64,000 nt of DNA from Qipengyuania qiaonensis (GTDB taxonomy: Bacteria; Pseudomonadota; Alphaproteobacteria; Sphingomonadales; Sphingomonadaceae): NCBI RefSeq assembly GCF_019711515.1, contig NZ_JAIGNO010000001.1:124001-188000 (forward strand), read 5' to 3'. The notes beneath the pieces were generated by a model, which made no database searches, was not told the origin of the DNA, and worked only from the letters and a program-made list of their open reading frames with translations. The position numbers and the translations under genes were made by a program. Of this stretch, positions 1-64,000 are shown one piece after another; position 1 is the stretch's first letter, and each line of letters starts with the position of its first letter.

Positions 1-1
1 C

Positions 2-265
2 ATCTCGTTCATGGTGCGCCCGTTCAGCCTCGGCCTGCGTCTCTTCGTCGCCATGATGGCCGGCCACGTCCTGCTCGAAGTGTTGTCGAGCTTCGTGATC
101 GACGGCACCAATGCCGGATTGCTGTGGGGCGGCGTCGTCGGCCTGCCCAGCTTCATCCTGATGATCGGCATCTGCGCGCTGGAACTGCTGGTTGCCGGCA
201 TCCAGGCCTATGTCTTCGCTCTTCTGACGTCGCTGTACATCAACGACGCCGAAAACCTTCACTAA
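2..265 (+). CDS. atpB: ATP synthase F0 subunit a, C-terminal part (cut by window edge)
   Basis: Only the last ~87 codons are present; the gene starts before the window. Subunit a forms the proton half-channels against the c-ring in the inner membrane. The visible part is two hydrophobic helices, ending in the pattern ELLVAGIQAYVFALLTSLYI, which is typical of the last helix of subunit a, where conserved Glu and Gln residues line the channel. It is followed at once by subunit c, then b' and b, the usual alphaproteobacterial F0 order. The frame is open from the first complete codon at position 2 and ends in TAA. Confidence 0.93.
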   Translation: MSFMVRPFSLGLRLFVAMMAGHVLLEVLSSFVIDGTNAGLLWGGVVGLPSFILMIGICALELLVAGIQAYVFALLTSLYINDAENLH

Positions 266-302
266 GTCTTCAATCTTACACGTTTTTCCAAAGGAGTTTG
301 TC

Positions 303-530
303 ATGGAAATGGAAGCTGCAAAGCTCATCGGTGCTGGCCTCGCTGCAATCGGTGCCGGTATGGCCGCGATCGGCGTGGGTAACGTCTTCGGTTCGTTCCT
401 CGAAAGCGCGCTGCGCAATCCGGGTGCTGCCGACGGCCAGCAGGGCCGCCTGTTCATCGGCTTCGCCGCTGCCGAACTTCTCGGCCTGCTGGCGTTCGTC
501 GTTGCCATGATCCTGATCTTCGTCGCCTGA
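303..530 (+). CDS. atpE: ATP synthase F0 subunit c
   Basis: This 75-residue hairpin of two membrane helices is the standard size for the proteolipid that forms the rotating c-ring. The proton-carrying acid is Glu58 in the pattern GFAAAELLGLL, and the polar loop contains RNPGA. A strong ribosome binding site (AAGGAG, 291-296) lies seven bases before the ATG, in keeping with the high copy number of subunit c. The gene sits between subunit a and the b'/b pair and is followed by a stable stem-loop. Confidence 0.97.
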   Translation: MEMEAAKLIGAGLAAIGAGMAAIGVGNVFGSFLESALRNPGAADGQQGRLFIGFAAAELLGLLAFVVAMILIFVA

Positions 531-549
531 TCGACGCAATCGGATTTGA

Positions 550-574
550 GCCGGCCGGGATAAGCCCGGTCGGC
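550..574 (+). other. intercistronic stem-loop after atpE
   Basis: A 10-base stem with one G-U pair (550-559 with 565-574) and a 5-base loop lies 20 bases after the atpE stop, in the only sizeable gap of the F0 cluster. No good T-run follows, so it is more likely an mRNA-stabilising or partial-attenuation hairpin than a full terminator. Such elements can raise the output of subunit c relative to the genes downstream. The structure is seen in the sequence; the role is inferred. Confidence 0.5.
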
Positions 575-609
575 CCACGAATTTTCGTACTCGCCTTTCG
601 AGAGCTGCA

Positions 610-1104
610 ATGCCCCAGATAGCACAGCTTGCCGAAACATGGTCCAGCCAGGTCTTCTGGCTGCTGGTCTTCTTCGGCACCACCTTCTTCGTCATCGGTC
701 GTGGCATGGTGCCCAGGGTGATGGCAACCGTCGCCCAGCGTGACGGCCAGATCGCCGCCGACCTCGCCGCTGCCAAGGCCGCGCGCGACGCTGCCGACGA
801 GCAGGAAGAAGCCTGGCGAGTGCGCGAGAACGAAAACCGCGCCTCGGCACAGGCGATCGTTGCCAAGGCCAAGGACGAAGCTGCCGCCAAGTCCGAAAGC
901 AAGCTTAAAGCCGCGCAGACACGGCTCGACAAGAAGCTGGCCGACGCCGAAACCCGCATCGCCGAAGCACGCCGTGCCGCGCTCGCCGAAGTGGAATCGG
1001 TCGCTGTCGAGGCCGCTCAGGATATCGTTTCCCGCCTCGCCGGGGCCAAGGTGACGAAGCCCGCCGCGACCAAGGCGGTGAAGGAGGCGATGAGCCATGG
1101 CTAA
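610..1104 (+). CDS. ATP synthase F0 subunit b' (second b-type stator subunit)
   Basis: A 164-residue protein with one N-terminal membrane helix (about residues 14-30, FWLLVFFGTTFFVIG) followed by a long Ala/Glu/Lys-rich coiled coil, as in peripheral-stalk b-type subunits. Two different b subunits in tandem are typical of alphaproteobacteria and other photosynthetic-lineage bacteria. This one has the shorter N-terminus and comes first, which fits b'. Its end overlaps the start of the next gene by 8 bases, which suggests translational coupling and equal output. Confidence 0.9.
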   Translation: MPQIAQLAETWSSQVFWLLVFFGTTFFVIGRGMVPRVMATVAQRDGQIAADLAAAKAARDAADEQEEAWRVRENENRASAQAIVAKAKDEAAAKSESKLKAAQTRLDKKLADAETRIAEARRAALAEVESVAVEAAQDIVSRLAGAKVTKPAATKAVKEAMSHG

Positions 1105-1669
1105 TGCTACCCCCGAAGTCTTCGCCACCGAAGCTGCCGAAGTCTTCGTCGAGGAAGGCCATGGCGGTGCGCCGACACACGCCGAACCCGAATTGTTCGG
1201 CCTTGCACCGTTCCAGATCGTTTCGGTCGCAATGTTCGTCCTGCTGCTGATCGCCTTCTTCGGTGCCAAGGTTCACAAGACCATCGCCGGCGGCCTCGAC
1301 AGCAAGATCGCCGCGATCAAGGAACAACTCGACGAGGCCAAGCAGTTGCGGGCCGAAGCCGAAGCGCTGCGCAAGGAATATGCCGACAAGATCGCCGGGG
1401 CCGAGAAGGACGCCGAAGCGATGCTTGCCAATGCCCAGCACGAAGCCGATGCGATCCTTGAGAAGGCGGAAGCCGACAGCAAGGCGATGGTCGAGCGCCG
1501 CAAGCGCATGGCCGAAGACAAGATTTCCGCTGCCGAACGCGAAGCGGTCGAGGATGTCCGCAACCGCGCCGTCAACGCTGCGACTACGGCCAGTCGCAAG
1601 CTGATTGCCGAGACGCACGATGCCGAAGCCGACAAGGCGCTGGCAGACAAGGTGATCGCGGGGATCTGA
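1097..1669 (+). CDS. atpF: ATP synthase F0 subunit b
   Basis: A 190-residue stator subunit. It has a polar N-terminal extension of about 35 residues, one membrane helix (about residues 36-55, FQIVSVAMFVLLLIAFFGAK) and a long charged coiled coil rich in Glu, Ala and Lys. The ATG lies inside the end of the b' gene. Together b and b' form the peripheral stalk that holds F1 against rotation. It is the last gene of the F0 operon and is followed by a good terminator at 1696-1721. Confidence 0.93.
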   Translation: MANATPEVFATEAAEVFVEEGHGGAPTHAEPELFGLAPFQIVSVAMFVLLLIAFFGAKVHKTIAGGLDSKIAAIKEQLDEAKQLRAEAEALRKEYADKIAGAEKDAEAMLANAQHEADAILEKAEADSKAMVERRKRMAEDKISAAEREAVEDVRNRAVNAATTASRKLIAETHDAEADKALADKVIAGI

Positions 1670-1695
1670 TCCGCGGCCATCGAGAAGCATTCGAG

Positions 1696-1721
1696 AAGGC
1701 GGTCCTGTGGGCCGCCTTTTT
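1696..1721 (+). terminator. rho-independent terminator after atpF
   Basis: A 10-base stem (1696-1705 with 1709-1718, one G-U pair) is followed by T residues to 1721. It lies 26 bases after the atpF stop and just before the end of the convergent oxidoreductase gene, so it may also serve the minus strand. Confidence 0.8.
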
Positions 1722-1725
1722 CGAT

Positions 1726-2691
1726 TCAGGGTTCGAGCACGATCTTGCCGACGATCTCGCCGCGCTGCATCGTCTCGAATGCCTCGCGCCAGGAGGCGAG
1801 GGGAAGGGTGCGGTCGACATGCGGCACGATCCGTCCTTCGTAGGCCAGCCGATCGATCGCATCGGCAATCCGGTCGCCCCGTTCGGGGAAGCGCCGCGCA
1901 TATTCTCCGGCCCTCACGCCGACGACCGAAAATCCTTTGATCAGCGGTATGTTCACCGCGATTTCCGGGATACGGCCCGAGACGAAGCCTACCACCAGCA
2001 GTTTCCCGCCGAAAGTGACGCAGCGCGTGCTTTCGTCGAACACGTCTCCGCCAATTGGGTCGTAGACGAGATCGCAGAGCCGACCATCCGTCAGTTCGGC
2101 AACCTCTTCCCGGAAACGCCCGGTGTTGAGTATCACCGCATCGGGTTTGGCGATCCGGCGCAGGGGTTCGATCTTGTCTTCGCGGTGCGTCGCCGCGATG
2201 ACCCGTGCCCCCGATGCGCGCGCAAGGTCGCAGGCGGCAAGACCCACCCCGCCGCTCGCGCCGTGGACGAGGATAGTCTGGCCCGCTTCCAGCCCGCCGA
2301 TCTCGACCAGCGTGACATAGGCCGTGTGGTACGCCGCTCCCATTGCAGCCGCCGTTGCGAAGCCCATCCCTTCCGGCATCTTCCGCAGCGAGGCGGCGGG
2401 TAGGGCGACATATTCGGCAAAGGCACCGGTCTTGGCGCCGCCGCGCACCCGGTCGCCAGGAACAAGGCCACTATTTCCGGTAGCCTCGACCACCTCGCCT
2501 GCCATTTCGAGGCCGGATACGAAGGGCGCTTCCGGTTTGAACTGATACTTGCCCTGCGTCATCAGCAGGTCCGGGAAATTCAGAGATGCCGCGCGTACGC
2601 GGACCAGCACTTCGCCCGCAGGCTGGTCGATGTCGGCCAGTTCGACACCGGAGAGATCGGGCGATAGCCGATGGACCAGGACGGCTTTCAT
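1726..2691 (-). CDS. NADPH:quinone oxidoreductase-like enzyme (MDR superfamily)
   Basis: A 321-residue medium-chain dehydrogenase/reductase of the zinc-free quinone-oxidoreductase type. The N-terminal catalytic domain has the pattern GLEMAGEVVE and lacks the zinc-site cysteines. The Rossmann glycine motif is HGASGGVG at residues 143-150, and the end matches the family pattern GKIVLEP. The substrate cannot be read from the sequence; quinones and alpha,beta-unsaturated carbonyls are usual. It is the last gene of a three-gene minus-strand unit, starting one base after the DOPA-dioxygenase-like gene. gloB in the same unit suggests handling of reactive carbonyls. Confidence 0.87.
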   Translation of the reverse strand: MKAVLVHRLSPDLSGVELADIDQPAGEVLVRVRAASLNFPDLLMTQGKYQFKPEAPFVSGLEMAGEVVEATGNSGLVPGDRVRGGAKTGAFAEYVALPAASLRKMPEGMGFATAAAMGAAYHTAYVTLVEIGGLEAGQTILVHGASGGVGLAACDLARASGARVIAATHREDKIEPLRRIAKPDAVILNTGRFREEVAELTDGRLCDLVYDPIGGDVFDESTRCVTFGGKLLVVGFVSGRIPEIAVNIPLIKGFSVVGVRAGEYARRFPERGDRIADAIDRLAYEGRIVPHVDRTLPLASWREAFETMQRGEIVGKIVLEP

Positions 2692-2692
2692 C

Positions 2693-3019
2693 TCAGTTGA
2701 ATATCGTCAGATCGAGCGGTTCTGACTGGCCGAACCAGATGACGTATCGGGTGTGATCGGCGAGATCGTCGCCGCTCAGGCCATGCGCGAATATCGTCAG
2801 GCCACCGCGCGCCTTGGGCGCCCAGGAGGCGAACTTTTCGAACTGCTCCGGTCTGAGCGTTAATTGGCACGATCCGCGGGGATGAGGGCCAACCGGGGTT
2901 GTATGAAAATGGCCGACGGGTACGCCGAATTCGTTTTTCGCGGCATCAGCGAAGGCGCGTGCCGTGTCCAGTTCGTCCGGGTCGAAATAGATGTGGGCGT
3001 GATAGCCGCGGATAGCCAC
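2693..3019 (-). CDS. DOPA 4,5-dioxygenase family protein
   Basis: A small 108-residue protein with the histidine-rich family pattern: RGYHAHIYFD near the N-terminus and HFHTTPVGPHPRGSCQL in the middle, as in the bacterial and fungal DOPA-dioxygenase-like family (PF08883). The histidines are candidate ligands for a non-haem metal. The start is GTG, two bases after the gloB stop. The plant and fungal enzymes cleave catechol-type rings, but the bacterial substrate is unknown and should not be assumed to be DOPA. Confidence 0.82.
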   Translation of the reverse strand: MAIRGYHAHIYFDPDELDTARAFADAAKNEFGVPVGHFHTTPVGPHPRGSCQLTLRPEQFEKFASWAPKARGGLTIFAHGLSGDDLADHTRYVIWFGQSEPLDLTIFN

Positions 3020-3021
3020 GA

Positions 3022-3777
3022 TCAGAAATTTTCTTTGGCTGCACGCAGGGCGGCGAAGGTTTCCGATGGGCTGTTGCCGCCCCAGCGATCGCGCATATAG
3101 GCCTTGTCGGCGCGCAGGAACGGGTTCGTTTCGAGCTCGCGCGAGAGGATCGTCGGCACGGTAGGCTCACCCCTGGCGCGCTTTTCGTCGATGCGGGCGG
3201 CATAGAGCTTCAGTTCGGCATTGTCGGGATCGGCATGCAGCGCGAACTTCGCATTGGCCTGCGTGTATTCGTGCGCGCAATAGAGCATCGTGTTGTCGGG
3301 CAAGCGGCGAATGCGATCGAGGCTGTTCCAGAACTGTTCGGGCTCGCCTTCGAACATCCGCCCGCAGCCCAGCGCGAACACGCTGTCACCGACAAAGGCC
3401 ATGTCCGCATCGGCGAGATGATAGGCGATATGGCCATTGGTATGGCCCGACACATCGATCACCCGGGCCTTCCACTCGCCCAGCGAAACGCTGTCGCCAT
3501 TGCCGACAACGCGATTGATCGGGCTGAGCTTCTCCACCTCCTGCGGCGCGACAATCGTCGCACCGGTCGCTTCGACAATGGCTGTGTTTCCGCCGGCGTG
3601 GTCGGGATGCCAGTGCGTGTTCCAGATCTGGGTGATCGTCCAGCCCCTGGCCTCGGCCTGTTTCAGATATTCCGCACCGTCCGGTGTATCGATCGCGGCG
3701 GTTTCACCGCTGGCCGGATCGTGAAGGAGGTATCCGTAATTGTCGGACAGGCACGGGAACTGATGGACTTCGAGCAT
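3022..3777 (-). CDS. gloB: hydroxyacylglutathione hydrolase (glyoxalase II)
   Basis: This hydrolyses S-D-lactoylglutathione to glutathione and D-lactate, the second step of methylglyoxal detoxification. The protein of 251 residues has the metallo-beta-lactamase metal motif HWHPDH at residues 55-60, a later conserved histidine region (DVSGHTNGHIAYHL), and the glyoxalase II C-terminal pattern ETNPFLR. The ATG at 3777 is chosen because MLEVHQFPCLSDNYGYL matches the family N-terminus; an open frame continues upstream but runs into the hairpin at 3811-3846. It is the first gene of the unit with the DOPA-dioxygenase-like and quinone-oxidoreductase genes. Confidence 0.93.
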   Translation of the reverse strand: MLEVHQFPCLSDNYGYLLHDPASGETAAIDTPDGAEYLKQAEARGWTITQIWNTHWHPDHAGGNTAIVEATGATIVAPQEVEKLSPINRVVGNGDSVSLGEWKARVIDVSGHTNGHIAYHLADADMAFVGDSVFALGCGRMFEGEPEQFWNSLDRIRRLPDNTMLYCAHEYTQANAKFALHADPDNAELKLYAARIDEKRARGEPTVPTILSRELETNPFLRADKAYMRDRWGGNSPSETFAALRAAKENF

Positions 3778-3810
3778 GCGAGGCAATGTAGGTTGCCTTG
3801 CGCGTATAGG

Positions 3811-3846
3811 AAAGGCCCGCCTGCTCGGGTGAGCAAGCGGGCCTTT
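3811..3846 (-). terminator. long stem-loop between rpsA and gloB, probable rpsA terminator
   Basis: A perfect 10-base outer stem (3811-3820 with 3837-3846), one mismatch and a 5-base inner stem close on a GGGT loop. It lies downstream of rpsA on the minus strand and upstream of gloB. Only three T residues end the stem, so termination may be incomplete. Confidence 0.6.
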
Positions 3847-3854
3847 CGCTATTC

Positions 3855-3937
3855 GTCGTCCCAGCAAAAGCCGGGATCGCTGTCGGCAGCTTCGAGCCTG
3901 TCGGCCCGCGATCCCGGATCAAGTCCGGGATGACGCT
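3855..3937. repeat. paired palindromic intergenic repeat (CGTCCC...GGGATGACG type)
   Basis: Two short hairpin modules lie head to head. The right module is GATCCCGGATCAAGTCCGGG followed by ATGACG, and the left one has the pattern CGTCCCAGCAAAAGCCGGGA. This pair is a common dispersed intergenic repeat of alphaproteobacterial genomes. It sits in the rpsA-gloB gap next to the terminator hairpin. It contains no gene. Confidence 0.65.
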
Positions 3938-3976
3938 GCGGCAGGCGCCCGCTTCGCAGGCGCCAACCTGTTACCG

Positions 3977-5680
3977 TCAGTCTTCCTTCTTCTTCAGCGC
4001 TTCGCCGAGGATGTCGCCGAGCGAGGCACCCGAATCCGACGAACCGAACTGAGCCACCGCTTCCTTCTCTTCGGCGATCTGACGCGCCTTGATCGAGAAG
4101 TTCGGCTTCTTCGAACGATCGAAGCCGATGACCAGTGCATCGACCTTGCCGCCGACCTGGAAGCGGTCGGGGCGCTGTTCGTCGCGGTCGCGACCGAGGT
4201 CGCTGCGCTTGATGAAGCCGGTCGCACCATCTTCGCCGACCTGCACTTCGAGACCGCCATCGCGGACTTCGAGAACGGTGACGGTGACGGTTTCGCCCTT
4301 GCGGAGGGATCCGGAAGCACCCGCTTCGGTCGGGGCGCCCTTTTCGAGCTGCTTCATGCCGAGGCTGATGCGTTCCTTGTCGGTGTCGACATCGAGCACG
4401 ACGGCGTCCACCTGCTCGCCCTTGCGGTGCAGGGCGAGGGCGTCTTCACCCGAGATACCCCAGGCGATGTCCGACATGTGGACCATGCCGTCCACGTCGC
4501 CGTCGAGGCCGATGAACAGGCCGAATTCGGTCGCGTTCTTGACTTCGCCGGTGACCTTCGAGCCAACCGGATGCTTCTCGGCGAACTCTTCCCACGGATT
4601 GCGCTGGGCCTGCTTGAGGCCGAGCGAGATGCGGCGCTTCTCGCTGTCGACTTCGAGGACCATGACTTCGACTTCCTGCGAGGTCGAGACGATCTTGCCT
4701 GGGTGAACGTTCTTCTTGGTCCAGCTCATTTCCGAAACGTGGACCAGGCCTTCGATGCCCGGTTCGATTTCGACGAAGGCGCCGTATTCGGTGATGTTGG
4801 TGACGGTGCCCGTCATCTTCATGCCGATCGGGTACTTGGCGGCCACGCCGTCCCACGGATCGCTTTCGAGCTGCTTCATGCCGAGGCTGATGCGCTGCGT
4901 ATCTTCGTTGATGCGGATGATCTGGACGGTCACGGTCTGGCCGATTTCGATCATCTCGCTCGGGTGGTTGACGCGCTTGTAGCTCATGTCGGTGACATGG
5001 AGCAGGCCGTCGATGCCGCCGAGGTCGACGAAAGCACCGTAGTCGGTGATGTTCTTGACGACACCGTCGATCACTTCGCCTTCGGCCAGCTTGTCGATCA
5101 GTTCGCTGCGCTGTTCTGCGCGGGTTTCTTCGAGAACCGCACGGCGCGAGACGACGATGTTACCGCGACGACGGTCCATCTTGAGGATCTGGAAGGGCTG
5201 GGCCATGTCCATCAGCGGGCCAACGTCGCGCACCGGGCGGATATCGACCTGCGAGCCGGGGAGGAAGGCCACGGCACCGTCGAGATCGACGGTAAAGCCG
5301 CCCTTGACGCGGCCGAAGATGCGGCCTTCGACGCGCTTGCCTTCGCCGAATTCGCTTTCGAGCTTGTCCCAGGCGGCTTCGCGGCGGGCGCGGTCGCGGC
5401 TGAGCATGGCTTCGCCTTCGGCGTTCTCGACGCGATCGACGAAGACTTCGACTTCGTCACCGACCGCGGGTGCGGTTTCGGTTTCGGAGCGCTGGAATTC
5501 CTTGAGATCGACGCGGCCTTCGCTTTTCAGGCCGACATCGATGTGTGCCATACCGTTTTCGATGGCGGTGACGGTGCCCTTGACGACGCGGCCTTCGAAG
5601 CCGCCATCATCTGCACCGCCCAGTTGCTCGTCGAGCATTTTCGCGAAATCGTCGCGAGTGGGGTTGGCTGCAGTTGCCAT
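3977..5680 (-). CDS. rpsA: 30S ribosomal protein S1
   Basis: A 567-residue protein made of six S1 RNA-binding repeats. Repeated patterns such as TDYGAFVDLGGIDGLLHVTDMS, TEYGAFVEIEPGIEGLVHVSEMS and TEFGLFIGLDGDVDGMVHMSDI are separated by the recurring element RISLGMKQLE. S1 helps the 30S subunit bind and unfold mRNA. Length and repeat number match alphaproteobacterial S1. The aroA-cmk-rpsA order is conserved in this group, but here a MarR/GNAT locus lies between cmk and rpsA. A weak AGGA site precedes the ATG, which is normal for rpsA. Confidence 0.98.
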   Translation of the reverse strand: MATAANPTRDDFAKMLDEQLGGADDGGFEGRVVKGTVTAIENGMAHIDVGLKSEGRVDLKEFQRSETETAPAVGDEVEVFVDRVENAEGEAMLSRDRARREAAWDKLESEFGEGKRVEGRIFGRVKGGFTVDLDGAVAFLPGSQVDIRPVRDVGPLMDMAQPFQILKMDRRRGNIVVSRRAVLEETRAEQRSELIDKLAEGEVIDGVVKNITDYGAFVDLGGIDGLLHVTDMSYKRVNHPSEMIEIGQTVTVQIIRINEDTQRISLGMKQLESDPWDGVAAKYPIGMKMTGTVTNITEYGAFVEIEPGIEGLVHVSEMSWTKKNVHPGKIVSTSQEVEVMVLEVDSEKRRISLGLKQAQRNPWEEFAEKHPVGSKVTGEVKNATEFGLFIGLDGDVDGMVHMSDIAWGISGEDALALHRKGEQVDAVVLDVDTDKERISLGMKQLEKGAPTEAGASGSLRKGETVTVTVLEVRDGGLEVQVGEDGATGFIKRSDLGRDRDEQRPDRFQVGGKVDALVIGFDRSKKPNFSIKARQIAEEKEAVAQFGSSDSGASLGDILGEALKKKED

Positions 5681-5851
5681 GTGTGTGTAGTCCTAACGTT
5701 CGTTTTGCTACCGGCCACCGGTTTTCCCGGGGTCTTTACCCGTCTCTGCGCACCATTACGCAGGCCAACGGGGCAAGAGGGCCGACGCCGCGCGGGGCCG
5801 GATGCCGTCGCACGGGTCCTATCAATCGACAGATTGGGAGAACGGGCGCGC

Positions 5852-5879
5852 ACATAGGCGAAGGGCATGCGAAAAGCAA
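5852..5879 (-). promoter_or_regulatory. candidate promoter in the 389-base rpsA upstream region
   Basis: The gap 5681-6069 holds no convincing gene. On the minus strand it contains TTGCTT, a 16-base spacer and CTATGT, a plausible vegetative promoter about 170 bases before the rpsA ATG. That leaves a long leader, as is common for rpsA. A second possible -35 (TTGCAA) lies nearby. This is assigned by pattern only. Confidence 0.35.
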
Positions 5880-6069
5880 GCGATTTGCAAGCGCCGCGCC
5901 GGAGACATGGACCGCCTGTTACACTGTCCAGAGCGGAAAAAACCGCCTTGGCGTTCGGCGCGAAGAAACAGCGGAATCAAGCGTGTTTTGTCGGGTGAGG
6001 AAGTGCGCATCGCATTGCCGTGCCACACCGGCATCACTGTAGGAAAGGCCACGCGGTGCAACCCGCCCC

Positions 6070-6465
6070 TTAGCCCTTATGCAGCATCGCCACGTCGCAG
6101 CGTTCGTATCGCACGCCATATTGTTCCATGATCCCGCGATCGTGTTCGAAGCCGAGCTTCTCGTAGAGGTGGATGGCAGAGGCACATATGCTGTTGGTGA
6201 GGAGATAGAGCTTCTCGGCACCGAGACCGTGGGCGCGTTCGATCATTTTGGAGAGCAGGAATTCGCCCGCTTTCAGCCCGCGGGCGCTTTCGCGCACGCC
6301 CATCTTGGTCAGTTCGAAAGCGCCGGGGCCGGTTTTCTGGAGGGCGCAGGTGCCCACGATGCCGAGACCCGCCGCCTCGACGAAGAGGATATCGCCGCCG
6401 GGGTCGATGATGCGCTGCTGCGGATTCTCGAGCACGTCGCGGTCGGTTTCCTCGAGCGTGAACAT
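6070..6465 (-). CDS. GNAT-family N-acetyltransferase (second half of a MarR-GNAT protein)
   Basis: A 131-residue acetyltransferase domain with the family features: a strand-turn VEAAGLGIVGTCAL, the acetyl-CoA region VRESARGLKAGEFLL (motif A, R-x-x-G-x-G/A-like) and the C-terminal pattern NSICASAIHLYEKLGF. The frame is the same as that of the MarR gene just upstream and is separated from it by one TAG codon; the ATG follows that stop with no gap. In many bacteria these domains are a single protein, and DRDVLENP normally follows the linker directly. It may be made by re-initiation, or the locus may be a recent nonsense mutant. The acetylated substrate is unknown. Confidence 0.82.
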   Translation of the reverse strand: MFTLEETDRDVLENPQQRIIDPGGDILFVEAAGLGIVGTCALQKTGPGAFELTKMGVRESARGLKAGEFLLSKMIERAHGLGAEKLYLLTNSICASAIHLYEKLGFEHDRGIMEQYGVRYERCDVAMLHKG

Positions 6466-7029
6466 CTAGTCGATCCATTCGCGGTTGATGTCGTGGAATT
6501 CGCGGGCAAGGGCAGACGAATACTCGCGCAGGGTGAGGGGGCGGGGATGCGATCGGGCGGCGCGATCGGCGATGGATGCTTCGGCGAGCGCCTGTTCGAT
6601 AATGGCGAGCTGATGGAGGAAATCGCCATCGACCCGGGCGAGGATCTCCTCTGCCGCCGATCCGACCCTGGGCCATACGTCCGTCGCGATCCTGTGCGCC
6701 ATGCGCTCGCCCTGTACGGTCAGCGCGATCAGGCGGCTGCGCTGATCGTCGCATGCCTCGTCGGTGGCGAGGCCGAGTTTCTTCAACTGGCCCACGGTGC
6801 GCGTCATTCCGGGCTGGCTGGTGCCGCTCGCCTCGGCCAGTTGACCGACTGTCTTGGGACCGGTCCGCAATGCAGCCATGGCAGCCATATGGCCCGGTTG
6901 CAGCGGTATGCCGGCATCGGTCAATACGCTGGCAGCGCCCGCCTGCATGCGTTCGCCCAGCCGCTTCAAGCGAGTGGCAAGAAACGCCGGTCCCATCTGA
7001 GCCACCACATCGACCATCCGAATCTCCAT
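6466..7029 (-). CDS. MarR-family transcriptional regulator (first half of a MarR-GNAT protein)
   Basis: A 187-residue winged-helix regulator. The DNA-binding part includes TVGQLAEASGTSQPGMTRTVGQL (helix-turn-helix), followed by a wing with DDQRSRLIALTVQGER, the DxRxxRxxLT pattern of MarR proteins. The C-terminal end EFHDINREWID matches the linker that, in fused MarR-GNAT proteins, runs straight into the acetyltransferase. Here a TAG codon follows and the GNAT frame resumes in phase. The ATG at 7029 lies two bases from an imperfect palindrome that could be its own operator. The ligand is unknown. Confidence 0.87.
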   Translation of the reverse strand: MEIRMVDVVAQMGPAFLATRLKRLGERMQAGAASVLTDAGIPLQPGHMAAMAALRTGPKTVGQLAEASGTSQPGMTRTVGQLKKLGLATDEACDDQRSRLIALTVQGERMAHRIATDVWPRVGSAAEEILARVDGDFLHQLAIIEQALAEASIADRAARSHPRPLTLREYSSALAREFHDINREWID

Positions 7030-7031
7030 AA

Positions 7032-7047
7032 CGTGATATATAACACG
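7032..7047 (-). promoter_or_regulatory. imperfect palindrome, candidate MarR operator
   Basis: CGTGATATATAACACG pairs at 7 of 8 half-site positions around an AT-rich centre. It ends two bases before the MarR start codon, where a bound dimer would block expression. MarR proteins commonly bind palindromes of this size and repress themselves. The assignment is inferred from position and symmetry. Confidence 0.45.
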
Positions 7048-7089
7048 ATATGGAACTCCTGAAAGTTTGGCAAGAGCTGGATGCGGGAT

Positions 7090-7710
7090 CTAGGAAAGGG
7101 CGTGAGTGACAGCCTCGATCGCGGCGGCGATGGCTTCATCCCTGCCAAGCGCGCTCGTGTCTATAACCATCGCATCGGCTGCCGGGACCAGCGGCGCGAC
7201 TGCGCGGTTGCGGTCGCGCTCGTCCCGCCGGCGCAGATCGTCCTCGATCTCGGCAAGAGTGACCGGCACGCCGCGATCGCGCATTTCGAGGAAGCGGCGG
7301 TGCGCGCGCGCCTGGACGCTCGCCGTGATGAACAACTTGGCTTCGGCCTCGGGGGCGATGACGGTCCCGATATCGCGCCCGTCGAGCACCGCGCCGCCCG
7401 GCTGCGTGGCGAAACTGCGCTGGCGTTCGTAAAGTGCCTGTCGCACTGTGGGATGGACCGAGACGCGGCTGGCGAGGCCGCCGGTCTCCTCGTCGCGCAA
7501 ATGCGGATCGCCCAGCAGGCTGTCGGGAAAGCCGGTCGCCGCGAGTGCATCGCCGCCATCGTCGGCGTTGCCGCCATCCAGGAAGACCTGGCGCCCCACG
7601 GCGCGATAGAGCAGGCCGGTATCGAGATGCGGCAGGCCGAAATGTTCGGCAAGCGCCGTGGCAATGGTACCCTTGCCCGATGCGGTGGGCCCGTCGACGG
7701 CGATGATCAT
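7090..7710 (-). CDS. cmk: cytidylate kinase
   Basis: This phosphorylates CMP and dCMP using ATP in pyrimidine salvage and recycling. The 206-residue protein begins with the P-loop GPTASGKGT at residues 7-15. It has the LDTGLLYRAVG pattern of the CMP-binding insert region, and DGRDIGTVIAPEAEAKLFITA, diagnostic for Cmk. Its start overlaps the upstream small membrane protein gene by 4 bases, which in turn overlaps aroA by 4, so aroA, the membrane protein and cmk are one translationally coupled unit. The aroA-cmk link is conserved in alphaproteobacteria. Confidence 0.96.
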   Translation of the reverse strand: MIIAVDGPTASGKGTIATALAEHFGLPHLDTGLLYRAVGRQVFLDGGNADDGGDALAATGFPDSLLGDPHLRDEETGGLASRVSVHPTVRQALYERQRSFATQPGGAVLDGRDIGTVIAPEAEAKLFITASVQARAHRRFLEMRDRGVPVTLAEIEDDLRRRDERDRNRAVAPLVPAADAMVIDTSALGRDEAIAAAIEAVTHALS

Positions 7711-7964
7711 GATTTCGCTTTCCGGGCTCGGATCGCCTTTGCCAGGCCCCAGATGGCGATAGCGGCCCAGAAGCCCTCCAGTACGAGGCTTGGCCAGTTG
7801 GTGTGGACCAGTAGCGACACGGTCAGCAGGGCAGCTCCCGTGAGGTTGGTGCCGTGAAGAATGAAGGGATTAGGTTCGTCTTTCCACGTGAGATAGCCAT
7901 AGGCGCCGATAATGCAGGCCATGCCGACGAAGCCGACCAACGTGTAGATATCGAGATCGATCAC
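7707..7964 (-). CDS. small membrane protein, CBU_0592-like family
   Basis: An 85-residue protein with three predicted hydrophobic segments (about residues 6-26, 40-55 and 60-76) and a basic C-terminus. The pattern GMACIIGAYGYLTW followed by HGTNLTGAALLTVSLLVH fits the small membrane family named after CBU_0592, whose function is unknown. The start is GTG, with 4-base overlaps at both ends (aroA before, cmk after). That supports it as a real gene in this operon. Confidence 0.72.
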   Translation of the reverse strand: MIDLDIYTLVGFVGMACIIGAYGYLTWKDEPNPFILHGTNLTGAALLTVSLLVHTNWPSLVLEGFWAAIAIWGLAKAIRARKAKS

Positions 7965-9274
7965 GAGGACGCCGCTTCCAGCAACGCGGCGAAGTTCGGG
8001 AAACTCGTGGCGATCGGTTCGATATCGTCGATCTCGACGCCGCCTTGGCTGGCGAGGCCAGCAATAGCCATGCTCATGGCGATGCGGTGGTCGAGATGGG
8101 TCTTCACCGGGGCGTTTGCGGTGCCGCGGAGCGGATCGCCGCCGCTGCCTTCGATCACGAGACCGTCTTCGCGTTCTTCCAGCGTAACTCCCGAAGCAGA
8201 AAGCGCGGCCGCCATTGCCGACAGGCGATCGCTTTCCTTGACGCGTAATTCGTCGAGACCGCTCGTCACGGTTGTGCCGGATGCCATGGCTGCGGCTACA
8301 AACAGAACGGGGAATTCGTCGATCATGCTGGGAGCGATTTCAGGATCGACCTCGATCCCTTGCAGAGCGGCATGGCGCACGCGCAGATCTGCGACCGGCT
8401 CGCCGCCGACTTCGCGTTCGTCCAGTTTGTCGATGTTCGCGCCCATCTGCGCCAGAACGCGGAAAATCCCGTCGCGCGTCGGGTTGAGGCCGACATTCTC
8501 GATCACCAGATCGCTGCCTGGCACGATGCTGGCAGCCACCGCAAAGAAGGCGGCGGAGGACGGATCGCCCGGAACCTCGATATCGCAAGGATGAAGATCG
8601 GCAGGGCCGTGGATGCGGATGGTGCGCTCGCCGTCCTTCTCCTCGACCGTCAATTCGGCGCCGAATCCACGCAACATGCGCTCGGTGTGGTCGCGCGTCG
8701 GGATCGGCTCGATCACCGTGGTGAAGCCCGGCGTGTTGAGCCCGGCCAGCAGCACGGCGCTCTTCACCTGGGCGCTGGCAACGGGCAGGCGATACTCGAT
8801 CGGCACGGCCGGCTGCATGCCTTCCATCATCAGCGGCAATGTGCCGCCGGGGGAAGGGGTGAAGCTTGCACCCATGGTGGACAGCGGATCGATAACCCGG
8901 CCCATCGGACGTTTCGACAGGCTGGCGTCGCCGGTGAAAGCCGCGGTGATGCCGTGGCTGGCGACGAGGCCCATCAGCAGGCGGGTCGAGGTGCCGGAAT
9001 TGCCCATGTCGAGTGCCGTTTCGGGCTGGAGCAACCCGCCGACACCGACCCCGTCGACGACCCAGTCTTCGCCGTCGCGCTCGATCCGCGCGCCCATTGC
9101 GCGCAGGGCCGCCGCCGTGGCAAGCACGTCTTCGCCCTCGAGCAGGCCCGAAATACGGCTGCGGCCCACGGCCAGCGCGCCGAACATCAGCGAACGGTGG
9201 CTGATCGACTTGTCGCCCGGTACGCGGATGTGTCCGGTCAGCGGGCCTGTGGGCATGAAGCGGTGGGAAGTCAC
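7961..9274 (-). CDS. aroA: 3-phosphoshikimate 1-carboxyvinyltransferase (EPSP synthase)
   Basis: This transfers enolpyruvate from PEP to shikimate-3-phosphate in aromatic amino acid synthesis. The family motif PGDKSISHRSLM lies near residues 19-30, and LDHRIAMSMAIAGLAS near the end is the second conserved PEP-binding region. Length is 437 residues from the GTG at 9274, which gives a TSHRFMPTGPLTGHIRVPGD start like that of related proteins. An ATG at 9256 is the alternative, but it has no ribosome site. The frame stays open about 50 codons further upstream without family-like sequence. Confidence 0.95.
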   Translation of the reverse strand: MTSHRFMPTGPLTGHIRVPGDKSISHRSLMFGALAVGRSRISGLLEGEDVLATAAALRAMGARIERDGEDWVVDGVGVGGLLQPETALDMGNSGTSTRLLMGLVASHGITAAFTGDASLSKRPMGRVIDPLSTMGASFTPSPGGTLPLMMEGMQPAVPIEYRLPVASAQVKSAVLLAGLNTPGFTTVIEPIPTRDHTERMLRGFGAELTVEEKDGERTIRIHGPADLHPCDIEVPGDPSSAAFFAVAASIVPGSDLVIENVGLNPTRDGIFRVLAQMGANIDKLDEREVGGEPVADLRVRHAALQGIEVDPEIAPSMIDEFPVLFVAAAMASGTTVTSGLDELRVKESDRLSAMAAALSASGVTLEEREDGLVIEGSGGDPLRGTANAPVKTHLDHRIAMSMAIAGLASQGGVEIDDIEPIATSFPNFAALLEAASS

Positions 9275-9433
9275 GAATGCGTATCCATATGAAGGCGGCG
9301 CTTTGACAGCGCACATACGTTCTGGCAAGGCGCGCGCGCTGTTGATTCCTGCCCAGCAGGTACCCATCAATACAATTACGAATTCACGGCCCCGCGGCAC
9401 TGCTGTCCGGGGCGACAAGTCCAAGGATTACAC

Positions 9434-9778
9434 ATGGTCAAACCGGAATGGGGCACCAAGCGGACCTGCCCGAACTGCGGCACCCGCTTCTACGATCTGA
9501 ACAAGGAAGATCCCGTCACCTGCATCGAATGCGGTGAAGAGTGGACGCCGGAACCGGTGCTCAAGTCGAAGCAACCGATTCTGGCCGAGGAAGAAGTCAA
9601 GAAGAAGAAAGACGCCGAAGCGGATAGCGATCTGGGTGGCGACGACGATGACGATCTGGATATCGATATCGACGAGGATGGCGATTCCCCGGACAACGAA
9701 GTCGACCTCGGCGGCGACGACGATCTCGGCGTCGAGACGAAGTCCAAGGGCGACGACGACGACGTCGACGAGAGCTGA
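9434..9778 (+). CDS. TIGR02300 family protein (zinc-ribbon FYDLN protein with acidic tail)
   Basis: A 114-residue protein of unknown function typical of alphaproteobacteria. The first 35 residues form a zinc-ribbon with CPNC (Cys12, Cys15) and CIEC (Cys30, Cys33), plus the family hallmark RFYDLNKEDP. The rest is an extremely acidic Asp-rich tail (DDDDDLDIDIDEDGD and similar). Such tails can mimic nucleic acid, but no role is established. It is transcribed away from aroA across a 159-base gap and is followed by tRNA-Ala. Confidence 0.9.
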   Translation: MVKPEWGTKRTCPNCGTRFYDLNKEDPVTCIECGEEWTPEPVLKSKQPILAEEEVKKKKDAEADSDLGGDDDDDLDIDIDEDGDSPDNEVDLGGDDDLGVETKSKGDDDDVDES

Positions 9779-9868
9779 TTTTTCGCTTGCTTTGCGCGGG
9801 GTGGCCTCATAAAGGGCTGCCTCCGCAAGGCTGGCGTGCCTCCCAGGGTGCGCCGTTTGAAATGGCTC

Positions 9869-9944
<76 letters not shown>

Positions 9945-10166
9945 TTTCAGGATTTACCGTTTGACGGCCTTAGCCGACATCCGGCAATAAGACGCGAAGG
10001 GTTTGATGGTAGCAGGCCGTTGCGACGGCCGCGGCTTGCTTCCACCACACCCGGGCAAATGTTTGGGTTTCATCGGGGAATTCCCCACGCTGGCCGACGA
10101 GTTCTCGTCCGCCGGCGTTTTTCGCGTTTATTCGGGCTCGATAGAGTTCGAAAGGAGTAAGCAGGC

Positions 10167-11651
10167 ATGTTCGACAATCTGTCCGACCGCCTAGGTAACG
10201 TCTTCGATCGCCTGAAGGGGCGCGGCGCGCTGTCGGAAAACGACGTGCGCGAGGCGATGCGCGAAATTCGCATCGCGCTGCTCGAAGCCGATGTCGCACT
10301 GCCCGTCGTGCGCCGTTTCATCGATGCAGTCACCGAAAAGGCGATCGGTTCGGAAGTCCTGAAGTCGGTCACGCCCGGCCAGCAGGTCGTCAAGATCGTC
10401 GACGACGAACTGACCGCCATGCTGGGCGGCGGCGAGGATGCCGATCCCAAGGATCGCGAACTGAACTTCGCCGCCAAGCCGCCGGTCGTTATCATGATGG
10501 TCGGTCTCCAGGGCTCGGGCAAGACGACCACCACCGCCAAGCTCGGCAAGCTGATCAAGGCGAAGCACGGCAAGAAGGCCTTGATGGCCTCGCTCGACGT
10601 CAATCGTCCGGCCGCGCAGGAACAGCTCAAGGTCCTTGGCGAGCAGGTCGAAGTCGCGACGCTGCCGATCGTCGAAGGCCAGCAGCCGGTCGATATCGCT
10701 CGCCGCGCCATGGAAAGCGCCAAGCTGCAATCGGCCGATGTGCTCCTGCTCGACACGGCGGGCCGTCTGCATGTCGACGAAGCGCTGATGGCCGAAATGA
10801 AGGCCATTGCCAGCGTTTCGGCACCGACCGAAGTGCTGCTGGTGGTCGACAGCCTGACCGGGCAGGATGCGGTCAACGTCGCGCAGAGCTTTACCGGCGA
10901 AGTGCCGCTGACCGGCGTTGTGCTGACCCGCATGGACGGCGATGCACGCGGAGGTGCGGCGCTGTCGATGCGTTATGTCACCGGCAAGCCGATCAAGTTT
11001 GCCGGCACCGGCGAGAAGCTGGATGCGATCGAGGCGTTCGATCCGAAGCGCGTAGCGGGCCGTATCCTCGGCATGGGCGATGTCGTGTCGCTGGTCGAGC
11101 GGGCTGCGGAAACCATCAAGCAGGACGAGGCCGAAGCGCTCGCGAAGAAGATGGCGCAGGGCAAGTTCGATCTCGAAGATCTGCGCATGCAGCTACGCCA
11201 GATGCAGAATATGGGCGGGCTGGGCATGCTCGCCGGCATGCTTCCGGGCATGAAGAAGGCCAAGGCCGCCATGGCGGCATCGAACATGGATGACCGCGTG
11301 CTGTTGCATATGGATGCGATCATCGGTTCGATGACGCCGAAGGAGCGCAAGCGCCCCGAACTGATGAATGCCAAGCGCAAGAAGCGTGTCGCGGCAGGCT
11401 CGGGCACCGACGTGCAAACCGTCAACAAGGTGCTCAAGATGCATCAGGAGATGGGCCGCGCAATGAAACAGATCAAGAAAATGGGCGGTCTCAAGGGCCT
11501 CGGCGCGCTGTTCGGCGGCGGGGGCATGGGCGCTGCCATGCCGGGCCTTGGCGGTCCGGCCGGTATGCCCGGTCTGGGTGGCGGAAAGGGTCCTGGTGTG
11601 GACCCGAACAAGCTCCCGCCGGACCTCCAGGAACTCCTCAAGAAGAAATAG
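10167..11651 (+). CDS. ffh: signal recognition particle protein
   Basis: The GTPase that, with 4.5S RNA, targets nascent membrane proteins to FtsY and the Sec translocon. The 494-residue protein has the N-domain four-helix bundle, then the G domain with P-loop GLQGSGKTTTTAKLG from about residue 113, DTAGR, and the SRP-specific RMDGDARGGAALS. A Met-rich M domain follows from about residue 300 (GGLGMLAGMLPGMKKAK) and ends in a Gly/Pro/Met-rich tail. The ribosome site AAAGGAG lies before the ATG. It leads the ffh-rpsP-rimM...trmD-rplS block. Confidence 0.98.
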   Translation: MFDNLSDRLGNVFDRLKGRGALSENDVREAMREIRIALLEADVALPVVRRFIDAVTEKAIGSEVLKSVTPGQQVVKIVDDELTAMLGGGEDADPKDRELNFAAKPPVVIMMVGLQGSGKTTTTAKLGKLIKAKHGKKALMASLDVNRPAAQEQLKVLGEQVEVATLPIVEGQQPVDIARRAMESAKLQSADVLLLDTAGRLHVDEALMAEMKAIASVSAPTEVLLVVDSLTGQDAVNVAQSFTGEVPLTGVVLTRMDGDARGGAALSMRYVTGKPIKFAGTGEKLDAIEAFDPKRVAGRILGMGDVVSLVERAAETIKQDEAEALAKKMAQGKFDLEDLRMQLRQMQNMGGLGMLAGMLPGMKKAKAAMAASNMDDRVLLHMDAIIGSMTPKERKRPELMNAKRKKRVAAGSGTDVQTVNKVLKMHQEMGRAMKQIKKMGGLKGLGALFGGGGMGAAMPGLGGPAGMPGLGGGKGPGVDPNKLPPDLQELLKKK

Positions 11652-11685
11652 AATTCAGACGCTTATATTCGAAAGGTAATATCAA

Positions 11686-12177
11686 ATGGCAGTTGCAATC
11701 CGTCTCTCGCGTGGTGGTGCCAAGAAGCGCCCCTACTACCGTATCGTCGTTGCTGATTCGCGTTCCGCGCGTGACGGCAAGTATCTCGAGCAGATCGGCA
11801 CCTACAACCCGATGCTGGCCAAGGATTCGGGCGAGCGCGTGAAGCTCAACGAAGATCGCGCCCGCCACTGGCTGTCGGTCGGCGCCAAGCCGTCGGACCG
11901 CGTCCATCGCTTCCTCGATGCCGCCGGCATCCTCGAGCGCGCGCCGCGCAACAACCCGAAGAAGGGCGAACCGGGCGAAGCCGCCAAGGAACGCGCCGAG
12001 GAAAAGGCCGCCAAGATCGCCGAGGCCGAAGAAGCCGCCAAGGCTGCCGAGGAAGAAGCCCAGGCCGAAACCGAAGCTCCGGCTGAAGAAGCTGCTGCGG
12101 CGGAAGAAGCCCCGGCAGAGGAAACTCCCGCAGAAGAGGCCCCGGCTGAAGAAGCTGCCGAAGAAAAGGCCGAGTAA
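11686..12177 (+). CDS. rpsP: 30S ribosomal protein S16 with long acidic C-terminal extension
   Basis: The first ~80 residues are canonical S16 ([44 protein letters not shown]). After about residue 95 the protein runs on for nearly 70 residues of Ala/Glu/Lys and then Ala/Glu/Pro repeats ([16 protein letters not shown] type). The total is 163 residues, about twice the size of enterobacterial S16. Alphaproteobacterial S16 often carries such tails; their role is unknown and the composition suggests disorder or coiled coil. rimM starts 9 bases after its stop. Confidence 0.96.
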
Positions 12178-12186
12178 GCCTTCTCG

Positions 12187-12675
12187 ATGCAAGACAAGTC
12201 CGTCACGCTCGCTGCCGTCACCGGCGCGCACGGCGTGACGGGCGAAGTCCGTCTGAAGCTGTTCGGCGAGGGGCTGGAAGGCCTCAAGCTCAAGATGCGC
12301 TTCAATGAGGGCGCGCTGACCCTCTCGAAAATACGCAGCGACAACAAGGGCGGTGCCATCGCGCGCTTTGCCGAGGTGTCGGATCGCACCGCGGCGGAGC
12401 AGCTGCGTGGCACTGCCCTGTCCGTTTCCCGCAACGCCTTGCCCGCGCTGGGGGAAGGGGAGTTCTACTTCTCCGACCTGCTCAATCTGGCCGTGGTCAC
12501 CGATGCCGGCGAGCCTGTCGGCCGTGTTTGCGCGGTCGAGAATTTCGGCGCCACCGACATTGTCGAGATAGAGAAACCCGACGGCAAAAAATTCATGGTC
12601 CCATTGACCGAACAAGCCGTGCCGTCCTGGGATGATGAGCGGTTAGTGATTTCGGAGGCATTCCGGGATATATAG
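12187..12675 (+). CDS. rimM: ribosome maturation factor RimM
   Basis: This assists maturation of the 30S head domain and binds S19. The 162-residue protein has the RimM N-domain opening (VTLAAVTGAHGVTGEVRLKLF), a middle AEQLRGTALSVSR stretch, and the PRC-barrel domain with GEFYFSDLLNLAVVTDAGEPVG and MVPLTEQAVPSWD. Position directly after rpsP is the conserved order. In most relatives trmD comes next; here four other genes intervene. Confidence 0.96.
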   Translation: MQDKSVTLAAVTGAHGVTGEVRLKLFGEGLEGLKLKMRFNEGALTLSKIRSDNKGGAIARFAEVSDRTAAEQLRGTALSVSRNALPALGEGEFYFSDLLNLAVVTDAGEPVGRVCAVENFGATDIVEIEKPDGKKFMVPLTEQAVPSWDDERLVISEAFRDI

Positions 12676-12681
12676 ACGGCG

Positions 12682-13236
12682 ATGTCCGCCGTCGCCTCAA
12701 ACCTGTGGCAGCGCCTAGCTGCCCATGAGATCGGCCCTTCCGATGCATCGCTGACTTTTGCCCAACGGCTCGCGCGCGAGAACCGCTGGAGCCACGCTTT
12801 CACCGCCCGCGTGCTGCGCGAATACAAGCGCTTCTGTTATCTCGCCGTGGCGACCGGGCACGAGGTCACTCCATCCGACGCGGTCGATCAGGCCTGGCAC
12901 CTTCACCTCACCTACAGCCGCGACTATTGGGAGCATTTCTGCCCCGAAGTCCTGGGCGCCCCGCTGCACCACGGGCCGACCGCCGGCGGGCAGGCCGAAC
13001 GCACGCGCTATTACGATCAGTATGCCGCTACGCTGAAAAGCTACGAGCAGATGTTCGGCGAACCGCCACCGGCCGATATCTGGCCCACTGCGCGGCGGCG
13101 GTTCCTCGTCGACCCCAAGGGCGTGCGGGTCAATCCGCAGGATGTCATGATCGTGTCACGCATATGGGTGATCCTCATACTCATGGCAGGGGCCTTGCTC
13201 TTTGTCGGCGCCCTGCTCCTTGCAGGGAGTGGCTGA
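12682..13236 (+). CDS. GRDP-like protein with C-terminal membrane anchor
   Basis: A 184-residue protein. The central pattern DAVDQAWHLHLTYSRDYWEHFCPEVLG, followed by LHHGP, resembles the conserved core of glycine-rich-domain-containing (GRDP, PF07173-like) proteins, with Trp, His and Cys at fixed spacing. A single hydrophobic segment (about residues 159-181) near the C-terminus suggests membrane anchoring with the N-part in the cytoplasm. The stop overlaps the next start by one base (TGATG), so the two proteins are probably made together. The function is unknown. Confidence 0.7.
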   Translation: MSAVASNLWQRLAAHEIGPSDASLTFAQRLARENRWSHAFTARVLREYKRFCYLAVATGHEVTPSDAVDQAWHLHLTYSRDYWEHFCPEVLGAPLHHGPTAGGQAERTRYYDQYAATLKSYEQMFGEPPPADIWPTARRRFLVDPKGVRVNPQDVMIVSRIWVILILMAGALLFVGALLLAGSG

Positions 13237-14066
13237 TGGTCACGAGTTTTTCGAGCTATTCGGGCAGCGAGTTCCTGGTGTTCTACGCCGCGCTGATCGC
13301 CGCGGCGGCGGTGGCGGGCATCTGGATGCCGCATTTCCTCCGCGCCGAAGGGCGTGACCAGCGGGTCACCGATACGTCCGAAATTGCCGTGCTGGCCGCT
13401 GGAGGCGGCCGTTTCGCGGAGATGGTTCTGGCCAGGCTGCTGGGGTCGGGTGTGCTGACAGAGGGCAGCAAAAACAAGCTGCGCGTCGCGCGTGCGGGAG
13501 CTGGCGAGACTGCGGCCGAGCGCGCGATTAGTGGGCAGGTGGGCGAATTCGGGATCACCGAGGCTTTCAAGACCCTCAAACCTCATGCCGAGCATATTGA
13601 ACGCGGTCTGATCGATCGCGAACTGCTGATCGACAGGGGTGACCGCTGGATGCTTCGTCTGGCGGGGACCTTGCCTTACCTCGCGGTGCTGGCGGTCGGC
13701 TGGTATCGGCGTGCGGCGGGCGAAGCTTTGGGCGAGCCCACCGGTTTGCTGACCATGCTGATGGTGCTGACCGGGATCCTCGCCCTGTGGCGCTTCTTTA
13801 AACTCGATCCGCGCACGCGTGCCGGGCAAAACGTGCTCGACGCTGCGCGTGAGCAGTCGGTCCGGTTGAAATCGGCGCCGACAAATTCCGAACTCGGACT
13901 GGGCGTGGCGCTGTTCGGTACTGCGATCCTCGCCGGGACACCCTATTCGCAGCTCCATGCCATGCGCCAGTCTGCGACCGGTGACGGGGGTGGCGGCTAT
14001 TCCTCGGATGGCGGCGGCGACAGTGGTGGCGACGGCGGCGGAGGCTGTGGAGGTTGCGGCGGGTAG
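13236..14066 (+). CDS. TIGR04222-type membrane protein with Gly/Cys-rich tail
   Basis: A 276-residue protein with an N-terminal hydrophobic helix (about residues 11-31), a soluble middle with the AERAISGQVGEFG-type segment, two central membrane helices and a fourth hydrophobic stretch. It ends in a low-complexity tail of Gly, Ser, Asp and two Cys (GGGGCGGCGG at the end). This layout fits the TIGR04222 family of unknown function. The start codon is chosen because it overlaps the preceding stop (TGATG). A longer open frame upstream is in the wrong phase for the neighbour and lacks support. Confidence 0.7.
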   Translation: MVTSFSSYSGSEFLVFYAALIAAAAVAGIWMPHFLRAEGRDQRVTDTSEIAVLAAGGGRFAEMVLARLLGSGVLTEGSKNKLRVARAGAGETAAERAISGQVGEFGITEAFKTLKPHAEHIERGLIDRELLIDRGDRWMLRLAGTLPYLAVLAVGWYRRAAGEALGEPTGLLTMLMVLTGILALWRFFKLDPRTRAGQNVLDAAREQSVRLKSAPTNSELGLGVALFGTAILAGTPYSQLHAMRQSATGDGGGGYSSDGGGDSGGDGGGGCGGCGG

Positions 14067-14088
14067 CGCGCGCGCCTAAGCGGCCGAA

Positions 14089-15042
14089 ATGAACTCGCTA
14101 TCAGTCGCTATCGTTCAGGCTGCGCCGATTCCGCTCGCCATCGGCGATGGGATCGATAAGGCGGTGCGGCTGGCGCGCGAAGCGATCGAAAGTGGGGCGA
14201 AGCTCGTCGCGTTCGGCGAGACTTTCCTCGGGGGCTACCCCTTGTGGCTCGACGAGGCGCCTGGCGCTGCCTTGTGGGACTATCCGGGTACCAAGGCGCT
14301 GCACCGCATCTTGTTGGAACAGGCGGTGGTCGCCAATGACGAGCGGCTGCTGCCGTTGCAGGAGCTGTGCGACGAAAGCGGCGCGGTGATCGGCATCGGC
14401 GCGCATGAACGGGTGCGCCGCAGCCTCTACAACAACCAGATGACCTTCCGGCCCGGCCAGCCCGTACTCGATCACCGCAAGCTCGTCCCCACCCATGGCG
14501 AGAGGCTGGTGTGGATGCGCGGCGACGGTTCGACGCTTGGCGTCCATCAGGCCGAGTGGGGCAGCGTCGGCTCGCTGATTTGCTGGGAGCACTGGATGCC
14601 GCTTGCCCGCGCGGCGATGCACAATCTTGGCGAGAGCGTGCATGTGGCCGCCTGGCCGACCGTGCGCGAGGAATATGCGCTGGCCAGCCGCCACTATGCG
14701 ATGGAGGGGCGGTGCTTCGTGCTGGCGGCGGGACTGGTGCAGACGAAGGCGCAGGTGCTCGATGGGCTGGGGCGGGCTGGCGGGTCTGATGAAGGGCGCG
14801 AGTTGATCGAGGCCATCGAGAGCGATGTGCTTAATCGCGGAGGCTCGCTGATCGCCGCGCCCGACGCGCGGGTGATCGCGCAAGCAGGCGAGGGCGAGGA
14901 GATCCTGTTTGCCGAACTGGACCTTGCCGAAATTGAGGAAGGCCTCGCCAGCCTCGACACCGATGGCCACTACTCGCGGCCCGATGTGTTCGAATTGCGG
15001 GTCGATACGCGGGCTAAGGATGGGATTGAGTGGAATGGATAG
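14089..15042 (+). CDS. nitrilase-type carbon-nitrogen hydrolase
   Basis: A 317-residue member of the nitrilase superfamily, with the catalytic triad Glu44 (AFGETFLGGYP), Lys131 (LDHRKLVPTHGER) and Cys165 (GSLICWEHWMPL). The CWEHWMPL context is that of true nitrilases (nitrile to acid plus ammonia) rather than amidases or beta-ureidopropionases, but the substrate cannot be read. It sits inside the normally compact rimM-trmD interval and has no evident link to ribosome biogenesis. Confidence 0.88.
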   Translation: MNSLSVAIVQAAPIPLAIGDGIDKAVRLAREAIESGAKLVAFGETFLGGYPLWLDEAPGAALWDYPGTKALHRILLEQAVVANDERLLPLQELCDESGAVIGIGAHERVRRSLYNNQMTFRPGQPVLDHRKLVPTHGERLVWMRGDGSTLGVHQAEWGSVGSLICWEHWMPLARAAMHNLGESVHVAAWPTVREEYALASRHYAMEGRCFVLAAGLVQTKAQVLDGLGRAGGSDEGRELIEAIESDVLNRGGSLIAAPDARVIAQAGEGEEILFAELDLAEIEEGLASLDTDGHYSRPDVFELRVDTRAKDGIEWNG

Positions 15043-15057
15043 CTCAGTTGCGATCCT

Positions 15058-15357
15058 TTGTTAGTTCCTCTGACCTGCGGTCTGTTGGCAGCATTCTTGG
15101 GCGCCGACCTACTTTCGCGGCATTTGCTGGGTGCGCCAAAGAGGTTTCGCTTCCTTATGGCATTCGCCCTTTCCGTGATCGCAGTGCTTTTGGCACTCTA
15201 TGGCCTCGATTTGGCTGGTCTGGCACCCAGACTTGCGGCCGGAAATCGTCTTGATGGTAGCGGGGCGATGATCGCGTTTGCCTTCGGGCTGCCTGCCTAC
15301 CTCATCATTTTCGTTATCTGTTGGGTTGTGGTTGCCAAACGGTTCGCGAAGTCATGA
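15058..15357 (+). CDS. hypothetical small membrane protein
   Basis: A 99-residue protein I do not recognise. It has three hydrophobic segments (about residues 2-17, 33-54 and 69-92) and a basic end (AKRFAKS). No ATG is available: the frame is closed by a TAG at 15040-15042, and the first usable start is the TTG at 15058. Its stop overlaps the trmD ATG as ATGA, the coupling seen throughout this window, which is the main reason to accept it. Confidence 0.55.
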
Positions 15358-16208
15358 CCTTCGCCGCCACCATCCTGACTCTCTATCCCGAGATGTTTCC
15401 CGGGCCGCTGGGCGTTTCTCTCGCCGGGCGGGCACTCGAGCGGGGGGACTGGTCGTGCGAGACGGTCCAGATCCGCGATTTCGCGACGGACAGGCACCGC
15501 ACAGTCGACGATACGCCTGCGGGCGGCGGGGCGGGCATGGTGCTCAAACCCAACGTGCTGGCTGCTGCGCTCGATAGTATCCTCCCCGCGACGGGGAGGG
15601 GGACCGTCGAAGACGGTGGAGGGGCACACTCGGCCGTTCCGGACCTCGATGGACCGAAGCGTTCGCGCGTGCCCCTCCACCAGACTTCGTCTGGTTCCCC
15701 TCCCCATGCTGGGGAGGCTGTTCCCATCCTCGCCATGACGCCGCGCGGCAAACCCATCACGCAGGCCCGCATCCGCGAGATCTCAGCAGGCCCTGGCGTC
15801 ACCATCATCTGCGGCCGGTTCGAAGGCTTCGACGAGCGGCTGTTCGAGCGCTATCCGCGGATCGAGCAGATCAGCCTGGCCGATATCGTCCTCTCGGGCG
15901 GAGAGCCCGCCGCGCTCGCGATTCTCGACGCTTGCATTCGGCTGCTTCCCGGAGTAATGGGCGCGCCTTCAAGCGGGCATGAGGAGTCGTTCGAGGACGG
16001 CCTTCTCGAATACCCGCAATATACCCGACCTCAGGAATGGGAAGGGCGCACGATCCCTGAAGTGCTGCGATCGGGGGATCATGCGAAAATCGCTGCCTGG
16101 CGCAAGGCGAGGAGCGAGGAAGACACACGGTTACGCAGGCCGGACCTTTGGGGGCGTTACAGTGACGCTCGGGACCGACCTGCCTCTGGCGCGCGGCGAG
16201 AAGATTGA
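15354..16208 (+). CDS. trmD: tRNA (guanine-N1-)-methyltransferase with in-frame palindromic insert
   Basis: This methylates G37 of tRNAs with SAM, preventing frameshifting. Family motifs are present on both sides of an insert: [13 protein letters not shown] at the N-terminus and [18 protein letters not shown], then [16 protein letters not shown], the trefoil-knot segments [15 protein letters not shown] and [19 protein letters not shown], and the C-terminal [10 protein letters not shown]. Between AALDS and [12 protein letters not shown] lie about 45 extra residues encoded by the palindromic element at 15581-15717. That makes the protein 284 residues instead of about 240. The insert falls in a surface-loop region of the family, so the enzyme may still work. 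The ATG at 15354 overlaps the preceding gene. Confidence 0.92.
15581..15717. repeat. 137-bp five-hairpin palindromic element inside trmD
   Basis: The element is symmetric. Stem CCTCCCC/GGGGAGG (15581-15587 with 15593-15599), stem ACCGTC/GACGGT (15603-15608 with 15612-15617), a central 10-base stem (15618-15627 with 15669-15678), stem ACCAGAC/GTCTGGT (15679-15685 with 15689-15695), and CCTCCCC/GGGGAGG again (15699-15705 with 15711-15717). The two halves are inverted copies of each other with compensating changes. Elements of this look are usually intergenic; here one is translated. It is read without a stop in the trmD frame. Confidence 0.88.
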
Positions 16209-16221
16209 AGGATACGGTTCC

Positions 16222-16590
16222 ATGAACCTGATTCAGCAGCTCGAGGCGGAAGCCGTCGAGAACCTCGGGAAGGACATCCCGGAATTCCGCGCCGGCGACA
16301 CCGTTCGTGTTGGCGTGAAGGTCATCGAAGGCACGCGTGAGCGTGTGCAGATGTTCGAAGGCGTCGTGATCGCTCGTTCGAACCGTTCGATCAACAGCAA
16401 TTTCACCGTGCGCAAGATGAGCTTTGGCGAAGGCGTGGAACGCGTCTTCCCGCTCTACTCGCCGATCGTCGACAGCATCACCGTGGTCCGCCGCGGCGTC
16501 GTGCGTCGCGCAAAGCTGTACTATCTGCGTGGCCGTACCGGCAAGCGCGCCCGCATCGCCGAACGCCGGGACAACGCACCCAAGGCATAA
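16222..16590 (+). CDS. rplS: 50S ribosomal protein L19
   Basis: A 122-residue L19 with the conserved [23 protein letters not shown] and [18 protein letters not shown] patterns and the [18 protein letters not shown] end. It lies at the 30S-50S interface. The ATG at 16222 follows a GAAGGA site and matches the family start [10 protein letters not shown]; longer in-frame readings upstream are not family-like. It ends the block and is followed by a strong terminator. Confidence 0.97.
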
Positions 16591-16613
16591 GCTTTCGCAA
16601 GACGGGATAATGA

Positions 16614-16645
16614 GGGCGCGGCGGGCAACTGCCGCGCCCTTTTTT
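16614..16645 (+). terminator. rho-independent terminator of the rpsP-rplS block
   Basis: A perfect 9-base GC stem (16614-16622 with 16631-16639) and an 8-base loop are followed by six T residues. It lies 23 bases after the rplS stop. Confidence 0.92.
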
Positions 16646-16684
16646 CGTGCGCCGGAAAGCTGGCTGGGACGGCTCTGGATTTTC

Positions 16685-16829
16685 TCACACGAAGACGCGA
16701 AGCCACAAAGATGGACTGCCTGCGGAGAAGCCGCTTTCAATTTCAAACCATCAGCCAGAGCGCGAGCAGTGTGGATAAAGCGGCTTCGCCGCAATCTTTT
16801 CTTCTTCGCGCCTTCGTGTCTTCGTGTGA
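16685..16829. repeat. imperfect inverted-repeat element (CACGAAG type) between rplS and the S9 peptidase
   Basis: The rest of the 16591-16908 gap is taken up by a palindromic element. Outer arms 16685-16702 and 16812-16829 match at 17 of 18 positions, and an inner 11-base pair of arms (16727-16737 with 16777-16787) is perfect. No coding frame is convincing inside. The arm style (runs of CGAAG/CTTCG) resembles the CGCAAAGG arms of the cassette at 40258-40713, as if it were a shorter relative without a gene. Confidence 0.7.
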
Positions 16830-16908
16830 CCCAAACTTCCCACCTTGCAGCCAGGCGCAAGGCGTATAGGGTCCGCGCAACATCTGCCGACAGGACCAAT
16901 CGCTTGCC

Positions 16909-19137
16909 ATGCTTCGACTTTTCCCTGCCCTCACGCTCCTCCTCGCGGTACCCGCGCTTGCGGACGACCATGCGATGAGCGAAACTGCCGATCTCACCTT
17001 CGAGCGCGTTTTCGCGTCGCCCGGTCTGGATGGGCCGACGCCGCGCGCGGTGAAGTTGTCGCCCGACGGTCGATACCTGACCCTGCTGCGCAACCGCGAG
17101 GACGACCGTGAGCGTTACGATCTGTGGGCCTATGACCGCGAAACGGGCGAGTGGGCGATGCTGGTGGACAGCGAAGCGCTGGGCACGGGCCGTGAACTGT
17201 CCGAAGACGAGAAGATGCAGCGCGAGCGTGCGCGAGTGGGCAATCTAAGGGGCATTATCGACTATCAATGGACCGAGGATGGTACGGGCGTGCTGGTCCC
17301 GCTCGACGGTGACCTCTATCTTGCGCGACTGGGCGGCGATGTGGTGCGGCTGACCGATACCGAGGAAAGCGAACTCAATCCGGCGCTCAGCAGCAAGGGG
17401 CGTCATGTTTCCTTCGTGCGCGACCGCCAGCTCTGGGTCGGCGAGGTTGGCGCCGATGCGCAACCGATCACCCCGAAGGAGGGCGAGGCGATCCGCTGGG
17501 GCGAGGCGGAGTTCGTCGCTCAGGAAGAAATGAGCCGCCACACCGGATATTGGTGGAGCCCCGACGACAACCGTATCGCGGTCGAGCGTTTCGACGAGAG
17601 TATGGTCGGGATCGTCACGCGTGCGGCTATCGGTGCGACCGGCACTAAGGTCTTCGACCAGCGCTATCCGGTTGCCGGCAGTGCCAATGCGGTGGTCGAA
17701 CTCTTCGTGCTGGACCCGGATGGCAAGAGCCGGGTGAAAGTGGATCTTGGCGAAGAGACGGATATCTATCTTGCGCGTGTCGACTGGGCACCGGACGGAC
17801 GCACGCTTTATGTCCAGCGCCAGAACCGCGAGCAGACTGTTCTCGATATGCTCGCGGTCGATCCCGCAACAGGAAAGAGCGAAGTGCTGTTTACCGAACG
17901 CGCGGCGATGGAAGAATACTGGATCAACCTGTCCGACAACTACAAATGGCTCGACGACGGGAGCCTGATCTGGTGGTCCGAGCGAGACGGTTTTGGACAT
18001 CTTTATCGCTGGACCGATGGTGAGTGGGATCAACTGACCGAAGGCAAATGGGTCGTCACCAAACTGCTCGGCGTCGACCAGGAGCGGGGCCTTGCCTATT
18101 TTTCCGGCACATTCGAAGATGATCTCGCGCAACAGATTTACACGGTCGATCTGAACCACGGGGGCGATCCTGTACGTGTCACCGATGGTGGGTGGCAGAC
18201 CAGCGGCACCATGGATCGCTCGGGCAAATCCCTATTGGTGACCCGCTCGAAGGATGATCATCCGCCTCAGACCTATCTCGCAGATCTCGAAGGCGGAGCG
18301 ATCCAGCTATGGGTCGAGGAGAACGCCCTGGATGCCGACCATCCATACACGCCTTTCCTCGCCAGCCATCGCCCGACGCAGTATGGCACGATCGAAGCAG
18401 AAGACGGCACTCCGCTTCACTGGGAAATGGTCACACCCGAACTAGAGCCGGGCAAGCGCTATCCGGTCTATTTCTACCATTATGGCGGGCCGGGACCGCA
18501 GGTCGTGAACAAGGGCTGGGACGGCGCCTTGCGGCAGGCGATCGTCGACAAGGGCTATATCTGGTTCGCGCTCGACAATCGCGGCAGCGCCAATCGCGGC
18601 GTCGCGTTCGAACAGCCGATCTACCGCGCCATGGGCGGCGTCGAGGTGCGCGACCAGAAGACCGGTGCGGAATATCTCAAGACGCTCGATTTCGTCGATC
18701 CGGACAAGATCGCCATCGATGGCTGGTCTTATGGCGGCTACATGACGCTGAAGCAGCTCCAGGCCGATCCCGGCCTCTTTGCCGCAGGCATCAGTGGCGC
18801 GCCGGTTACGCGTTGGGAATTGTACGACACCCACTATACCGAGCGTTACATGGGCACCCCGCAAGCCGACGGCGCGGCCTATGAAGCGGCCAGTGCTATT
18901 CCCGATGCGGCCAAGATTGCCGATCCGCTGTTGATCATCCACGGCATGGCCGACGACAATGTCGTGTTCGAGAACGCGACCGAGGTCATCTCTGCCATGC
19001 AGGAAGCGAACGTGCCGTTCGAGATGATGCTCTATCCCGGCTATACCCACCGCGTTTCGGGTGAGCGGATTTCGCCACATCGCTACAACACCGTATTCCG
19101 CTTTCTCGAAAGCCATGGGGTAACGCCCCCCGAATGA
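16909..19137 (+). CDS. S9 family peptidase, dipeptidyl peptidase IV-like
   Basis: A 742-residue exported serine peptidase. Residues 1-19 are a signal peptide (cleavage after ALA). A beta-propeller DPP-IV N-terminal domain follows, with the double-Glu motif at residues 206-207 (AQEEMSRHTGYWW) that binds the free N-terminus of substrates. The C-terminal alpha/beta hydrolase domain has nucleophile Ser607 (GWSYGGYM), Asp682 (MADDNVVF) and His714 (GYTHRVSG). It likely removes X-Pro dipeptides from peptides in the periplasm. The following permease gene overlaps it by 4 bases, consistent with peptide digestion and amino acid uptake. Confidence 0.93.
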   Translation: MLRLFPALTLLLAVPALADDHAMSETADLTFERVFASPGLDGPTPRAVKLSPDGRYLTLLRNREDDRERYDLWAYDRETGEWAMLVDSEALGTGRELSEDEKMQRERARVGNLRGIIDYQWTEDGTGVLVPLDGDLYLARLGGDVVRLTDTEESELNPALSSKGRHVSFVRDRQLWVGEVGADAQPITPKEGEAIRWGEAEFVAQEEMSRHTGYWWSPDDNRIAVERFDESMVGIVTRAAIGATGTKVFDQRYPVAGSANAVVELFVLDPDGKSRVKVDLGEETDIYLARVDWAPDGRTLYVQRQNREQTVLDMLAVDPATGKSEVLFTERAAMEEYWINLSDNYKWLDDGSLIWWSERDGFGHLYRWTDGEWDQLTEGKWVVTKLLGVDQERGLAYFSGTFEDDLAQQIYTVDLNHGGDPVRVTDGGWQTSGTMDRSGKSLLVTRSKDDHPPQTYLADLEGGAIQLWVEENALDADHPYTPFLASHRPTQYGTIEAEDGTPLHWEMVTPELEPGKRYPVYFYHYGGPGPQVVNKGWDGALRQAIVDKGYIWFALDNRGSANRGVAFEQPIYRAMGGVEVRDQKTGAEYLKTLDFVDPDKIAIDGWSYGGYMTLKQLQADPGLFAAGISGAPVTRWELYDTHYTERYMGTPQADGAAYEAASAIPDAAKIADPLLIIHGMADDNVVFENATEVISAMQEANVPFEMMLYPGYTHRVSGERISPHRYNTVFRFLESHGVTPPE

Positions 19138-20321
19138 CCGGCCGGGGCGACAGCACGGGAACGCTCGGCTTGCCCGCTGCCTGGGCTATCGCCGTCGGAG
19201 GGATGGTCGGCGGCGGAATTTTCTCCACGCTCGGCGTGGTCATCTCGAGCGCTGGTCACTGGGCCGCATTGAGCTTCATCCTTGGCGGCCTTGTCGCCTA
19301 TGCCACCGGGCACAGCCTTGCTGCGCTCACGATCGATCGCGACGAGCCCGGTGGCATTTACAGCTTCCTGCGCGACCTGCACTACAAAACGCTTGCCGAA
19401 TGGTCGGCCTGGGTGCTGCTGGCCGGCTATGTCCTGACATGCGCGGTCTATGCCTATACCTTCGGTGCCTATGTCGGACGCGCAGTCGATGGACCGGCGT
19501 GGCTGCCGCAGGGGATGGCCGCATTCGCCATCCTGTCGATGACTGCGATCAATTTGCGCGGCGCAGGGCAGGCGGCGGGGATTGAGATCGCCATCGTCGC
19601 GATCAAGCTGGCTATCCTTGCAGGCCTTGCCACTTTCGGTCTGTCGCAGTTCGACGCCGGCAAGCTCGAGATACCCTCTCAGCCGGGGATTCTCGGTGTG
19701 GTCGTCGGCGCGGCTAGCGTATTCATGGCTTACGAGGGCTTCGAGCTCGTCGCCTACGACTATGACGAGATGAAGGATCGCAAGCGTGTGATGGGACGGA
19801 TCATGCCGCTGGCTGTCGGTAGCGCCGCCATCATTTATGTGCTCGTTGCGCTGGCCGTGCCGATGTTGACCGGGACGCAGGCCGTGATCGATGATGGCGA
19901 GATAGCTCTGTCTCAGGCAGGGCAGGCCGCTTTGGGAAAACCCGGCCTGGTCCTCGTGACGATCGCGGCGGCGTTGTCGACGGCAAGCGCGATCAATGCG
20001 ACCCTGTTCTCCTCCGCCCGGCTCGCGCGCGAGGTCGCCGAGGACGGCGCGCTGCCCGAACGTCTTGGTCGCCGCAACAGCCATGGCTCGCCGCAATGGG
20101 CGGTCCTGGCGCTCGCTGTGCTGGCTTTGACTCTCGCCGTGCTCGGCGGGCTGGATGGGCTGGTAAGCGGCGCGAGTGTCGTGTTCCTGCTGGTGTTCGG
20201 TACGCTCAATGCGCTTGCTCTGAAAGAAAATGTCGGAAGGCGTTGGATTACCTTGCTCGGCACAATCGGCGCGTTCGGAGCGCTGTTGGTCCTGCTGGCG
20301 CATTTCGCCGGGCTGGTCTGA
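19134..20321 (+). CDS. APC-family amino acid permease
   Basis: A 395-residue integral membrane protein with about 11-12 hydrophobic segments. It begins with the APC superfamily pattern GMVGGGIFSTLGVVIS in helix 1 (unwound glycine motif), and the FMAYEGFELVAYDYDEMK stretch is typical of helix 6 and the loop after it. The substrate cannot be told. The ATG overlaps the peptidase stop (ATGA), so the two are co-translated and the permease may import the peptidase products. Confidence 0.87.
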   Translation: MTGRGDSTGTLGLPAAWAIAVGGMVGGGIFSTLGVVISSAGHWAALSFILGGLVAYATGHSLAALTIDRDEPGGIYSFLRDLHYKTLAEWSAWVLLAGYVLTCAVYAYTFGAYVGRAVDGPAWLPQGMAAFAILSMTAINLRGAGQAAGIEIAIVAIKLAILAGLATFGLSQFDAGKLEIPSQPGILGVVVGAASVFMAYEGFELVAYDYDEMKDRKRVMGRIMPLAVGSAAIIYVLVALAVPMLTGTQAVIDDGEIALSQAGQAALGKPGLVLVTIAAALSTASAINATLFSSARLAREVAEDGALPERLGRRNSHGSPQWAVLALAVLALTLAVLGGLDGLVSGASVVFLLVFGTLNALALKENVGRRWITLLGTIGAFGALLVLLAHFAGLV

Positions 20322-20406
20322 GCTTTACCGCTCCCAATCGAATGTGCGCTTGCGGGGGCGCAGGTAATCGCTATTTCGGCGGCGCACTCGAAGTGGAGAC
20401 GTTGAA

Positions 20407-21432
20407 TTGGGTTATCGTGTTGCCGTGGTCGGCGCGACCGGGAATGTCGGTCGTGAAATGATGATGGTTCTCGCCGAGCGCGAGTTCCCCTGCGACGAGG
20501 TGGCCGCGGTCGCCAGCAGCCGCTCGCATGGCACCGAAGTCGAGTTCGGCGACACTGGCAAAATGCTCAAATGCCAGAATATCGAGCATTTCGACTGGGC
20601 GGGCTGGGACATCGCCCTGTTTGCCGCTGGCAGCGGCCCGGCAAAGGAATACGCGCCCAAGGCGGCGGCCGCCGGCTGCATCGTGATCGACAATAGTTCG
20701 CTCTATCGCATGGATCCGGACGTGCCGTTGATCGTGCCCGAGGTGAACCCGGATGCGATCCACGAGTACAAGAAGCGCAACATCATCGCCAATCCGAACT
20801 GTTCGACTGCCCAGCTCGTCGTGGCGCTCAAGCCGTTGCACGATGCGGCAACGATCAAGCGGGTGGTGGTTTCGACCTATCAGTCGGTTTCCGGCGCGGG
20901 CAAAGCCGGCATGGACGAGCTTTTCCAGCAGAGCCGGGCGATCTTCGTCGGCGATCCGATCGAACCGGTGAAATTCACCAAGCAGATCGCCTTCAACGTC
21001 ATTCCGCATATCGACGTGTTCATGGATGACGGTTCGACCAAGGAAGAGTGGAAGATGATGGTCGAGACCAAGAAGATACTTGACCCCAAGATCAAACTCA
21101 ACGCCACCTGCGTGCGCGTTCCGGTCTTCGTCGGCCATTCTGAAGCGGTGAATATCGAGTTCGAGAACGAACTTTCCGCAGAACAGGCGCAGGAAATATT
21201 GCGGGAGGCGCCCGGCATCATGCTGATCGACAAGCGCGAGGACGAAGGATACGTCACGCCCGTCGAAAGCGCTGGCGACAGCGCCACCTATGTCAGCCGC
21301 GTGCGCGACGATCCGACGGTCGACAACGGCATCACGCTGTGGTGCGTGTCGGACAATCTGCGCAAAGGCGCGGCGCTGAACGCGGTGCAGATCGCGGAAC
21401 TCCTCGGGCGCGAATGTCTTAAGAAGGGATGA
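20407..21432 (+). CDS. asd: aspartate-semialdehyde dehydrogenase
   Basis: This reduces aspartyl phosphate to aspartate semialdehyde, the branch point to lysine, diaminopimelate, threonine and methionine. The 341-residue protein opens with VAVVGATGNVGREMM (NADP-binding), has catalytic Cys132 (ANPNCSTAQL) and the active-site histidine pattern VRVPVFVGHSEAVNIEFE. No ATG fits, so the start is the TTG at 20407 with a GGAG site about nine bases upstream. A lipoprotein gene overlaps its end by 4 bases. Confidence 0.95.
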   Translation: MGYRVAVVGATGNVGREMMMVLAEREFPCDEVAAVASSRSHGTEVEFGDTGKMLKCQNIEHFDWAGWDIALFAAGSGPAKEYAPKAAAAGCIVIDNSSLYRMDPDVPLIVPEVNPDAIHEYKKRNIIANPNCSTAQLVVALKPLHDAATIKRVVVSTYQSVSGAGKAGMDELFQQSRAIFVGDPIEPVKFTKQIAFNVIPHIDVFMDDGSTKEEWKMMVETKKILDPKIKLNATCVRVPVFVGHSEAVNIEFENELSAEQAQEILREAPGIMLIDKREDEGYVTPVESAGDSATYVSRVRDDPTVDNGITLWCVSDNLRKGAALNAVQIAELLGRECLKKG

Positions 21433-21983
21433 TCCGGAAAAGCATTCTCATCGTCCTGCCGCTGGTGCTTGCCGCTTGCGGCCAGTCCGAAACCGCGCCT
21501 GAGCCCGTCGAGACTGCGGCTCCGGCCAAAGTCGAGCCCGGTGACGTAAAGGTTGTGGTCGATGCCAACGGCCTCGGCGCGAAGGGCACTGATCTATTCC
21601 GCTTTGGGGCTCCCCGGCGAGAGGTCGATGCGACCGTCGAGAAGGCTTTCGGATCGATGCCCGAGAAATCCAGCAATGAAGAGTGCGGCGCCGGGCCCAT
21701 GGATTTCAGCCAGTTCGGGCCGCTCCAGATCGCCTATATGGATGGCGAATTCCGCGGCTGGTTCCTCCGGGAGGGCGCAGGCGTGGCGACGACGGATGGT
21801 GTGCGGCCAGGGGTGACCACGCTGGAAAGTCTCAAGCTCGAACGGCCGGTGCGCCAACTCGATACGGCGCTGGATGGCGAGTTCGAATACACTACCGCGG
21901 ATTATGGGACGATTACCGGCTTTGCCGAGGACGGAACAGCAGTGACGGCGCTGCAGGCAGGGTTGAGCTGCTTCTTCCGCTAG
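21429..21983 (+). CDS. hypothetical lipoprotein
   Basis: A 184-residue protein with a lipoprotein signal: a basic start, a hydrophobic core and the lipobox LAAC (Cys17), followed by a Pro/Ala/Glu-rich linker. The rest contains a conserved-looking domain with two Cys (EECGAGPMD and GLSCFFR) that may form a disulfide. I do not recognise the family. It overlaps asd by 4 bases, so it is co-expressed, although nothing links it to the aspartate pathway. Confidence 0.75.
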   Translation: MIRKSILIVLPLVLAACGQSETAPEPVETAAPAKVEPGDVKVVVDANGLGAKGTDLFRFGAPRREVDATVEKAFGSMPEKSSNEECGAGPMDFSQFGPLQIAYMDGEFRGWFLREGAGVATTDGVRPGVTTLESLKLERPVRQLDTALDGEFEYTTADYGTITGFAEDGTAVTALQAGLSCFFR

Positions 21984-22008
21984 GGCGCCCGGTGCGTATA
22001 AGGGCAGC

Positions 22009-22656
22009 GTGACCCTGACTGCCGAACTCTATTTCAGCTTCCGTTCGCCCTACAGCTATCTGGCGGTCGGGCGATACCGCGCGCTGGCCGAGGAGTACGA
22101 TCTCGAGATTGCCCTGAGGCCGGTCTATCCGCTGGCCATCCGGCAACCCGATTTCTTCGAACGCAACCACCCCAACTGGATGGCCTACACGGTCCGCGAC
22201 ATGATGCGTGTGGCGCAGTTCCACGGCATTCCCTTCGGTCCTCCGCGTCCCGATCCGATCGTCCAGAACCCGGCGACGCACGAGATTGCGGCCGAGCAGC
22301 CCTATATCCGCCGTATCACTCGCATGGGGCAGGCGGCGGCACGGCGCGGTGGAGGCCTCGTCTTCGCGCATGAGGCGGGACAGCTTATCTGGGGCGGACA
22401 GGAAAACTGGCACGAGGGCGAACATCTGGCCGGGGCCATGGCGCGGGCGGGGCTGGTCACGGAAGAGATCGAAGCGGAAATCGACGCACAGGGCGAGGAG
22501 CTCGATGCCGAAATCGCAGCGAATCAGAACGCGCTCGAAGTAGCTGGTCACTGGGGCGTGCCGACGCTGGTAATCGATGGCGAGCCGTTCTTCGGGCAGG
22601 ATCGCATCGAGATGGTGCGCTGGCGGTTGGAACAGAAGGGACTTTCCAGACGATGA
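22009..22656 (+). CDS. 2-hydroxychromene-2-carboxylate isomerase-like protein (DsbA/kappa-GST fold)
   Basis: A 215-residue protein with the family opening LYFSFRSPYSYLAVGRY, where the Ser replaces the thioredoxin Cys and activates glutathione in kappa-class enzymes, and the end HWGVPTLVIDGEPFFGQDRIEMV. HCCA isomerases act in naphthalene-type degradation, but such chromosomal homologues often have unknown glutathione-dependent roles. The GTG at 22009 is used. Its stop overlaps the next gene by 4 bases, starting a chain of four coupled genes with two GFA-family proteins. Confidence 0.85.
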   Translation: MTLTAELYFSFRSPYSYLAVGRYRALAEEYDLEIALRPVYPLAIRQPDFFERNHPNWMAYTVRDMMRVAQFHGIPFGPPRPDPIVQNPATHEIAAEQPYIRRITRMGQAAARRGGGLVFAHEAGQLIWGGQENWHEGEHLAGAMARAGLVTEEIEAEIDAQGEELDAEIAANQNALEVAGHWGVPTLVIDGEPFFGQDRIEMVRWRLEQKGLSRR

Positions 22657-23108
22657 AGGGCGAACTTTCCGGCGGGTGCCTGTGCGGCGCAGTGCGCTAC
22701 ACCTTGCGCGAGGGTTTTCGGCTGAATCCTTATGCGTGCCATTGTACCGACTGCCAGAGCCGCACGGGGACGGCTTTCAGCGAACATATGCTGTTTGCGC
22801 TGGCCGATCTCGATCTCACTGGCGAGATGGATGTGGGCGAATACGACCAGCCCAGCGGCGCACATTCGCGCATCTTCGGTTGCGCCCAATGCAAATCGCG
22901 CATCTACGCGGTCAACGATAGGCGGGAAGGTATGGCGAGCCTGCGCTGCGGAACGCTCGACGAAAGCGCGTCCATCGTCCCCGCCGCGCATCTCTGGGTG
23001 ACGAGCAAGCAGCCCTGGATCGGTCTGCCGGCCAATGCAAAGGCGATGGACGAACAACCGCAAACGAACGAGGAGTGGATCTCTCTTGTAGGGATAGCAT
23101 CACGATGA
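22653..23108 (+). CDS. GFA-family (glutathione-dependent formaldehyde-activating-like) protein, copy 1
   Basis: A 151-residue Mss4-like zinc-fold protein. Cysteine pairs are GGCLCGAVRYT, ACHCTDCQ and FGCAQCKSRIY, the usual two zinc sites of the GFA/CENP-V family. The founder binds glutathione and formaldehyde, but most members have no proven activity. It overlaps the isomerase before it and the second GFA gene after it (ATGA both times). Confidence 0.86.
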   Translation: MKGELSGGCLCGAVRYTLREGFRLNPYACHCTDCQSRTGTAFSEHMLFALADLDLTGEMDVGEYDQPSGAHSRIFGCAQCKSRIYAVNDRREGMASLRCGTLDESASIVPAAHLWVTSKQPWIGLPANAKAMDEQPQTNEEWISLVGIASR

Positions 23109-23548
23109 AGCAGGAGATGACCGGCGGCTGCCAATGCGGCGCCGTGCGCTATACGGCGCAGATCGACCCGGAGCAGGCCTATCTGTGCCATTGCCGCATG
23201 TGCCAACGCGCGACCGGCGGCGTTTCGATCGCCTTCGTCGGCCTCCCCAAGTCGGACATGGAATGGCAGAGCGAGCCGGACTGGTATGCAAGCTCGCCGA
23301 TCGCGCGCCGGCCGTTCTGCCGCAAATGCGGCACCCCGCTCGGTTTCGCATTCAACGAGGGTGAGAATATGGACATCACGGTTGGCAGTCTCGACGAGCC
23401 TTACGGGATTGAACCGCACTGGCATTTCGCTGCCGAGAAAATCCATGAGGTCTGGATCGACACGTCCGAACTGAAGCGGATATCGCTGAGCGAACACGCA
23501 GCTCTCAGCCAGCGATGGATCGACGCGACGGGCGAGGTTCCCGAATGA
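23105..23548 (+). CDS. GFA-family protein, copy 2
   Basis: A 147-residue protein of the same family as its neighbour, with GGCQCGAVRYTA, CHCRMCQ and RPFCRKCGTPLGF, all zinc cysteines kept. Similarity to copy 1 is limited to the motifs, so this is an old tandem pair rather than a recent duplication. The ATG at 23105 overlaps the preceding stop; a longer reading upstream lies inside copy 1. The end overlaps the hydrolase gene by 4 bases. Confidence 0.86.
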   Translation: MKQEMTGGCQCGAVRYTAQIDPEQAYLCHCRMCQRATGGVSIAFVGLPKSDMEWQSEPDWYASSPIARRPFCRKCGTPLGFAFNEGENMDITVGSLDEPYGIEPHWHFAAEKIHEVWIDTSELKRISLSEHAALSQRWIDATGEVPE

Positions 23549-24300
23549 ATACCGAATTCTTCGACAGCTTCGATGGGACACGGCTGGCCTTGCATCGCCA
23601 TGGCGCGGGCAGGCCTTTCGTGCTGCTGCATGGGCTCTTTTCCAGCGCGCAGATGAACTGGATCAAGTGGGGCCACCACGAGGCGATCGCCGAGCAGGGC
23701 GTCGAAGTGCTGATGCTCGATTTCCGCGTCCACGGCGAGAGCGAGGCCCCGCACGATCCGGAGAAATACCCGACGAACGTGCTCGTCCGCGACGTGGCGG
23801 CGTTGATCGACCATCTTGGCCTTGAGGATTACGACCTGGGCGGGTTCTCGCTCGGTGCGCGCACTTCGCTTCACGCCACGGCGCATGGCGTGCTCGCGCC
23901 TCGGCATCTTGTCGTCGGCGGGATGGGCACGGCAGGCCTCGGCGAATGGCATCGCCGGGCAGCCAAGTTCCGCCGCGTGATCGACAAGTTCGACGAAATT
24001 CCGCGCGGCGATCCGGACTATTTCTCGATGCAGTTCCTCAAGTCGCAGGGTGTCGACCGTGTCGCTGCGCGCCTGCTGCTCGACACCATGCCCGATCTCG
24101 ATCTCGCGCTGCTCGGCAACATCGCCATGCCGACGCTGGTGGTGTGTGGCGACGAGGATCGGGACAATGGTTCGGCGGAGGAATTGGCCGCGCTCCTCCC
24201 CGATGCCGATTTCGTCGAAGTGCCGGGCACGCATATGGGTAGCGTGACCAAGCCCGATCTCGGGCAGGCCATCGCGAAATGGCTGGGGAAGACAGCTTGA
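23545..24300 (+). CDS. alpha/beta-fold hydrolase
   Basis: A 251-residue hydrolase with the oxyanion-hole region VLLHGLFSS, the nucleophile elbow GGFSLGAR, a late acid (VVCGDEDRDNG) and His in PGTHMGSV. The substrate is unknown. The ATG at 23545 overlaps the copy-2 GFA stop. The run isomerase - GFA - GFA - hydrolase is linked by three ATGA overlaps, which points to one shared process, perhaps a glutathione-conjugate or carbonyl pathway (inferred). Confidence 0.85.
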   Translation: MNTEFFDSFDGTRLALHRHGAGRPFVLLHGLFSSAQMNWIKWGHHEAIAEQGVEVLMLDFRVHGESEAPHDPEKYPTNVLVRDVAALIDHLGLEDYDLGGFSLGARTSLHATAHGVLAPRHLVVGGMGTAGLGEWHRRAAKFRRVIDKFDEIPRGDPDYFSMQFLKSQGVDRVAARLLLDTMPDLDLALLGNIAMPTLVVCGDEDRDNGSAEELAALLPDADFVEVPGTHMGSVTKPDLGQAIAKWLGKTA

Positions 24301-24372
24301 TTAACCGTGACTGCAGGTGCAATCCGGTACCACGTGAAACCAGATAGCAGATTAATTCCCGAGAGGACTTGT

Positions 24373-26217
24373 ATGAAATTCGCTTCCGTCGCGCTTTCTG
24401 CCCTTGCCATGTCGCTCGCCAGCCCTGCGCTTGCCGAACTTTATGAAGCCCCGCCCGAAACCGCCGCCGCGCATCCGCTGACGGCCCAAGGAGCGGCCGA
24501 CTGGGTTGCCATGGTCGAGAAGGAAATGGCAGATTTCGGCGTGGAGTATGCGCGAGTTTCTTGGATCAACTCCACCTATATCATCGACGATACCGACGCG
24601 CTGGCCGCCAAATACGGCGCCGAAGCGACCGAAATGTCGGTCCGCTACGCCAACGAAGCGGCCAAATATGCACAGGTCCAGGGGCTCGACCCCGAAGTCG
24701 CGCGCAAGCTCGATATCCTGCGCAACGGCATCGTCATGCCCGCCCCGGTGCGCGTTGGCGCCGCGACCGAACTCAACGAGATCGCGACCAGTCTCAACAG
24801 CCAGTACGGCAAGGGCAAAGGGACGCTGAACGGCAAAGAAATCAGCGGCAGCGATATCGAGGCCGAGATGGGCAATCTCGAACGCACTCCGGCCGAGCTT
24901 GCGGAAATGTGGGCGAGCTGGCACGACAGTGTCGGTGCGCCGATGCGGGACGATTATCTACGCATGACCGGGATCGCCAATGAGGGCGCCAAAGAGCTGG
25001 GCTTCGCCGATCTCGGCGCAATGTGGCGCTCGAACTACGATATGGACCCGGACCAGTTCGCCGCAGAAACGGAGCGGATGTGGCAGGAAGTGAAGCCGCT
25101 CTACATGGCGCTGCACACCTATGTCCGCAGCAAGCTCAACGAGAAGTATGGCGACGAAGTGCAGCCAGCGACAGGCCCGATCCGCGCCGACCTGCTGGGC
25201 AATATGTGGGCGCAGGAATGGGGCAATATCTACCCGCTCGTCGCTCCCGCGGGGGCCGGTGATATCGGCTATGACCTGACCGAGCTGATTACGCAGAAGG
25301 GCCTCGACGAAATCCAGATGGTCAGGACCGGCGAGCAGTTTTTCTCCTCGCTCGGCTTTGCGCCGCTGCCCGGCACCTTCTGGGATCGTAGCCAGTTCGT
25401 GAAGCCGCAGGACCGCGAAGTGGTCTGCCACGCCAGCGCGTGGGATGTCGATAATGTCGACGATCTGCGCATCAAGATGTGCATCAAGAAGAATGCCGAC
25501 GACTTCGTGACCATACATCACGAACTCGGCCACAACTACTACCAGCGCGCCTACAACAAGCAAGATTTTCTGTATCTCAACGGCGCCAATGACGGCTTCC
25601 ACGAGGCGATCGGCGACATGGTCGCTCTCTCGATCACACCTGAATATCTCGTGCAGATCGACATGCTCGACGAAAGTCAGGTGCCAGGGGCCGACAAGGA
25701 TATCGGCCTGCTGCTGCGTCAGGCGATGGACAAGGTCGCTTTCCTGCCGTTCGGCCTGATGGTCGATCGCTATCGCTGGGGACTGTTCGACGGATCCATA
25801 CCGGCCGAGCAGCTGAACAAGGGCTGGAACGATCTCCGGCTCGAATATCAAGGTATCACGCCGCCGGTCGAACGCGACGAGACGAAGTTCGATGCCGGTG
25901 CGAAATACCACGTCCCGGGCAATGTGCCCTACACCCGTTATTTCCTCGCGCGGATTCTGCAATTCCAGTTCTTCAAGGCGGCTTGTGATCAGGCTGGCTG
26001 GGAAGGGCCGCTGCATCGCTGTTCGTTCTATGGCAATGAGGAGGTGGGCAAGAACCTCAACGCCATGCTCGAAATGGGTGCCAGCAGGCCCTGGCCCGAC
26101 GCCCTGGAGGCTTTCACCGGCGAGCGGCAGATGAGCGGCAAGGCAATGGTCGAGTACTTCGCCCCGCTCAAGGCATGGCTCGACGAACAGAACGCGGGAA
26201 AGACCGAAGGGTGGTAA
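24373..26217 (+). CDS. M2 family metallopeptidase (angiotensin-converting-enzyme-like dipeptidase)
   Basis: A 614-residue exported zinc peptidase. The signal peptide spans residues 1-20 (cut after ALA). The zinc motif is HELGH (His383, Glu384, His387), and the third ligand lies in GFHEAIGDMVALS. The region RDEVVCHASAWD-like and the C-terminal pattern of M2 enzymes are present. Such enzymes release dipeptides from peptide C-termini in the periplasm, complementing the DPP-IV-like enzyme upstream. The ATG at 24373 is chosen for the GAGAGGA site and the signal peptide. The next gene starts inside its end. Confidence 0.92.
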   Translation: MKFASVALSALAMSLASPALAELYEAPPETAAAHPLTAQGAADWVAMVEKEMADFGVEYARVSWINSTYIIDDTDALAAKYGAEATEMSVRYANEAAKYAQVQGLDPEVARKLDILRNGIVMPAPVRVGAATELNEIATSLNSQYGKGKGTLNGKEISGSDIEAEMGNLERTPAELAEMWASWHDSVGAPMRDDYLRMTGIANEGAKELGFADLGAMWRSNYDMDPDQFAAETERMWQEVKPLYMALHTYVRSKLNEKYGDEVQPATGPIRADLLGNMWAQEWGNIYPLVAPAGAGDIGYDLTELITQKGLDEIQMVRTGEQFFSSLGFAPLPGTFWDRSQFVKPQDREVVCHASAWDVDNVDDLRIKMCIKKNADDFVTIHHELGHNYYQRAYNKQDFLYLNGANDGFHEAIGDMVALSITPEYLVQIDMLDESQVPGADKDIGLLLRQAMDKVAFLPFGLMVDRYRWGLFDGSIPAEQLNKGWNDLRLEYQGITPPVERDETKFDAGAKYHVPGNVPYTRYFLARILQFQFFKAACDQAGWEGPLHRCSFYGNEEVGKNLNAMLEMGASRPWPDALEAFTGERQMSGKAMVEYFAPLKAWLDEQNAGKTEGW

Positions 26218-27227
26218 GCCGCTTCGCCTCGCTTCTCGCTCTCCCGCTTGCGGTCGCCTGCGCGCCTGTGACGGGGGAGGGAGACGCCGCAGCGCCGCCC
26301 GTTGCCAGCAACGTATCCGGTGCGCTGTTCGTCGCCGGCAAGTTCGGCAATTTGCTATCGAAGGTCGATCTCGCCAGCGGCGAGGCCGTCGTGACGGTTG
26401 AGAGTTGCGCCAATCCGCACGAGCTAGCGACCTCGCCGGATGACACGCATGTCGCGCTTGCCTGCTATGGTGGGCAGACAGTCGATATCTTCCGGACTTC
26501 GGACCTCGCCAAGATTACGAGTATTGATCTCGGCGAGAATGCACGTCCGCACGGGATCGTATGGCACACCAATGGCGATCTCTACGCGACCGCCGAGGGC
26601 CGCCAGTCGATCTTCTGGATACGTGACCCGCTGGGTACAGCAGAGACGTTCGAATACGGTTCCGGCCAGCAGGGCACGCATATGCTGGCAGTAGCTCCCA
26701 GCGGCAATCACGCCTGGACGACCAATCTCGGATCGAGGACCGTCAGCCTGATCGACTTGAAGACCAGACGCGCCCCGCAATCTGTCGAAATTGGCGAGGA
26801 GCCCGAGGGCATCTGGCTTTCGGACGATGGCGAGACCCTGTGGGTATCGGCGCGCGGATCGGATGCCGCTTTCATGCTCGACCCGCAAACGCTCGAAGTG
26901 CGCCAGCGGATCGAAACCGGCAACTTCCCGCTTCGCATTACACTACGGCCGCAGGGCGATTATGCCGTGACCTCCGATCTTGCGGATGGCGGGCTCAGTG
27001 TGATCGACACCGTCACCGGCGAGGTCGTGCGCAGCATTGCTGTTTCCAGCCCGGCCGACGCCGAGGCGAAGACGCAGGTGACGATCCTGTTCTCGCCCGA
27101 TGGCGAGCGCATCTATGTTGCGGAAACCACCGCCAATACGATAGCCGAAGTCGACTTCGCCAGCGGACGCGTGCTGCGCCGCCTGCCGGGTGAAGGCGGG
27201 GGCGATGGAATAGCCATCATCGAATGA
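26211..27227 (+). CDS. YncE-like beta-propeller lipoprotein
   Basis: About 338 residues from the GTG at 26211, giving a short signal ending in the lipobox LAVAC. The body is a seven-bladed-propeller type with repeated patterns such as NPHELATSPDDTHVALACYG, ARPHGIVWHTNGDLYATAEG, EPEGIWLSDDGETLWVSARG and VTILFSPDGERIYVAETTAN, as in YncE/SMP-30-like proteins. The function of these surface or periplasmic lipoproteins is mostly unknown. The start overlaps the M2 peptidase end by 7 bases and its stop overlaps the next gene by 4. Confidence 0.8.
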   Translation: MVSRFASLLALPLAVACAPVTGEGDAAAPPVASNVSGALFVAGKFGNLLSKVDLASGEAVVTVESCANPHELATSPDDTHVALACYGGQTVDIFRTSDLAKITSIDLGENARPHGIVWHTNGDLYATAEGRQSIFWIRDPLGTAETFEYGSGQQGTHMLAVAPSGNHAWTTNLGSRTVSLIDLKTRRAPQSVEIGEEPEGIWLSDDGETLWVSARGSDAAFMLDPQTLEVRQRIETGNFPLRITLRPQGDYAVTSDLADGGLSVIDTVTGEVVRSIAVSSPADAEAKTQVTILFSPDGERIYVAETTANTIAEVDFASGRVLRRLPGEGGGDGIAIIE

Positions 27228-27688
27228 GCAAGAAGCCGAAGGACCTTCCTGCTGTGGGCTGGCGCGAGCTGGTCCACCTGCCGGAACTCGGTCTGCATGC
27301 AGTTCCCGCCAAGATCGACACGGGCGCGCGCACGTCCTCGCTACACGGAACGGTGCTCGAGGAATTCGAGCGTGACGGCGAAAAGTTCGTGCGATTTGCC
27401 GTAGATTTCGAGCGGCAGCATGTGCGTCAGGTGTGCGAGGCGGTGCATGTCGATATCCGCGGCATTACCAGTTCGAACGGCGAAACGCAGCGACGCTATG
27501 TGATCAAGACGCCGCTCCGGATCGGCGAGGTCGAATTTCGCGCCGAGATAAGCCTTGCGGACCGCCGCGACATGCGATTTCCTATGCTGATCGGCCGTTC
27601 ATCGCTCCGTCGTCGCTTTGTCGTGGACAGCGGCTATTCCTGGCTGCAGACGCCGGAAATGAAGGTCAAGAAAGGCCACAAACCATGA
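27224..27688 (+). CDS. RimB-like protease (PF05618, retropepsin-like)
   Basis: A 154-residue protein with the aspartic-protease-like motif [14 protein letters not shown] and later [17 protein letters not shown], the hallmarks of the family often labelled ATP-dependent zinc protease. In Pseudomonas the equivalent protein, RimB, trims glutamates added to ribosomal protein S6 by RimK. Its stop overlaps the RimK gene by 4 bases, so the RimB/RimK pairing is conserved here. The true chemistry (aspartic versus metallo) is not settled by the sequence. Confidence 0.85.
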
Positions 27689-28590
27689 AAATCGCTATGC
27701 TGGCGCGCAACCCCAACCTCTATTCGCACCAGCGACTAAAGGAGGCGGCGGAGGAACGCGGGCACGAATTTGATATCCTCAACACCACGCGCTGCACCGT
27801 CCATATCGCCAGCCACAGGCCCGAGGTTTACTATAACGGCGAACCATGCGTGGGCTACGACGCGGTAATCCCGCGCATCGGTGCGTCGATCACCAATTAC
27901 GGCCTGTCGATCCTGCGGCAGTTCGAGATGCGCGGCTGCTGGCCGCTGAACGAGAGCGTCGCGATCGGGCGCAGTCGCGACAAGCTGCGTTCGATGCAGA
28001 TCCTTGCCAAGCACGGGCTCGGGCTGCCGCTGACCGCCTATGCCAACGATCCGAAGCAGGCCGAAGAGATCATCAAGGCGGTCAAGGGGCCGCCGGTGGT
28101 GATCAAGCTGCTGGAGGGTACGCAGGGCATCGGCGTCGTCCTCGCCGAGACGATGAGCAGCGCCAAGTCGGTGATCGAAGCATTTCGCGGCGCCAATGTT
28201 AACATCCTGGTGCAGGAATTCATCAAGGAAGCAGGCGGCACCGACATTCGCGCGCTGGTAGTGGGCGGCAAGGTAGTCGCTGCGATGAAGCGTACCGGCG
28301 CGCCCGACGATTTCCGCAGCAATCTGCATCGCGGCGGCAGTGCCCAGCTGATCAAGATCACGCCGGAGGAACGCAGTACCGCCGTCCGCGCGGCCAAGCG
28401 TATGGGGCTGAATGTGTGCGGCGTGGACATGCTGCGATCCAATCACGGACCGGTGATCATGGAGGTGAACAGTTCGCCCGGACTGGAGGGGATCGAGAAC
28501 GCCACCGGGAAGGACATCGCCGGGATGATTATCGATTTCGTCGCAAAGAGCGCCAGGGACGGCAGGACCAAGACCAAGGGAAAGGGATAA
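27685..28590 (+). CDS. rimK: RimK-like glutamate ligase (ATP-grasp)
   Basis: A 301-residue ATP-grasp ligase that adds glutamates to the C-terminus of S6 in other bacteria. Evidence is the opening [20 protein letters not shown], the [22 protein letters not shown]-binding segment, [20 protein letters not shown], and the metal-binding end [17 protein letters not shown]. The ATG at 27685 overlaps the RimB-like gene. The S6 gene in this window (35141-35506) ends in [12 protein letters not shown], a charged tail without the run of Glu targeted in E. coli, so the substrate here is open. Confidence 0.9.
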
Positions 28591-28657
28591 TCCAGTGGGA
28601 ACCCGGGGCGAAAATGGCGCGTTGGGCGATTATCCAGCAACATCAGGGATTTCCTGC

Positions 28658-29425
28658 ATGCGCACCGCTCTGCTTCTCGCCAGCACATTCCTCTGTTCCA
28701 CTGCAGCTACGGCACAGACGCCGACAGCGAGCACGGCGCTGGAGATCCTTGCGCCTAACCAGACCCTGCTGGAAGTCCAGTCGATCGGGCAAAGCTATGT
28801 CGCACCCGATCAGGCCAGTCTGACCGGCGGAGTGGTAACTTTCGCGACCACATCGCGCGAGGCGGCGGACAGCAATGCCCGGGCGATGAGCGAGGTTGTC
28901 GCCGCGTTGAAGAAAGCGGGCGTCCCGGCGCGCGATATCCAGACCCAGAGCGTCAGCCTCGATCCACAGTTCAATTACGATCGGCAGGGTGGAGAACCGC
29001 CTGCAATAACAGGCTATCAGGCGCGCAATTCGGTCACCGTTCGTGTGCGCGATGTCGAGAAGGCATCCGATTTGTTGACCGTACTGTTCGAATCCGGCGC
29101 GAACAATGTGAGCGGGCCGTACTTCTCGCTCGAAGACGATACCGATGCGGTAGCGGAAGCGCGCAATGACGCCGTGGTGGAGGCCAAGGCGGAAGCGGAA
29201 GCTTATGCAGCCGCGTTCGACATGCGCGTGGTAAGGGTGTTGCGCGTCAGCGAGCGGCAACGTTCGGCCAATTACGAACCGATCATCGTTACCGGTTCAC
29301 GCATTGGTGGAGCCGGAGCACCTCCTCCACCCCCGCCGCCGCCAATGGCGGTGACTGCGGTCGAGGTTGGCGAAATGCAGCAGCAGGTCACGATCTGGGT
29401 CGATTTCGCGCTGGAACCGCGCTGA
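28658..29425 (+). CDS. SIMPL domain protein (DUF541), exported
   Basis: A 255-residue protein with a signal peptide (residues 1-21, cut near TAQ). It has the SIMPL pattern SIGQSYVAPDQASLTGGVVT, then VVAALKKAGVPARDIQTQSVSLDPQFNY, NSVTVRVRDVEKASDLL and AVVEAKAEAEAYAAAF. A Pro-rich insert (PPPPPPPP) lies near residue 225 before the last strand. SIMPL proteins (YggE-like) are periplasmic and linked to oxidative stress, with no known enzyme activity. The ATG at 28658 gives a clean signal sequence; an earlier in-frame start is possible but lacks one. Confidence 0.86.
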   Translation: MRTALLLASTFLCSTAATAQTPTASTALEILAPNQTLLEVQSIGQSYVAPDQASLTGGVVTFATTSREAADSNARAMSEVVAALKKAGVPARDIQTQSVSLDPQFNYDRQGGEPPAITGYQARNSVTVRVRDVEKASDLLTVLFESGANNVSGPYFSLEDDTDAVAEARNDAVVEAKAEAEAYAAAFDMRVVRVLRVSERQRSANYEPIIVTGSRIGGAGAPPPPPPPPMAVTAVEVGEMQQQVTIWVDFALEPR

Positions 29426-29503
29426 TCGGGCCTGGTATTCGCTCCCGATTGCATTGCAAATAGCGCGCGGCACAGCCGGTTCGGATCAAGCGCGGGGCTG
29501 ACT

Positions 29504-29529
29504 GTAACCTTGGCCTGAGTACCGGCGAA
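29504..29529 (+). promoter_or_regulatory. candidate ECF sigma-F promoter (GTAACC-N16-CGAA)
   Basis: GTAACC at 29504-29509 and CGAA at 29526-29529 are exactly 16 bases apart, about 50 bases before the thioredoxin ATG. This equals the -35/-10 consensus I recall for Caulobacter sigma-F. The operon it would drive encodes a sigma-F-like factor and an NrsF homologue, so the promoter is probably autoregulatory. A ribosome site (AAGAGGA) lies before 29581. Confidence 0.72.
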
Positions 29530-29580
29530 TTGGAAAACGACCGCCATTTCGGAGTGGTCGCGATCCAAGAGGAATACCAC

Positions 29581-29979
29581 ATGCGCACAACCAGCTATCT
29601 CGGTTTGGCAATAGCCGGTCTGGCGACCGTTGCTATCGTCCAGCCAGCCTATGCCGCCGACTTCAAGCCCTATTCGGATGCCGCCTTTGCCGCCGCGCAG
29701 AAGGAAGGGCGCCCGATCCTGATCGATGTGTATGCCTCATGGTGCCCAGTCTGCGCACGCCAGCAGCCGCTCATCGAACAGGCCGCGGGCGATCCTGCGA
29801 ACAAGGATCTCGTCGTCTTCAAGCTCGATTTCGACAAGCAGAAGGCAGCGCAGCGCCAGTTCCGCGTGACCAAGCAAAGCACCTTGATCGCCTTCAATGG
29901 CGAGCGAGAGACCGGTCGCCTGCTCGGTTCGACCGACGCCAAGTCGATCGCCACCCTCATCGCTTCGACACACGGCTAA
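29581..29979 (+). CDS. exported thioredoxin-like protein
   Basis: A 132-residue periplasmic thioredoxin: signal peptide 1-21 (QPAYAAD cut), then a thioredoxin fold with the active site ASWCPVCARQQP (CPVC instead of CGPC) and the cis-Pro-like region VTKQSTLIAFNG. It is probably kept reduced by the CcdA-type protein encoded 10 bases downstream. It is the first gene of the sigma-F operon, suggesting a job in periplasmic thiol repair under stress. Confidence 0.88.
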   Translation: MRTTSYLGLAIAGLATVAIVQPAYAADFKPYSDAAFAAAQKEGRPILIDVYASWCPVCARQQPLIEQAAGDPANKDLVVFKLDFDKQKAAQRQFRVTKQSTLIAFNGERETGRLLGSTDAKSIATLIASTHG

Positions 29980-29989
29980 GGACTTGGCT

Positions 29990-30712
29990 GTGGACCTGCT
30001 CGCTCTCGCCGCGGCACTGCTCGCCGGGATTCTGACCTTTTTGAATCCCTGCGTGCTGCCGATCTTGCCGCTGGTGTTCGGCGCTTCGGCGGGCGAGCAT
30101 CGCTACGGCCCCGCGGCGCTGGCGGGTGGGCTTGCACTGTCGTTCACGCTCGTCGGGCTTTTCGTAGCGACCATCGGCTTTTCGCTGGGGCTCGATCCGA
30201 ATCTGTTCCGAACCGTTTCGGCGGGGCTCCTGATTGTGTTCGGAATACTTCTCGTCGTGCCGCGCGCGCAGTATGCTGTACAGACAGCAATGGGACCGAT
30301 TGCCGACTGGGGCGCTCGCCGGAGCGATGCACATGATTCGAGCGGGCTGGGCGGCCAGTTCGGCCTCGGGCTCCTGCTCGGCGCAGTCTGGAGCCCGTGC
30401 GTCGGACCCACGCTCGGCGCGGCTACGCTGCTGGCGAGCCAAGGCGAGCAACTCGGCGCGGTGGCACTTACCATGCTGGTCTTCGGCATCGGTGCTGCTG
30501 TTCCCCTGTTGCTGCTTGGCACCGTGCTACGCCCGCAGATGGCAAGGCTGCGAGAAGGTCTTGGCACGGCAGGCCGTACCGGCAAGCTGCTCCTCGGTGG
30601 CGGCATGATCGTGGCCGGTGCAATCGTTCTCACCGGACTCGACAAGCTGCTCGAAGCCGCACTGGTTCAGGCAAGTCCTGCCTGGTTGATCGAACTGACC
30701 ACGAGGTTCTGA
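29990..30712 (+). CDS. CcdA-type thiol:disulfide electron carrier (cytochrome c biogenesis CcdA family)
   Basis: A 240-residue membrane protein with six predicted helices and the two cysteine motifs of the family, FLNPCVLPILPLVFG in helix 1 and GAVWSPCVGPTLGA in helix 4, which shuttle electrons from cytoplasmic thioredoxin to the periplasm. The GTG at 29990 is preferred because AAGGA lies seven bases upstream; a TTG at 29984 is too close to it. The partner is probably the thioredoxin just before it. The sigma factor gene begins one base after its stop. Confidence 0.88.
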   Translation: MDLLALAAALLAGILTFLNPCVLPILPLVFGASAGEHRYGPAALAGGLALSFTLVGLFVATIGFSLGLDPNLFRTVSAGLLIVFGILLVVPRAQYAVQTAMGPIADWGARRSDAHDSSGLGGQFGLGLLLGAVWSPCVGPTLGAATLLASQGEQLGAVALTMLVFGIGAAVPLLLLGTVLRPQMARLREGLGTAGRTGKLLLGGGMIVAGAIVLTGLDKLLEAALVQASPAWLIELTTRF

Positions 30713-31237
30713 ATGCGACCCGACGATACGACAATGTCGGCGTTGATGGGAAAGGCGCAGAGCGGCGATGCCGAAGCCTATCGCGCAGTGCTCGATTATA
30801 GCCGGACGTGGTTGGCGGGCTTTTATCGCGGTCGCATCGATCCGGCGGGAGCAGACGATCTTGTACAGGAGACGCTGATGTCGGTTCACGCCAAGCGTGC
30901 CACCTATGATCCGTCGCGCCCGTTTCTTCCCTGGTTGGCGGCAATTGCGCGCTACCGGTGGGTCGATCGGTTGCGGCGCAACTATCGCCGCGCGGAAAGC
31001 GAGCTCGACGAAACTCTTTCGGAAGGGGACCACGAAGCCGAAGTGATCGCGCGGATCAGCATCGACCGGATGCTGGCGCGACTGTCCGAGGGGCAGGCGG
31101 AAGCGATCCGCCTCGTCAAGATCGAAGGGTTGACGATCGCCGAGGCCAGCGGGCGCACCGGGCAATCGGAATCGCTGGTGAAGGTCAATATCCATCGCGG
31201 GCTCAAGAAGCTCGCTGCAAATGTCGAAAGCGAATAG
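30713..31237 (+). CDS. ECF RNA polymerase sigma factor, sigma-F-like
   Basis: A 174-residue sigma factor. Region 2 includes AGADDLVQETLMSVHAKRATYDP and PWLAAIARYRWVDRLRR; region 4 includes RLSEGQAEAIRLVKIEGLTIAEASGRTGQSESLVKVNIHRGLKKL. The DDLVQETL and RYRWVDRLRR patterns fit the proteobacterial group that works with NrsF anti-sigma factors (sigma-F of Caulobacter, heavy-metal stress). An NrsF gene follows directly. It likely drives its own operon through the promoter at 29504-29529. Confidence 0.9.
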   Translation: MRPDDTTMSALMGKAQSGDAEAYRAVLDYSRTWLAGFYRGRIDPAGADDLVQETLMSVHAKRATYDPSRPFLPWLAAIARYRWVDRLRRNYRRAESELDETLSEGDHEAEVIARISIDRMLARLSEGQAEAIRLVKIEGLTIAEASGRTGQSESLVKVNIHRGLKKLAANVESE

Positions 31238-31241
31238 AGTA

Positions 31242-31889
31242 ATGATTAGTACCGCAACGAGCAGTCAGATCGATAGCCTGGTTGCCGACCTTGCTCCGGT
31301 ACGCCGGGCCAAGGCCCGGACCGGGCTGCTGGTCGTCGCTGCGGCGACACTGCTGGCGTTTGCCGTTACCGCGCCAATCTTCGGCTTGCGGCCCGACGTG
31401 GCTGCGCTGCATCCTTCCGAAATCGTGCTGCTACGCTCGGGCGCGTTGCTGCTGATGGGAGTGGCGGCGGCCTGGGCTGTGATTGCCAGTTCCTCGCCGG
31501 GCGTCGGCTCGCGCCGCGATGGTTGGCGCTGGACGGTCGCAGCGGCCCTGCTGTTCCCCGTTACCAGCCTTGCTCTCGTTCTCGGAGGAACGCCTTTCCC
31601 GACGTGGATATTTAGTGCGTCGAGCGCCGCCTGGTGCCTCGGCATCAGCCTGACGAGTGCTTTGGCGATCGGCAGCGCGCTTACTGCATGGCTACGCCGC
31701 GGTGCCGTTACCGAACCGGATCGCGCAGGCTGGTTGACGGGGCTGGCGGCGGGCGCCTTGGGCACCTTTGTCTACAACCTCGGCTGCTCGAGCAGTTCGG
31801 TTCACTATGCCGCGTTGTGGTACGGCCTGGCAGTGGTCATATCCGCCGTGGTCGGCCGCCTTGTGGTGCCGCGCAATCTGCGGTGGTGA
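31242..31889 (+). CDS. NrsF-family membrane anti-sigma factor (DUF1109)
   Basis: A 215-residue protein with six predicted membrane helices. A short cytoplasmic N-terminus ending in LVADLAPVRRAKARTGLLVV is followed by helices and PTWIFSASSAAWCLGISL, with a conserved Cys pair (AAWCLG and NLGCSSSS) expected in periplasmic or membrane loops. NrsF proteins hold sigma-F inactive at the membrane and release it on heavy-metal stress. The ATG at 31242 is chosen; an ATG at 31221 inside the sigma gene is also possible. Ribosome sites are weak for both. Confidence 0.86.
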   Translation: MISTATSSQIDSLVADLAPVRRAKARTGLLVVAAATLLAFAVTAPIFGLRPDVAALHPSEIVLLRSGALLLMGVAAAWAVIASSSPGVGSRRDGWRWTVAAALLFPVTSLALVLGGTPFPTWIFSASSAAWCLGISLTSALAIGSALTAWLRRGAVTEPDRAGWLTGLAAGALGTFVYNLGCSSSSVHYAALWYGLAVVISAVVGRLVVPRNLRW

Positions 31890-31905
31890 TCAATCATCCG
31901 GTGAA

Positions 31906-32679
31906 CTACGCATTGCGGGCCATCAATCCCCCGTCGACGGGAATCACCGCACCGGTGATATAGCTCGCTGCGGGCAGGACCAGAGACAGCGTCATATGGG
32001 CCACTTCCTCCGGCTCCCCATATCGTTTTAGTGCGGTCCGGCGCTTGGCGAAGATGACCTTGTGTTCGTCCGGCACCGCTTGCGTCATTGCGGTGCTGAT
32101 CGGGCCCGGGCAGATGCAATTAACTGTGATCCCTTCCGGGCCGAGATCGACGGCGAGACCGCGGGTGAGCCCGGTAACTCCTGTCTTCGCCGCGACGTAG
32201 GGCGTATCTCCGGGTGTCGCGCCCAAACCTTCGGTGCTGGCGATGTTGACGACCCGCGCCGCATCGCTTTGACGCAGGTGGGGCAGGGCGGCGCGCACCA
32301 TGCGTTGGTGAGCTGTCAGCATGACCGCGATCGCCCGGTGCCAGATTTCTTCATAGGCGTCGCCATCGTCGAGCGGACAGAAACTCGAGACGCCGGCATT
32401 GTTCACGAGGATGTCGATCCGGCCGAAATCCTCGGCGATCCGGGCCACGGTGCGGGCGACCGCTCCCCTGTCGCCGACATCGAGCGCAAATGCCCGCGCA
32501 TCGGTGCCGCATTCGCGAGCGACCTCCTCGCAGGCCGCAAGGTCGAGATCGGTCACCGCCACCTTGGCTCCCTCGGCTGCGAAGAGCCTCGCCGTAGCGC
32601 GGCCCATGCCGCTTGCAGCGCCCGTCACGATCGCCACACGGCCCGCGATGGAACGCGAGCGGTCGGGTGTATCTGTCAT
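31906..32679 (-). CDS. SDR-family oxidoreductase
   Basis: A 257-residue classical short-chain dehydrogenase: cofactor motif TGAASGMG, DVGD and NNAGVS, catalytic Ser region VNIASTEG, YVAAK (Tyr-x-x-x-Lys) and the C-terminal YITGAVIPVDGG. An acidic residue after the second strand (VTDLDLAACEE) suggests NAD(H). The substrate is not predictable. A GGGAGAG site precedes the ATG at 32679. It converges with nrsF across 16 bases and follows amn on the same strand. Confidence 0.88.
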   Translation of the reverse strand: MTDTPDRSRSIAGRVAIVTGAASGMGRATARLFAAEGAKVAVTDLDLAACEEVARECGTDARAFALDVGDRGAVARTVARIAEDFGRIDILVNNAGVSSFCPLDDGDAYEEIWHRAIAVMLTAHQRMVRAALPHLRQSDAARVVNIASTEGLGATPGDTPYVAAKTGVTGLTRGLAVDLGPEGITVNCICPGPISTAMTQAVPDEHKVIFAKRRTALKRYGEPEEVAHMTLSLVLPAASYITGAVIPVDGGLMARNA

Positions 32680-32705
32680 CCATCTCTCCCTGTTCGGGAG
32701 AAAAC

Positions 32706-34145
32706 TTAGCGGAACGGCGGTTCGTTGAAAGCGCGCAGTTTGCGACTGTGGAGCCGGGGCCCCTCTTCGCGCAGGAACTTGCACGCCGTCACGCCGATCT
32801 GAAGGTGCGCCGCAATGGCTTCCTCGTAGAAGGCATTGGCCTGGCCGGGCAGCTTGATCTCGCCGTGCAGCGGCTTGTCCGAGACGCAGAGAAGCGTGCC
32901 ATAGGGGACCCGGAAGCGATACCCCTGACCGGCGATCGTGGCGCTTTCCATATCGACGCCGACCGCGCGGCTGAGGCTCATGCGGTGCGCCGAGCTGGTG
33001 TAGCGCAGTTCCCAGTTGCGATCGTCGGTCGTGACCACCGTACCGGTGCGCATGCGCTTCTTGAGATCCGCGCCATGTTCGCCCGATACACGCTCTGCCG
33101 CGCCGGCAAGAGCCTGCTGGACCTCGGCGATGGCGGGCAGGGGTATTTCCGGCGGCAGTACCGGATCGAGCACGTGATCGTCGCGCAGATAGGCGTGGGC
33201 GAGCACGTAGTCGCCGATCTTCTGGCTCGGCCGCAGACCGCCGCAGTGGCCGATCATCAGCCACGCCTCGGGACGCAGCACGGCGAGGTGATCGCAGATC
33301 GTCTTTGCATTGGATGGACCGACACCGATATTGACCAGCGTAATGCCTTCGCGGTTCGGGCCGACGAGGTGGTAGGCAGGCATCTGGTGCCGCCGCCATG
33401 CGGTGTCGGACAATTGTGCTCTGGCATTGTCCGTTTTCTCGGTCAGCATCAGACCGCCAGCGCCCGCCAGCGCGGTGTATCCGTTAGAGCCTAACTGCGA
33501 ACCCGCCCAGTCAACGAATTCATCGACATAGCGATGATAGTTCGTGAACAGAATGAAGCGCTGGAAATGCTCCGTATTGGTGCCGGTGTAGTGGGCGAGG
33601 CGTGCCAGGCTGAAGTCGGTGCGCAGCCCGTCGAACAGCGATAGCGGGATCGGATCCTCGACATTTTCGAGCACAATTCCGTCGGCCAGCTCGTCGCCGA
33701 TATCGGCCAGTTCGGTCGAGGGAAAATGCCGCGCAATCAAATTGGGGTCGACGCCAACCAGCTCCGCACCGGCCTCGCCATCGAGGACGTAGGGGAAGGG
33801 GATTTCTTGCTTGGAGGAGCCGACTTCCAGCTCGACCTCGTAATTCTCGTGGATCAGCTCGAGCTGTTCGCGCAGATAGTCGCGAAACAAAGCCGGGCGC
33901 GTCACCGTGGTCGTATAGAGGCCCGGCGCGTTCAGGCGGCCGAAGGCACGGTTGCGGTCCTCGGGCTGGTCGCCGCCGCGAAAGCGCAGGCGCAGTTCGG
34001 GATAGGCATAGCTGCCATCGCTGCGCCTTTCCGGCGCCGGCAATACGCGTTCGCGTCCGAAGGCGATGACGTCTTCGCGCAGTCTTTCGACCGCTGCGTT
34101 GTAGATTTTCTCGAGCCGGTCGAGAGTTTGTTCGATGGATTCCAT
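32706..34145 (-). CDS. amn: AMP nucleosidase
   Basis: This hydrolyses AMP to adenine and ribose 5-phosphate, adjusting the adenylate pool. The 479-residue protein has the Amn N-terminal domain (RNRAFGRLNAPGLYTTTVTRP) and the C-terminal nucleoside-phosphorylase-like domain (GITLVNIGVGPSNAKTICDHLAVLRPEAWLMIGHCGGLR, then VGVDMESATIAGQGYRFRVPYGTLLCVSDKP). The ATG at 34145 has an AGGAG site nine bases upstream; an earlier GTG is less likely. Confidence 0.93.
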   Translation of the reverse strand: MESIEQTLDRLEKIYNAAVERLREDVIAFGRERVLPAPERRSDGSYAYPELRLRFRGGDQPEDRNRAFGRLNAPGLYTTTVTRPALFRDYLREQLELIHENYEVELEVGSSKQEIPFPYVLDGEAGAELVGVDPNLIARHFPSTELADIGDELADGIVLENVEDPIPLSLFDGLRTDFSLARLAHYTGTNTEHFQRFILFTNYHRYVDEFVDWAGSQLGSNGYTALAGAGGLMLTEKTDNARAQLSDTAWRRHQMPAYHLVGPNREGITLVNIGVGPSNAKTICDHLAVLRPEAWLMIGHCGGLRPSQKIGDYVLAHAYLRDDHVLDPVLPPEIPLPAIAEVQQALAGAAERVSGEHGADLKKRMRTGTVVTTDDRNWELRYTSSAHRMSLSRAVGVDMESATIAGQGYRFRVPYGTLLCVSDKPLHGEIKLPGQANAFYEEAIAAHLQIGVTACKFLREEGPRLHSRKLRAFNEPPFR

Positions 34146-34218
34146 GGGCGTTGCTCCTGCCTCTTGTTGTTTTACGTTTCGCGTCGCCACCCCACATAGG
34201 GGGCGCGGGCGGTTCTTA

Positions 34219-34253
34219 CAAAAAGGGCGCGGTAGCCGAAGCCGCCGCGCCCT
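34219..34253 (-). terminator. rho-independent terminator of the rpsF-rpsR-rplI operon
   Basis: On the minus strand a 9-base GC stem (34245-34253 with 34224-34232), closing on a loop that can itself fold, is followed by five U residues. It lies 26 bases after the rplI stop and before the amn start. Confidence 0.87.
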
Positions 34254-34278
34254 TGTCGTGTTCGTTTCGTGACGAAGA

Positions 34279-34905
34279 TCAGCCCTCGGCTTCCTCTTCG
34301 TTCGCGTCGGCCGCGTCTTCGAGCATATCGGCGGGAATTTCGCCGGGCTCTAGCGTCGGGTCGATGCGATTGGCTTCGGCCTGTTCTTCGATCTCGCGCT
34401 GTTCGTCTTCGAACATCTGTGCCATCACGTCGACGCCCTGGCTCTGCAGTTCGGCTTCGTCGTCCGAGCGGGCGACATTGGCCTTGATCGTGACCGAGAC
34501 TTCGGGGTGCAGGTCGATACGCACTTCGTGCATGCCGATCGACTTGATCGGATCACCCATGATGACCTGCTTCTTGTCGACGTCGTGGCCCTTTTCGGCC
34601 AGCGACATGGCGATATCGCGAACATTGACCGAGCCATAGAGCTGGCCGGTGTTCGACGAAGCACGGATCAGGACGATCTCGACACCGTCGACCTTTTCGC
34701 CGGCCTTTTCGGCTTCGGTGCGGCGTTCCGCGTTTTCCTTTTCCAGGCGATCGCGGTTCGCTTCGAAGACCTTCTTGTTGGCTTCGTTGGCGCGCAGGGC
34801 CTTCTTCTGCGGGAGCAGGAAGTTGCGGGCATAGCCGTCCTTCACGGTGACGACGTCGCCGATCGAGCCGAGCTTTTCGATCCTCTGAAGGAGAATGATA
34901 TCCAT
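34279..34905 (-). CDS. rplI: 50S ribosomal protein L9
   Basis: A 208-residue L9. The N-domain is [37 protein letters not shown], with the diagnostic GYARNFLLP; a long connecting helix and the C-domain [22 protein letters not shown] follow. An acidic extension of about 50 residues ([23 protein letters not shown]) makes it longer than the usual ~150, as is common in sphingomonads. It is the last gene of rpsF-rpsR-rplI. Confidence 0.97.
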
Positions 34906-34916
34906 CGAAGTTCTCC

Positions 34917-35141
34917 TTACTTCACGATGTACGGCAGCAGGCCGATGTGGCGCGCGCGCTTGATGGCCTTGGCCAGTTCACGCTGCTTCTTGGCGCTGAC
35001 GGCGGTGATGCGGCTGGGGACGATCTTGCCACGTTCGGACATGAAGCCCTGCAGCAGGCGCGTGTCCTTGTAGTCGATCTTCGGTGCGTTCTTGCCCGAG
35101 AAGGGGCAGGACTTGCGGCGGCGGAAAAACGGGCGGGCCAT
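34917..35141 (-). CDS. rpsR: 30S ribosomal protein S18
   Basis: A 74-residue S18 with [19 protein letters not shown] and [34 protein letters not shown], the canonical pattern. Its start overlaps the rpsF stop by one base (TGATG). S18 and S6 form a heterodimer on the platform of the 30S subunit. Confidence 0.98.
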
Positions 35142-35506
35142 CAGTCGCGCTCCTCACGTTCGCGGCGCTTCTTCGAATCGCGCTCGTTCTTGCGCATCAT
35201 CACGCTGGGACCTTCTTCATGCTCGTCGACGGCGATCGTCATGTAACGGATGACGTCTTCGTTGATGCGGGTCTGACGCTCGAGCTCGGCAACGACGGAG
35301 CCGGGGCCCTCGATGTTGAGCATGACGAAATGCGCCTTGCGGTTGCGGTCGATCTTGTATGCGAGGCTCTTCAGGCCCCAGGTCTCCGTCTTGGTGACCT
35401 TGCCTTCGTTGTTCTCGACAATCTCGGTAGCGGTGGCGGCGAGCTGGTCCACCTGAGCCTGGCTCAGGTCCTGTCGCGCCAGGAAAACATGCTCGTAAAG
35501 AGCCAT
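35141..35506 (-). CDS. rpsF: 30S ribosomal protein S6
   Basis: A 121-residue S6 opening with [22 protein letters not shown] and containing [29 protein letters not shown]. It ends in a highly charged, mostly basic tail ([11 protein letters not shown]). It is the first gene of rpsF-rpsR-rplI. A RimK homologue elsewhere in the window may act on S6, but the glutamate-accepting end of E. coli S6 is not matched. Confidence 0.97.
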
Positions 35507-35957
35507 GCCCTTGTCCTTTCACTTCATGGCCGATCGCTGGCTGATCCGCGGGATTGCGGGGCCCCTCCGGCTTTCTTCGAATCCCTGCTGGACGCGAGGG
35601 ATGCGCGCACATAGCCGGATTGGCCGAGAATGCAAGGGATAAGCACGGTGAGAGGTTGACGCAGACCGGCGGGGGAGAAAAAACTCGTAAGAGCCGCGTT
35701 TATCAATCAATACAGGTATTTATATAAAATCCGATGTTTGAAAGTGTCACCTTTCGAAATTGCGATCTCATGCTGGCTCGTGACCTCCGGGATATGAGAT
35801 TTGGCCGCCTCGAACTGGCTGACCAATACTGTGTGGCGTGTTCGATACTACTCCTGCATGCCATTGCCCGCCCGTGTAGGACAGCGCCGAATGCCGGTTG
35901 CGTCGCGCACGATAGGCGGGCAAGCACCACCCGGCCTCAACGAAACAAGGACGCGCA
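35507..35957. other. 451-base intergenic region, divergent promoters of rpsF and the DUF808 gene
   Basis: No gene can be supported here. The centre (about 35695-35760) is unusually AT-rich for this genome (TATTTATATAAAAT) and is followed by an imperfect inverted repeat, TTTGAAAG...CTTTCGAAA, at 35737-35759. The region must hold the promoters for the ribosomal operon on the minus strand and the DUF808 gene on the plus strand; I cannot fix their positions. Confidence 0.5.
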
Positions 35958-36896
35958 ATGCCCGGTGGTTTGGTAGCCCTTCTGGACGACGTATCGATCA
36001 TCGCGCGCACTGCGGCGGCTTCGGTCGACGATATTGCCGCGGCTGCGGGCCGGGCCGGGTCGAAGACCGCCGGCGTGGTGATAGACGATGCTGCGGTCAC
36101 TCCGTCCTATGTCACCGGTCTTTCCCCGGCACGCGAACTGCCGATCATCTGGCGCATCACGCTGGGCAGCCTCAAGAACAAGCTGCTTATCCTGTTGCCG
36201 GGTGCCCTGCTGCTTAGCGAGTTCCTGCCTGCCGCCATCGTCTTTGTCCTGATGCTGGGCGGTGCCTACCTGTCCTACGAAGGGGCGGAGAAGGTGCTGG
36301 AAAAGCTGGGTGGCGACAAACACGGCCAGACCGTCGACGACGTGGTCGACGACCCGGTCGCCTTCGAAAAGCAGCGTATCTCGGGCGCGATACGCACCGA
36401 CCTGATCCTGTCGGCCGAGATCATGGCAATCACGCTCAACGAGGTTGCAGCCGAAGATCTGCTGACGCGGGCAGGGGTGCTGGCGCTGGTCGGGGTCGCG
36501 GTAACGGTCTGTGTCTATGGCGTTGTCGGGCTGATCGTGAAGATGGACGATATCGGTCTTCATCTGGCGAAGAAGCGATCCGAGCTGGTCCAGCGTTTCG
36601 GGCGCGGGCTGGTTGCTTTCATGCCGATGCTGCTGACGGCGTTGAGCTTCATCGGCACCATCGCCATGCTGTGGGTCGGGGGTGGGATCATCCTCCACGG
36701 TCTTGCCGAAATCGGCATTGCCGGCCCGGAGCATTGGATCGAGGGCATTCAGCATGGCGTGTCGGACATTGCCGGCGCGGCGGGAGGCTTGCTGGGCTGG
36801 GTGACCTTCGCAGGGCTTTCCGCGCTGACCGGCCTGGCGCTGGGCGCGATCATCGTGTTCGTGCTGCACAAGGTGCTGAAGATCGGTGTGCACTAG
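35958..36896 (+). CDS. DUF808 membrane protein (YedI-like)
   Basis: A 312-residue membrane protein with the family opening GGLVALLDDVSIIARTAAASVDD and later AGVVIDDAAVTPSYVTG, ELPIIWRITLGSLKNKLLILLPGALLLS and GAYLSYEGAEKV. About six hydrophobic segments follow. Function is unknown; the E. coli member is YedI. It stands alone behind the AT-rich region and converges with the Mur-ligase gene. Confidence 0.9.
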   Translation: MPGGLVALLDDVSIIARTAAASVDDIAAAAGRAGSKTAGVVIDDAAVTPSYVTGLSPARELPIIWRITLGSLKNKLLILLPGALLLSEFLPAAIVFVLMLGGAYLSYEGAEKVLEKLGGDKHGQTVDDVVDDPVAFEKQRISGAIRTDLILSAEIMAITLNEVAAEDLLTRAGVLALVGVAVTVCVYGVVGLIVKMDDIGLHLAKKRSELVQRFGRGLVAFMPMLLTALSFIGTIAMLWVGGGIILHGLAEIGIAGPEHWIEGIQHGVSDIAGAAGGLLGWVTFAGLSALTGLALGAIIVFVLHKVLKIGVH

Positions 36897-36993
36897 CAGC
36901 CAGAGAATGAAGGCCCGATATCGGAATGTCGTATCGCTCGGACCGGCTATCATGTTCGGGACAATCTGACAATTCGGTGCGTGAGCCGCGCGG

Positions 36994-38421
36994 CTACGAC
37001 AGCCGCAGGAACACCTCTCGCGCGAACCCGCTCAGCGTGTCGTCGCGCGCGCCCATCACCACAATCCGGTCGCCGGGTTTGGCGATGCTCACGATGCGGT
37101 CGCCGACGCATTTACGCTGCGAGATATATTCCGCCGCCCCGCCCGCCTGCTCGATCAGCCGAACGATCCGCTCGCTGCCTTCGCTGCGATCGACGGTGCC
37201 GCCGAAATAGACCGGATCGCAGAATATGGTCAGGTCATAGGGGCCCAGTTCCGTGGCGAAAGTTTCGGCCAGTTCGTCGCCCATCTGGCGCAGCGGTCCG
37301 TAGCCATGTGGCTGGAAGAACGCGATCACCCGCCCCGGATGCGCCTTGAGCGTGCGCAGAGTGGCGGCGCATTTCTCAGGATTATGGCCGAAATCGTCGA
37401 TCACGGTGATGGCCGAGACGGTGGTGCCGACGATGTCGAACCGCCGCGCAAGTCCTTCGAACCCGGCCAGCGCTTCGACCGCCTTGGTGATCGGTATACC
37501 CGCTGCCGCGGCACCCGCTATCGCCGCGAGCGCATTGGACAAGTTATGCCTGCCCGGCAGGTTGAGCGTGAGAGCATGTTCGCTGCCGTCGTGGCGATCG
37601 AGTACCAGGGCCGCCTGCCGCATCGGGCCTTCGGCGATGCTGCCGGGCACGACGCCGATCTGGGCAGCCTCCTGCTCGATGCCGAAGGTGATGACCTCCT
37701 TTGCATGCGGCAGGAGGGCGAGTGCCTCCGCATTGTCGGCATTGATCACCGAAATGCGGCTCCGCGAAAGGTAGTCGCCGAACAACTGGCGTAGTTCGTC
37801 CATGCTCTTGTGATCGAGACTGACATTGAGCAGCACGCCGACGGCCGGGCGATAGAGCGCAATCGACCCGTCGCTTTCGTCGACCTCGCTGACATAGAGG
37901 CTCTGCCCGCCGACCACGGCGCTGGCGTAAGGACGCTCGGGTGAGACGAAGTTCTTCATCACCGCGCCGTTCATGATCGTCGGTTCGCGTCCGCAGGCTT
38001 GGAGGATCCAGCCGAGCATGCCGGTGACGGTCGATTTTCCGCTGGTGCCTGCGACCGCAAGACCAGCCCCGCTCGTGTTGAAAAGGATCGAGTTCAGCTC
38101 CGCCCGCGTGAGGCGCAGGCAGCCGAGCTCCTTGGCTAGCTGCACTTCGGGCACGGTATCTTCCACCGCGGCGCTGGCGACCAAGATCTGCTCAGACGAG
38201 ACGATTCCGCTGCCGTCCTGCAGGTGGAGCGTGAAACCCTGCCGGACCAGCGCGCCGAATTTCTCCGGCGTATGGCCCTGGTCGTTGCTACGGTCAGACC
38301 CTTCGACGGTGCAGCCACGGCCCTTGAGTATCTGCGCCAGCGGCAGCATTCCCGAGCCGCCGATCCCGCAGAAGAAGAAGGGGCGGGCGAACAATTCGTC
38401 TGGAGTGGGCATATCGCTCAT
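36994..38421 (-). CDS. Mur ligase family protein, probably Mpl-like (peptidoglycan recycling)
   Basis: A 475-residue ligase with the Mur three-domain plan: an N-domain GIGGSGMLPLAQILKGRGCTVEGSD (UDP-MurNAc binding), the ATP site AGTSGKSTVTGML, NVSLDHKSMDEL and LNLPGRHNLSNALAAI, and the C-domain DDFGHNPEKCAATLRTLKA. Overall it resembles MurC, but MurC proper usually sits in the dcw cluster. Its divergent partner 54 bases away is an LD-carboxypeptidase, whose tripeptide product is exactly what Mpl ligates to UDP-MurNAc. I therefore favour Mpl. The ATG at 38421 is chosen; the open frame upstream is antisense to the neighbour. Confidence 0.8.
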   Translation of the reverse strand: MSDMPTPDELFARPFFFCGIGGSGMLPLAQILKGRGCTVEGSDRSNDQGHTPEKFGALVRQGFTLHLQDGSGIVSSEQILVASAAVEDTVPEVQLAKELGCLRLTRAELNSILFNTSGAGLAVAGTSGKSTVTGMLGWILQACGREPTIMNGAVMKNFVSPERPYASAVVGGQSLYVSEVDESDGSIALYRPAVGVLLNVSLDHKSMDELRQLFGDYLSRSRISVINADNAEALALLPHAKEVITFGIEQEAAQIGVVPGSIAEGPMRQAALVLDRHDGSEHALTLNLPGRHNLSNALAAIAGAAAAGIPITKAVEALAGFEGLARRFDIVGTTVSAITVIDDFGHNPEKCAATLRTLKAHPGRVIAFFQPHGYGPLRQMGDELAETFATELGPYDLTIFCDPVYFGGTVDRSEGSERIVRLIEQAGGAAEYISQRKCVGDRIVSIAKPGDRIVVMGARDDTLSGFAREVFLRLS

Positions 38422-38475
38422 GCCGGTGCAGCTATTGAGTTGTGCCGCCCGACACAAGCGCGCTAGCACGCGCAG

Positions 38476-39300
38476 ATGGTCAAAATTGCGATCTGCGCCC
38501 CCGGGAAACGGTTGAAGCGCGAACGGGCCGACGCGGTCGAGGCGCTGGTTGCCGGGCGCACGGACGTGGAGTTGCATTTCCACGAGCAGTGCTTCCTTGA
38601 GTACGGGCATTTCGCGGGGAGCGACAATGTCCGGCTCGCCGCCTTGCTCGAATGCGCCAACGATCCGGGCTTCGACGCGGTGTGGTTCGCAATGGGCGGA
38701 TACGGCGCGAATCGCATTGCCGCGCGTGCGGTGGCGCAGATGAACGGGGCGGCGCGGGCAAAGTCGTATCTCGGCTATTCGGACACGGGTTTCCTGCTCG
38801 GCGCGTTCTACAAGCATGGGATCGGACGGGTCGCGCATGGGCCGCTGGCGGGGGATATCCGGCGCGAGGGCGGCGAGGGTACCGTCGAGCGGGCGCTGGA
38901 TTGGCTGAAGGGCGAGACGGGCGGGCTGGAACCGCATCTCGACGAGCGCCCGGCCGTCGCGTTCAACCTGACGACGCTGGCCATGCTGGTGGGTACCGAA
39001 CTCGCACCCGATCTCGCCGGACATGTCGTGATGGTCGAGGAGGTGGCCGAGCATCTCTATGCCGTCGACCGCCTGTTCTTCCACGTCACGCAGCATCTGA
39101 AAGGGATCGCCGGATTGCGCCTCGGCCGGATCGGGGACGTGCCGGAGAACGACCGCCCCTTCGGCAGCGACGAGGTTGCCATCGCGCAGGATTGGTGCGG
39201 ACGCAGCGGCATTCCGTATCTCGGGCGGGCGGATATCGGGCACGATGCTGCCAACACAATTGTCCCCTTCGGACTTGAGGCGCGCGGCTCACGCGCCTAG
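38476..39300 (+). CDS. LD-carboxypeptidase
   Basis: A 274-residue serine peptidase of the S66 (LdcA) family, which removes the terminal D-Ala from murein tetrapeptides during recycling in the cytoplasm. The catalytic triad can be placed as Ser102 (LGYSDTGFLL), Glu188 (VVMVEEVAEHLYAVDR) and His256 (ADIGHDAANTIVPFG). The GYGANRIA segment matches the family GG-x-G-x-x-R-hinge. It is divergent from the Mpl-like ligase, giving two consecutive steps of muropeptide reuse. Confidence 0.88.
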   Translation: MVKIAICAPGKRLKRERADAVEALVAGRTDVELHFHEQCFLEYGHFAGSDNVRLAALLECANDPGFDAVWFAMGGYGANRIAARAVAQMNGAARAKSYLGYSDTGFLLGAFYKHGIGRVAHGPLAGDIRREGGEGTVERALDWLKGETGGLEPHLDERPAVAFNLTTLAMLVGTELAPDLAGHVVMVEEVAEHLYAVDRLFFHVTQHLKGIAGLRLGRIGDVPENDRPFGSDEVAIAQDWCGRSGIPYLGRADIGHDAANTIVPFGLEARGSRA

Positions 39301-39322
39301 GCGCTCCCTCGAGGAGATTACC

Positions 39323-40258
39323 ATGACTGCATTCATTTTCCCCGGCCAGGGCAGCCAGAAGGTCGGCATGGGCGCCGATCTTGCCGAAGCCAGCGTGCAT
39401 GCCCGCGAGGTTTTCGAGGAGGTGGACGAGGCGCTCAAGCAGAAGCTGTCGGCCCTAATGAAAGACGGCCCGGAAAGCGAGCTTACCATGACCGCCAACG
39501 CACAGCCGGCGATCATGGCCAATTCGGTCGCTACCGCGCGGGTGCTGGAAAAGGAATTCGGCGTGGCGCTGGCGGACAAGGCCGATTGCGTTGCGGGCCA
39601 TTCGCTCGGCGAATACAGCGCGCTATGTGCCGCGGGCGCGTTCTCGCTGACCGATACGGCCAAGCTGCTGCGCCTGCGCGGTATCGCCATGCAGGATGCG
39701 GTGCCGATCGGCGTGGGCGCCATGGCCGCGCTGCTCGGCGCGGATATCGAGAAGGCGACCGCGCTGGCAGACGTCGCCGCGCAGGGGCAGGTATGCGAAG
39801 TCGCCAACGATAACGATCCCACGCAGGTGGTCATTTCGGGCCATGCCGAAGCGATCGACCGCGCCATCGAAATGACCAAGGATCACGGTATCAAGCGCGG
39901 AATCAAGCTGCCCGTATCGGCGCCGTTCCACTGTTCGCTAATGAGCCCGGCCGCTCTGCAGATGAAGCGGGCGCTGGACGATACGCCGCCGCAGGCTTTC
40001 ACTGTTCCGCTGTTCGCCAACGTGACCGCCGCGCGCGTGACCGATCCGGCGGAAGAGCAGGCGTTGCTGGTCGACCAGATCACCGGCCGCGTCCGCTGGC
40101 GCGAAAGCGTGATCGCCATGCGCGAGGCCGGCGTCGAGCTGTTCGTCGAACTGGGCGGCAAGGTACTCGGCCCCATGGTCGGTCGCATCGACAAGGAGGC
40201 GAACACGGTGAGCCTCGTCACGATGGAAGATCTGGAAAATTTCGCGAAGGGCATTTGA
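39323..40258 (+). CDS. fabD: malonyl-CoA-ACP transacylase
   Basis: This loads malonyl groups onto ACP for fatty acid synthesis. The 311-residue protein has FIFPGQGSQKVGMG at the start, nucleophile Ser94 in AGHSLGEYSAL, and the conserved His in VSAPFHCSLM. The ATG at 39323 follows a GAGGAGA site. Its TGA at 40256-40258 directly touches the left inverted repeat of a 456-base cassette that separates it from fabG, normally its close neighbour. Confidence 0.97.
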   Translation: MTAFIFPGQGSQKVGMGADLAEASVHAREVFEEVDEALKQKLSALMKDGPESELTMTANAQPAIMANSVATARVLEKEFGVALADKADCVAGHSLGEYSALCAAGAFSLTDTAKLLRLRGIAMQDAVPIGVGAMAALLGADIEKATALADVAAQGQVCEVANDNDPTQVVISGHAEAIDRAIEMTKDHGIKRGIKLPVSAPFHCSLMSPAALQMKRALDDTPPQAFTVPLFANVTAARVTDPAEEQALLVDQITGRVRWRESVIAMREAGVELFVELGGKVLGPMVGRIDKEANTVSLVTMEDLENFAKGI

Positions 40259-40713
40259 GGCGCTCGCAAAGGCGCAAAGGCGCAAAGATCATGTGTATCG
40301 ACGTTGAACAGGCTGCCCGTATCGTCGTGGATGAATGCATCCACATTCATCGTGAACTGGGCCCGGGACTTCTGGAAACCGTCTAAGAAACCGTTTTGGC
40401 GGGGCAGTTGAACGATCGTGGATTGAAGGTCGACCGGCAGCAGCCGGTCGATATCATGTTCGGTGGCAATCGCTATCCGGCAGCTTTCCGCATAGATATC
40501 CTTGTCGAGAATACGTTGATTCTGGAAATCAAATCCGTCGAGCGCCTGGTGAACTTGCATGCCAAGCAATTGCTGACGTATTTGCGCCTGACCGACAGGT
40601 CACTGGGCCTGCTACTCAATTTTTCCGGCGAAACCATGAAGGAGGGTATTCGCCGCGTCGTGAACAATCATAACCGCTAACATCTTTGCGCCTTCGCGCC
40701 TTTGCGAGCGCCT
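40258..40713 (+). mobile_element. 456-bp cassette with 32-bp terminal inverted repeats carrying a GxxExxY pseudogene
   Basis: The arms 40258-40289 and 40682-40713 are inverted copies matching at 31 of 32 positions (AGGCGCTCGCAAAGGCGCAA type). They enclose exactly one gene, with 1-base margins on each side. The cassette splits fabD from fabG, and its left arm begins on the last base of the fabD stop codon. There is no transposase inside, so any movement would need help in trans. The CGCAAAGG arms are often seen next to GxxExxY genes. Confidence 0.75.
40291..40680 (+). pseudogene. GxxExxY protein (PD-(D/E)XK-like) with a nonsense codon at the signature tyrosine
   Basis: Read through, the gene gives a protein of about 129 residues starting MCIDVEQAARIVV, with the family pattern IHIHRELGPGLLETV, then a TAA (40384-40386), then ETVLAGQL. 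In the family motif G-x-x-E-x-x-Y the tyrosine would stand exactly at the TAA, one base away from TAT or TAC. The rest is intact, including the nuclease-like core FRIDILVENTLILEIKSVE (D...E-x-K) and LLTYLRLTDRSLGLLLNF. No frameshift is seen. The part after the stop could only be made by internal initiation. Confidence 0.88.
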
Positions 40714-40733
40714 GTAAAACTCCGGAGTCGAAT

Positions 40734-41486
40734 ATGTTCTCACTCGAAGGAAAGACTGCCCTCGTTACCGGCGCAAGCGGCGGGATCGGGTCTTCGATCG
40801 CCTATGCGCTGGCCAAGCAGGGCGCGCGGCTGGCGCTGTCGGGCTCGAATGCGGCCAAGCTTCGCGCCTTCCGCGAACAGCTCAATGACGAATTCGGTCA
40901 TGACCATGTCGAGATTACCTGCGATCTCTCGAACACGACGCAGGTCGAGGAATTGGTTCCGGCCACGGTCGATACGCTCGGCAGCATGAATATCCTCGTC
41001 AACAATGCCGGCATCACGCGCGACAATCTCGCCATGCGGATGAAGGACGAGGAGTGGGATGACGTAATCCGCGTCAATCTGGAGGCCAGCTTCCGCCTGA
41101 TGCGCGCAAGCGCCCGGCCGATGATGAAGGCGAAGGGTGGGCGGATCGTCTCGATCACCAGCGTGGTCGGTCACACGGGCAATCCCGGCCAGATGAACTA
41201 CACCGCGGCGAAAGGCGGTCTGACGGCGATGTCGAAGAGCCTGGCGCAGGAACTCGCCAGCCGGAACATCACGGTCAACTGCGTTGCGCCGGGCTTCATC
41301 CGTACGGCGATGACAGATGCCCTGACCGACGACCAGAAGGGCGCGATCAATGCACGCATCCCGATGGGGCGGATGGGCGAGGGCGACGAAATCGGCGCTG
41401 CCGTGGCCTATCTCGCCAGCGACGAGGCTGCCTATGTCACCGGCCAGACGCTGCACGTGAATGGTGGCATGGCGATGATGGGCTGA
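40734..41486 (+). CDS. fabG: 3-oxoacyl-ACP reductase
   Basis: The NADPH-dependent ketoreductase of fatty acid elongation, 250 residues. It has TGASGGIGSSIAYALA, NNAGITRDNLAMRMKDEEWDDVI (a stretch diagnostic for FabG), the Ser-Tyr-Lys residues in SITSVVGHTGNPGQMNYTAAK and the C-terminal YVTGQTLHVNGGMAMM. The ATG at 40734 follows a CCGGAG site and matches the family start; upstream in-frame sequence is the inverted repeat. The cassette may have altered its promoter or coupling to fabD. Confidence 0.97.
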   Translation: MFSLEGKTALVTGASGGIGSSIAYALAKQGARLALSGSNAAKLRAFREQLNDEFGHDHVEITCDLSNTTQVEELVPATVDTLGSMNILVNNAGITRDNLAMRMKDEEWDDVIRVNLEASFRLMRASARPMMKAKGGRIVSITSVVGHTGNPGQMNYTAAKGGLTAMSKSLAQELASRNITVNCVAPGFIRTAMTDALTDDQKGAINARIPMGRMGEGDEIGAAVAYLASDEAAYVTGQTLHVNGGMAMMG

Positions 41487-41632
41487 TTCCACCCACTTTT
41501 CCCCAAGGAAATCGGGAGCGGGCCGGTTGCGGCTTGCTCCCCCCGACTGCCCCGCTAGGGTGACCGTCCATATTCCGGCGCTGGTGGGCGATTCCGGCCT
41601 GCCGTGCACCCAAAAGGGACGAAAGTAGCACC

Positions 41633-42757
41633 ATGAAGGCCACCATCGAACGCGCGACCCTGCTGCGTTGTCTAAGCCACGTGCAGTCGGTCGTAGAACG
41701 CCGCAACACGATCCCCATTCTCTCGAACGTGCTGATCGAGGCCGATGGCGACAATTCGCTCAAGGTCATGGCGACCGACCTCGATCTGCAGGTGGTCGAA
41801 CATATGAGCGCCAGCGTCGACAGCCCCGGCGCGATCACCGTTTCGGCCCACTTGCTGTTCGACATTGCGCGCAAGCTGCCCGAAGGGTCGCAGGTCAGCC
41901 TGGAAGCTGCCGAAAACCGCATGGCGATCAAGGCCGGGCGCAGCCGCTTCTCGCTGCCGACACTGCCGCGCGACGATTTCCCGGTGATCGTCGAGGGCGA
42001 TCTGCCGACCAGTTTCGAACTGCCCGCGAAAACGCTGGCCGAACTGATCGACCGCACGCGCTTCGCCATCTCGACCGAAGAGACGCGGTACTATCTCAAC
42101 GGCATCTTCTTCCACGTCTCGGACGACAGCGAGCCGGTTCTCAAGGCCGCTGCGACCGACGGCCACCGTCTTGCGCGCTTCACCCTGCCGCGCCCCGACG
42201 GCGCAGAGGGGATGCCCGATGTGATCGTGCCGCGCAAAGCCGTGGCCGAACTGCGCAAGCTGCTCGAGGAGAAGATGGACGGGAACGTCCAGATCGACCT
42301 TTCGGCCAGCAAGGTCCGCTTCACCTTGGGCGGCGAAGGCGGTGTAGTCCTGACCAGCAAGCTGATCGATGGAACCTTCCCCGATTATTCGCGCGTTATT
42401 CCAACGGGTAACGACAAACTCCTGAAACTCGATCCCAAGAGCTTTCACGAGGGTGTCGACCGCGTGGCAACCATCGCCACCGAGAAGACCCGCGCGGTAA
42501 AAATGGGCCTGGAAAAGGACAAGGTGACGCTGACCGTAACCTCGCCGGACAATGGCACCGCGACCGAAGAACTTCCGGCAGAGTATGGTTCCGAAGGGTT
42601 CGAGATCGGCTTCAATGCAATGTATCTAAAGGATATTCTCGGGCAGATCGATGCCGATGCCGTGGAGATCCACCTCGCCGACGCCGGCGCGCCCACTTTG
42701 ATCCGCAAGGACGAGAACTCGCCCGCGCTTTACGTCCTTATGCCGATGCGGGTCTAA
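41633..42757 (+). CDS. dnaN: DNA polymerase III beta subunit (sliding clamp)
   Basis: A 374-residue clamp with the three-domain plan: MKATIERATLLRCLSHVQSVVERRNTIPILSNVLIEA at the start, FAISTEETRYYLNGIFFHV and TDGHRLA in the middle, and the family end PTLIRKDENSPALYVLMPMRV, which contributes to the partner-binding pocket. It follows fabG by 146 bases, not dnaA, so it is not next to an origin here. Confidence 0.97.
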   Translation: MKATIERATLLRCLSHVQSVVERRNTIPILSNVLIEADGDNSLKVMATDLDLQVVEHMSASVDSPGAITVSAHLLFDIARKLPEGSQVSLEAAENRMAIKAGRSRFSLPTLPRDDFPVIVEGDLPTSFELPAKTLAELIDRTRFAISTEETRYYLNGIFFHVSDDSEPVLKAAATDGHRLARFTLPRPDGAEGMPDVIVPRKAVAELRKLLEEKMDGNVQIDLSASKVRFTLGGEGGVVLTSKLIDGTFPDYSRVIPTGNDKLLKLDPKSFHEGVDRVATIATEKTRAVKMGLEKDKVTLTVTSPDNGTATEELPAEYGSEGFEIGFNAMYLKDILGQIDADAVEIHLADAGAPTLIRKDENSPALYVLMPMRV

Positions 42758-42812
42758 GCGCTCGCATTGATGCGAACCTGCCGCTAGCGTCTCGCGCAAA
42801 GGAGAGAGACGA

Positions 42813-43883
42813 ATGCAGCAGGTTCACGTCCGCAAGGATGCCATCGGTCAAACGGAAATCGTGGACGGCGAGCTGGAAGCACTCGCCGATGGTGCGGTGC
42901 GGCTTGCCATCGAGAGCTTCTCGGTCACCGCCAACAACGTGACCTATGCGGTGGTCGGCGACGCCTTCGGTTACTGGAACTTCTTTCCCGCGCCCGACGG
43001 TATGGGCATCGTCCCGATGTGGGGCCATGCCCGCGTGATCGAGAGCAAGGATCCCGACATTGCGGTGGACGAACGGGTTTACGGCTATCTCCCGATGGCT
43101 ACGCATCTCGATGTACTGCCGGGTAAGGTTACAACGGGTGGCTTCACCGACATGGCCGACCATCGCCAGCCGATGAGCCCGGTTTACAATAGCTATACAC
43201 GCCTTGCGGCAGACCCGGAGCATGACCCGGCCCGCGAGGGCGAGCGAATGATCTTCGGGCCCCTGTTCAAGACCGGTTTTCTGATCGAATACTTCATGCG
43301 CTCGGAAGACTGGTTCGGCGCAACCCGGGTGATCTTGACGAGTGCGTCGTCGAAAACGGCGATGGGTCTGGCGAGCGTGGCCAAGCACCGCTCTCCCTCG
43401 GTAAAACGCATCGGCCTGACCTCGGCAGGCAATATCGGCTTCGTCAAGGAGAGCGGGCTGTATGACGAGGTTCTGGCCTACGGAGACGTTGCCGACCTGC
43501 CCGCAGAGGCGAGCGTTTCGGTCGATTTCGCTGGCAATGCCGGTCTGTTGAAATCGCTCCACGAACATCTGGGCGATGCGTTGAAATATTCCTGCCTCGT
43601 CGGCGCGACGCATATCGAGGAACGGGGCGGGGGTGCCGGCGACATGCCCGGACCTACGCCAACACTGTTCTTTGCCCCCGATCACGCAGTCGCGCTGTTC
43701 AAGTCGCTAGGCCCCGAAGCGGCGGGCCGACAGATTGCGGAAAGCTGGCACGCATTCCTGGCCGATGCAGGTGACAGCGTGACGATAGAGCGGCGCGCCG
43801 GCCTGGCTGCCGCTCGCGACGTGTTTGCCGAGATGGTTGGTGGCAGCGTCGATCCGGCCAGGGGGATCGTGATCGAGCCCTAG
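42813..43883 (+). CDS. DUF2855 family protein
   Basis: A 356-residue protein with the family features ANNVTYAVVGDAFGYWNFFP and GIVPMWGHARVIES near the start, VYNSYTRL, and FMRSEDWFGATRVILTSASSKTAMGLA. The overall plan looks like a degenerate medium-chain reductase (VYGYLPMATHL, then a Rossmann-like half). No function is established. It has a GGAGAGA ribosome site and ends in a CTAG overlap with the convergent alcohol dehydrogenase gene. Confidence 0.86.
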   Translation: MQQVHVRKDAIGQTEIVDGELEALADGAVRLAIESFSVTANNVTYAVVGDAFGYWNFFPAPDGMGIVPMWGHARVIESKDPDIAVDERVYGYLPMATHLDVLPGKVTTGGFTDMADHRQPMSPVYNSYTRLAADPEHDPAREGERMIFGPLFKTGFLIEYFMRSEDWFGATRVILTSASSKTAMGLASVAKHRSPSVKRIGLTSAGNIGFVKESGLYDEVLAYGDVADLPAEASVSVDFAGNAGLLKSLHEHLGDALKYSCLVGATHIEERGGGAGDMPGPTPTLFFAPDHAVALFKSLGPEAAGRQIAESWHAFLADAGDSVTIERRAGLAAARDVFAEMVGGSVDPARGIVIEP

Positions 43884-44890
43884 ATCTCCACCGCGATCTT
43901 GCCGAAGTGGCTCCCGCTTTCCTGATGCCGGAACGCGTCGGCAAGCCGTTCGAGCGGGAATCTGTCGGAGATTTCCGGCTTGATGCCGTTGGCCTCGATC
44001 CCGGCAATCATGTCGAGCTGCTGCTGGCGGCTGCCTACGGTCAGGCCCTGGACGCGCAGGTTCTTGGCCATCAGCAGTCCCGTCTGGACGGGTCCGGCGA
44101 ACCCTGCCAGCACGCCGATCAATGCGACGTGCCCGCCAACGCGCGTCGCCAGCATCGACTGGTCGAGCGTACCGGCGCCGCCGATCTCGACGACGCAATC
44201 CACCCCGCGCCCGCCGGTCAGTTCGAGCGCCTTCGGCCCCCAGGCCTCGACCTCGCGATAATTGATCAGATGATCCGCACCGAGACTTTGCAGCCGCTCG
44301 AGCTTTGCGCCGCTCGAACTGGTAGCGATGACCGTGGCGCCCGCAGCCTTGGCGAATTGCAGTGCGAAGATCGACACGCCGCCGCTGCCCTGAACCAGCA
44401 CAGTGTCGCCGGGCTTGATCGCGTTGTCGACGAACAGGGCCCGCCAGGCAGTCAGCCCGGCGCAGGTAAGCGTGGCCGCCTCCGCGTGACCATATCCCTT
44501 CGGCACGCGGGTAAACCAGGTGGACGGCGCAGTTACCGCTTCGCAGGCATAACCGTCGATCCCGTCGCCGGGAACGCGGGTGAACGCGGTCGTGGGCGGA
44601 CCACCGTCGAGCCATTCCGGAAAGAAGGTACTTACTACCGGATCGCCGACGGAGAATTCGGTCACGTCGGTGCCTATCGCGACAACCACGCCCGCGCCAT
44701 CCGACATCGGGATGCGTCCCTGCTTGCACGGGATCATGCCCTTGACCACCGCATAATCGTGATAGTTGAGCGAACTGGCCTTCAGCTCGACCGTGATCTC
44801 GCCGGGCCCCGGCTCACGCGGGTCGGCGACATCGCCATATTCCAGAGCCTCGAGCGTCGACGGGGTTGCGCCGGTGCGGATGGCCTTCAT
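43880..44890 (-). CDS. alcohol dehydrogenase-like MDR oxidoreductase
   Basis: A 336-residue medium-chain dehydrogenase. The pattern NYHDYAVVKGMIPCKQGRIPMSDGAGVVVAIG and the coenzyme region LVQGSGGVSIFALQFAKAAGATVIATSSS are typical of a zinc-independent subgroup; the four structural-zinc cysteines are absent. It starts inside the end of the amidohydrolase gene (4-base overlap), so the two are coupled. The substrate is unknown. Confidence 0.86.
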   Translation of the reverse strand: MKAIRTGATPSTLEALEYGDVADPREPGPGEITVELKASSLNYHDYAVVKGMIPCKQGRIPMSDGAGVVVAIGTDVTEFSVGDPVVSTFFPEWLDGGPPTTAFTRVPGDGIDGYACEAVTAPSTWFTRVPKGYGHAEAATLTCAGLTAWRALFVDNAIKPGDTVLVQGSGGVSIFALQFAKAAGATVIATSSSGAKLERLQSLGADHLINYREVEAWGPKALELTGGRGVDCVVEIGGAGTLDQSMLATRVGGHVALIGVLAGFAGPVQTGLLMAKNLRVQGLTVGSRQQQLDMIAGIEANGIKPEISDRFPLERLADAFRHQESGSHFGKIAVEI

Positions 44891-46638
44891 TCGGCTGCCT
44901 CGAGCATGTCGACACGCTGCGGGCCGCGGATCAGGCCGCCGGGCGTCTCGCCCGTCCATTCGCCATCGCGGAACGTGACCTTGCCGTTCTTGATCGTGGC
45001 GACGTAGCCTTCGGCTTTCTGCAGCAGGCGCTTGCCGCCGGCAGGAAGGTCGAAAGCGAGCCACGGCTTGCCTAGCTGGATGCGGTCCATATCTATGATG
45101 TTGAGATCGGCGAGATAGCCGGGCGCGAGAATACCGCGATCCTCGAGGCCATAGAGCCGCGCGGTGTCGCTGCACTGGCGCTTGATCGCATTTTCCAGCG
45201 TGATCGTGCCGCGCGAGCGGTCGCGTACCCAGTGCTGCAGCATGAAGGTGGGCGAGGCTGCGTCGCAAATCGTGCCGCAATGCGCACCGCCGTCCGACAG
45301 CGAATTCACCGTATCGTCCGACTGCTGGAGGTCCATCAGGAAATCGAGATTGCCGTCGGCATAGTTAAGGATGGGCAGGTAGATGAAGCCTTTCCCATCG
45401 TCGCGGCACAGCAGGTCGTAAGCGTATTCGTCGCCGGACATGCGCGCTGCCTTGGCGCGTTCGAATATGCTTTCCGCGGCGGTCGGCTCGTAATTGAAGC
45501 TGGGGTCCATCTCGAACTGCATGTTCCAGCCGCCGCATACGACCATGATCAGGCCGATAATGTCCTGATTGACCTCGGAAAAATCGTGCTGCTCGGCGAT
45601 CAGTCTGGCTTTGAATTCGGGATCGAACAACTTCGCCTTCTGCTCCTCCCAGGACAGGCCTTCGATTTCCTTCCAGCTCGGTTTCAGGCGGAAGGGATGA
45701 ACGGTGCCCTGCCACGCCATGACGATGCCGTTGCCGCGCAGCGCGATCTGCGCGACGATATTGGCGCCATTGTCGTTCTCCGCCCGCATGCTGGCGATCT
45801 GTTCGTCGAGCGGCAGTTCCTTGGCGATCGACTGTAGCGCGGCAAAGGTAACGGGCAGGCCGGTTTCGCGGCTCATCTTGCCCATCCAGCCGAATTCGTC
45901 CCATTCGCGCATCATGTCGGACGCCATTTCGAAGACACCGTGTCCGGCACGGCCCATGGCGCGCCCGATCTCCACCAGTTCCTCCGCCGTCGCGGTAGTG
46001 CCGGGGACGACTTCGCCATCGATGTCGCGATGCAGCACGGTGCGCGAGGTGGAGAAGCCAAGGGCGCCGGCGCGCACGCCTTCCTCGACGATACGGCTCA
46101 TTTCGGCGATGTCGCTCTCGGTCGGGACGGCGCCGGGCCGTTCGCGATCGCCGAGTACATAGGCGCGAACGGAGCCGTGCGGCACGTGCGTGCCGACATC
46201 GACCGTACGCGGCAATTTCTCCAGCGCGTCGAGATATTCGGGGAAGGTTTCCCAATCCCAACTCATCCCCTCGGCAAGTGCGGTGCCGGGAATGTCCTCC
46301 ACGCCTTCCATCAGGCCGATCAGCCACTCGTGCTTGTCGGGCTTGGCAGGGGCGAAGCCGACACCGCAATTGCCCATCACGACCGTGGTCACGCCGTGCC
46401 AGCTCGACGGAGCCATTTCCTGATCCCACGTCGCCTGACCGTCATAGTGAGTGTGGATGTCGACGAACCCTGGCGTAACGAGATTTCCGCCCGCATCGAT
46501 TTCGTCCGTCGCATCGCCGCCGACTTCGCCGACTTGAGCGATCAAACCGTCCCTGATGGCGATGTCGCCGGTAAAGCGGTCACGGCCGGTCCCATCGACG
46601 ATGGTGCCGTTGCGAATGATCAGGTCGTATGCGGGCAT
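44887..46638 (-). CDS. amidohydrolase, N-acyl-D-amino-acid deacylase family
   Basis: A 583-residue metal-dependent hydrolase: [37 protein letters not shown], the metal motif [26 protein letters not shown], the LGFSTSRT segment, and near the end [22 protein letters not shown]. These fit D-aminoacylase and dihydroorotase-like subgroups. The [12 protein letters not shown] form is usual for N-acyl-D-amino-acid deacylases, but in sphingomonads many such paralogues have untested substrates. The ATG at 46638 has an AGAGGAG site; a reading 13 codons longer is possible. Confidence 0.88.
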
Positions 46639-46701
46639 GATTACGTGCTCCTCTCTCCATAGAAGAAGGTTCCACATTGCAACCGATGAGTCCAGCGGTG
46701 T

Positions 46702-48189
46702 TTAGGTAGCGCGTTCCGGCATTCGGACGGTCAGCAATGCGGCGAGTCCGATAAGAAAGAGCAGATGGATCGAAACCATACCGATCCGTTGATCGCCCGA
46801 CCACAGCGTGAATTGCTCGACAAGCAGCGGGCCCATCCAGACGGTGATCGTCCCTGCAATGGCATAGAGCCCGAAGAATTCACCACTGCGGCCGGGCGGG
46901 GCGAGGGTAACGAGCATGGTGCGGCTCGAGGAGATGCTGGCGGTCGCCGTCACCGCAATCACGCTGATCGAGCCGAGATAGACGAGGTCCGACAAGGTGG
47001 GGAACACGATGCCGTCCCAGACGGTGAAGTTGGCGACGAGGCCGAACAGCAGGCTCTCCTGAGTGATGCTAAGCTGGAACAGACCGACGACGACCATTGC
47101 GAAAATTTCCAGCGCCAATGCGCGTTTGACGCCGACCCGTTCCTCCAGCCAGCCACCAAAAATTCCTCCCGCGAACGCGCACGCGCTGGCGAAGATCGCG
47201 TAGCAGAGCATTTCGAGGAAATTCCACCCAAGGAACAGTGCGACATAGACCGCACCGAGCGCCAGCAGAGCCGCCATTCCATCGGCATAGAACATGCGTG
47301 CGATCAGGAATTTCAGCAGCTCGCGATACTTTGCAGCCTCGCGCACGGTGCGCCAGACACTGCGGGCGCCTTCGCGGAAAGCCCTGGCCCAGCTCGCGTC
47401 CGGGACGCCTGGATCCCTCGCGTTCAGAAAGAACGGGATCGAGAAGAGTGCAAGCCACGCTGCGCAGATGGGGCCGGCGAGGCGGGCATGCTCGAACTTC
47501 GTCAGGTCGACGCCGAATTGCGGTACGGCAAAGGGCCAACCGGTCATCGCCGGCAGAACGAACAGCAATGCGATGGCGAGGAAAATCAACGCTGCCGCAC
47601 CGTTGCCGAGACCGAGGCCGAGCCCCGAGATCATTGCCAGCCGTCGCGGTTCGCCGGAAACGCTCAACATCGCGTTATGGGTCACTTCCGAGTAGGTGTA
47701 ACTCACATAGGCGATGACCAGCAGCGTCATGATCATAGCCACCGGCAAGCCCTCGCCACCGGGCATGGCAAACCACAGCATCGCGGAGCAAATCGTGATC
47801 GAACCGAGGAAGATCGCGAGGATCGGTTTGAGCCGTCCTCCGCGATCGAGCGCCGCGCCGAGGAAAGGCGCTGTCATCGCAGCGATGAAACCGGCCCATT
47901 TCGTGACCGAGGCGATGGTAGCCTGTCCCTGCGCATTGGCGGTTGCGAGCGCTTCGTCCGCGGGTAAACCGTCGAGCGCTCCGCTCGCCAGCAGGTCCGC
48001 CCCGATAATGTCACGCGCGAAATAGGGCGCGAAAATGTAGATGACGATCAGGATGTAGTAGGGATTGCGGGCCCATTCGAACACCGCCCAGGCAAATCCG
48101 GTCTTGCCCAGAGCCCCGCCTTCGCCGGTCGATTGCCGGATGGGCTGGCTGGCAAGCGGATTTGCCGCAAGTGCAGGATCGGTGGCCAT
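46702..48189 (-). CDS. MFS transporter (UMF1-like)
   Basis: A 495-residue transporter with 11-12 hydrophobic segments. It opens with GFAWAVFEWARNPYYILIVIYIFAPYFARDIIGADLL and has AMTAPFLGAALDRGGRLKPIL (loop 2-3 MFS motif), and in the second half GWLEERVGVKRAL. The FAWAVFEWARNPYY opening is that of the UMF1-type major facilitator proteins. The cargo is unknown. It lies between the PHA genes and the amidohydrolase on the same strand and may serve the latter. Confidence 0.87.
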   Translation of the reverse strand: MATDPALAANPLASQPIRQSTGEGGALGKTGFAWAVFEWARNPYYILIVIYIFAPYFARDIIGADLLASGALDGLPADEALATANAQGQATIASVTKWAGFIAAMTAPFLGAALDRGGRLKPILAIFLGSITICSAMLWFAMPGGEGLPVAMIMTLLVIAYVSYTYSEVTHNAMLSVSGEPRRLAMISGLGLGLGNGAAALIFLAIALLFVLPAMTGWPFAVPQFGVDLTKFEHARLAGPICAAWLALFSIPFFLNARDPGVPDASWARAFREGARSVWRTVREAAKYRELLKFLIARMFYADGMAALLALGAVYVALFLGWNFLEMLCYAIFASACAFAGGIFGGWLEERVGVKRALALEIFAMVVVGLFQLSITQESLLFGLVANFTVWDGIVFPTLSDLVYLGSISVIAVTATASISSSRTMLVTLAPPGRSGEFFGLYAIAGTITVWMGPLLVEQFTLWSGDQRIGMVSIHLLFLIGLAALLTVRMPERAT

Positions 48190-48224
48190 CGTCGTTTCTC
48201 TCCCGATCCCGTTTTCGTGTCCGC

Positions 48225-49091
48225 TCAGGCTGCGCGATCCAGCTCTGCCTGTGTTGCCGGAGCGTCGAGGAAGGCGCGCAGCTTGGCGACGCTGTCATCG
48301 GCATGGGTCAGCAGGAACAGATGCCCGCCGCCCTCGATCACCTCGAGCCTCGCGTTGGGAATGGCAGAGGCGAGAATGCGGCCATTGACCAGCGGCACGA
48401 TCTGGTCGTCATCGCCCATCATCACCAGCGCTTCCTTGTTCATGAAGGGCAGGGCGGGCAGGCTGGTCCAGCCCAGCATGGCAATAAGCTGGTAGAAATA
48501 GCCGCGCGGGGAGGGCGGCTTGAGGCGGCCGATATGGCTGTCCTTCTGATGTGCCTGACCATCCGGATCGACCCCGCCATAGAGCGTCTGGAAATGCTCG
48601 TTCATGAATTTGGGATCGATATAGCGGCGCGGATTGGCCATCTTGGTCAGTGCGGCGGGATTGCCCGGCACCATCAGCATGCCCGCAGTGGTGGCCGCCA
48701 GCACCAGGCGGCGGGTGCGCTTGGGATATTGCAGCGCAAAGTGCTGCGCCATCGCACCACCCCATGACACGCCCATCACATCCACTTCTTCGACGCCGAG
48801 TTCGTCGAGGATCAGGCGCGCCGTCCAGCTCATGGTGAAGGGGTTGTAAGGCATGGTCGGATCAGGGCTTTCGCCCGTGCCGGGCATGTCGAACATCACG
48901 AAGGCCCGTTCTGCGAGCATTTCGGCCAGCGGGGCGACGGCTTCGATATTCGCACCGATGCCGTTGAAGAACAGGATTGGCGGATGATCCGATGTCTCGT
49001 CCAGCCGCCAATGCGCAACGCGCAATGTCCTGCCACCTGCTTCCATCATGCGAATGGTTGCAGTCATCGGGTCAGTCTTGGATGTGGTCAC
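48225..49091 (-). CDS. phaZ: intracellular poly(3-hydroxyalkanoate) depolymerase-like alpha/beta hydrolase
   Basis: A 288-residue hydrolase with the nucleophile elbow VMGVSWGGAMAQHFALQYP, the PPILFFNGIGANIEAVAPL oxyanion region, VMFDMPGTGESP, and the late Asp/His pair in MMGDDDQIVPL and EGGGHLFLLTHAD. This set matches intracellular medium-chain PHA depolymerases, and the gene lies 20 bases after the PHA synthase gene. Synthase and depolymerase in one operon allow turnover of storage granules. Confidence 0.85.
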   Translation of the reverse strand: MTTSKTDPMTATIRMMEAGGRTLRVAHWRLDETSDHPPILFFNGIGANIEAVAPLAEMLAERAFVMFDMPGTGESPDPTMPYNPFTMSWTARLILDELGVEEVDVMGVSWGGAMAQHFALQYPKRTRRLVLAATTAGMLMVPGNPAALTKMANPRRYIDPKFMNEHFQTLYGGVDPDGQAHQKDSHIGRLKPPSPRGYFYQLIAMLGWTSLPALPFMNKEALVMMGDDDQIVPLVNGRILASAIPNARLEVIEGGGHLFLLTHADDSVAKLRAFLDAPATQAELDRAA

Positions 49092-49111
49092 GCGGGGTCC
49101 TTTGCAGCTGC

Positions 49112-50800
49112 TCAGCAGGCTTCCATAACGTATTGCCCCGGGGCTGGGTCCAGCGGCGCATAGCCTCTATTACCCAGCTTTGCCGGTGCCTTTTTCTTTG
49201 CTCCTGCACGCGCCTGCAGCCATTCCATCCAGTAGGGCCACCAGCTTCCGGCCACCTCCTCGGTGCCCTTGAGCCAATCGTCGGCGGTGTCGGGGAGTTT
49301 CTTCTTTGGGTCGCTCTGAATGTAGTATTTCGCCTTGGGGTTGCCCGGCGGGTTGAGGATGGCCTGCATGTGGCCCGACTGGCTGAGCACGTAGGTGACG
49401 TCCTTCGAGCCGAACAGGCGGGTCGAGCGATAGGTCGCCTTCCATGGCGTGATATGGTCGGTCACACCGCCGAGGATGAAAAGGTCGCTGGTGACTTTCG
49501 ACAGATCGATCTTGTGATCGACCATCTCGACTTCGCCCTTTCTGGTGAAGGCGAGCGTTTCGAATACGGTCAGGAAATCGCCCATCAGCGCGCCGGATAG
49601 GTTCGTCGCATCGGCATTCCAGAACAGCACATCGAATGCCGGCGGGTCCTGGCCGAGCAGGTAGTTGTTGATGACGTAGTTCCAGATCAGATCGTTCGGT
49701 CGGAGCCAGGCGAAACCGCGAGCAAGGTCGTCACCCTTGATAATGCCCTTCTTGGCTGCGCGCCGTTTGGCGAGGGCCAAGCCATTTTCGCTGACGAGGG
49801 AACCCGCCTCGATATCGTTCTGCTTCGGATGAAGCACACAGACCATCAGCGTCAGTGCACCGAGCAGATCATCCTTGTCGGACGCCATCTTGCTGGCGAG
49901 CATCGAAGCGGTCTGCCCGCCCGAGCAACCAGCTGAAACGTTTACTTTTTTCGAGCCGGTTATCTTGCTCACCGCGTCCATCGCCTCCCGGCAGGAATTG
50001 ACGTAATCGGCCATGTCCCAATGGCCCTGGTCCTTGCTCGGGTTCTTCCAGCTGATAACGAAAGTCTGGATGCCGTTGTCGAGCTGATACTTCACCACCG
50101 ACTTTTCCGGCGAGAGATCGTTGATATACATCTTGTTGATCTGCGGCGGGATGGTGAGCTGCGGAATTGCGTACACTTCGTCGGTCGTCGGCGCGTACTG
50201 GATCAGCTCCATCATTGCGGTGCGCAGTACAACCGCGCCCTTCGAGGTTGCAACATTCTCGCCCAGCTTGAACGGTTTCTTGTCAACCTGGCTGACCATG
50301 CCCTTGTTGTGGACCATGTCGTCATAGGCATTCTTGAGGCCTTTCATCAGGCTCAACCCGCCGCTGGTAATCGCCATCTTCTGAGCGGACGGATTGCCCG
50401 CCAGCGTGTTGGTCGGTGCCAGGCCATCGATGATGATATTCGAGATGAACCGCGCGCGATCGCGTTCGAGTTCGTCGAGCTCCAGGTCGTCGAGCCAGTG
50501 TGCCGCGCCTTTCTGCACTGCCAGATAGTACTGCATGCCTGCGCGCATGAAGGGGTTGTACTGCCAGGCCGGGTCCTGAAAGCGCTTGTCCTTGGGATGG
50601 GGGGCAAGGTCGCTCTTGCCGGTCATGATCTTGATCATGTCCTCGCCCATTGTCCGACTGTGCTTCATCAGCCGCTGCGGATCGGAAGCGGTTTCGCGCA
50701 GCATGACGGCCACTGCGCCGAAAATGTCTTCTCTCGTCAATCCGACCAGCGGGCCCAGGGCACTGGTGGATTGTGCGGCTTCGTCTTCGAGCTTGGCCAT
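49112..50800 (-). CDS. phaC: polyhydroxyalkanoate synthase
   Basis: A 562-residue synthase that polymerises 3-hydroxyacyl-CoA on granules. The lipase-like box is SAGCSGGQTAS with catalytic Cys292, and the acid and histidine lie in GVTDHITPWKATY and LSQSGHMQAILNPPGN. The WQYNPFMRAGMQYY and VPPQINKMYINDLSPEKS-like patterns are also present. The box resembles class II (medium-chain) as much as class I, so the monomer range is open. The ATG at 50800 follows a GGGAGAG site; a start nine codons earlier is weaker. Confidence 0.92.
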   Translation of the reverse strand: MAKLEDEAAQSTSALGPLVGLTREDIFGAVAVMLRETASDPQRLMKHSRTMGEDMIKIMTGKSDLAPHPKDKRFQDPAWQYNPFMRAGMQYYLAVQKGAAHWLDDLELDELERDRARFISNIIIDGLAPTNTLAGNPSAQKMAITSGGLSLMKGLKNAYDDMVHNKGMVSQVDKKPFKLGENVATSKGAVVLRTAMMELIQYAPTTDEVYAIPQLTIPPQINKMYINDLSPEKSVVKYQLDNGIQTFVISWKNPSKDQGHWDMADYVNSCREAMDAVSKITGSKKVNVSAGCSGGQTASMLASKMASDKDDLLGALTLMVCVLHPKQNDIEAGSLVSENGLALAKRRAAKKGIIKGDDLARGFAWLRPNDLIWNYVINNYLLGQDPPAFDVLFWNADATNLSGALMGDFLTVFETLAFTRKGEVEMVDHKIDLSKVTSDLFILGGVTDHITPWKATYRSTRLFGSKDVTYVLSQSGHMQAILNPPGNPKAKYYIQSDPKKKLPDTADDWLKGTEEVAGSWWPYWMEWLQARAGAKKKAPAKLGNRGYAPLDPAPGQYVMEAC

Positions 50801-50891
50801 CGTCAGAAATCTCTCCCGTAATTTCATGACCCTTTTGGGCCTATTCTGGTGTCAGTTCATGCGTCGCCCAGGCGTTCAATGCAAGCAAGTG

Positions 50892-52202
50892 TCATGCGCC
50901 GCGCGCGGCAATCATGCTTTCTATATCGACGAACTTCTCGCGCGGGGAACCCTCGCGCGCCGCGGCGATCTCGGCCTCGTCGATCTTTTGCCAATCCCGG
51001 AATGTCACGATGTCGAGGCCGCGCTGCTCGACCAGTTCGTCGAACCCTTCGCGGCCGCGTTTGCGCGATCCGGTGCCGATATCCTCGTCGACAATGTCGA
51101 TCACCGCATAGCCGTCAGGGCGGTTGGTGCCGATGGTTCCGCTGGGACCGCGCTTCGCCCAGCCGACACAATAAAGGCCCGGCAGGATGCGCCCCTCGGA
51201 ATTGGCGAAACGGCCGGCGCGCTCGTCGAAGGGAACACCCGCAATCGGCGAGGTCTGATAGCCGATGCAACTCACGACAAGATCGGCAGGAAGGCGGTAT
51301 GTTTCGCCAGTGCTCACGGCGCGACCGGCTTCGACCTCGGTCCGCTCCACTTCGACGGCCGTTACCTTGCCGCCTTCGCTCAGAACGGCCTTGGGGCTGG
51401 CGAAGAAATCGAACTCTATGGCGACCGGTTTCTCGCCGTGGATGCTTTCGGGGATAGCGGCGAATTCGCGCAGCAGCGTGACCGATTTGCGCAGTCCCGG
51501 CTCCAGAATGGCATCGTCGCCGACCGGCGGCAGGTCGGCAGCATCGACATGCGGGCTGGCGCGTTCGAGATGCATGAGTTCGCCCAGTTCCTTCGGCGTC
51601 ATCATGATCTGATGCGGACCGCGGCGGCCGAGGATCGTGATGGTCTCGATATTGCTGGCGCGCAGCGCGCCGAGCGCGTGCGCGACGATATCGGAGCCGA
51701 GAAATTCGCCTTCGGTCTTCGACAGAATGCGCGCGACGTCGAGCGCGACGTTCCCCATGCCGATGACGATTGCATGTTTGCCCGAAAGATCGGGCGCGAG
51801 TTGTGCGAATTCGGGGTGCCCGTTGTACCACCCGACGAAAGCGGCGCTGCCAAGGACGTTCCCGGTATCCGCGCCATCGATGCCCAGCTTGCGATCCCTG
51901 GGCGCCCCGGTGGCGAGGATGACCGCGTCGTACAGCGAAGATAGCTTGTCGATGGAGAGATCGCTGCCGATGCGGACATTTCCCGCAAATCGGACGGTGT
52001 CCCCTATCGCCGTTTTTTCGTAGCGGCGCGATACGGCCTTGATCGACTGGTGATCGGGCGCGACGCCTGAGCGAATGAGACCGAATGGGACAGGCAACAT
52101 GTCGAAGACGTCGATCCGCGCCTCTTCGCCCCATTTCTTAACCGCCGCTTCCGCCGTGTAATAGCCCGCCGGGCCCGAACCCACGATCGCGATCTGCCGC
52201 AT
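50892..52202 (-). CDS. ferredoxin/adrenodoxin-NADP+ reductase-type flavoprotein
   Basis: A 436-residue flavoenzyme with an FAD motif at the start (IVGSGPAGYYTAEAAVKKW), the adrenodoxin-reductase pattern DVFDMLPVPFGLIRSGVAPDHQSIKAV, a second Rossmann motif (VIGMGNVALDVARIL), and the late YCVGWAKRGPSGTIGTNRPDGY, which marks the FprA/adrenodoxin reductase type. It passes electrons between NADPH and a ferredoxin, often for P450 systems. The ATG at 52202 has a GGGAG site. No ferredoxin is adjacent. Confidence 0.93.
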   Translation of the reverse strand: MRQIAIVGSGPAGYYTAEAAVKKWGEEARIDVFDMLPVPFGLIRSGVAPDHQSIKAVSRRYEKTAIGDTVRFAGNVRIGSDLSIDKLSSLYDAVILATGAPRDRKLGIDGADTGNVLGSAAFVGWYNGHPEFAQLAPDLSGKHAIVIGMGNVALDVARILSKTEGEFLGSDIVAHALGALRASNIETITILGRRGPHQIMMTPKELGELMHLERASPHVDAADLPPVGDDAILEPGLRKSVTLLREFAAIPESIHGEKPVAIEFDFFASPKAVLSEGGKVTAVEVERTEVEAGRAVSTGETYRLPADLVVSCIGYQTSPIAGVPFDERAGRFANSEGRILPGLYCVGWAKRGPSGTIGTNRPDGYAVIDIVDEDIGTGSRKRGREGFDELVEQRGLDIVTFRDWQKIDEAEIAAAREGSPREKFVDIESMIAARGA

Positions 52203-52381
52203 GCTTTTCTCCCGCGAGACCACCGATCAATGCACGCGTGTCACACCTGTGGCAAGCTTGGGCGTTGCCGTCGTCTTCGCGGGCATGGTTATGCGTTTGG
52301 AAAGGATTGGCGCTTACGTAGAACACCCACCCGACGGTTTCGGGGCGCATTCACTTGTTTTCCGATGAGGTTCGACACGCA

Positions 52382-54598
52382 ATGGCTGGGTTTTTCTCAC
52401 GATCGCTGCGTATAAGCGAGGGAGATCGTGCGGCTTCGGGCGAAGCACCGCTGTGCCCCATTTCCGCATCCGATGCAGCTCGCCGGGTGGAACTTCTCGA
52501 CAGCTTCGAAGCGGCGGGTCTCGGCTGGTTCTGGGCCACGGATGCCCAGGGCCGCCTCATCTATCTTTCGGAGAATGCGGTCCGCAAGCTTGGCTGGGCC
52601 GATGGCGAGACCATTGGCAAGCCGCTGGGCGATCTGTTCACGGCAGATAAGGACGACGATCCGGACAAGGTCGAGCGACCGCTGACGTTCCTGCTCAGCG
52701 CCCGAAATTCGATCAGCCAACTGAATGTGCGTCTGGCAGTCGAGGACAAGGAAGTCTGGTGGGAAATCGCCGGCAAGCCGCAATTCGACGACAGGCAATG
52801 CTTTACCGGTTACCGGGGTAGCGCGAAGGACATCACGTTAAGTCGTGAAAGCCGCAAGGATGCCGAACGGCTCGCGCAATTCGATTCCCTTACCGGACTG
52901 GCCAACCGCCACCGCATGACGAAACGGCTGACGGATACGCTCAACGCCTATCGCAACTACAAGCGTTCCTGTGCGCTGATCATGCTCGACCTGGATCGGT
53001 TCAAGCAGGTCAACGATACTCTCGGTCATCCCGCCGGCGATGAACTGCTGAAGCAGGTCGCCGCGCGGCTGAACAGGATCATCGGGGACAAAGGCGAGAT
53101 CGGTCGCATCGGTGGGGACGAATTCCAGATCATCCTCCCGGATGTCGACGACCGTGGCGAGCTGGGCGAGATCGGCCAGCGCCTGATCCAGATGATCTCT
53201 CAGCCCTATTCCATCAACGGGATGCGCGCCATTATCGGTACGTCCCTGGGGATGGCGGTTGCGCCCTATGACGGCCTCGATACCGAAGAACTGGTCACGG
53301 CGGCCGACCTGGCGCTCTACGCAGCCAAGGGCGGCGGTCGGGGCCAGTACCGTTTCTATTCCAGCGACCTGAAGGACGGTGCCAATCACCGCCGTCAGGT
53401 CGAAGAGGAACTTCGCGACGCGATCGCGAACAACGAACTGTCCATGCAGTACCAGCCATTGATCTGTGCGAAGACGCACACGGTGAAGGCCTGCGAGGCA
53501 CTGATGCGCTGGGAGCATCCGGAGCGGGGACACATTTCCCCCGGAGTGTTCATTCCGGTGGCCGAGGACATCGGGATCATCAAGGAAGTCGGCGAGTGGG
53601 CGCTGAACGAAGTGTGCCGACAGGCAAAGGAATGGCCGGTCGAGCTGCGCGTGGCCGTAAACGTTTCGGCTATCCAGTTCGCTCAGGACGATTTTCCTCA
53701 GGTCGTGAAGAATGCGCTTCAATCGAGCGGACTTTCGCCGGATCGTCTGGAACTCGAAATTACGGAAAGCGTGTTTCTCGGAGATACCGGTCGGACGCAG
53801 AGCATATTCGCCGAACTCAAGAAACTGGGCGTCCGGTTGGCACTCGACGATTTCGGTACGGGATACAGCTCGTTAAGCTATCTGCGCACGGCGCCGTTCG
53901 ACAAGATAAAGATCGACCAGAGCTTCGTGCGCGGCGCCACGGAAGAAGGCAATAATAACGCCGCGATCCTGAGCGCCATCACCGGTCTGGCGGACGCGCT
54001 CAAGATGGATACCGTTGCCGAGGGCGTGGAAGCCGAAGACGAGTTGGCATTGGTGACCGAGCGCGGGGCGACACTGATCCAGGGATACATTTTCTCGGGC
54101 GCGATTACGCATGAGGAATTTCTGGGGCGGCTCGAACAGGGTCAGCTAAAATACGAACGCCGCGGCCCGGCCAAAACTCGTGCCGACCGGAAGCGCGTGT
54201 TCCGCCGGATCGGCCTGATCCATGAAGATAGCAGATATAAGGTTGTCATGCGGAACCTGTCGAAAACGGGTGCGATGATCGAAGGCCTTCTCGATGTTCC
54301 CTTGGGTACCGATGTCGTCCTGGATCTCGGCGGTGGTCAGTTGGCTGTAGCGACCGTTCGCCGATCCAAGGGATCGATGCAGGGGGTAGAGTTCGAAACG
54401 CAGCTCATCAGCGACGGTGCCGATGGGCTGTGCACGCGCCATCGCGTGTCGCCATATCAGATCGAGGCAGCCGGGCGGCCGCTTGCCGCTCTGACCCATG
54501 ACCCATATGCGCTGATGGTCGCCGATCTCGGTCCGCACGGTATGAAAAAGTTCGTCGAGGTCGAGGTCGGCAATCCGAAACCCGGTACCGGCCTGTGA
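52382..54598 (+). CDS. PAS-GGDEF-EAL-PilZ c-di-GMP protein, copy 1 (both catalytic sites intact)
   Basis: A 738-residue cytoplasmic signalling protein without membrane helices. A PAS-like domain (LGWFWATDAQGRLIYLSENAV) is followed by a GGDEF domain with the signature at residues 244-248 (IGRIGGDEFQI). The EAL domain is complete: EAL at 372-374 (CEALMRWEHP), NVSAIQF, EITESVFL, DDFGTGYSS from 489, and KID at 510-512. The C-terminal PilZ-like domain has RVFRR and NLSKTGAMI (the c-di-GMP-binding N-x-S-x-x-G). No RxxD inhibition site precedes GGDEF. It could make, break and sense c-di-GMP. The ATG at 52382 is used; a TTG at 52355 is possible. Confidence 0.9.
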   Translation: MAGFFSRSLRISEGDRAASGEAPLCPISASDAARRVELLDSFEAAGLGWFWATDAQGRLIYLSENAVRKLGWADGETIGKPLGDLFTADKDDDPDKVERPLTFLLSARNSISQLNVRLAVEDKEVWWEIAGKPQFDDRQCFTGYRGSAKDITLSRESRKDAERLAQFDSLTGLANRHRMTKRLTDTLNAYRNYKRSCALIMLDLDRFKQVNDTLGHPAGDELLKQVAARLNRIIGDKGEIGRIGGDEFQIILPDVDDRGELGEIGQRLIQMISQPYSINGMRAIIGTSLGMAVAPYDGLDTEELVTAADLALYAAKGGGRGQYRFYSSDLKDGANHRRQVEEELRDAIANNELSMQYQPLICAKTHTVKACEALMRWEHPERGHISPGVFIPVAEDIGIIKEVGEWALNEVCRQAKEWPVELRVAVNVSAIQFAQDDFPQVVKNALQSSGLSPDRLELEITESVFLGDTGRTQSIFAELKKLGVRLALDDFGTGYSSLSYLRTAPFDKIKIDQSFVRGATEEGNNNAAILSAITGLADALKMDTVAEGVEAEDELALVTERGATLIQGYIFSGAITHEEFLGRLEQGQLKYERRGPAKTRADRKRVFRRIGLIHEDSRYKVVMRNLSKTGAMIEGLLDVPLGTDVVLDLGGGQLAVATVRRSKGSMQGVEFETQLISDGADGLCTRHRVSPYQIEAAGRPLAALTHDPYALMVADLGPHGMKKFVEVEVGNPKPGTGL

Positions 54599-54614
54599 TG
54601 TTCCGAACACGGCC

Positions 54615-54631
54615 GTTAGGGTAAAACTAAC
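54615..54631 (+). promoter_or_regulatory. inverted repeat GTTAG-N7-CTAAC, CtrA-like site
   Basis: GTTAG (54615-54619) and CTAAC (54627-54631) form a perfect inverted repeat with a 7-base centre, followed by CAT. The spacing and half-sites resemble the CtrA box TTAA-N7-TTAAC with one mismatch per half. It lies in the 88-base gap before copy 2 of the c-di-GMP genes. CtrA often controls c-di-GMP and motility genes in alphaproteobacteria. This is assigned by pattern only. Confidence 0.4.
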
Positions 54632-54686
54632 CATTACGACGTAGGCCGTTGGGACCAAAGCAACGGTTTTGCGAGGCGGGACCATC

Positions 54687-56906
54687 ATGGGGGCGATGCC
54701 CTTTTCAGATTTCTTCAGGGGCAAAAAGGCCGATGGCGAAATTTCGTCCGGCGCCTCGACGCGCCCCGCGCCCGCGACGCTTGCTCCGACCGACAAGCTG
54801 GAAATCGTCGATGAAATCGAACTCAGCGGCGCGATAGGTTTCTGGGCGACCGATCCGAACGGTCGCGTCGTCTACCTCAGCCCGGCCATTCTCGAAGGGC
54901 TTGGCATTGCGTTCGGGGCCGTGGTCGGACAGCCGCTCCAGCAATTGCTTGTTCCGGTGGAGGGCGAGGGCGATGGCCGATCGCTTGGGCTGAAGCTCAA
55001 CACGCGCAAGAGCTTCGCCAATCTGACCGTCCAGGCCGGCGACAACCGGCACGACGTCGTGCTCAGACTGTCGGGCAGACCGCTGCATGACGAGGACATG
55101 AATTTTATCGGCTTTCGTGGCAGCGCGTTCGATGTGACCGAAGAATTCCGCAGCGAGGAAGAGGCCAGCCGTCTGGCCAAGTTCGATTCGTTGACCGGCC
55201 TTGCCAACCGTCACCGTATGGAACAGCGGATCGATTCCACGCTGCACGCCTTCAGGAGCGCCAAGCGCAGTGCAGCGCTGATGATGCTCGATCTCGACAA
55301 GTTCAAACAGGTCAACGATACGCTCGGCCACGCTGCAGGCGACCAGTTGCTGCAGCAGGTCGCGGAACGCCTGCAGGGCGTAATAGCCGGGCGGGGCGAG
55401 ATCGGCCGCCTTGGCGGCGACGAGTTCCAGATCCTCGTTCCCGATATGGACGATCGCGGGGAGCTGGGCGAGATCGCCAAGAAGATCATCCAGATACTCT
55501 CGCAGCCCTATTCGGTCGAAGAAGGCCGTGCGATCATCGGTTGCTCGGTCGGTATCGCCGTCGCCCCGTATGACGGTATCGAACGCGACGAACTGACCCG
55601 GGCGGCCGACCTCGCGCTCTATGCTTCGAAGAATGGCGGGCGCGGGCAGTTCCGGTTCTACGCATCCGACCTCGAACACGAGGCAAACCTGCGCAAGCGG
55701 ATGGAAGAAGACCTCGCCGAGGCGATCGAGAACGGCCACTTCACGCTGGAATACCAGCCGGTCGTCACGCTGACGGACAACCGGGTGATCGCGCTCGAAG
55801 CGCAATATTGCTGGGCGGACGAAGAACGCGGTCGCGTGGCGCCCGAGACTTTCCTGCCCGTTGCCGAGGGCAGCCGCCTGATCGTGCCGATCGGCGAATG
55901 GGCCATCCGCCGCGCGTGCGAAGATGCCGTTAGCTGGCCGGAAAGCCTGCGCATATCGCTGCACGTCAGCCCGGTCCAGTTCGAGGCCAACGGGTTCGTC
56001 GAATGTATCGAGCAGGCGCTCGAAGAAACCGGGCTCGATCCGATGCGGCTCGAACTGCGTCTCCCCGAGAGTGTGTTGCTCGGCGATGCATCCAAGGTCG
56101 ACAAGGCGCTGGCCGCGCTGTTCAAGCTGGGCGTACGACTGACGCTCGACCAGTTCGGTTCGGGACTGTCCTCGCTATCCTACCTGCGCCGGGCGCCTTT
56201 GAGCGCGCTTCGGATCGGCGGCGAATTCTTCGAGCCTGTCATGGGCAACGACCTTGGGGACATGGAACTCGTCCGCGCTGTCATCGCGCTGTCGGGTGCG
56301 ATGGGGATGGAGACGGTCGCCTCGGGCGTCCACGCCCTCGAACTCATGCACGAATTGGAACGGCTCGGCGTCGATCAGGTCAGCGGCTTCGTCTATTCCG
56401 AGGCACTCGCCAACGAGCGGGTTCGTGAGGAGCTGGACAAGGGCGAATGGATGCTCGCGCCCACGGATACCGGGACGCAGCGCGCCACGCGCCGCACGGT
56501 CTTCCGCAAGATCGGGCTGATCCACGAGGACCACTATTACGACGTGACCCTGCGCAACCTCTCGCGTTCGGGGGCGATGATCCAGGGGCTGGAGGACGTG
56601 CCGGTCGGGACCATGTTCGTGCTGGACTTCGGCCAGGGCCAGCTTGCCGTGTGCACGGTGCGCCGGACGATGGACGATACGCAGGGCCTCGAATTCGAGC
56701 AGGAGCTGGTCGATGATGGCGCCGGGGGCCTGTGCACCCGCCACCGGGTCAGCCCTTACGAACTGGCCGCTGCGGGCGCTCCGCTGGCGGCACTGCCGCC
56801 CGGCAGGTATGCGATGGCGCCCGATAGCGGTATGGCGAGCAGCTTCGCGCAGTTCGCCCTGTCATCCAACGCGCCCAGGCAGACCGGCAAGCGCGAAGCA
56901 GCCTGA
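54687..56906 (+). CDS. PAS-GGDEF-(degenerate EAL)-PilZ c-di-GMP protein, copy 2
   Basis: A 739-residue paralogue of the gene before it, with the same four domains in the same order. GGDEF is intact at residues 243-247 (IGRLGGDEFQI). The EAL domain has lost its active site: EAQ at 371-373, LHVSPVQF where copy 1 has VNVSAIQF, LRLPESV for EITESV, DQFGSGLSS from 488 for DDFGTGYSS, and RIG at 509-511 for KID. The PilZ-like end keeps NLSRSGAMI. It is therefore predicted to be a cyclase or an allosteric c-di-GMP receptor that cannot hydrolyse the nucleotide. The ATG at 54687 is chosen; a TTG lies upstream. Confidence 0.9.
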   Translation: MGAMPFSDFFRGKKADGEISSGASTRPAPATLAPTDKLEIVDEIELSGAIGFWATDPNGRVVYLSPAILEGLGIAFGAVVGQPLQQLLVPVEGEGDGRSLGLKLNTRKSFANLTVQAGDNRHDVVLRLSGRPLHDEDMNFIGFRGSAFDVTEEFRSEEEASRLAKFDSLTGLANRHRMEQRIDSTLHAFRSAKRSAALMMLDLDKFKQVNDTLGHAAGDQLLQQVAERLQGVIAGRGEIGRLGGDEFQILVPDMDDRGELGEIAKKIIQILSQPYSVEEGRAIIGCSVGIAVAPYDGIERDELTRAADLALYASKNGGRGQFRFYASDLEHEANLRKRMEEDLAEAIENGHFTLEYQPVVTLTDNRVIALEAQYCWADEERGRVAPETFLPVAEGSRLIVPIGEWAIRRACEDAVSWPESLRISLHVSPVQFEANGFVECIEQALEETGLDPMRLELRLPESVLLGDASKVDKALAALFKLGVRLTLDQFGSGLSSLSYLRRAPLSALRIGGEFFEPVMGNDLGDMELVRAVIALSGAMGMETVASGVHALELMHELERLGVDQVSGFVYSEALANERVREELDKGEWMLAPTDTGTQRATRRTVFRKIGLIHEDHYYDVTLRNLSRSGAMIQGLEDVPVGTMFVLDFGQGQLAVCTVRRTMDDTQGLEFEQELVDDGAGGLCTRHRVSPYELAAAGAPLAALPPGRYAMAPDSGMASSFAQFALSSNAPRQTGKREAA

Positions 56907-56959
56907 CACGGCGCTTTGCCTGCTGACAGCGGAGTGCGGCGCGGCTAATGGGCGGCGTG

Positions 56960-58795
<1,836 letters not shown>

Positions 58796-58893
58796 AGGCC
58801 GGCGCCTAGCGAAGGCGTTTGCGCAGCAAGCGGCAAGCTAGGAGCGAGAGGCTGGAACTCCCGCAGGCGGGTCAGCCTAGCCGACCCGTTCGA

Positions 58894-58930
58894 CGTCACG
58901 TGACGCATAAGCGTTTGCGCTAGCAAACGC
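58894..58930. repeat. two palindromes in the lepA-Mrr gap
   Basis: The 269-base gap 58796-59064 holds no gene. It contains a perfect 12-base palindrome CGTCACGTGACG (58894-58905) and an 8-base stem GCGTTTGC/GCAAACGC (58911-58930). A related GCGTTTGCGCAGCAAGCG stretch lies near 58816. These mark the junction between core genome and the accessory nuclease pair; one may act as the lepA terminator, although no T-run is seen. Confidence 0.6.
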
Positions 58931-59064
58931 GGAACGGCGCTGGTGCTGATACCATGCGGTGGAATTGCAACGTAAAGACTTCTGGACATTGCTCTGAGTT
59001 CGAAGAGACTAGGGAAACTGCGCGCGAAGCCGTGTCGGGCATGTAGGCTTAAAGGAGCAATGGG

Positions 59065-59982
59065 TTGTCAATCCCCGATTATCAAACGCTTATGTTGCCG
59101 GTACTGCAATTAGCTGCAAAAGGGGAGTGGCGAGTTCCAGAAGCAGCTGAAAAGATTGCAGATCACTTTCAACTTTCACAAGATGAGCGTGATAAGCTAC
59201 TTCCGAGCGGCAAGCAGAGAATATTCCATAATCGCATCCATTGGGCCAAGTTTTACATGTCCAAGGCTGGGCTGATCGAAAGCCCGAAGCGAGGAATATT
59301 TACCGCCACTTCGGCGGGAAAAGCTCTTCTGGCGCAAGGTTTGCAATCTATCGACAACGAAACATTGAATCAGTTTCCTGAATTCGTTGAATTTCGCCTT
59401 GGGAATACGGGCTCAAGCACGCCGGCCATCGCGCAAGCTGCGGCTTCCTCGTCAGATGCTACCCCGGAAGAGCAGATAGACGCGGCACAAGCGGTACTAA
59501 AGTCGGCGTTAAGTTCTGACGTTTTGCAGCGAATACTGGATAATTCCCCAACATTCTTCGAAAATGTAATTGTCGAACTGTTGGTCGCAATGGGATATGG
59601 GGGGACACACGAGAAAGCCGCGCTCAGGCTAGGTAAGAGCGGCGATAATGGAGTGGATGGCGTAATTGATGAAGATCGATTGGGCTTGGACCGAATCTAT
59701 GTTCAAGCGAAGCGCTATGCTGCCGCCAATACCGTCCAGAGATCAGAAGTGCAGGCTTTTGTGGGCAGTCTCGTAGGCTTTGGCGCAAACAAAGGCGTGT
59801 TCGTCACTACCTCGACATTTACCAGTGGGGCGATTGGGTACGCGGAGCAGATCCCTCAACGCGTGATACTGATCGACGGCGCTCGCTTGACGGATTTGAT
59901 GATCGAACATGATGTCGGTGTAAGAGCTAGCCGCACAATAAAGGTTAAGCGCATCGACGAAGACTTTTTTGACGACCTATAA
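59065..59982 (+). CDS. Mrr-type restriction endonuclease
   Basis: A 305-residue protein with the N-terminal winged-helix Mrr_N domain (PVLQLAAKGEWRVPEAAEKIADHF, then LPSGKQRIFHNRIHWAKFYMSKAGLIESPKRGIFTAT) and a C-terminal PD-(D/E)XK nuclease domain. The catalytic residues are Asp198 in NGVDGVID and Gln214/Lys216 in VQAKRY (the Q-x-K form of Mrr), followed by EVQAFVGSLVG. Mrr enzymes cut methylated DNA. The start is a TTG at 59065 with AAAGGAG seven bases upstream. Base and codon use are clearly AT-richer than in the neighbours, which suggests acquisition by transfer. Confidence 0.9.
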   Translation: MSIPDYQTLMLPVLQLAAKGEWRVPEAAEKIADHFQLSQDERDKLLPSGKQRIFHNRIHWAKFYMSKAGLIESPKRGIFTATSAGKALLAQGLQSIDNETLNQFPEFVEFRLGNTGSSTPAIAQAAASSSDATPEEQIDAAQAVLKSALSSDVLQRILDNSPTFFENVIVELLVAMGYGGTHEKAALRLGKSGDNGVDGVIDEDRLGLDRIYVQAKRYAAANTVQRSEVQAFVGSLVGFGANKGVFVTTSTFTSGAIGYAEQIPQRVILIDGARLTDLMIEHDVGVRASRTIKVKRIDEDFFDDL

Positions 59983-59996
59983 AATGTGATCTCGCT

Positions 59997-60890
59997 ATGA
60001 CCTTCGGCGTTTTCATGCACAAGGATGGGTCGAAATACGACGACATCCCCGAGGTGCATTACCAGTTTCCGAAAAGCTATCTTAGCCGCGCGCAGCAAAT
60101 GGTCGGCGATTGGATTGTCTATCGCGAGCCGGTCAAGATTCCGAACTCCAAAGGCTTCTTCGCCGTGGCGAAAGTTGAGGAAATCATACCTGACCCGGCG
60201 GAGCCTGACCGCTATCGTGCGATCATCGAGAAAGGGAGCTATCTGCCTTTCGAGCCGACCGTACCGCATATCATGAATGGCGAGCAGGTTGAGCGTGGCG
60301 TGCTCAATGAGGAAGGCAGAGTATCCGGTCGCGCCCAAGCCGCCGTCCGCTCGCTTTCGCATTCAGACTTTGCGCGCATCGTATCGCTCGGCCTGCCGGA
60401 TGAGGATTTTCTGCCGCGCAGCGACGACGAAGTCGTCGAGGACAACCGCGTCCGCGACAATCAAACACCGTTCGAAATCGAGCGGCCCATCGTCCAGTCA
60501 CTCGTCTCCAAGCCGTTCCGGGACCGCGCTTTCCGCCGTGCCGTGATGCACGCCTATGATGGCCGCTGCGCGGTGACAGGCTGGAAGCTGGTCAATGGCG
60601 GCGGTCGCTTGGAAGCACAGGCCGCGCATATCCGCCCGGTCGAGCATGGCGGCCCTGACAGCGTGCGCAATGGCCTCGCACTATCAGGCACAGCGCATTG
60701 GATGTTTGACCGTGGGTTGATTGGTTTCAGGGATGATCTTGAAATTATGGTATCGCGTCAGGTCAATGATCCAGCGAGCGTCGAAGGCATCATCAATCGG
60801 ACCGGCAAGGCGATTGCTCCCCAGCGGGAAGCGGACCGACCGCATCCGCAATTCCTCGCGTGGCATCGCGAGCATTGCTTCAAGCATTAG
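59997..60890 (+). CDS. HNH endonuclease with an N-terminal domain of unknown type
   Basis: A 297-residue protein. The C-terminal HNH_2-like nuclease spans about residues 180-250: YDGRCAVTG (Cys191), AQAAHIRPVEHGG (His211), DSVRNGLALSGTAHWMFDRG (Asn225, His234). The N-terminal ~95 residues (EVHYQFPKSYLSRAQQMVGDWIVYREP...) have the look of a PUA/EVE-like reader of modified bases, but I cannot confirm it. The gene starts 14 bases after the Mrr gene, in a nearly operonic arrangement. Together they suggest a modification-dependent restriction unit. Confidence 0.83.
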   Translation: MTFGVFMHKDGSKYDDIPEVHYQFPKSYLSRAQQMVGDWIVYREPVKIPNSKGFFAVAKVEEIIPDPAEPDRYRAIIEKGSYLPFEPTVPHIMNGEQVERGVLNEEGRVSGRAQAAVRSLSHSDFARIVSLGLPDEDFLPRSDDEVVEDNRVRDNQTPFEIERPIVQSLVSKPFRDRAFRRAVMHAYDGRCAVTGWKLVNGGGRLEAQAAHIRPVEHGGPDSVRNGLALSGTAHWMFDRGLIGFRDDLEIMVSRQVNDPASVEGIINRTGKAIAPQREADRPHPQFLAWHREHCFKH

Positions 60891-60900
60891 CGCTGATAAC

Positions 60901-60999
60901 TCCCCTCCCGCCTGCTGGAGGGGGCGGAGCTGGTGAAGGATGCGCCTGAACGGACGGGGGCGCCCCCTCTCCCAACCCTCTCCCCTAAAGGAGAGAGGG
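60901..60999. repeat. palindromic GC-rich repeat downstream of the HNH gene
   Basis: The 178-base gap after the HNH gene carries a TCCCCTCC...GGAGGGG-type module (60901-60925) and a hairpin CCCTCTC/GAGAGGG (60976-60982 with 60993-60999). The style is close to the element inside trmD. No gene is seen. It may serve as a terminator for the nucleotidyltransferase gene on the minus strand. Confidence 0.6.
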
Positions 61000-61068
61000 C
61001 TTTGGCTGTTCCGGTCCCCTCGTGCAGCCTCGCGCCGTCGCTGTCGACGTAACTCGCGGCGAGGCGCG

Positions 61069-62097
61069 CTACACCTTGTTCGGCTTGGGCGCGTAGAACA
61101 TGCGTTTGCCGTATTGGGCGCGCTCGCGCCAGTTCTGGGCGGTGTCCGGTCGCGGTCGCACGGCCGGGGGATCGAGCAGCAGGGTGGCGGCCGTGAGCCA
61201 GCGCATCGTCCGGCGGCGGCCGATCTGCCGGAAGCGGCGCGCGCATTGCAGGCGGGGGCGCAAGCCGGTCTCGAGCCCGGGCACCGCCTCGATGCCGAAC
61301 AGGCGCCGCAGCGTCAGCAATTGCGTCGCCAGCGCGCGCCGGGCGCGGCCGCCGGGGAAGAGCGCGGCGAGGGTCGCGGGGTCGAGCGGGCCGGTCGCGG
61401 TGACGAGCGCGCGCAGGTCGAGGACATGCCGCAGGTCGATCAGGCCGCGCCAGTAGTCGCGCTCCTGCAACTGGTCGTGCGCGATCAGGATCGCGGCCTG
61501 CAGGCTGGGCGAGGGCATGAGGACGCTCGCCCCGTGCAGGGTGGCCTCGGTGCAGAAGGGGGCGAGCTGCGCGAAGCCGGGCCAATGGTCGAAGGATCGC
61601 AGGCGGTAATGGATGTCGAGTCCGCCCGCATCGCTGCTGCGCTCGAAATTGCGGCCAGTGGCGGGGGCGGCGGACGGGGCGGTCGAACGGTAGCCGATCT
61701 CGCCCAGGATCATGCCGGCGAGGGTGGCCTGGCCGGGGGCGATCATCAGGTCGAGATCGGTGAACAGCCGGTCCGCGCCCCCGGCCGGATGCGCAGCGAG
61801 GACGACCGCGCCCTTGATCGGCATCGGCACGACCCCCTGGCTCGACAGCGCCTGCACCGCTTCGGCCAGCTGGCGCTCCATCATCGCATTGCGCCGCACC
61901 GTGCGCGCGGCGATGTGGGTGAGGAAGGCCTGCACCTCGTCGGGGACCGCGGGATTGCCATGCAGCGCCGCGGCGAGGGCGGGGGTGACGAGCGTGCGGT
62001 TGGCGAGCGCGAGCAGGGCGGCCCAGTCCGGCTCCTGCGGCACCGTCCCTTCGAGAGCGCGGCAGAGAACGCTCAGGATGCGCCGGTCAGCGGACAA
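61069..62097 (-). CDS. nucleotidyltransferase family protein (NTP_transf_5-like)
   Basis: A 342-residue protein with the family pattern MPIKGAVVLAAHPAGGADRLFTDLDLMI (the K-G...R-x-x-x-D-x-D metal site) and LDIHYRLRSF further on. Members occur beside HPr-kinase-like proteins in lasso-peptide and exopolysaccharide loci; in paeninodin-type clusters such a gene accompanies the lasso peptide kinase. The start is TTG at 62097, overlapping the kinase gene by 11 bases, which supports functional coupling. The acceptor is unknown. Confidence 0.82.
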   Translation of the reverse strand: MSADRRILSVLCRALEGTVPQEPDWAALLALANRTLVTPALAAALHGNPAVPDEVQAFLTHIAARTVRRNAMMERQLAEAVQALSSQGVVPMPIKGAVVLAAHPAGGADRLFTDLDLMIAPGQATLAGMILGEIGYRSTAPSAAPATGRNFERSSDAGGLDIHYRLRSFDHWPGFAQLAPFCTEATLHGASVLMPSPSLQAAILIAHDQLQERDYWRGLIDLRHVLDLRALVTATGPLDPATLAALFPGGRARRALATQLLTLRRLFGIEAVPGLETGLRPRLQCARRFRQIGRRRTMRWLTAATLLLDPPAVRPRPDTAQNWRERAQYGKRMFYAPKPNKV

Positions 62098-63208
62098 AAT
62101 GCGCCCCCAGCAATCGTCCGGCCGCGGCTGCGTCGGAATAGCCGATCGTCAGCGTTTCGGCGCGCGAGATCACCTCGACCATGGCGCGGATATCCGCGAC
62201 CGATGCCTTGCCCGTGGTCGATTTCGCCTCGCTGCAGAAGTGGCGCAGGCAATCGGTGCCGGACCATGGCGCGAGGCGCGCGTCGCCCTCGCTGCTGCGG
62301 TCGAGCCGGACGAGGGCGGCTATGTCCAGCGGCGTTTCCCGGACGGGCCGGCGCAGCGGAAGGTATTTCACCGTCACGCCGTCCTGCCGCTCGACCGGCT
62401 CGGCCCGACAGTCGCGCCAGCCGGTCGCGGCGATCATGGGCCAGCTGCCTTCCTTCAGCGTGAGCGGAAGGGCGAGTGGCATGCCGGTGCCCGAGCGGGG
62501 ATCGAACAGCACGATATCGTCGCCCGCAAGCGCCATCCCGCACTCGCCGGCGAACATGGCGAGCGTGGACTTGCCCGCGCCGGGGGCGCCAAGCAGCAAT
62601 ATCGCCCGGTCTCCGGCGACCAGGCATGCGCCGTGGAGCGCGATGCAATCGGTTTCCGCCAGGATAGCCTCGACCAGCGAAAAACGCAGCGCCGCGGCGA
62701 TTTGGTGGCGAGGGACCACCCGTGCCGGGCGATCTGCGACCCTGACGATCCCCAGGCCATTATGGGACCACACATGCGCAGTCGGCTCGCCGCTCGCGGC
62801 AGCAGGGAGATAGTCGAAGGTGTCGAACCACCCTAGGTCTCCGCCATGACCGGCGAGAATTGCCGCGCCGTTCCCGAGCGGGAGAGCGGCTCTTCTGTCC
62901 CCATGTGCCGATGAAAGCGTTTCGTGCGGAAACACGTCGATCAGGCCGGCGGCGGACCAATCGACGAGCAGCCGTTCGAGTTCGGCCACTCCCCCGGCGA
63001 ACACGGGGAGCAGCCGGTCACAGAGCGATTCCAGCGGCACCGGCTCCTGCAGGCGATCGAGAATTGCGGCCGCGGACGCATTCGGCTCGTAGATGGCCTG
63101 ACAGGTTTCGGCGAAGATCACCGGCCTCCCGTCGAGCATGACGAGCGTCGATCTTGCGCTCAATCCGATCGACAGCGGTGGGCTATCCAATTGCGCAGGT
63201 TCCCGCAC
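62087..63208 (-). CDS. PqqD-like domain fused to HPr-kinase/phosphorylase-like kinase
   Basis: A 373-residue fusion. Residues ~15-95 look like a PqqD/RiPP-recognition winged helix (AIYEPNASAAAILDRLQEPVPLESL, then LERLLVDWSAAGLIDV). From about residue 175 there is an HPrK-like kinase with the P-loop LLGAPGAGKST (207-215), LAGDDIVLFD, and the late TPLDIAALVRLD stretch. Kinases of this type phosphorylate the C-terminal Ser of some lasso peptides. The start is GTG at 63208 with a GGAG site. The N-terminal domain suggests that it binds a leader peptide. Confidence 0.84.
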   Translation of the reverse strand: MREPAQLDSPPLSIGLSARSTLVMLDGRPVIFAETCQAIYEPNASAAAILDRLQEPVPLESLCDRLLPVFAGGVAELERLLVDWSAAGLIDVFPHETLSSAHGDRRAALPLGNGAAILAGHGGDLGWFDTFDYLPAAASGEPTAHVWSHNGLGIVRVADRPARVVPRHQIAAALRFSLVEAILAETDCIALHGACLVAGDRAILLLGAPGAGKSTLAMFAGECGMALAGDDIVLFDPRSGTGMPLALPLTLKEGSWPMIAATGWRDCRAEPVERQDGVTVKYLPLRRPVRETPLDIAALVRLDRSSEGDARLAPWSGTDCLRHFCSEAKSTTGKASVADIRAMVEVISRAETLTIGYSDAAAAGRLLGAHFVR

Positions 63209-63336
63209 CCGACAGGTGTTCTCCGCGCGGCAACGGCGCCGCCGAAGCGACGCGCGATCGCCAGCGCATCGATGGACACCCGCGGTTCAACGGCGCCTTG
63301 CGGAGATCGGGAATTCCGGCGCGATGCCCTGCCGCC

Positions 63337-63702
63337 TCAGCGCCCTTCCTTCTTTGTTTTGCCGCCATCGCCTTTACCGGGATCGCCCTTGCCACGGTCG
63401 CCACCGTCGCCTTTGCCGGGATCGCCGCCATTGCCTTTGCCCGGGTCGCCGCCATTGCCGTTGCCGGGGTCGCCACCCTTGCCGTCGCCCTTGCCGCCGC
63501 CGTCGCCCTTGCCGGGATCGCCACCACCGCCACGGCCACCACCGTCACCGCCGGACGCAGCAATCGCGGGCGAGGAAAGCGAGGTAGACAAAAGCATCGT
63601 CATGACCGGAGGAACGGTCAGCGAATATTTGCCGCAGTCGGCCAGAAAGGACCGTCGATCGGTCTGCATTGCGCCCTGCGATTCGGAAGTCGATTTCACC
63701 AT
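63337..63702 (-). CDS. small exported Gly/Asp/Lys-repeat protein with twin-arginine-like signal
   Basis: About 121 residues. The N-terminus has TDRRSFLADCGKYSL (Arg16-Arg17), a hydrophobic stretch to about residue 47 and a likely cut after AIA, much like a Tat signal. The mature ~72 residues are almost only Gly, Asp, Lys, Asn and Pro in repeats of the type GGDPGKGD / GGDPGNGN. It is encoded just upstream of the PqqD-kinase and nucleotidyltransferase genes on the same strand. I do not know its function; a substrate of those enzymes is one idea. The ATG at 63702 has a GGAG site eight bases upstream. Confidence 0.72.
   Translation of the reverse strand: MVKSTSESQGAMQTDRRSFLADCGKYSLTVPPVMTMLLSTSLSSPAIAASGGDGGGRGGGGDPGKGDGGGKGDGKGGDPGNGNGGDPGKGNGGDPGKGDGGDRGKGDPGKGDGGKTKKEGR
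63360..63552. repeat. GC-rich tandem repeats coding for the Gly/Asp/Lys repeats
   Basis: Degenerate units of about 24 bases (best at 63414-63485, TTGCCGGGATCGCCGCCATT type on the plus strand) repeat head to tail inside the small exported protein gene, with shorter 9- and 12-base units on either side. They keep the reading frame. There are no spacers, so this is not a CRISPR array. Slippage could change the repeat number between strains. Confidence 0.8.
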
Positions 63703-64000
63703 GAGCTTCACTCCAAAGAGAGAAGCGAAGGAAGCGCCCAAAATCGGGTTTTGACAATCGGAATCGATCTGGCAGGGGCCACTCATCCAAAATAGTCAAA
63801 AAAGATTCACATATCCGACCGTCATCCTCGAGCGTCGGCAAGCGCGAGAATTACGGATTCTCGGGCAGACGGGGTCAAGCTCCGTCCATTCCGCGAGAGG
63901 AGAGCGATTATGCGCCGGACGGGGTCGGTTTCGCGGAGTCTTCTTAACCCGGACACGTAGGTGTTTGTTAACCCGCTCAGGGTAGGGCTTGGTGAGGGGG
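63703..64000. other. upstream region of the Gly-repeat gene, to the window end
   Basis: No gene is supported in this 298-base stretch. It presumably holds the promoter of the minus-strand Gly-repeat/kinase/nucleotidyltransferase unit. The octamer TTAACCCG occurs twice (63944-63951 and 63968-63975), 24 bases apart on the same face of the helix, and could bind a regulator. A further in-frame ATG at 63786 would lengthen the Gly-repeat protein but without a signal-like start. Confidence 0.4.

Follow-up and report, generated by a model that had tools for sequence, protein, structure and literature searches.

The window, a stretch of 64,000 nucleotides from Qipengyuania qiaonensis, carries three genes on its minus strand between positions 61069 and 63702 that had been predicted, before any database search, to form a possible peptide-modification locus. 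The open reading frames lie where the original prediction placed them and encode a small repeat protein, a fusion protein and a nucleotidyltransferase that overlaps it. The small, precursor-like protein (63337–63702, 121 residues) is given here from the ATG at 63702, although the in-frame ATG at 63669 is as possible a start. Its conserved leader runs from DRRSFL to Ala-Ala-Ser (63553–63660; alignment A4 and 46 distinct strong leaders) and contains a twin-arginine motif, Cys-Gly, Pro-Pro, a hydrophobic stretch and Ala-Ile-Ala. The last residue, Ser50 (63553–63555), corresponds to column 42 of A4 and is the proposed phosphate acceptor, the modification itself being inferred. Behind it the predicted Gly/Asp/Lys repeat is real, a tail (63382–63531) built on a 24-bp tandem unit in 6.2 copies with 74% matches. 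The 71 residues after Ser50 comprise 37 glycines, 11 aspartates, 10 lysines and a single threonine, with no serine or tyrosine.

The second gene (62087–63208, GTG start) encodes 373 residues, assigned from domain and fold searches as an RRE (PqqD-like) domain at about residues 12–94 (62927–63175) followed by an HprK-type kinase domain at about residues 163–371 (62096–62722). The PqqD family PF05402 matched with an E-value of 0.0012 and 19.6 bits in hmmscan, below the cut-off of 23.4, and the fusion scored 23.0 bits in a genome search, or 23.4 with neighbours in the frame. A profile of 15 fusion members gave matches to TbiB1 (5v1u), a lasso B1/RRE chain, at positions 5–87 (E 9.5e-5) and to Hpr(Ser) kinase (3tqf) at positions 187–232 (E 4.8e-5); its P-loop is also matched by many unrelated ATPases, with weaker E-values. 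In the structural model (mean pLDDT 86.8) the N-terminal domain forms short strands and then three helices. The best 50 of 506 fold matches to this model are mostly PEP carboxykinases and HprK/P and include no RRE chain, so the RRE call rests on the sequence profiles and secondary structure. Taken with the kinase folds, the matches to PF05402, TbiB1 and 3tqf support the original reading of a RiPP-recognition-like domain joined to an HPr-kinase-like domain. His192, Gly207, Gly210, Gly212-Lys213 and Asp230-Asp231 of the kinase are invariant in 15/15 fusion members, in residues (H, G, G, G, K, D, D) and spacing the same as those given for BsfK in the available text on the Bsf lasso peptide (PMC10368454). 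According to that text, BsfK phosphorylates Ser3 of the lasso precursor and the RRE protein BsfB1 stimulates the phosphorylation.

The third gene (61069–62097, TTG start, 342 residues) shares an 11-bp overlap with the fusion. It was identified by Pfam and fold searches as a nucleotidyltransferase of family PF14907 (E 4.9e-27, above the gathering score), with Lys95, Arg110, Asp114 and Asp116 invariant in 14/14 members. The folds closest to its model are ANT(2'')-Ia and other nucleotidyltransferases, though a search against PDB sequences gave no convincing relative (best E 0.43). A homologue is present in 23/24 fusion loci.

The leader was followed with a profile of 18 rows, the small protein of the window among them (E 5.8e-26 in the genome search), and matches with E < 1e-9 were taken as strong. 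The consensus is RRxFLxxCGxFxxxxPPx[IMV]..AxAxS. Both arginines are kept in all 45 strong leaders that have those columns, F11 in 45/46, and L12 and Pro24 in 46/46; residue 26 is always Ile, Met or Val, which may be compared with the 'Px[L/V/I]' of the RRE motif. Unlike lasso and LPP (linear polyphosphorylated peptide) leaders, these leaders have no [Y/W]xxP motif, an aromatic residue lying 5–6 positions before the Pro-Pro. With a mean hydropathy of 1.42 over columns 18–34, the family meets the description of a Tat substrate, for which the consensus, in the accessible part of the source, is a twin-arginine motif near SRRxFLK ahead of a moderately hydrophobic stretch (PMC3712460). A tatC gene was found in the Q. 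qiaonensis genome. Directly after the signal region, the serine of column 42 is present in 46/46 distinct strong leaders, 28 of them from outside the profile-building set, while all other serine and threonine positions vary. The tails behind it span 18–119 residues; ten of the 46 contain no other serine and two no other serine, threonine or tyrosine.

Three possible kinase targets had been proposed, namely the signal region, the serine after the cut and the threonine of the tail. The invariance of the column-42 serine favours the second. A target within the 'LLSTSLSS' of the leader is weaker, as those positions are lost from a second group of leaders that retains the column-42 serine. The possibility that the small protein is a chance open reading frame is rejected, its leader being conserved across loci of sphingomonads and Rhizobiales. 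No NCBIfam or Pfam model exists for these proteins as far as they were scanned: with Pfam the window protein had no match and 10 relatives gave one below cut-off, and with NCBIfam the window protein had one below-cut-off match and four relatives, including two of the split type discussed below, had none.

Conservation of the small protein beside the fusion had been set beforehand as a test of the prediction, and the leader family does adjoin the fusion, upstream or downstream, in 21/27 loci, which argues that its presence is not incidental. The leader is rare in the class, occurring in 14 of 385 Alphaproteobacteria genomes and strongly in 8. The full fusion is likewise found in 8 of the 385, with strong leaders in six and weak ones in a seventh, G276, where only leader-like genes lacking the serine at its place accompany the fusion. 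The association between fusion and strong leader is significant (Fisher p 1.8e-10; 6.4e-9 without the window's genome). Sixteen further fusion genomes searched whole all contain leaders; 13 of them supplied rows of the profile, and the three that did not (G580, G582, G585) have 7, 6 and 3 matches. In the remaining fusion genome, G508 (86% complete), a whole-genome search found no leader.

These observations are consistent with the three genes forming a RiPP-like modification cassette in which the leader is bound by the RRE, a serine is tagged by the kinase, the nucleotidyltransferase acts in a further step and the product leaves through Tat. In the absence of biochemistry we would give this reading a probability of roughly 0.63. 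The N-terminal domain of the fusion would bind the small protein through its conserved leader, and the attached kinase would phosphorylate the invariant post-leader serine, perhaps repeatedly. The nucleotidyltransferase might then place a nucleotide on the phosphate or help to add a sugar, although this is the weakest of the inferred steps. The modified protein would presumably be taken through Tat by the twin-arginine part of the leader, and a general signal peptidase may cut near Ala-x-Ala, just ahead of the serine, leaving the Gly-rich tail to work on the cell surface or within the matrix. Further precursors are encoded elsewhere in the genome, away from the cassette, and it is inferred that the same enzymes serve them. 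Comparison among the relatives thus suggests that a single conserved serine, immediately after an export signal, is what the enzymes tag, something described until now only in bacilli. As far as sequence can tell, the prediction of a peptide-modification locus acting on a small exported protein, and not of a lasso cluster, is supported, having passed both of the refuting conditions set beforehand.

It remains possible, if rather unlikely, that the leader is merely the Tat signal of Gly-rich surface proteins and that the enzymes act on another target, such as a polysaccharide enzyme, being nearby through shared regulation. The leader genes lying away from the cassette would fit this, as would three genomes with leaders, strong in G311 and G319 and weak in G489, that have no fusion match at E 1e-12. 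In a survey of 7 kb around 24 fusion loci, which gave 11 gene clusters recurring in at least three loci (most of them assigned by eye, and not every one scanned against families), a sugar transferase was found in 10/24, with PF02397 confirmed in the five members scanned. Nine of those ten loci belong to Rhizobiales, however, and none was found within 7 kb of the window's locus or of five other sphingomonad loci; with several loci seemingly close relatives, the polysaccharide link is therefore only a hint. Against a mere Tat signal stands also the co-occurrence of leader and fusion in 23/24 fusion genomes, one with weak leaders only, and a plain Tat signal requires neither an invariant proline nor an invariant serine past the cut.

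A close parallel is offered by the LPP, published in May 2026 and reported, in the available text, as restricted to Bacillota (PMC13381572, to which the following comparison also refers). There the target of LppK is Ser3 in a linear peptide, the S3A substitution abolishing phosphorylation, and the nucleotidyltransferase made no visible difference in its host. The two systems share an HprK-like kinase, with intact catalytic residues in the fusion, an NTP transferase in the cluster, an RRE, the lack of a cyclase, and precursors that are conserved N-terminally and variable C-terminally with the acceptor serine (Ser3 in LPP) directly after the leader; loci often lying in polysaccharide regions and a patchy spread are further likenesses. 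In contrast, the RRE is discrete in LPP and fused to the kinase here, the LPP leader YxxPxVLxHQxIxFETxxS is not matched, and the twin-arginine motif of the cassette leader is not mentioned in the available LPP text. The SpI-type peptidase and MsbA-type exporter of LPP were not recognised beside the fusion either, no peptidase and no MsbA-type or ABC exporter being recognised among the 11 recurrent clusters. The cassette is probably an alphaproteobacterial, Tat-exported relative of LPP, with RRE and kinase fused and precursors also in trans, the chemistry being inferred.

NCBI also models a split version, the 'HPr-rel-A system' (TIGR04352/TIGR04353), in which a PqqD-like protein, an HprK-type kinase and a PF14907-type gene accompany a small Tat-like protein. 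In that system PqqD is a separate protein and the precursor family is another one, and the window fusion scores only 43 bits against TIGR04352 ('HprK-related kinase A'; cut-off 200). That both are one system, phosphorylating proteins before Tat export with no peptide natural product involved, seems doubtful. A profile search did find a small Tat-like protein next to the kinase in 22/25 kinase-only loci of the window's family, all 22 with Ser-x3-Cys directly after the leader, yet the same profile matches at only 1/22 kinase loci of the class sample, that one from the same family. In the split type the mature parts are long and conserved, in the fusion type they are Gly-rich tails that vary; the leaders differ, and only two of these loci were examined with NCBI models.

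That the cassette is a lasso tailoring pair parted from its lasso genes, for which kinase and nucleotidyltransferase families shared with paeninodin, pseudomycoidin (PMC9266682) and Bsf clusters, as partly available, and a lasso-type cluster on contig C22 might speak, is very improbable, because that cluster, with the only PF13471 (B2-type) match in the genome, is unlinked to the cassette, no cyclase or B2 was recognised among the 11 recurrent clusters of the 24 loci, and the precursors have a Tat-type leader and Gly-rich tails with no macrolactam cyclase and B2 peptidase beside them. Nor was a lasso cluster recognised just past position 64000, where a Tad-domain protein (Pfam) is followed by pilus- and proline-biosynthesis-like genes, judged by eye. 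The suggestion of a distinct system has to be qualified: the same enzyme logic has been published in the LPP of Bacillota, and NCBI has models for the split version. Among the literature matches listed, no Tat-leader RiPP or RRE-kinase fusion of this type was found. As described in the sources available, REMP chaperones such as DmsD and TorD resemble the role proposed for the fusion in being dedicated proteins that bind a Tat signal before export, although the binder proposed here has a kinase attached.

More tentatively, and as something we consider possible without thinking it the likelier case, Tat-exported phospho-RiPPs may extend across Alphaproteobacteria, one fusion and one nucleotidyltransferase modifying several scattered precursors before export, with the leader both RRE dock and Tat signal, a serine-borne nucleotide or sugar coupling Gly-rich proteins to surface polysaccharide, and the split HPr-rel-A of sphingomonads as a second branch. 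If true, an alphaproteobacterial branch with fewer genes, RRE and kinase in one protein and precursors in trans would provide simpler material on what the kinase and nucleotidyltransferase make, on whether a RiPP leader can at once be a Tat signal, and on what role the products have. The sphingomonad form of the HPr-rel-A system would gain a testable substrate.

The last 3 kb or so of the window carries three genes on the minus strand: that of a small protein near the window end (63337-63702), that of a fusion of a PqqD-like RRE with an HprK-like kinase (62087-63208, 373 residues) and that of a nucleotidyltransferase (61069-62097, 342 residues), whose first 11 bases are also the last 11 of the fusion gene. 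The kinase domain is kin to HprK and to NCBI HprK-related kinase A, while the PqqD signal is borderline. In a profile of 15 fusion relatives the first part matches lasso B1/RRE structures and the P-loop region matches Hpr(Ser) kinase, a region also weakly matched by many other ATPases. The fusion model consists of an N-terminal domain of short strands and three helices with a PEPCK/HprK-like fold behind it; no RRE chain was among the best 50 of 506 fold-search matches to this model. His192, Gly207, Gly210, Gly212, Lys213, Asp230 and Asp231 are invariant (15/15), and their spacing is identical to that of the BsfK motif H148-G163-G166-G168-K169-S170-D186-D187 (PMC10368454). The nucleotidyltransferase belongs to PF14907 (E 4.9e-27), and the folds nearest to its model (pLDDT 88.3) are those of ANT(2'')-Ia (E 7.7e-4) and other small-molecule nucleotidyltransferases. 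Lys95, Arg110, Asp114 and Asp116 are invariant in 14/14 relatives.

The small protein has a short N-region followed by D-R-R-S-F-L, C-G-K-Y, a Pro-Pro stretch, S-T-S-L-S-S, A-I-A, A-S and a Gly/Asp/Lys tail encoded by a 24-bp repeat. Those of fusion relatives share the leader and differ in the tail. The original prediction would have been refuted had the small protein not been conserved beside the fusion; it is conserved, with leader proteins adjoining the fusion, upstream or downstream, in 21/27 loci. These comprise 4/4 of a first set (the window's genome G000, G102, G107 and G143), 13/16 of loci L048-L063 and 4/7 additional full-fusion loci from the class sample (G542, G382, G577 and G284). 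L048 is from G073, the leader frame of L056 was found without RR, and L062 matched over the kinase part only. No leader protein was present within the sequence stretch examined at L050, L052 and L054, and none adjoins the further full fusions of G555, G508 and G276. An NNGxGN[GD]-like motif recurs in the tails of 25/46 leader proteins, often followed by xDxxPG, and the window's repeat resembles an expanded relative of it. At L133 (G276:C61) and L079 there are small Cys-rich proteins, three in tandem, whose related RRxFL..TP leader fails to align at the serine column.

Conservation was counted on the 46 strong matches among 56 distinct leader matches. Only Leu12, Pro24 and Ser42 (alignment numbering) are identical in 46/46; RR is present in all 45 that have those columns. 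Ser42, which is Ser50 of the window's protein, is retained in a second leader group missing the Ser/Thr-rich stretch ahead of Ala-x-Ala, and even in the decayed-looking copy L089. The tail has no other serine in 10/46 and no other hydroxyl residue in 2/46. The weak leader matches from G276 and G489 fail to align here. The second proline lies 18 residues ahead of Ser42, compared with 15 in the LPP motif and 16 in the lasso motif (Pro-14 to Ser3), counted from the published motifs. On these sequence grounds Ser50 is the best candidate for the kinase target, its phosphorylation being inferred. If signal peptidase cut after A-I-A, Ser50 would be mature residue 2; if after the first Ala, residue 4.

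Leader and fusion also co-occur across genomes. The leader profile matches 14/385 class genomes, 8 strongly (E < 1e-9), 3 at an intermediate level (1e-9 to 2.2e-6) and 3 weakly, and the fusion profile gives 8 matches spanning both domains in the same 385. A strong leader is found in 6/8 full-fusion genomes; G276 has weak leader-like genes only, and the leader-profile search found none in G508. Fisher's p is 1.8e-10 (6.4e-9 without the window's genome; 1.1e-11 with G276 and all 11 leader genomes counted), only a guide since related genomes are not independent. Conversely, at E 1e-12 the fusion profile has no match in three leader-bearing genomes, G311 and G319 (strong leaders) and G489 (weak). 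Whole-genome search of 16 further genomes, picked by fusion and not by leader, found 1 to 7 leaders in every one; 13 had supplied rows of the leader profile, so that their matches arise by construction, and the three that had not, G580, G582 and G585, hold 7, 6 and 3. In G555, G577 and others, additional copies lie far away or on separate contigs, which suggests that precursors are served in trans.

The split relatives of the fusion, with a separate PqqD protein, are the NCBI HPr-rel-A system (two loci checked). A profile search placed a small Tat-like protein beside the kinase in 22/25 loci of Sphingomonadaceae matching the kinase domain and not the full fusion (L011-L035). Mostly 114-170 residues long, it has a conserved body, often with a SGFTCYASLQ-like end, and in 22/22 carries Ser-x3-Cys directly behind the leader. 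This protein is a possible partner of the sphingomonad HPr-rel-A system, and it may be lineage-bound, because the same profile found it in only 1/22 class-sample kinase loci, itself from this family.

The full-length fusion occurs in only 5/199 family genomes (G000, G073, G102, G107 and G143), and the three other listed genomes of the window's genus have kinase-domain matches only. The window lies on contig C11 of a 3.39-Mb genome, and G+C in 1-kb windows is 67-73% across the two enzyme genes vs 50-63% in the flanks. The cassette looks like an acquired unit with patchy spread. Mrr-type and HNH_2 nuclease genes (59065-60890, G+C about 50-60%) adjoin it and may mark a gene-exchange spot. Close to the cassette at L056, L057, L059, L061 and L124 are very large proteins that fall into a single similarity cluster; that of L056, the only one scanned, has cadherin-like and Ig-like repeats.

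As originally proposed, the cassette is not a lasso cluster; the lasso-type cluster of this genome lies separately on C22 (about 214.7-222 kb; 8.8-16 kb of locus L040), with a Transglut_core3 protein, an Asn-synthase-like protein and an S9 peptidase by Pfam, plus a TonB-receptor-like protein recognised by eye. Among published systems the linear polyphosphorylated peptides (LPP) of Bacillota come closest, having an RRE, an HprK-like kinase and an NTP transferase, with a linear precursor phosphorylated on Ser3, a signal-peptidase-like enzyme that cleaves it and an ABC transporter encoded in the cluster (PMC13381572). The RRE is discrete in LPP, whereas RRE and kinase form one protein here. Since three defining features, the discrete RRE, the peptidase/exporter and the leader motif, are unmet, the cassette is not filed as LPP. 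Of the 11 clusters shared by at least three loci among the 262 proteins around 24 cassettes, none was recognised as a peptidase or transporter, judged mostly by eye. With a twin-arginine leader and Ala-x-Ala, host Tat machinery and signal peptidase would replace a dedicated exporter and peptidase; TatC is present in the window's genome. Neither a Tat-leader RiPP nor this RRE-kinase fusion was found in the literature searched, which left out most subscription journals. The cassette probably works like LPP, a mode of action inferred, as are binding, phosphorylation, the nucleotidyltransferase product, Tat export and function, from the genes, domains, conservation and co-occurrence observed.

A sugar transferase lies within 7 kb of the cassette in 10/24 loci, nine of them Rhizobiales, and PF02397 was confirmed for the five scanned; the three PF02397 genes of the window's genome are all elsewhere. 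LPP loci often sit within polysaccharide regions (PMC13381572). Given that setting and the nearby sugar transferases, a surface role for the cassette product, while not demonstrated, is plausible.
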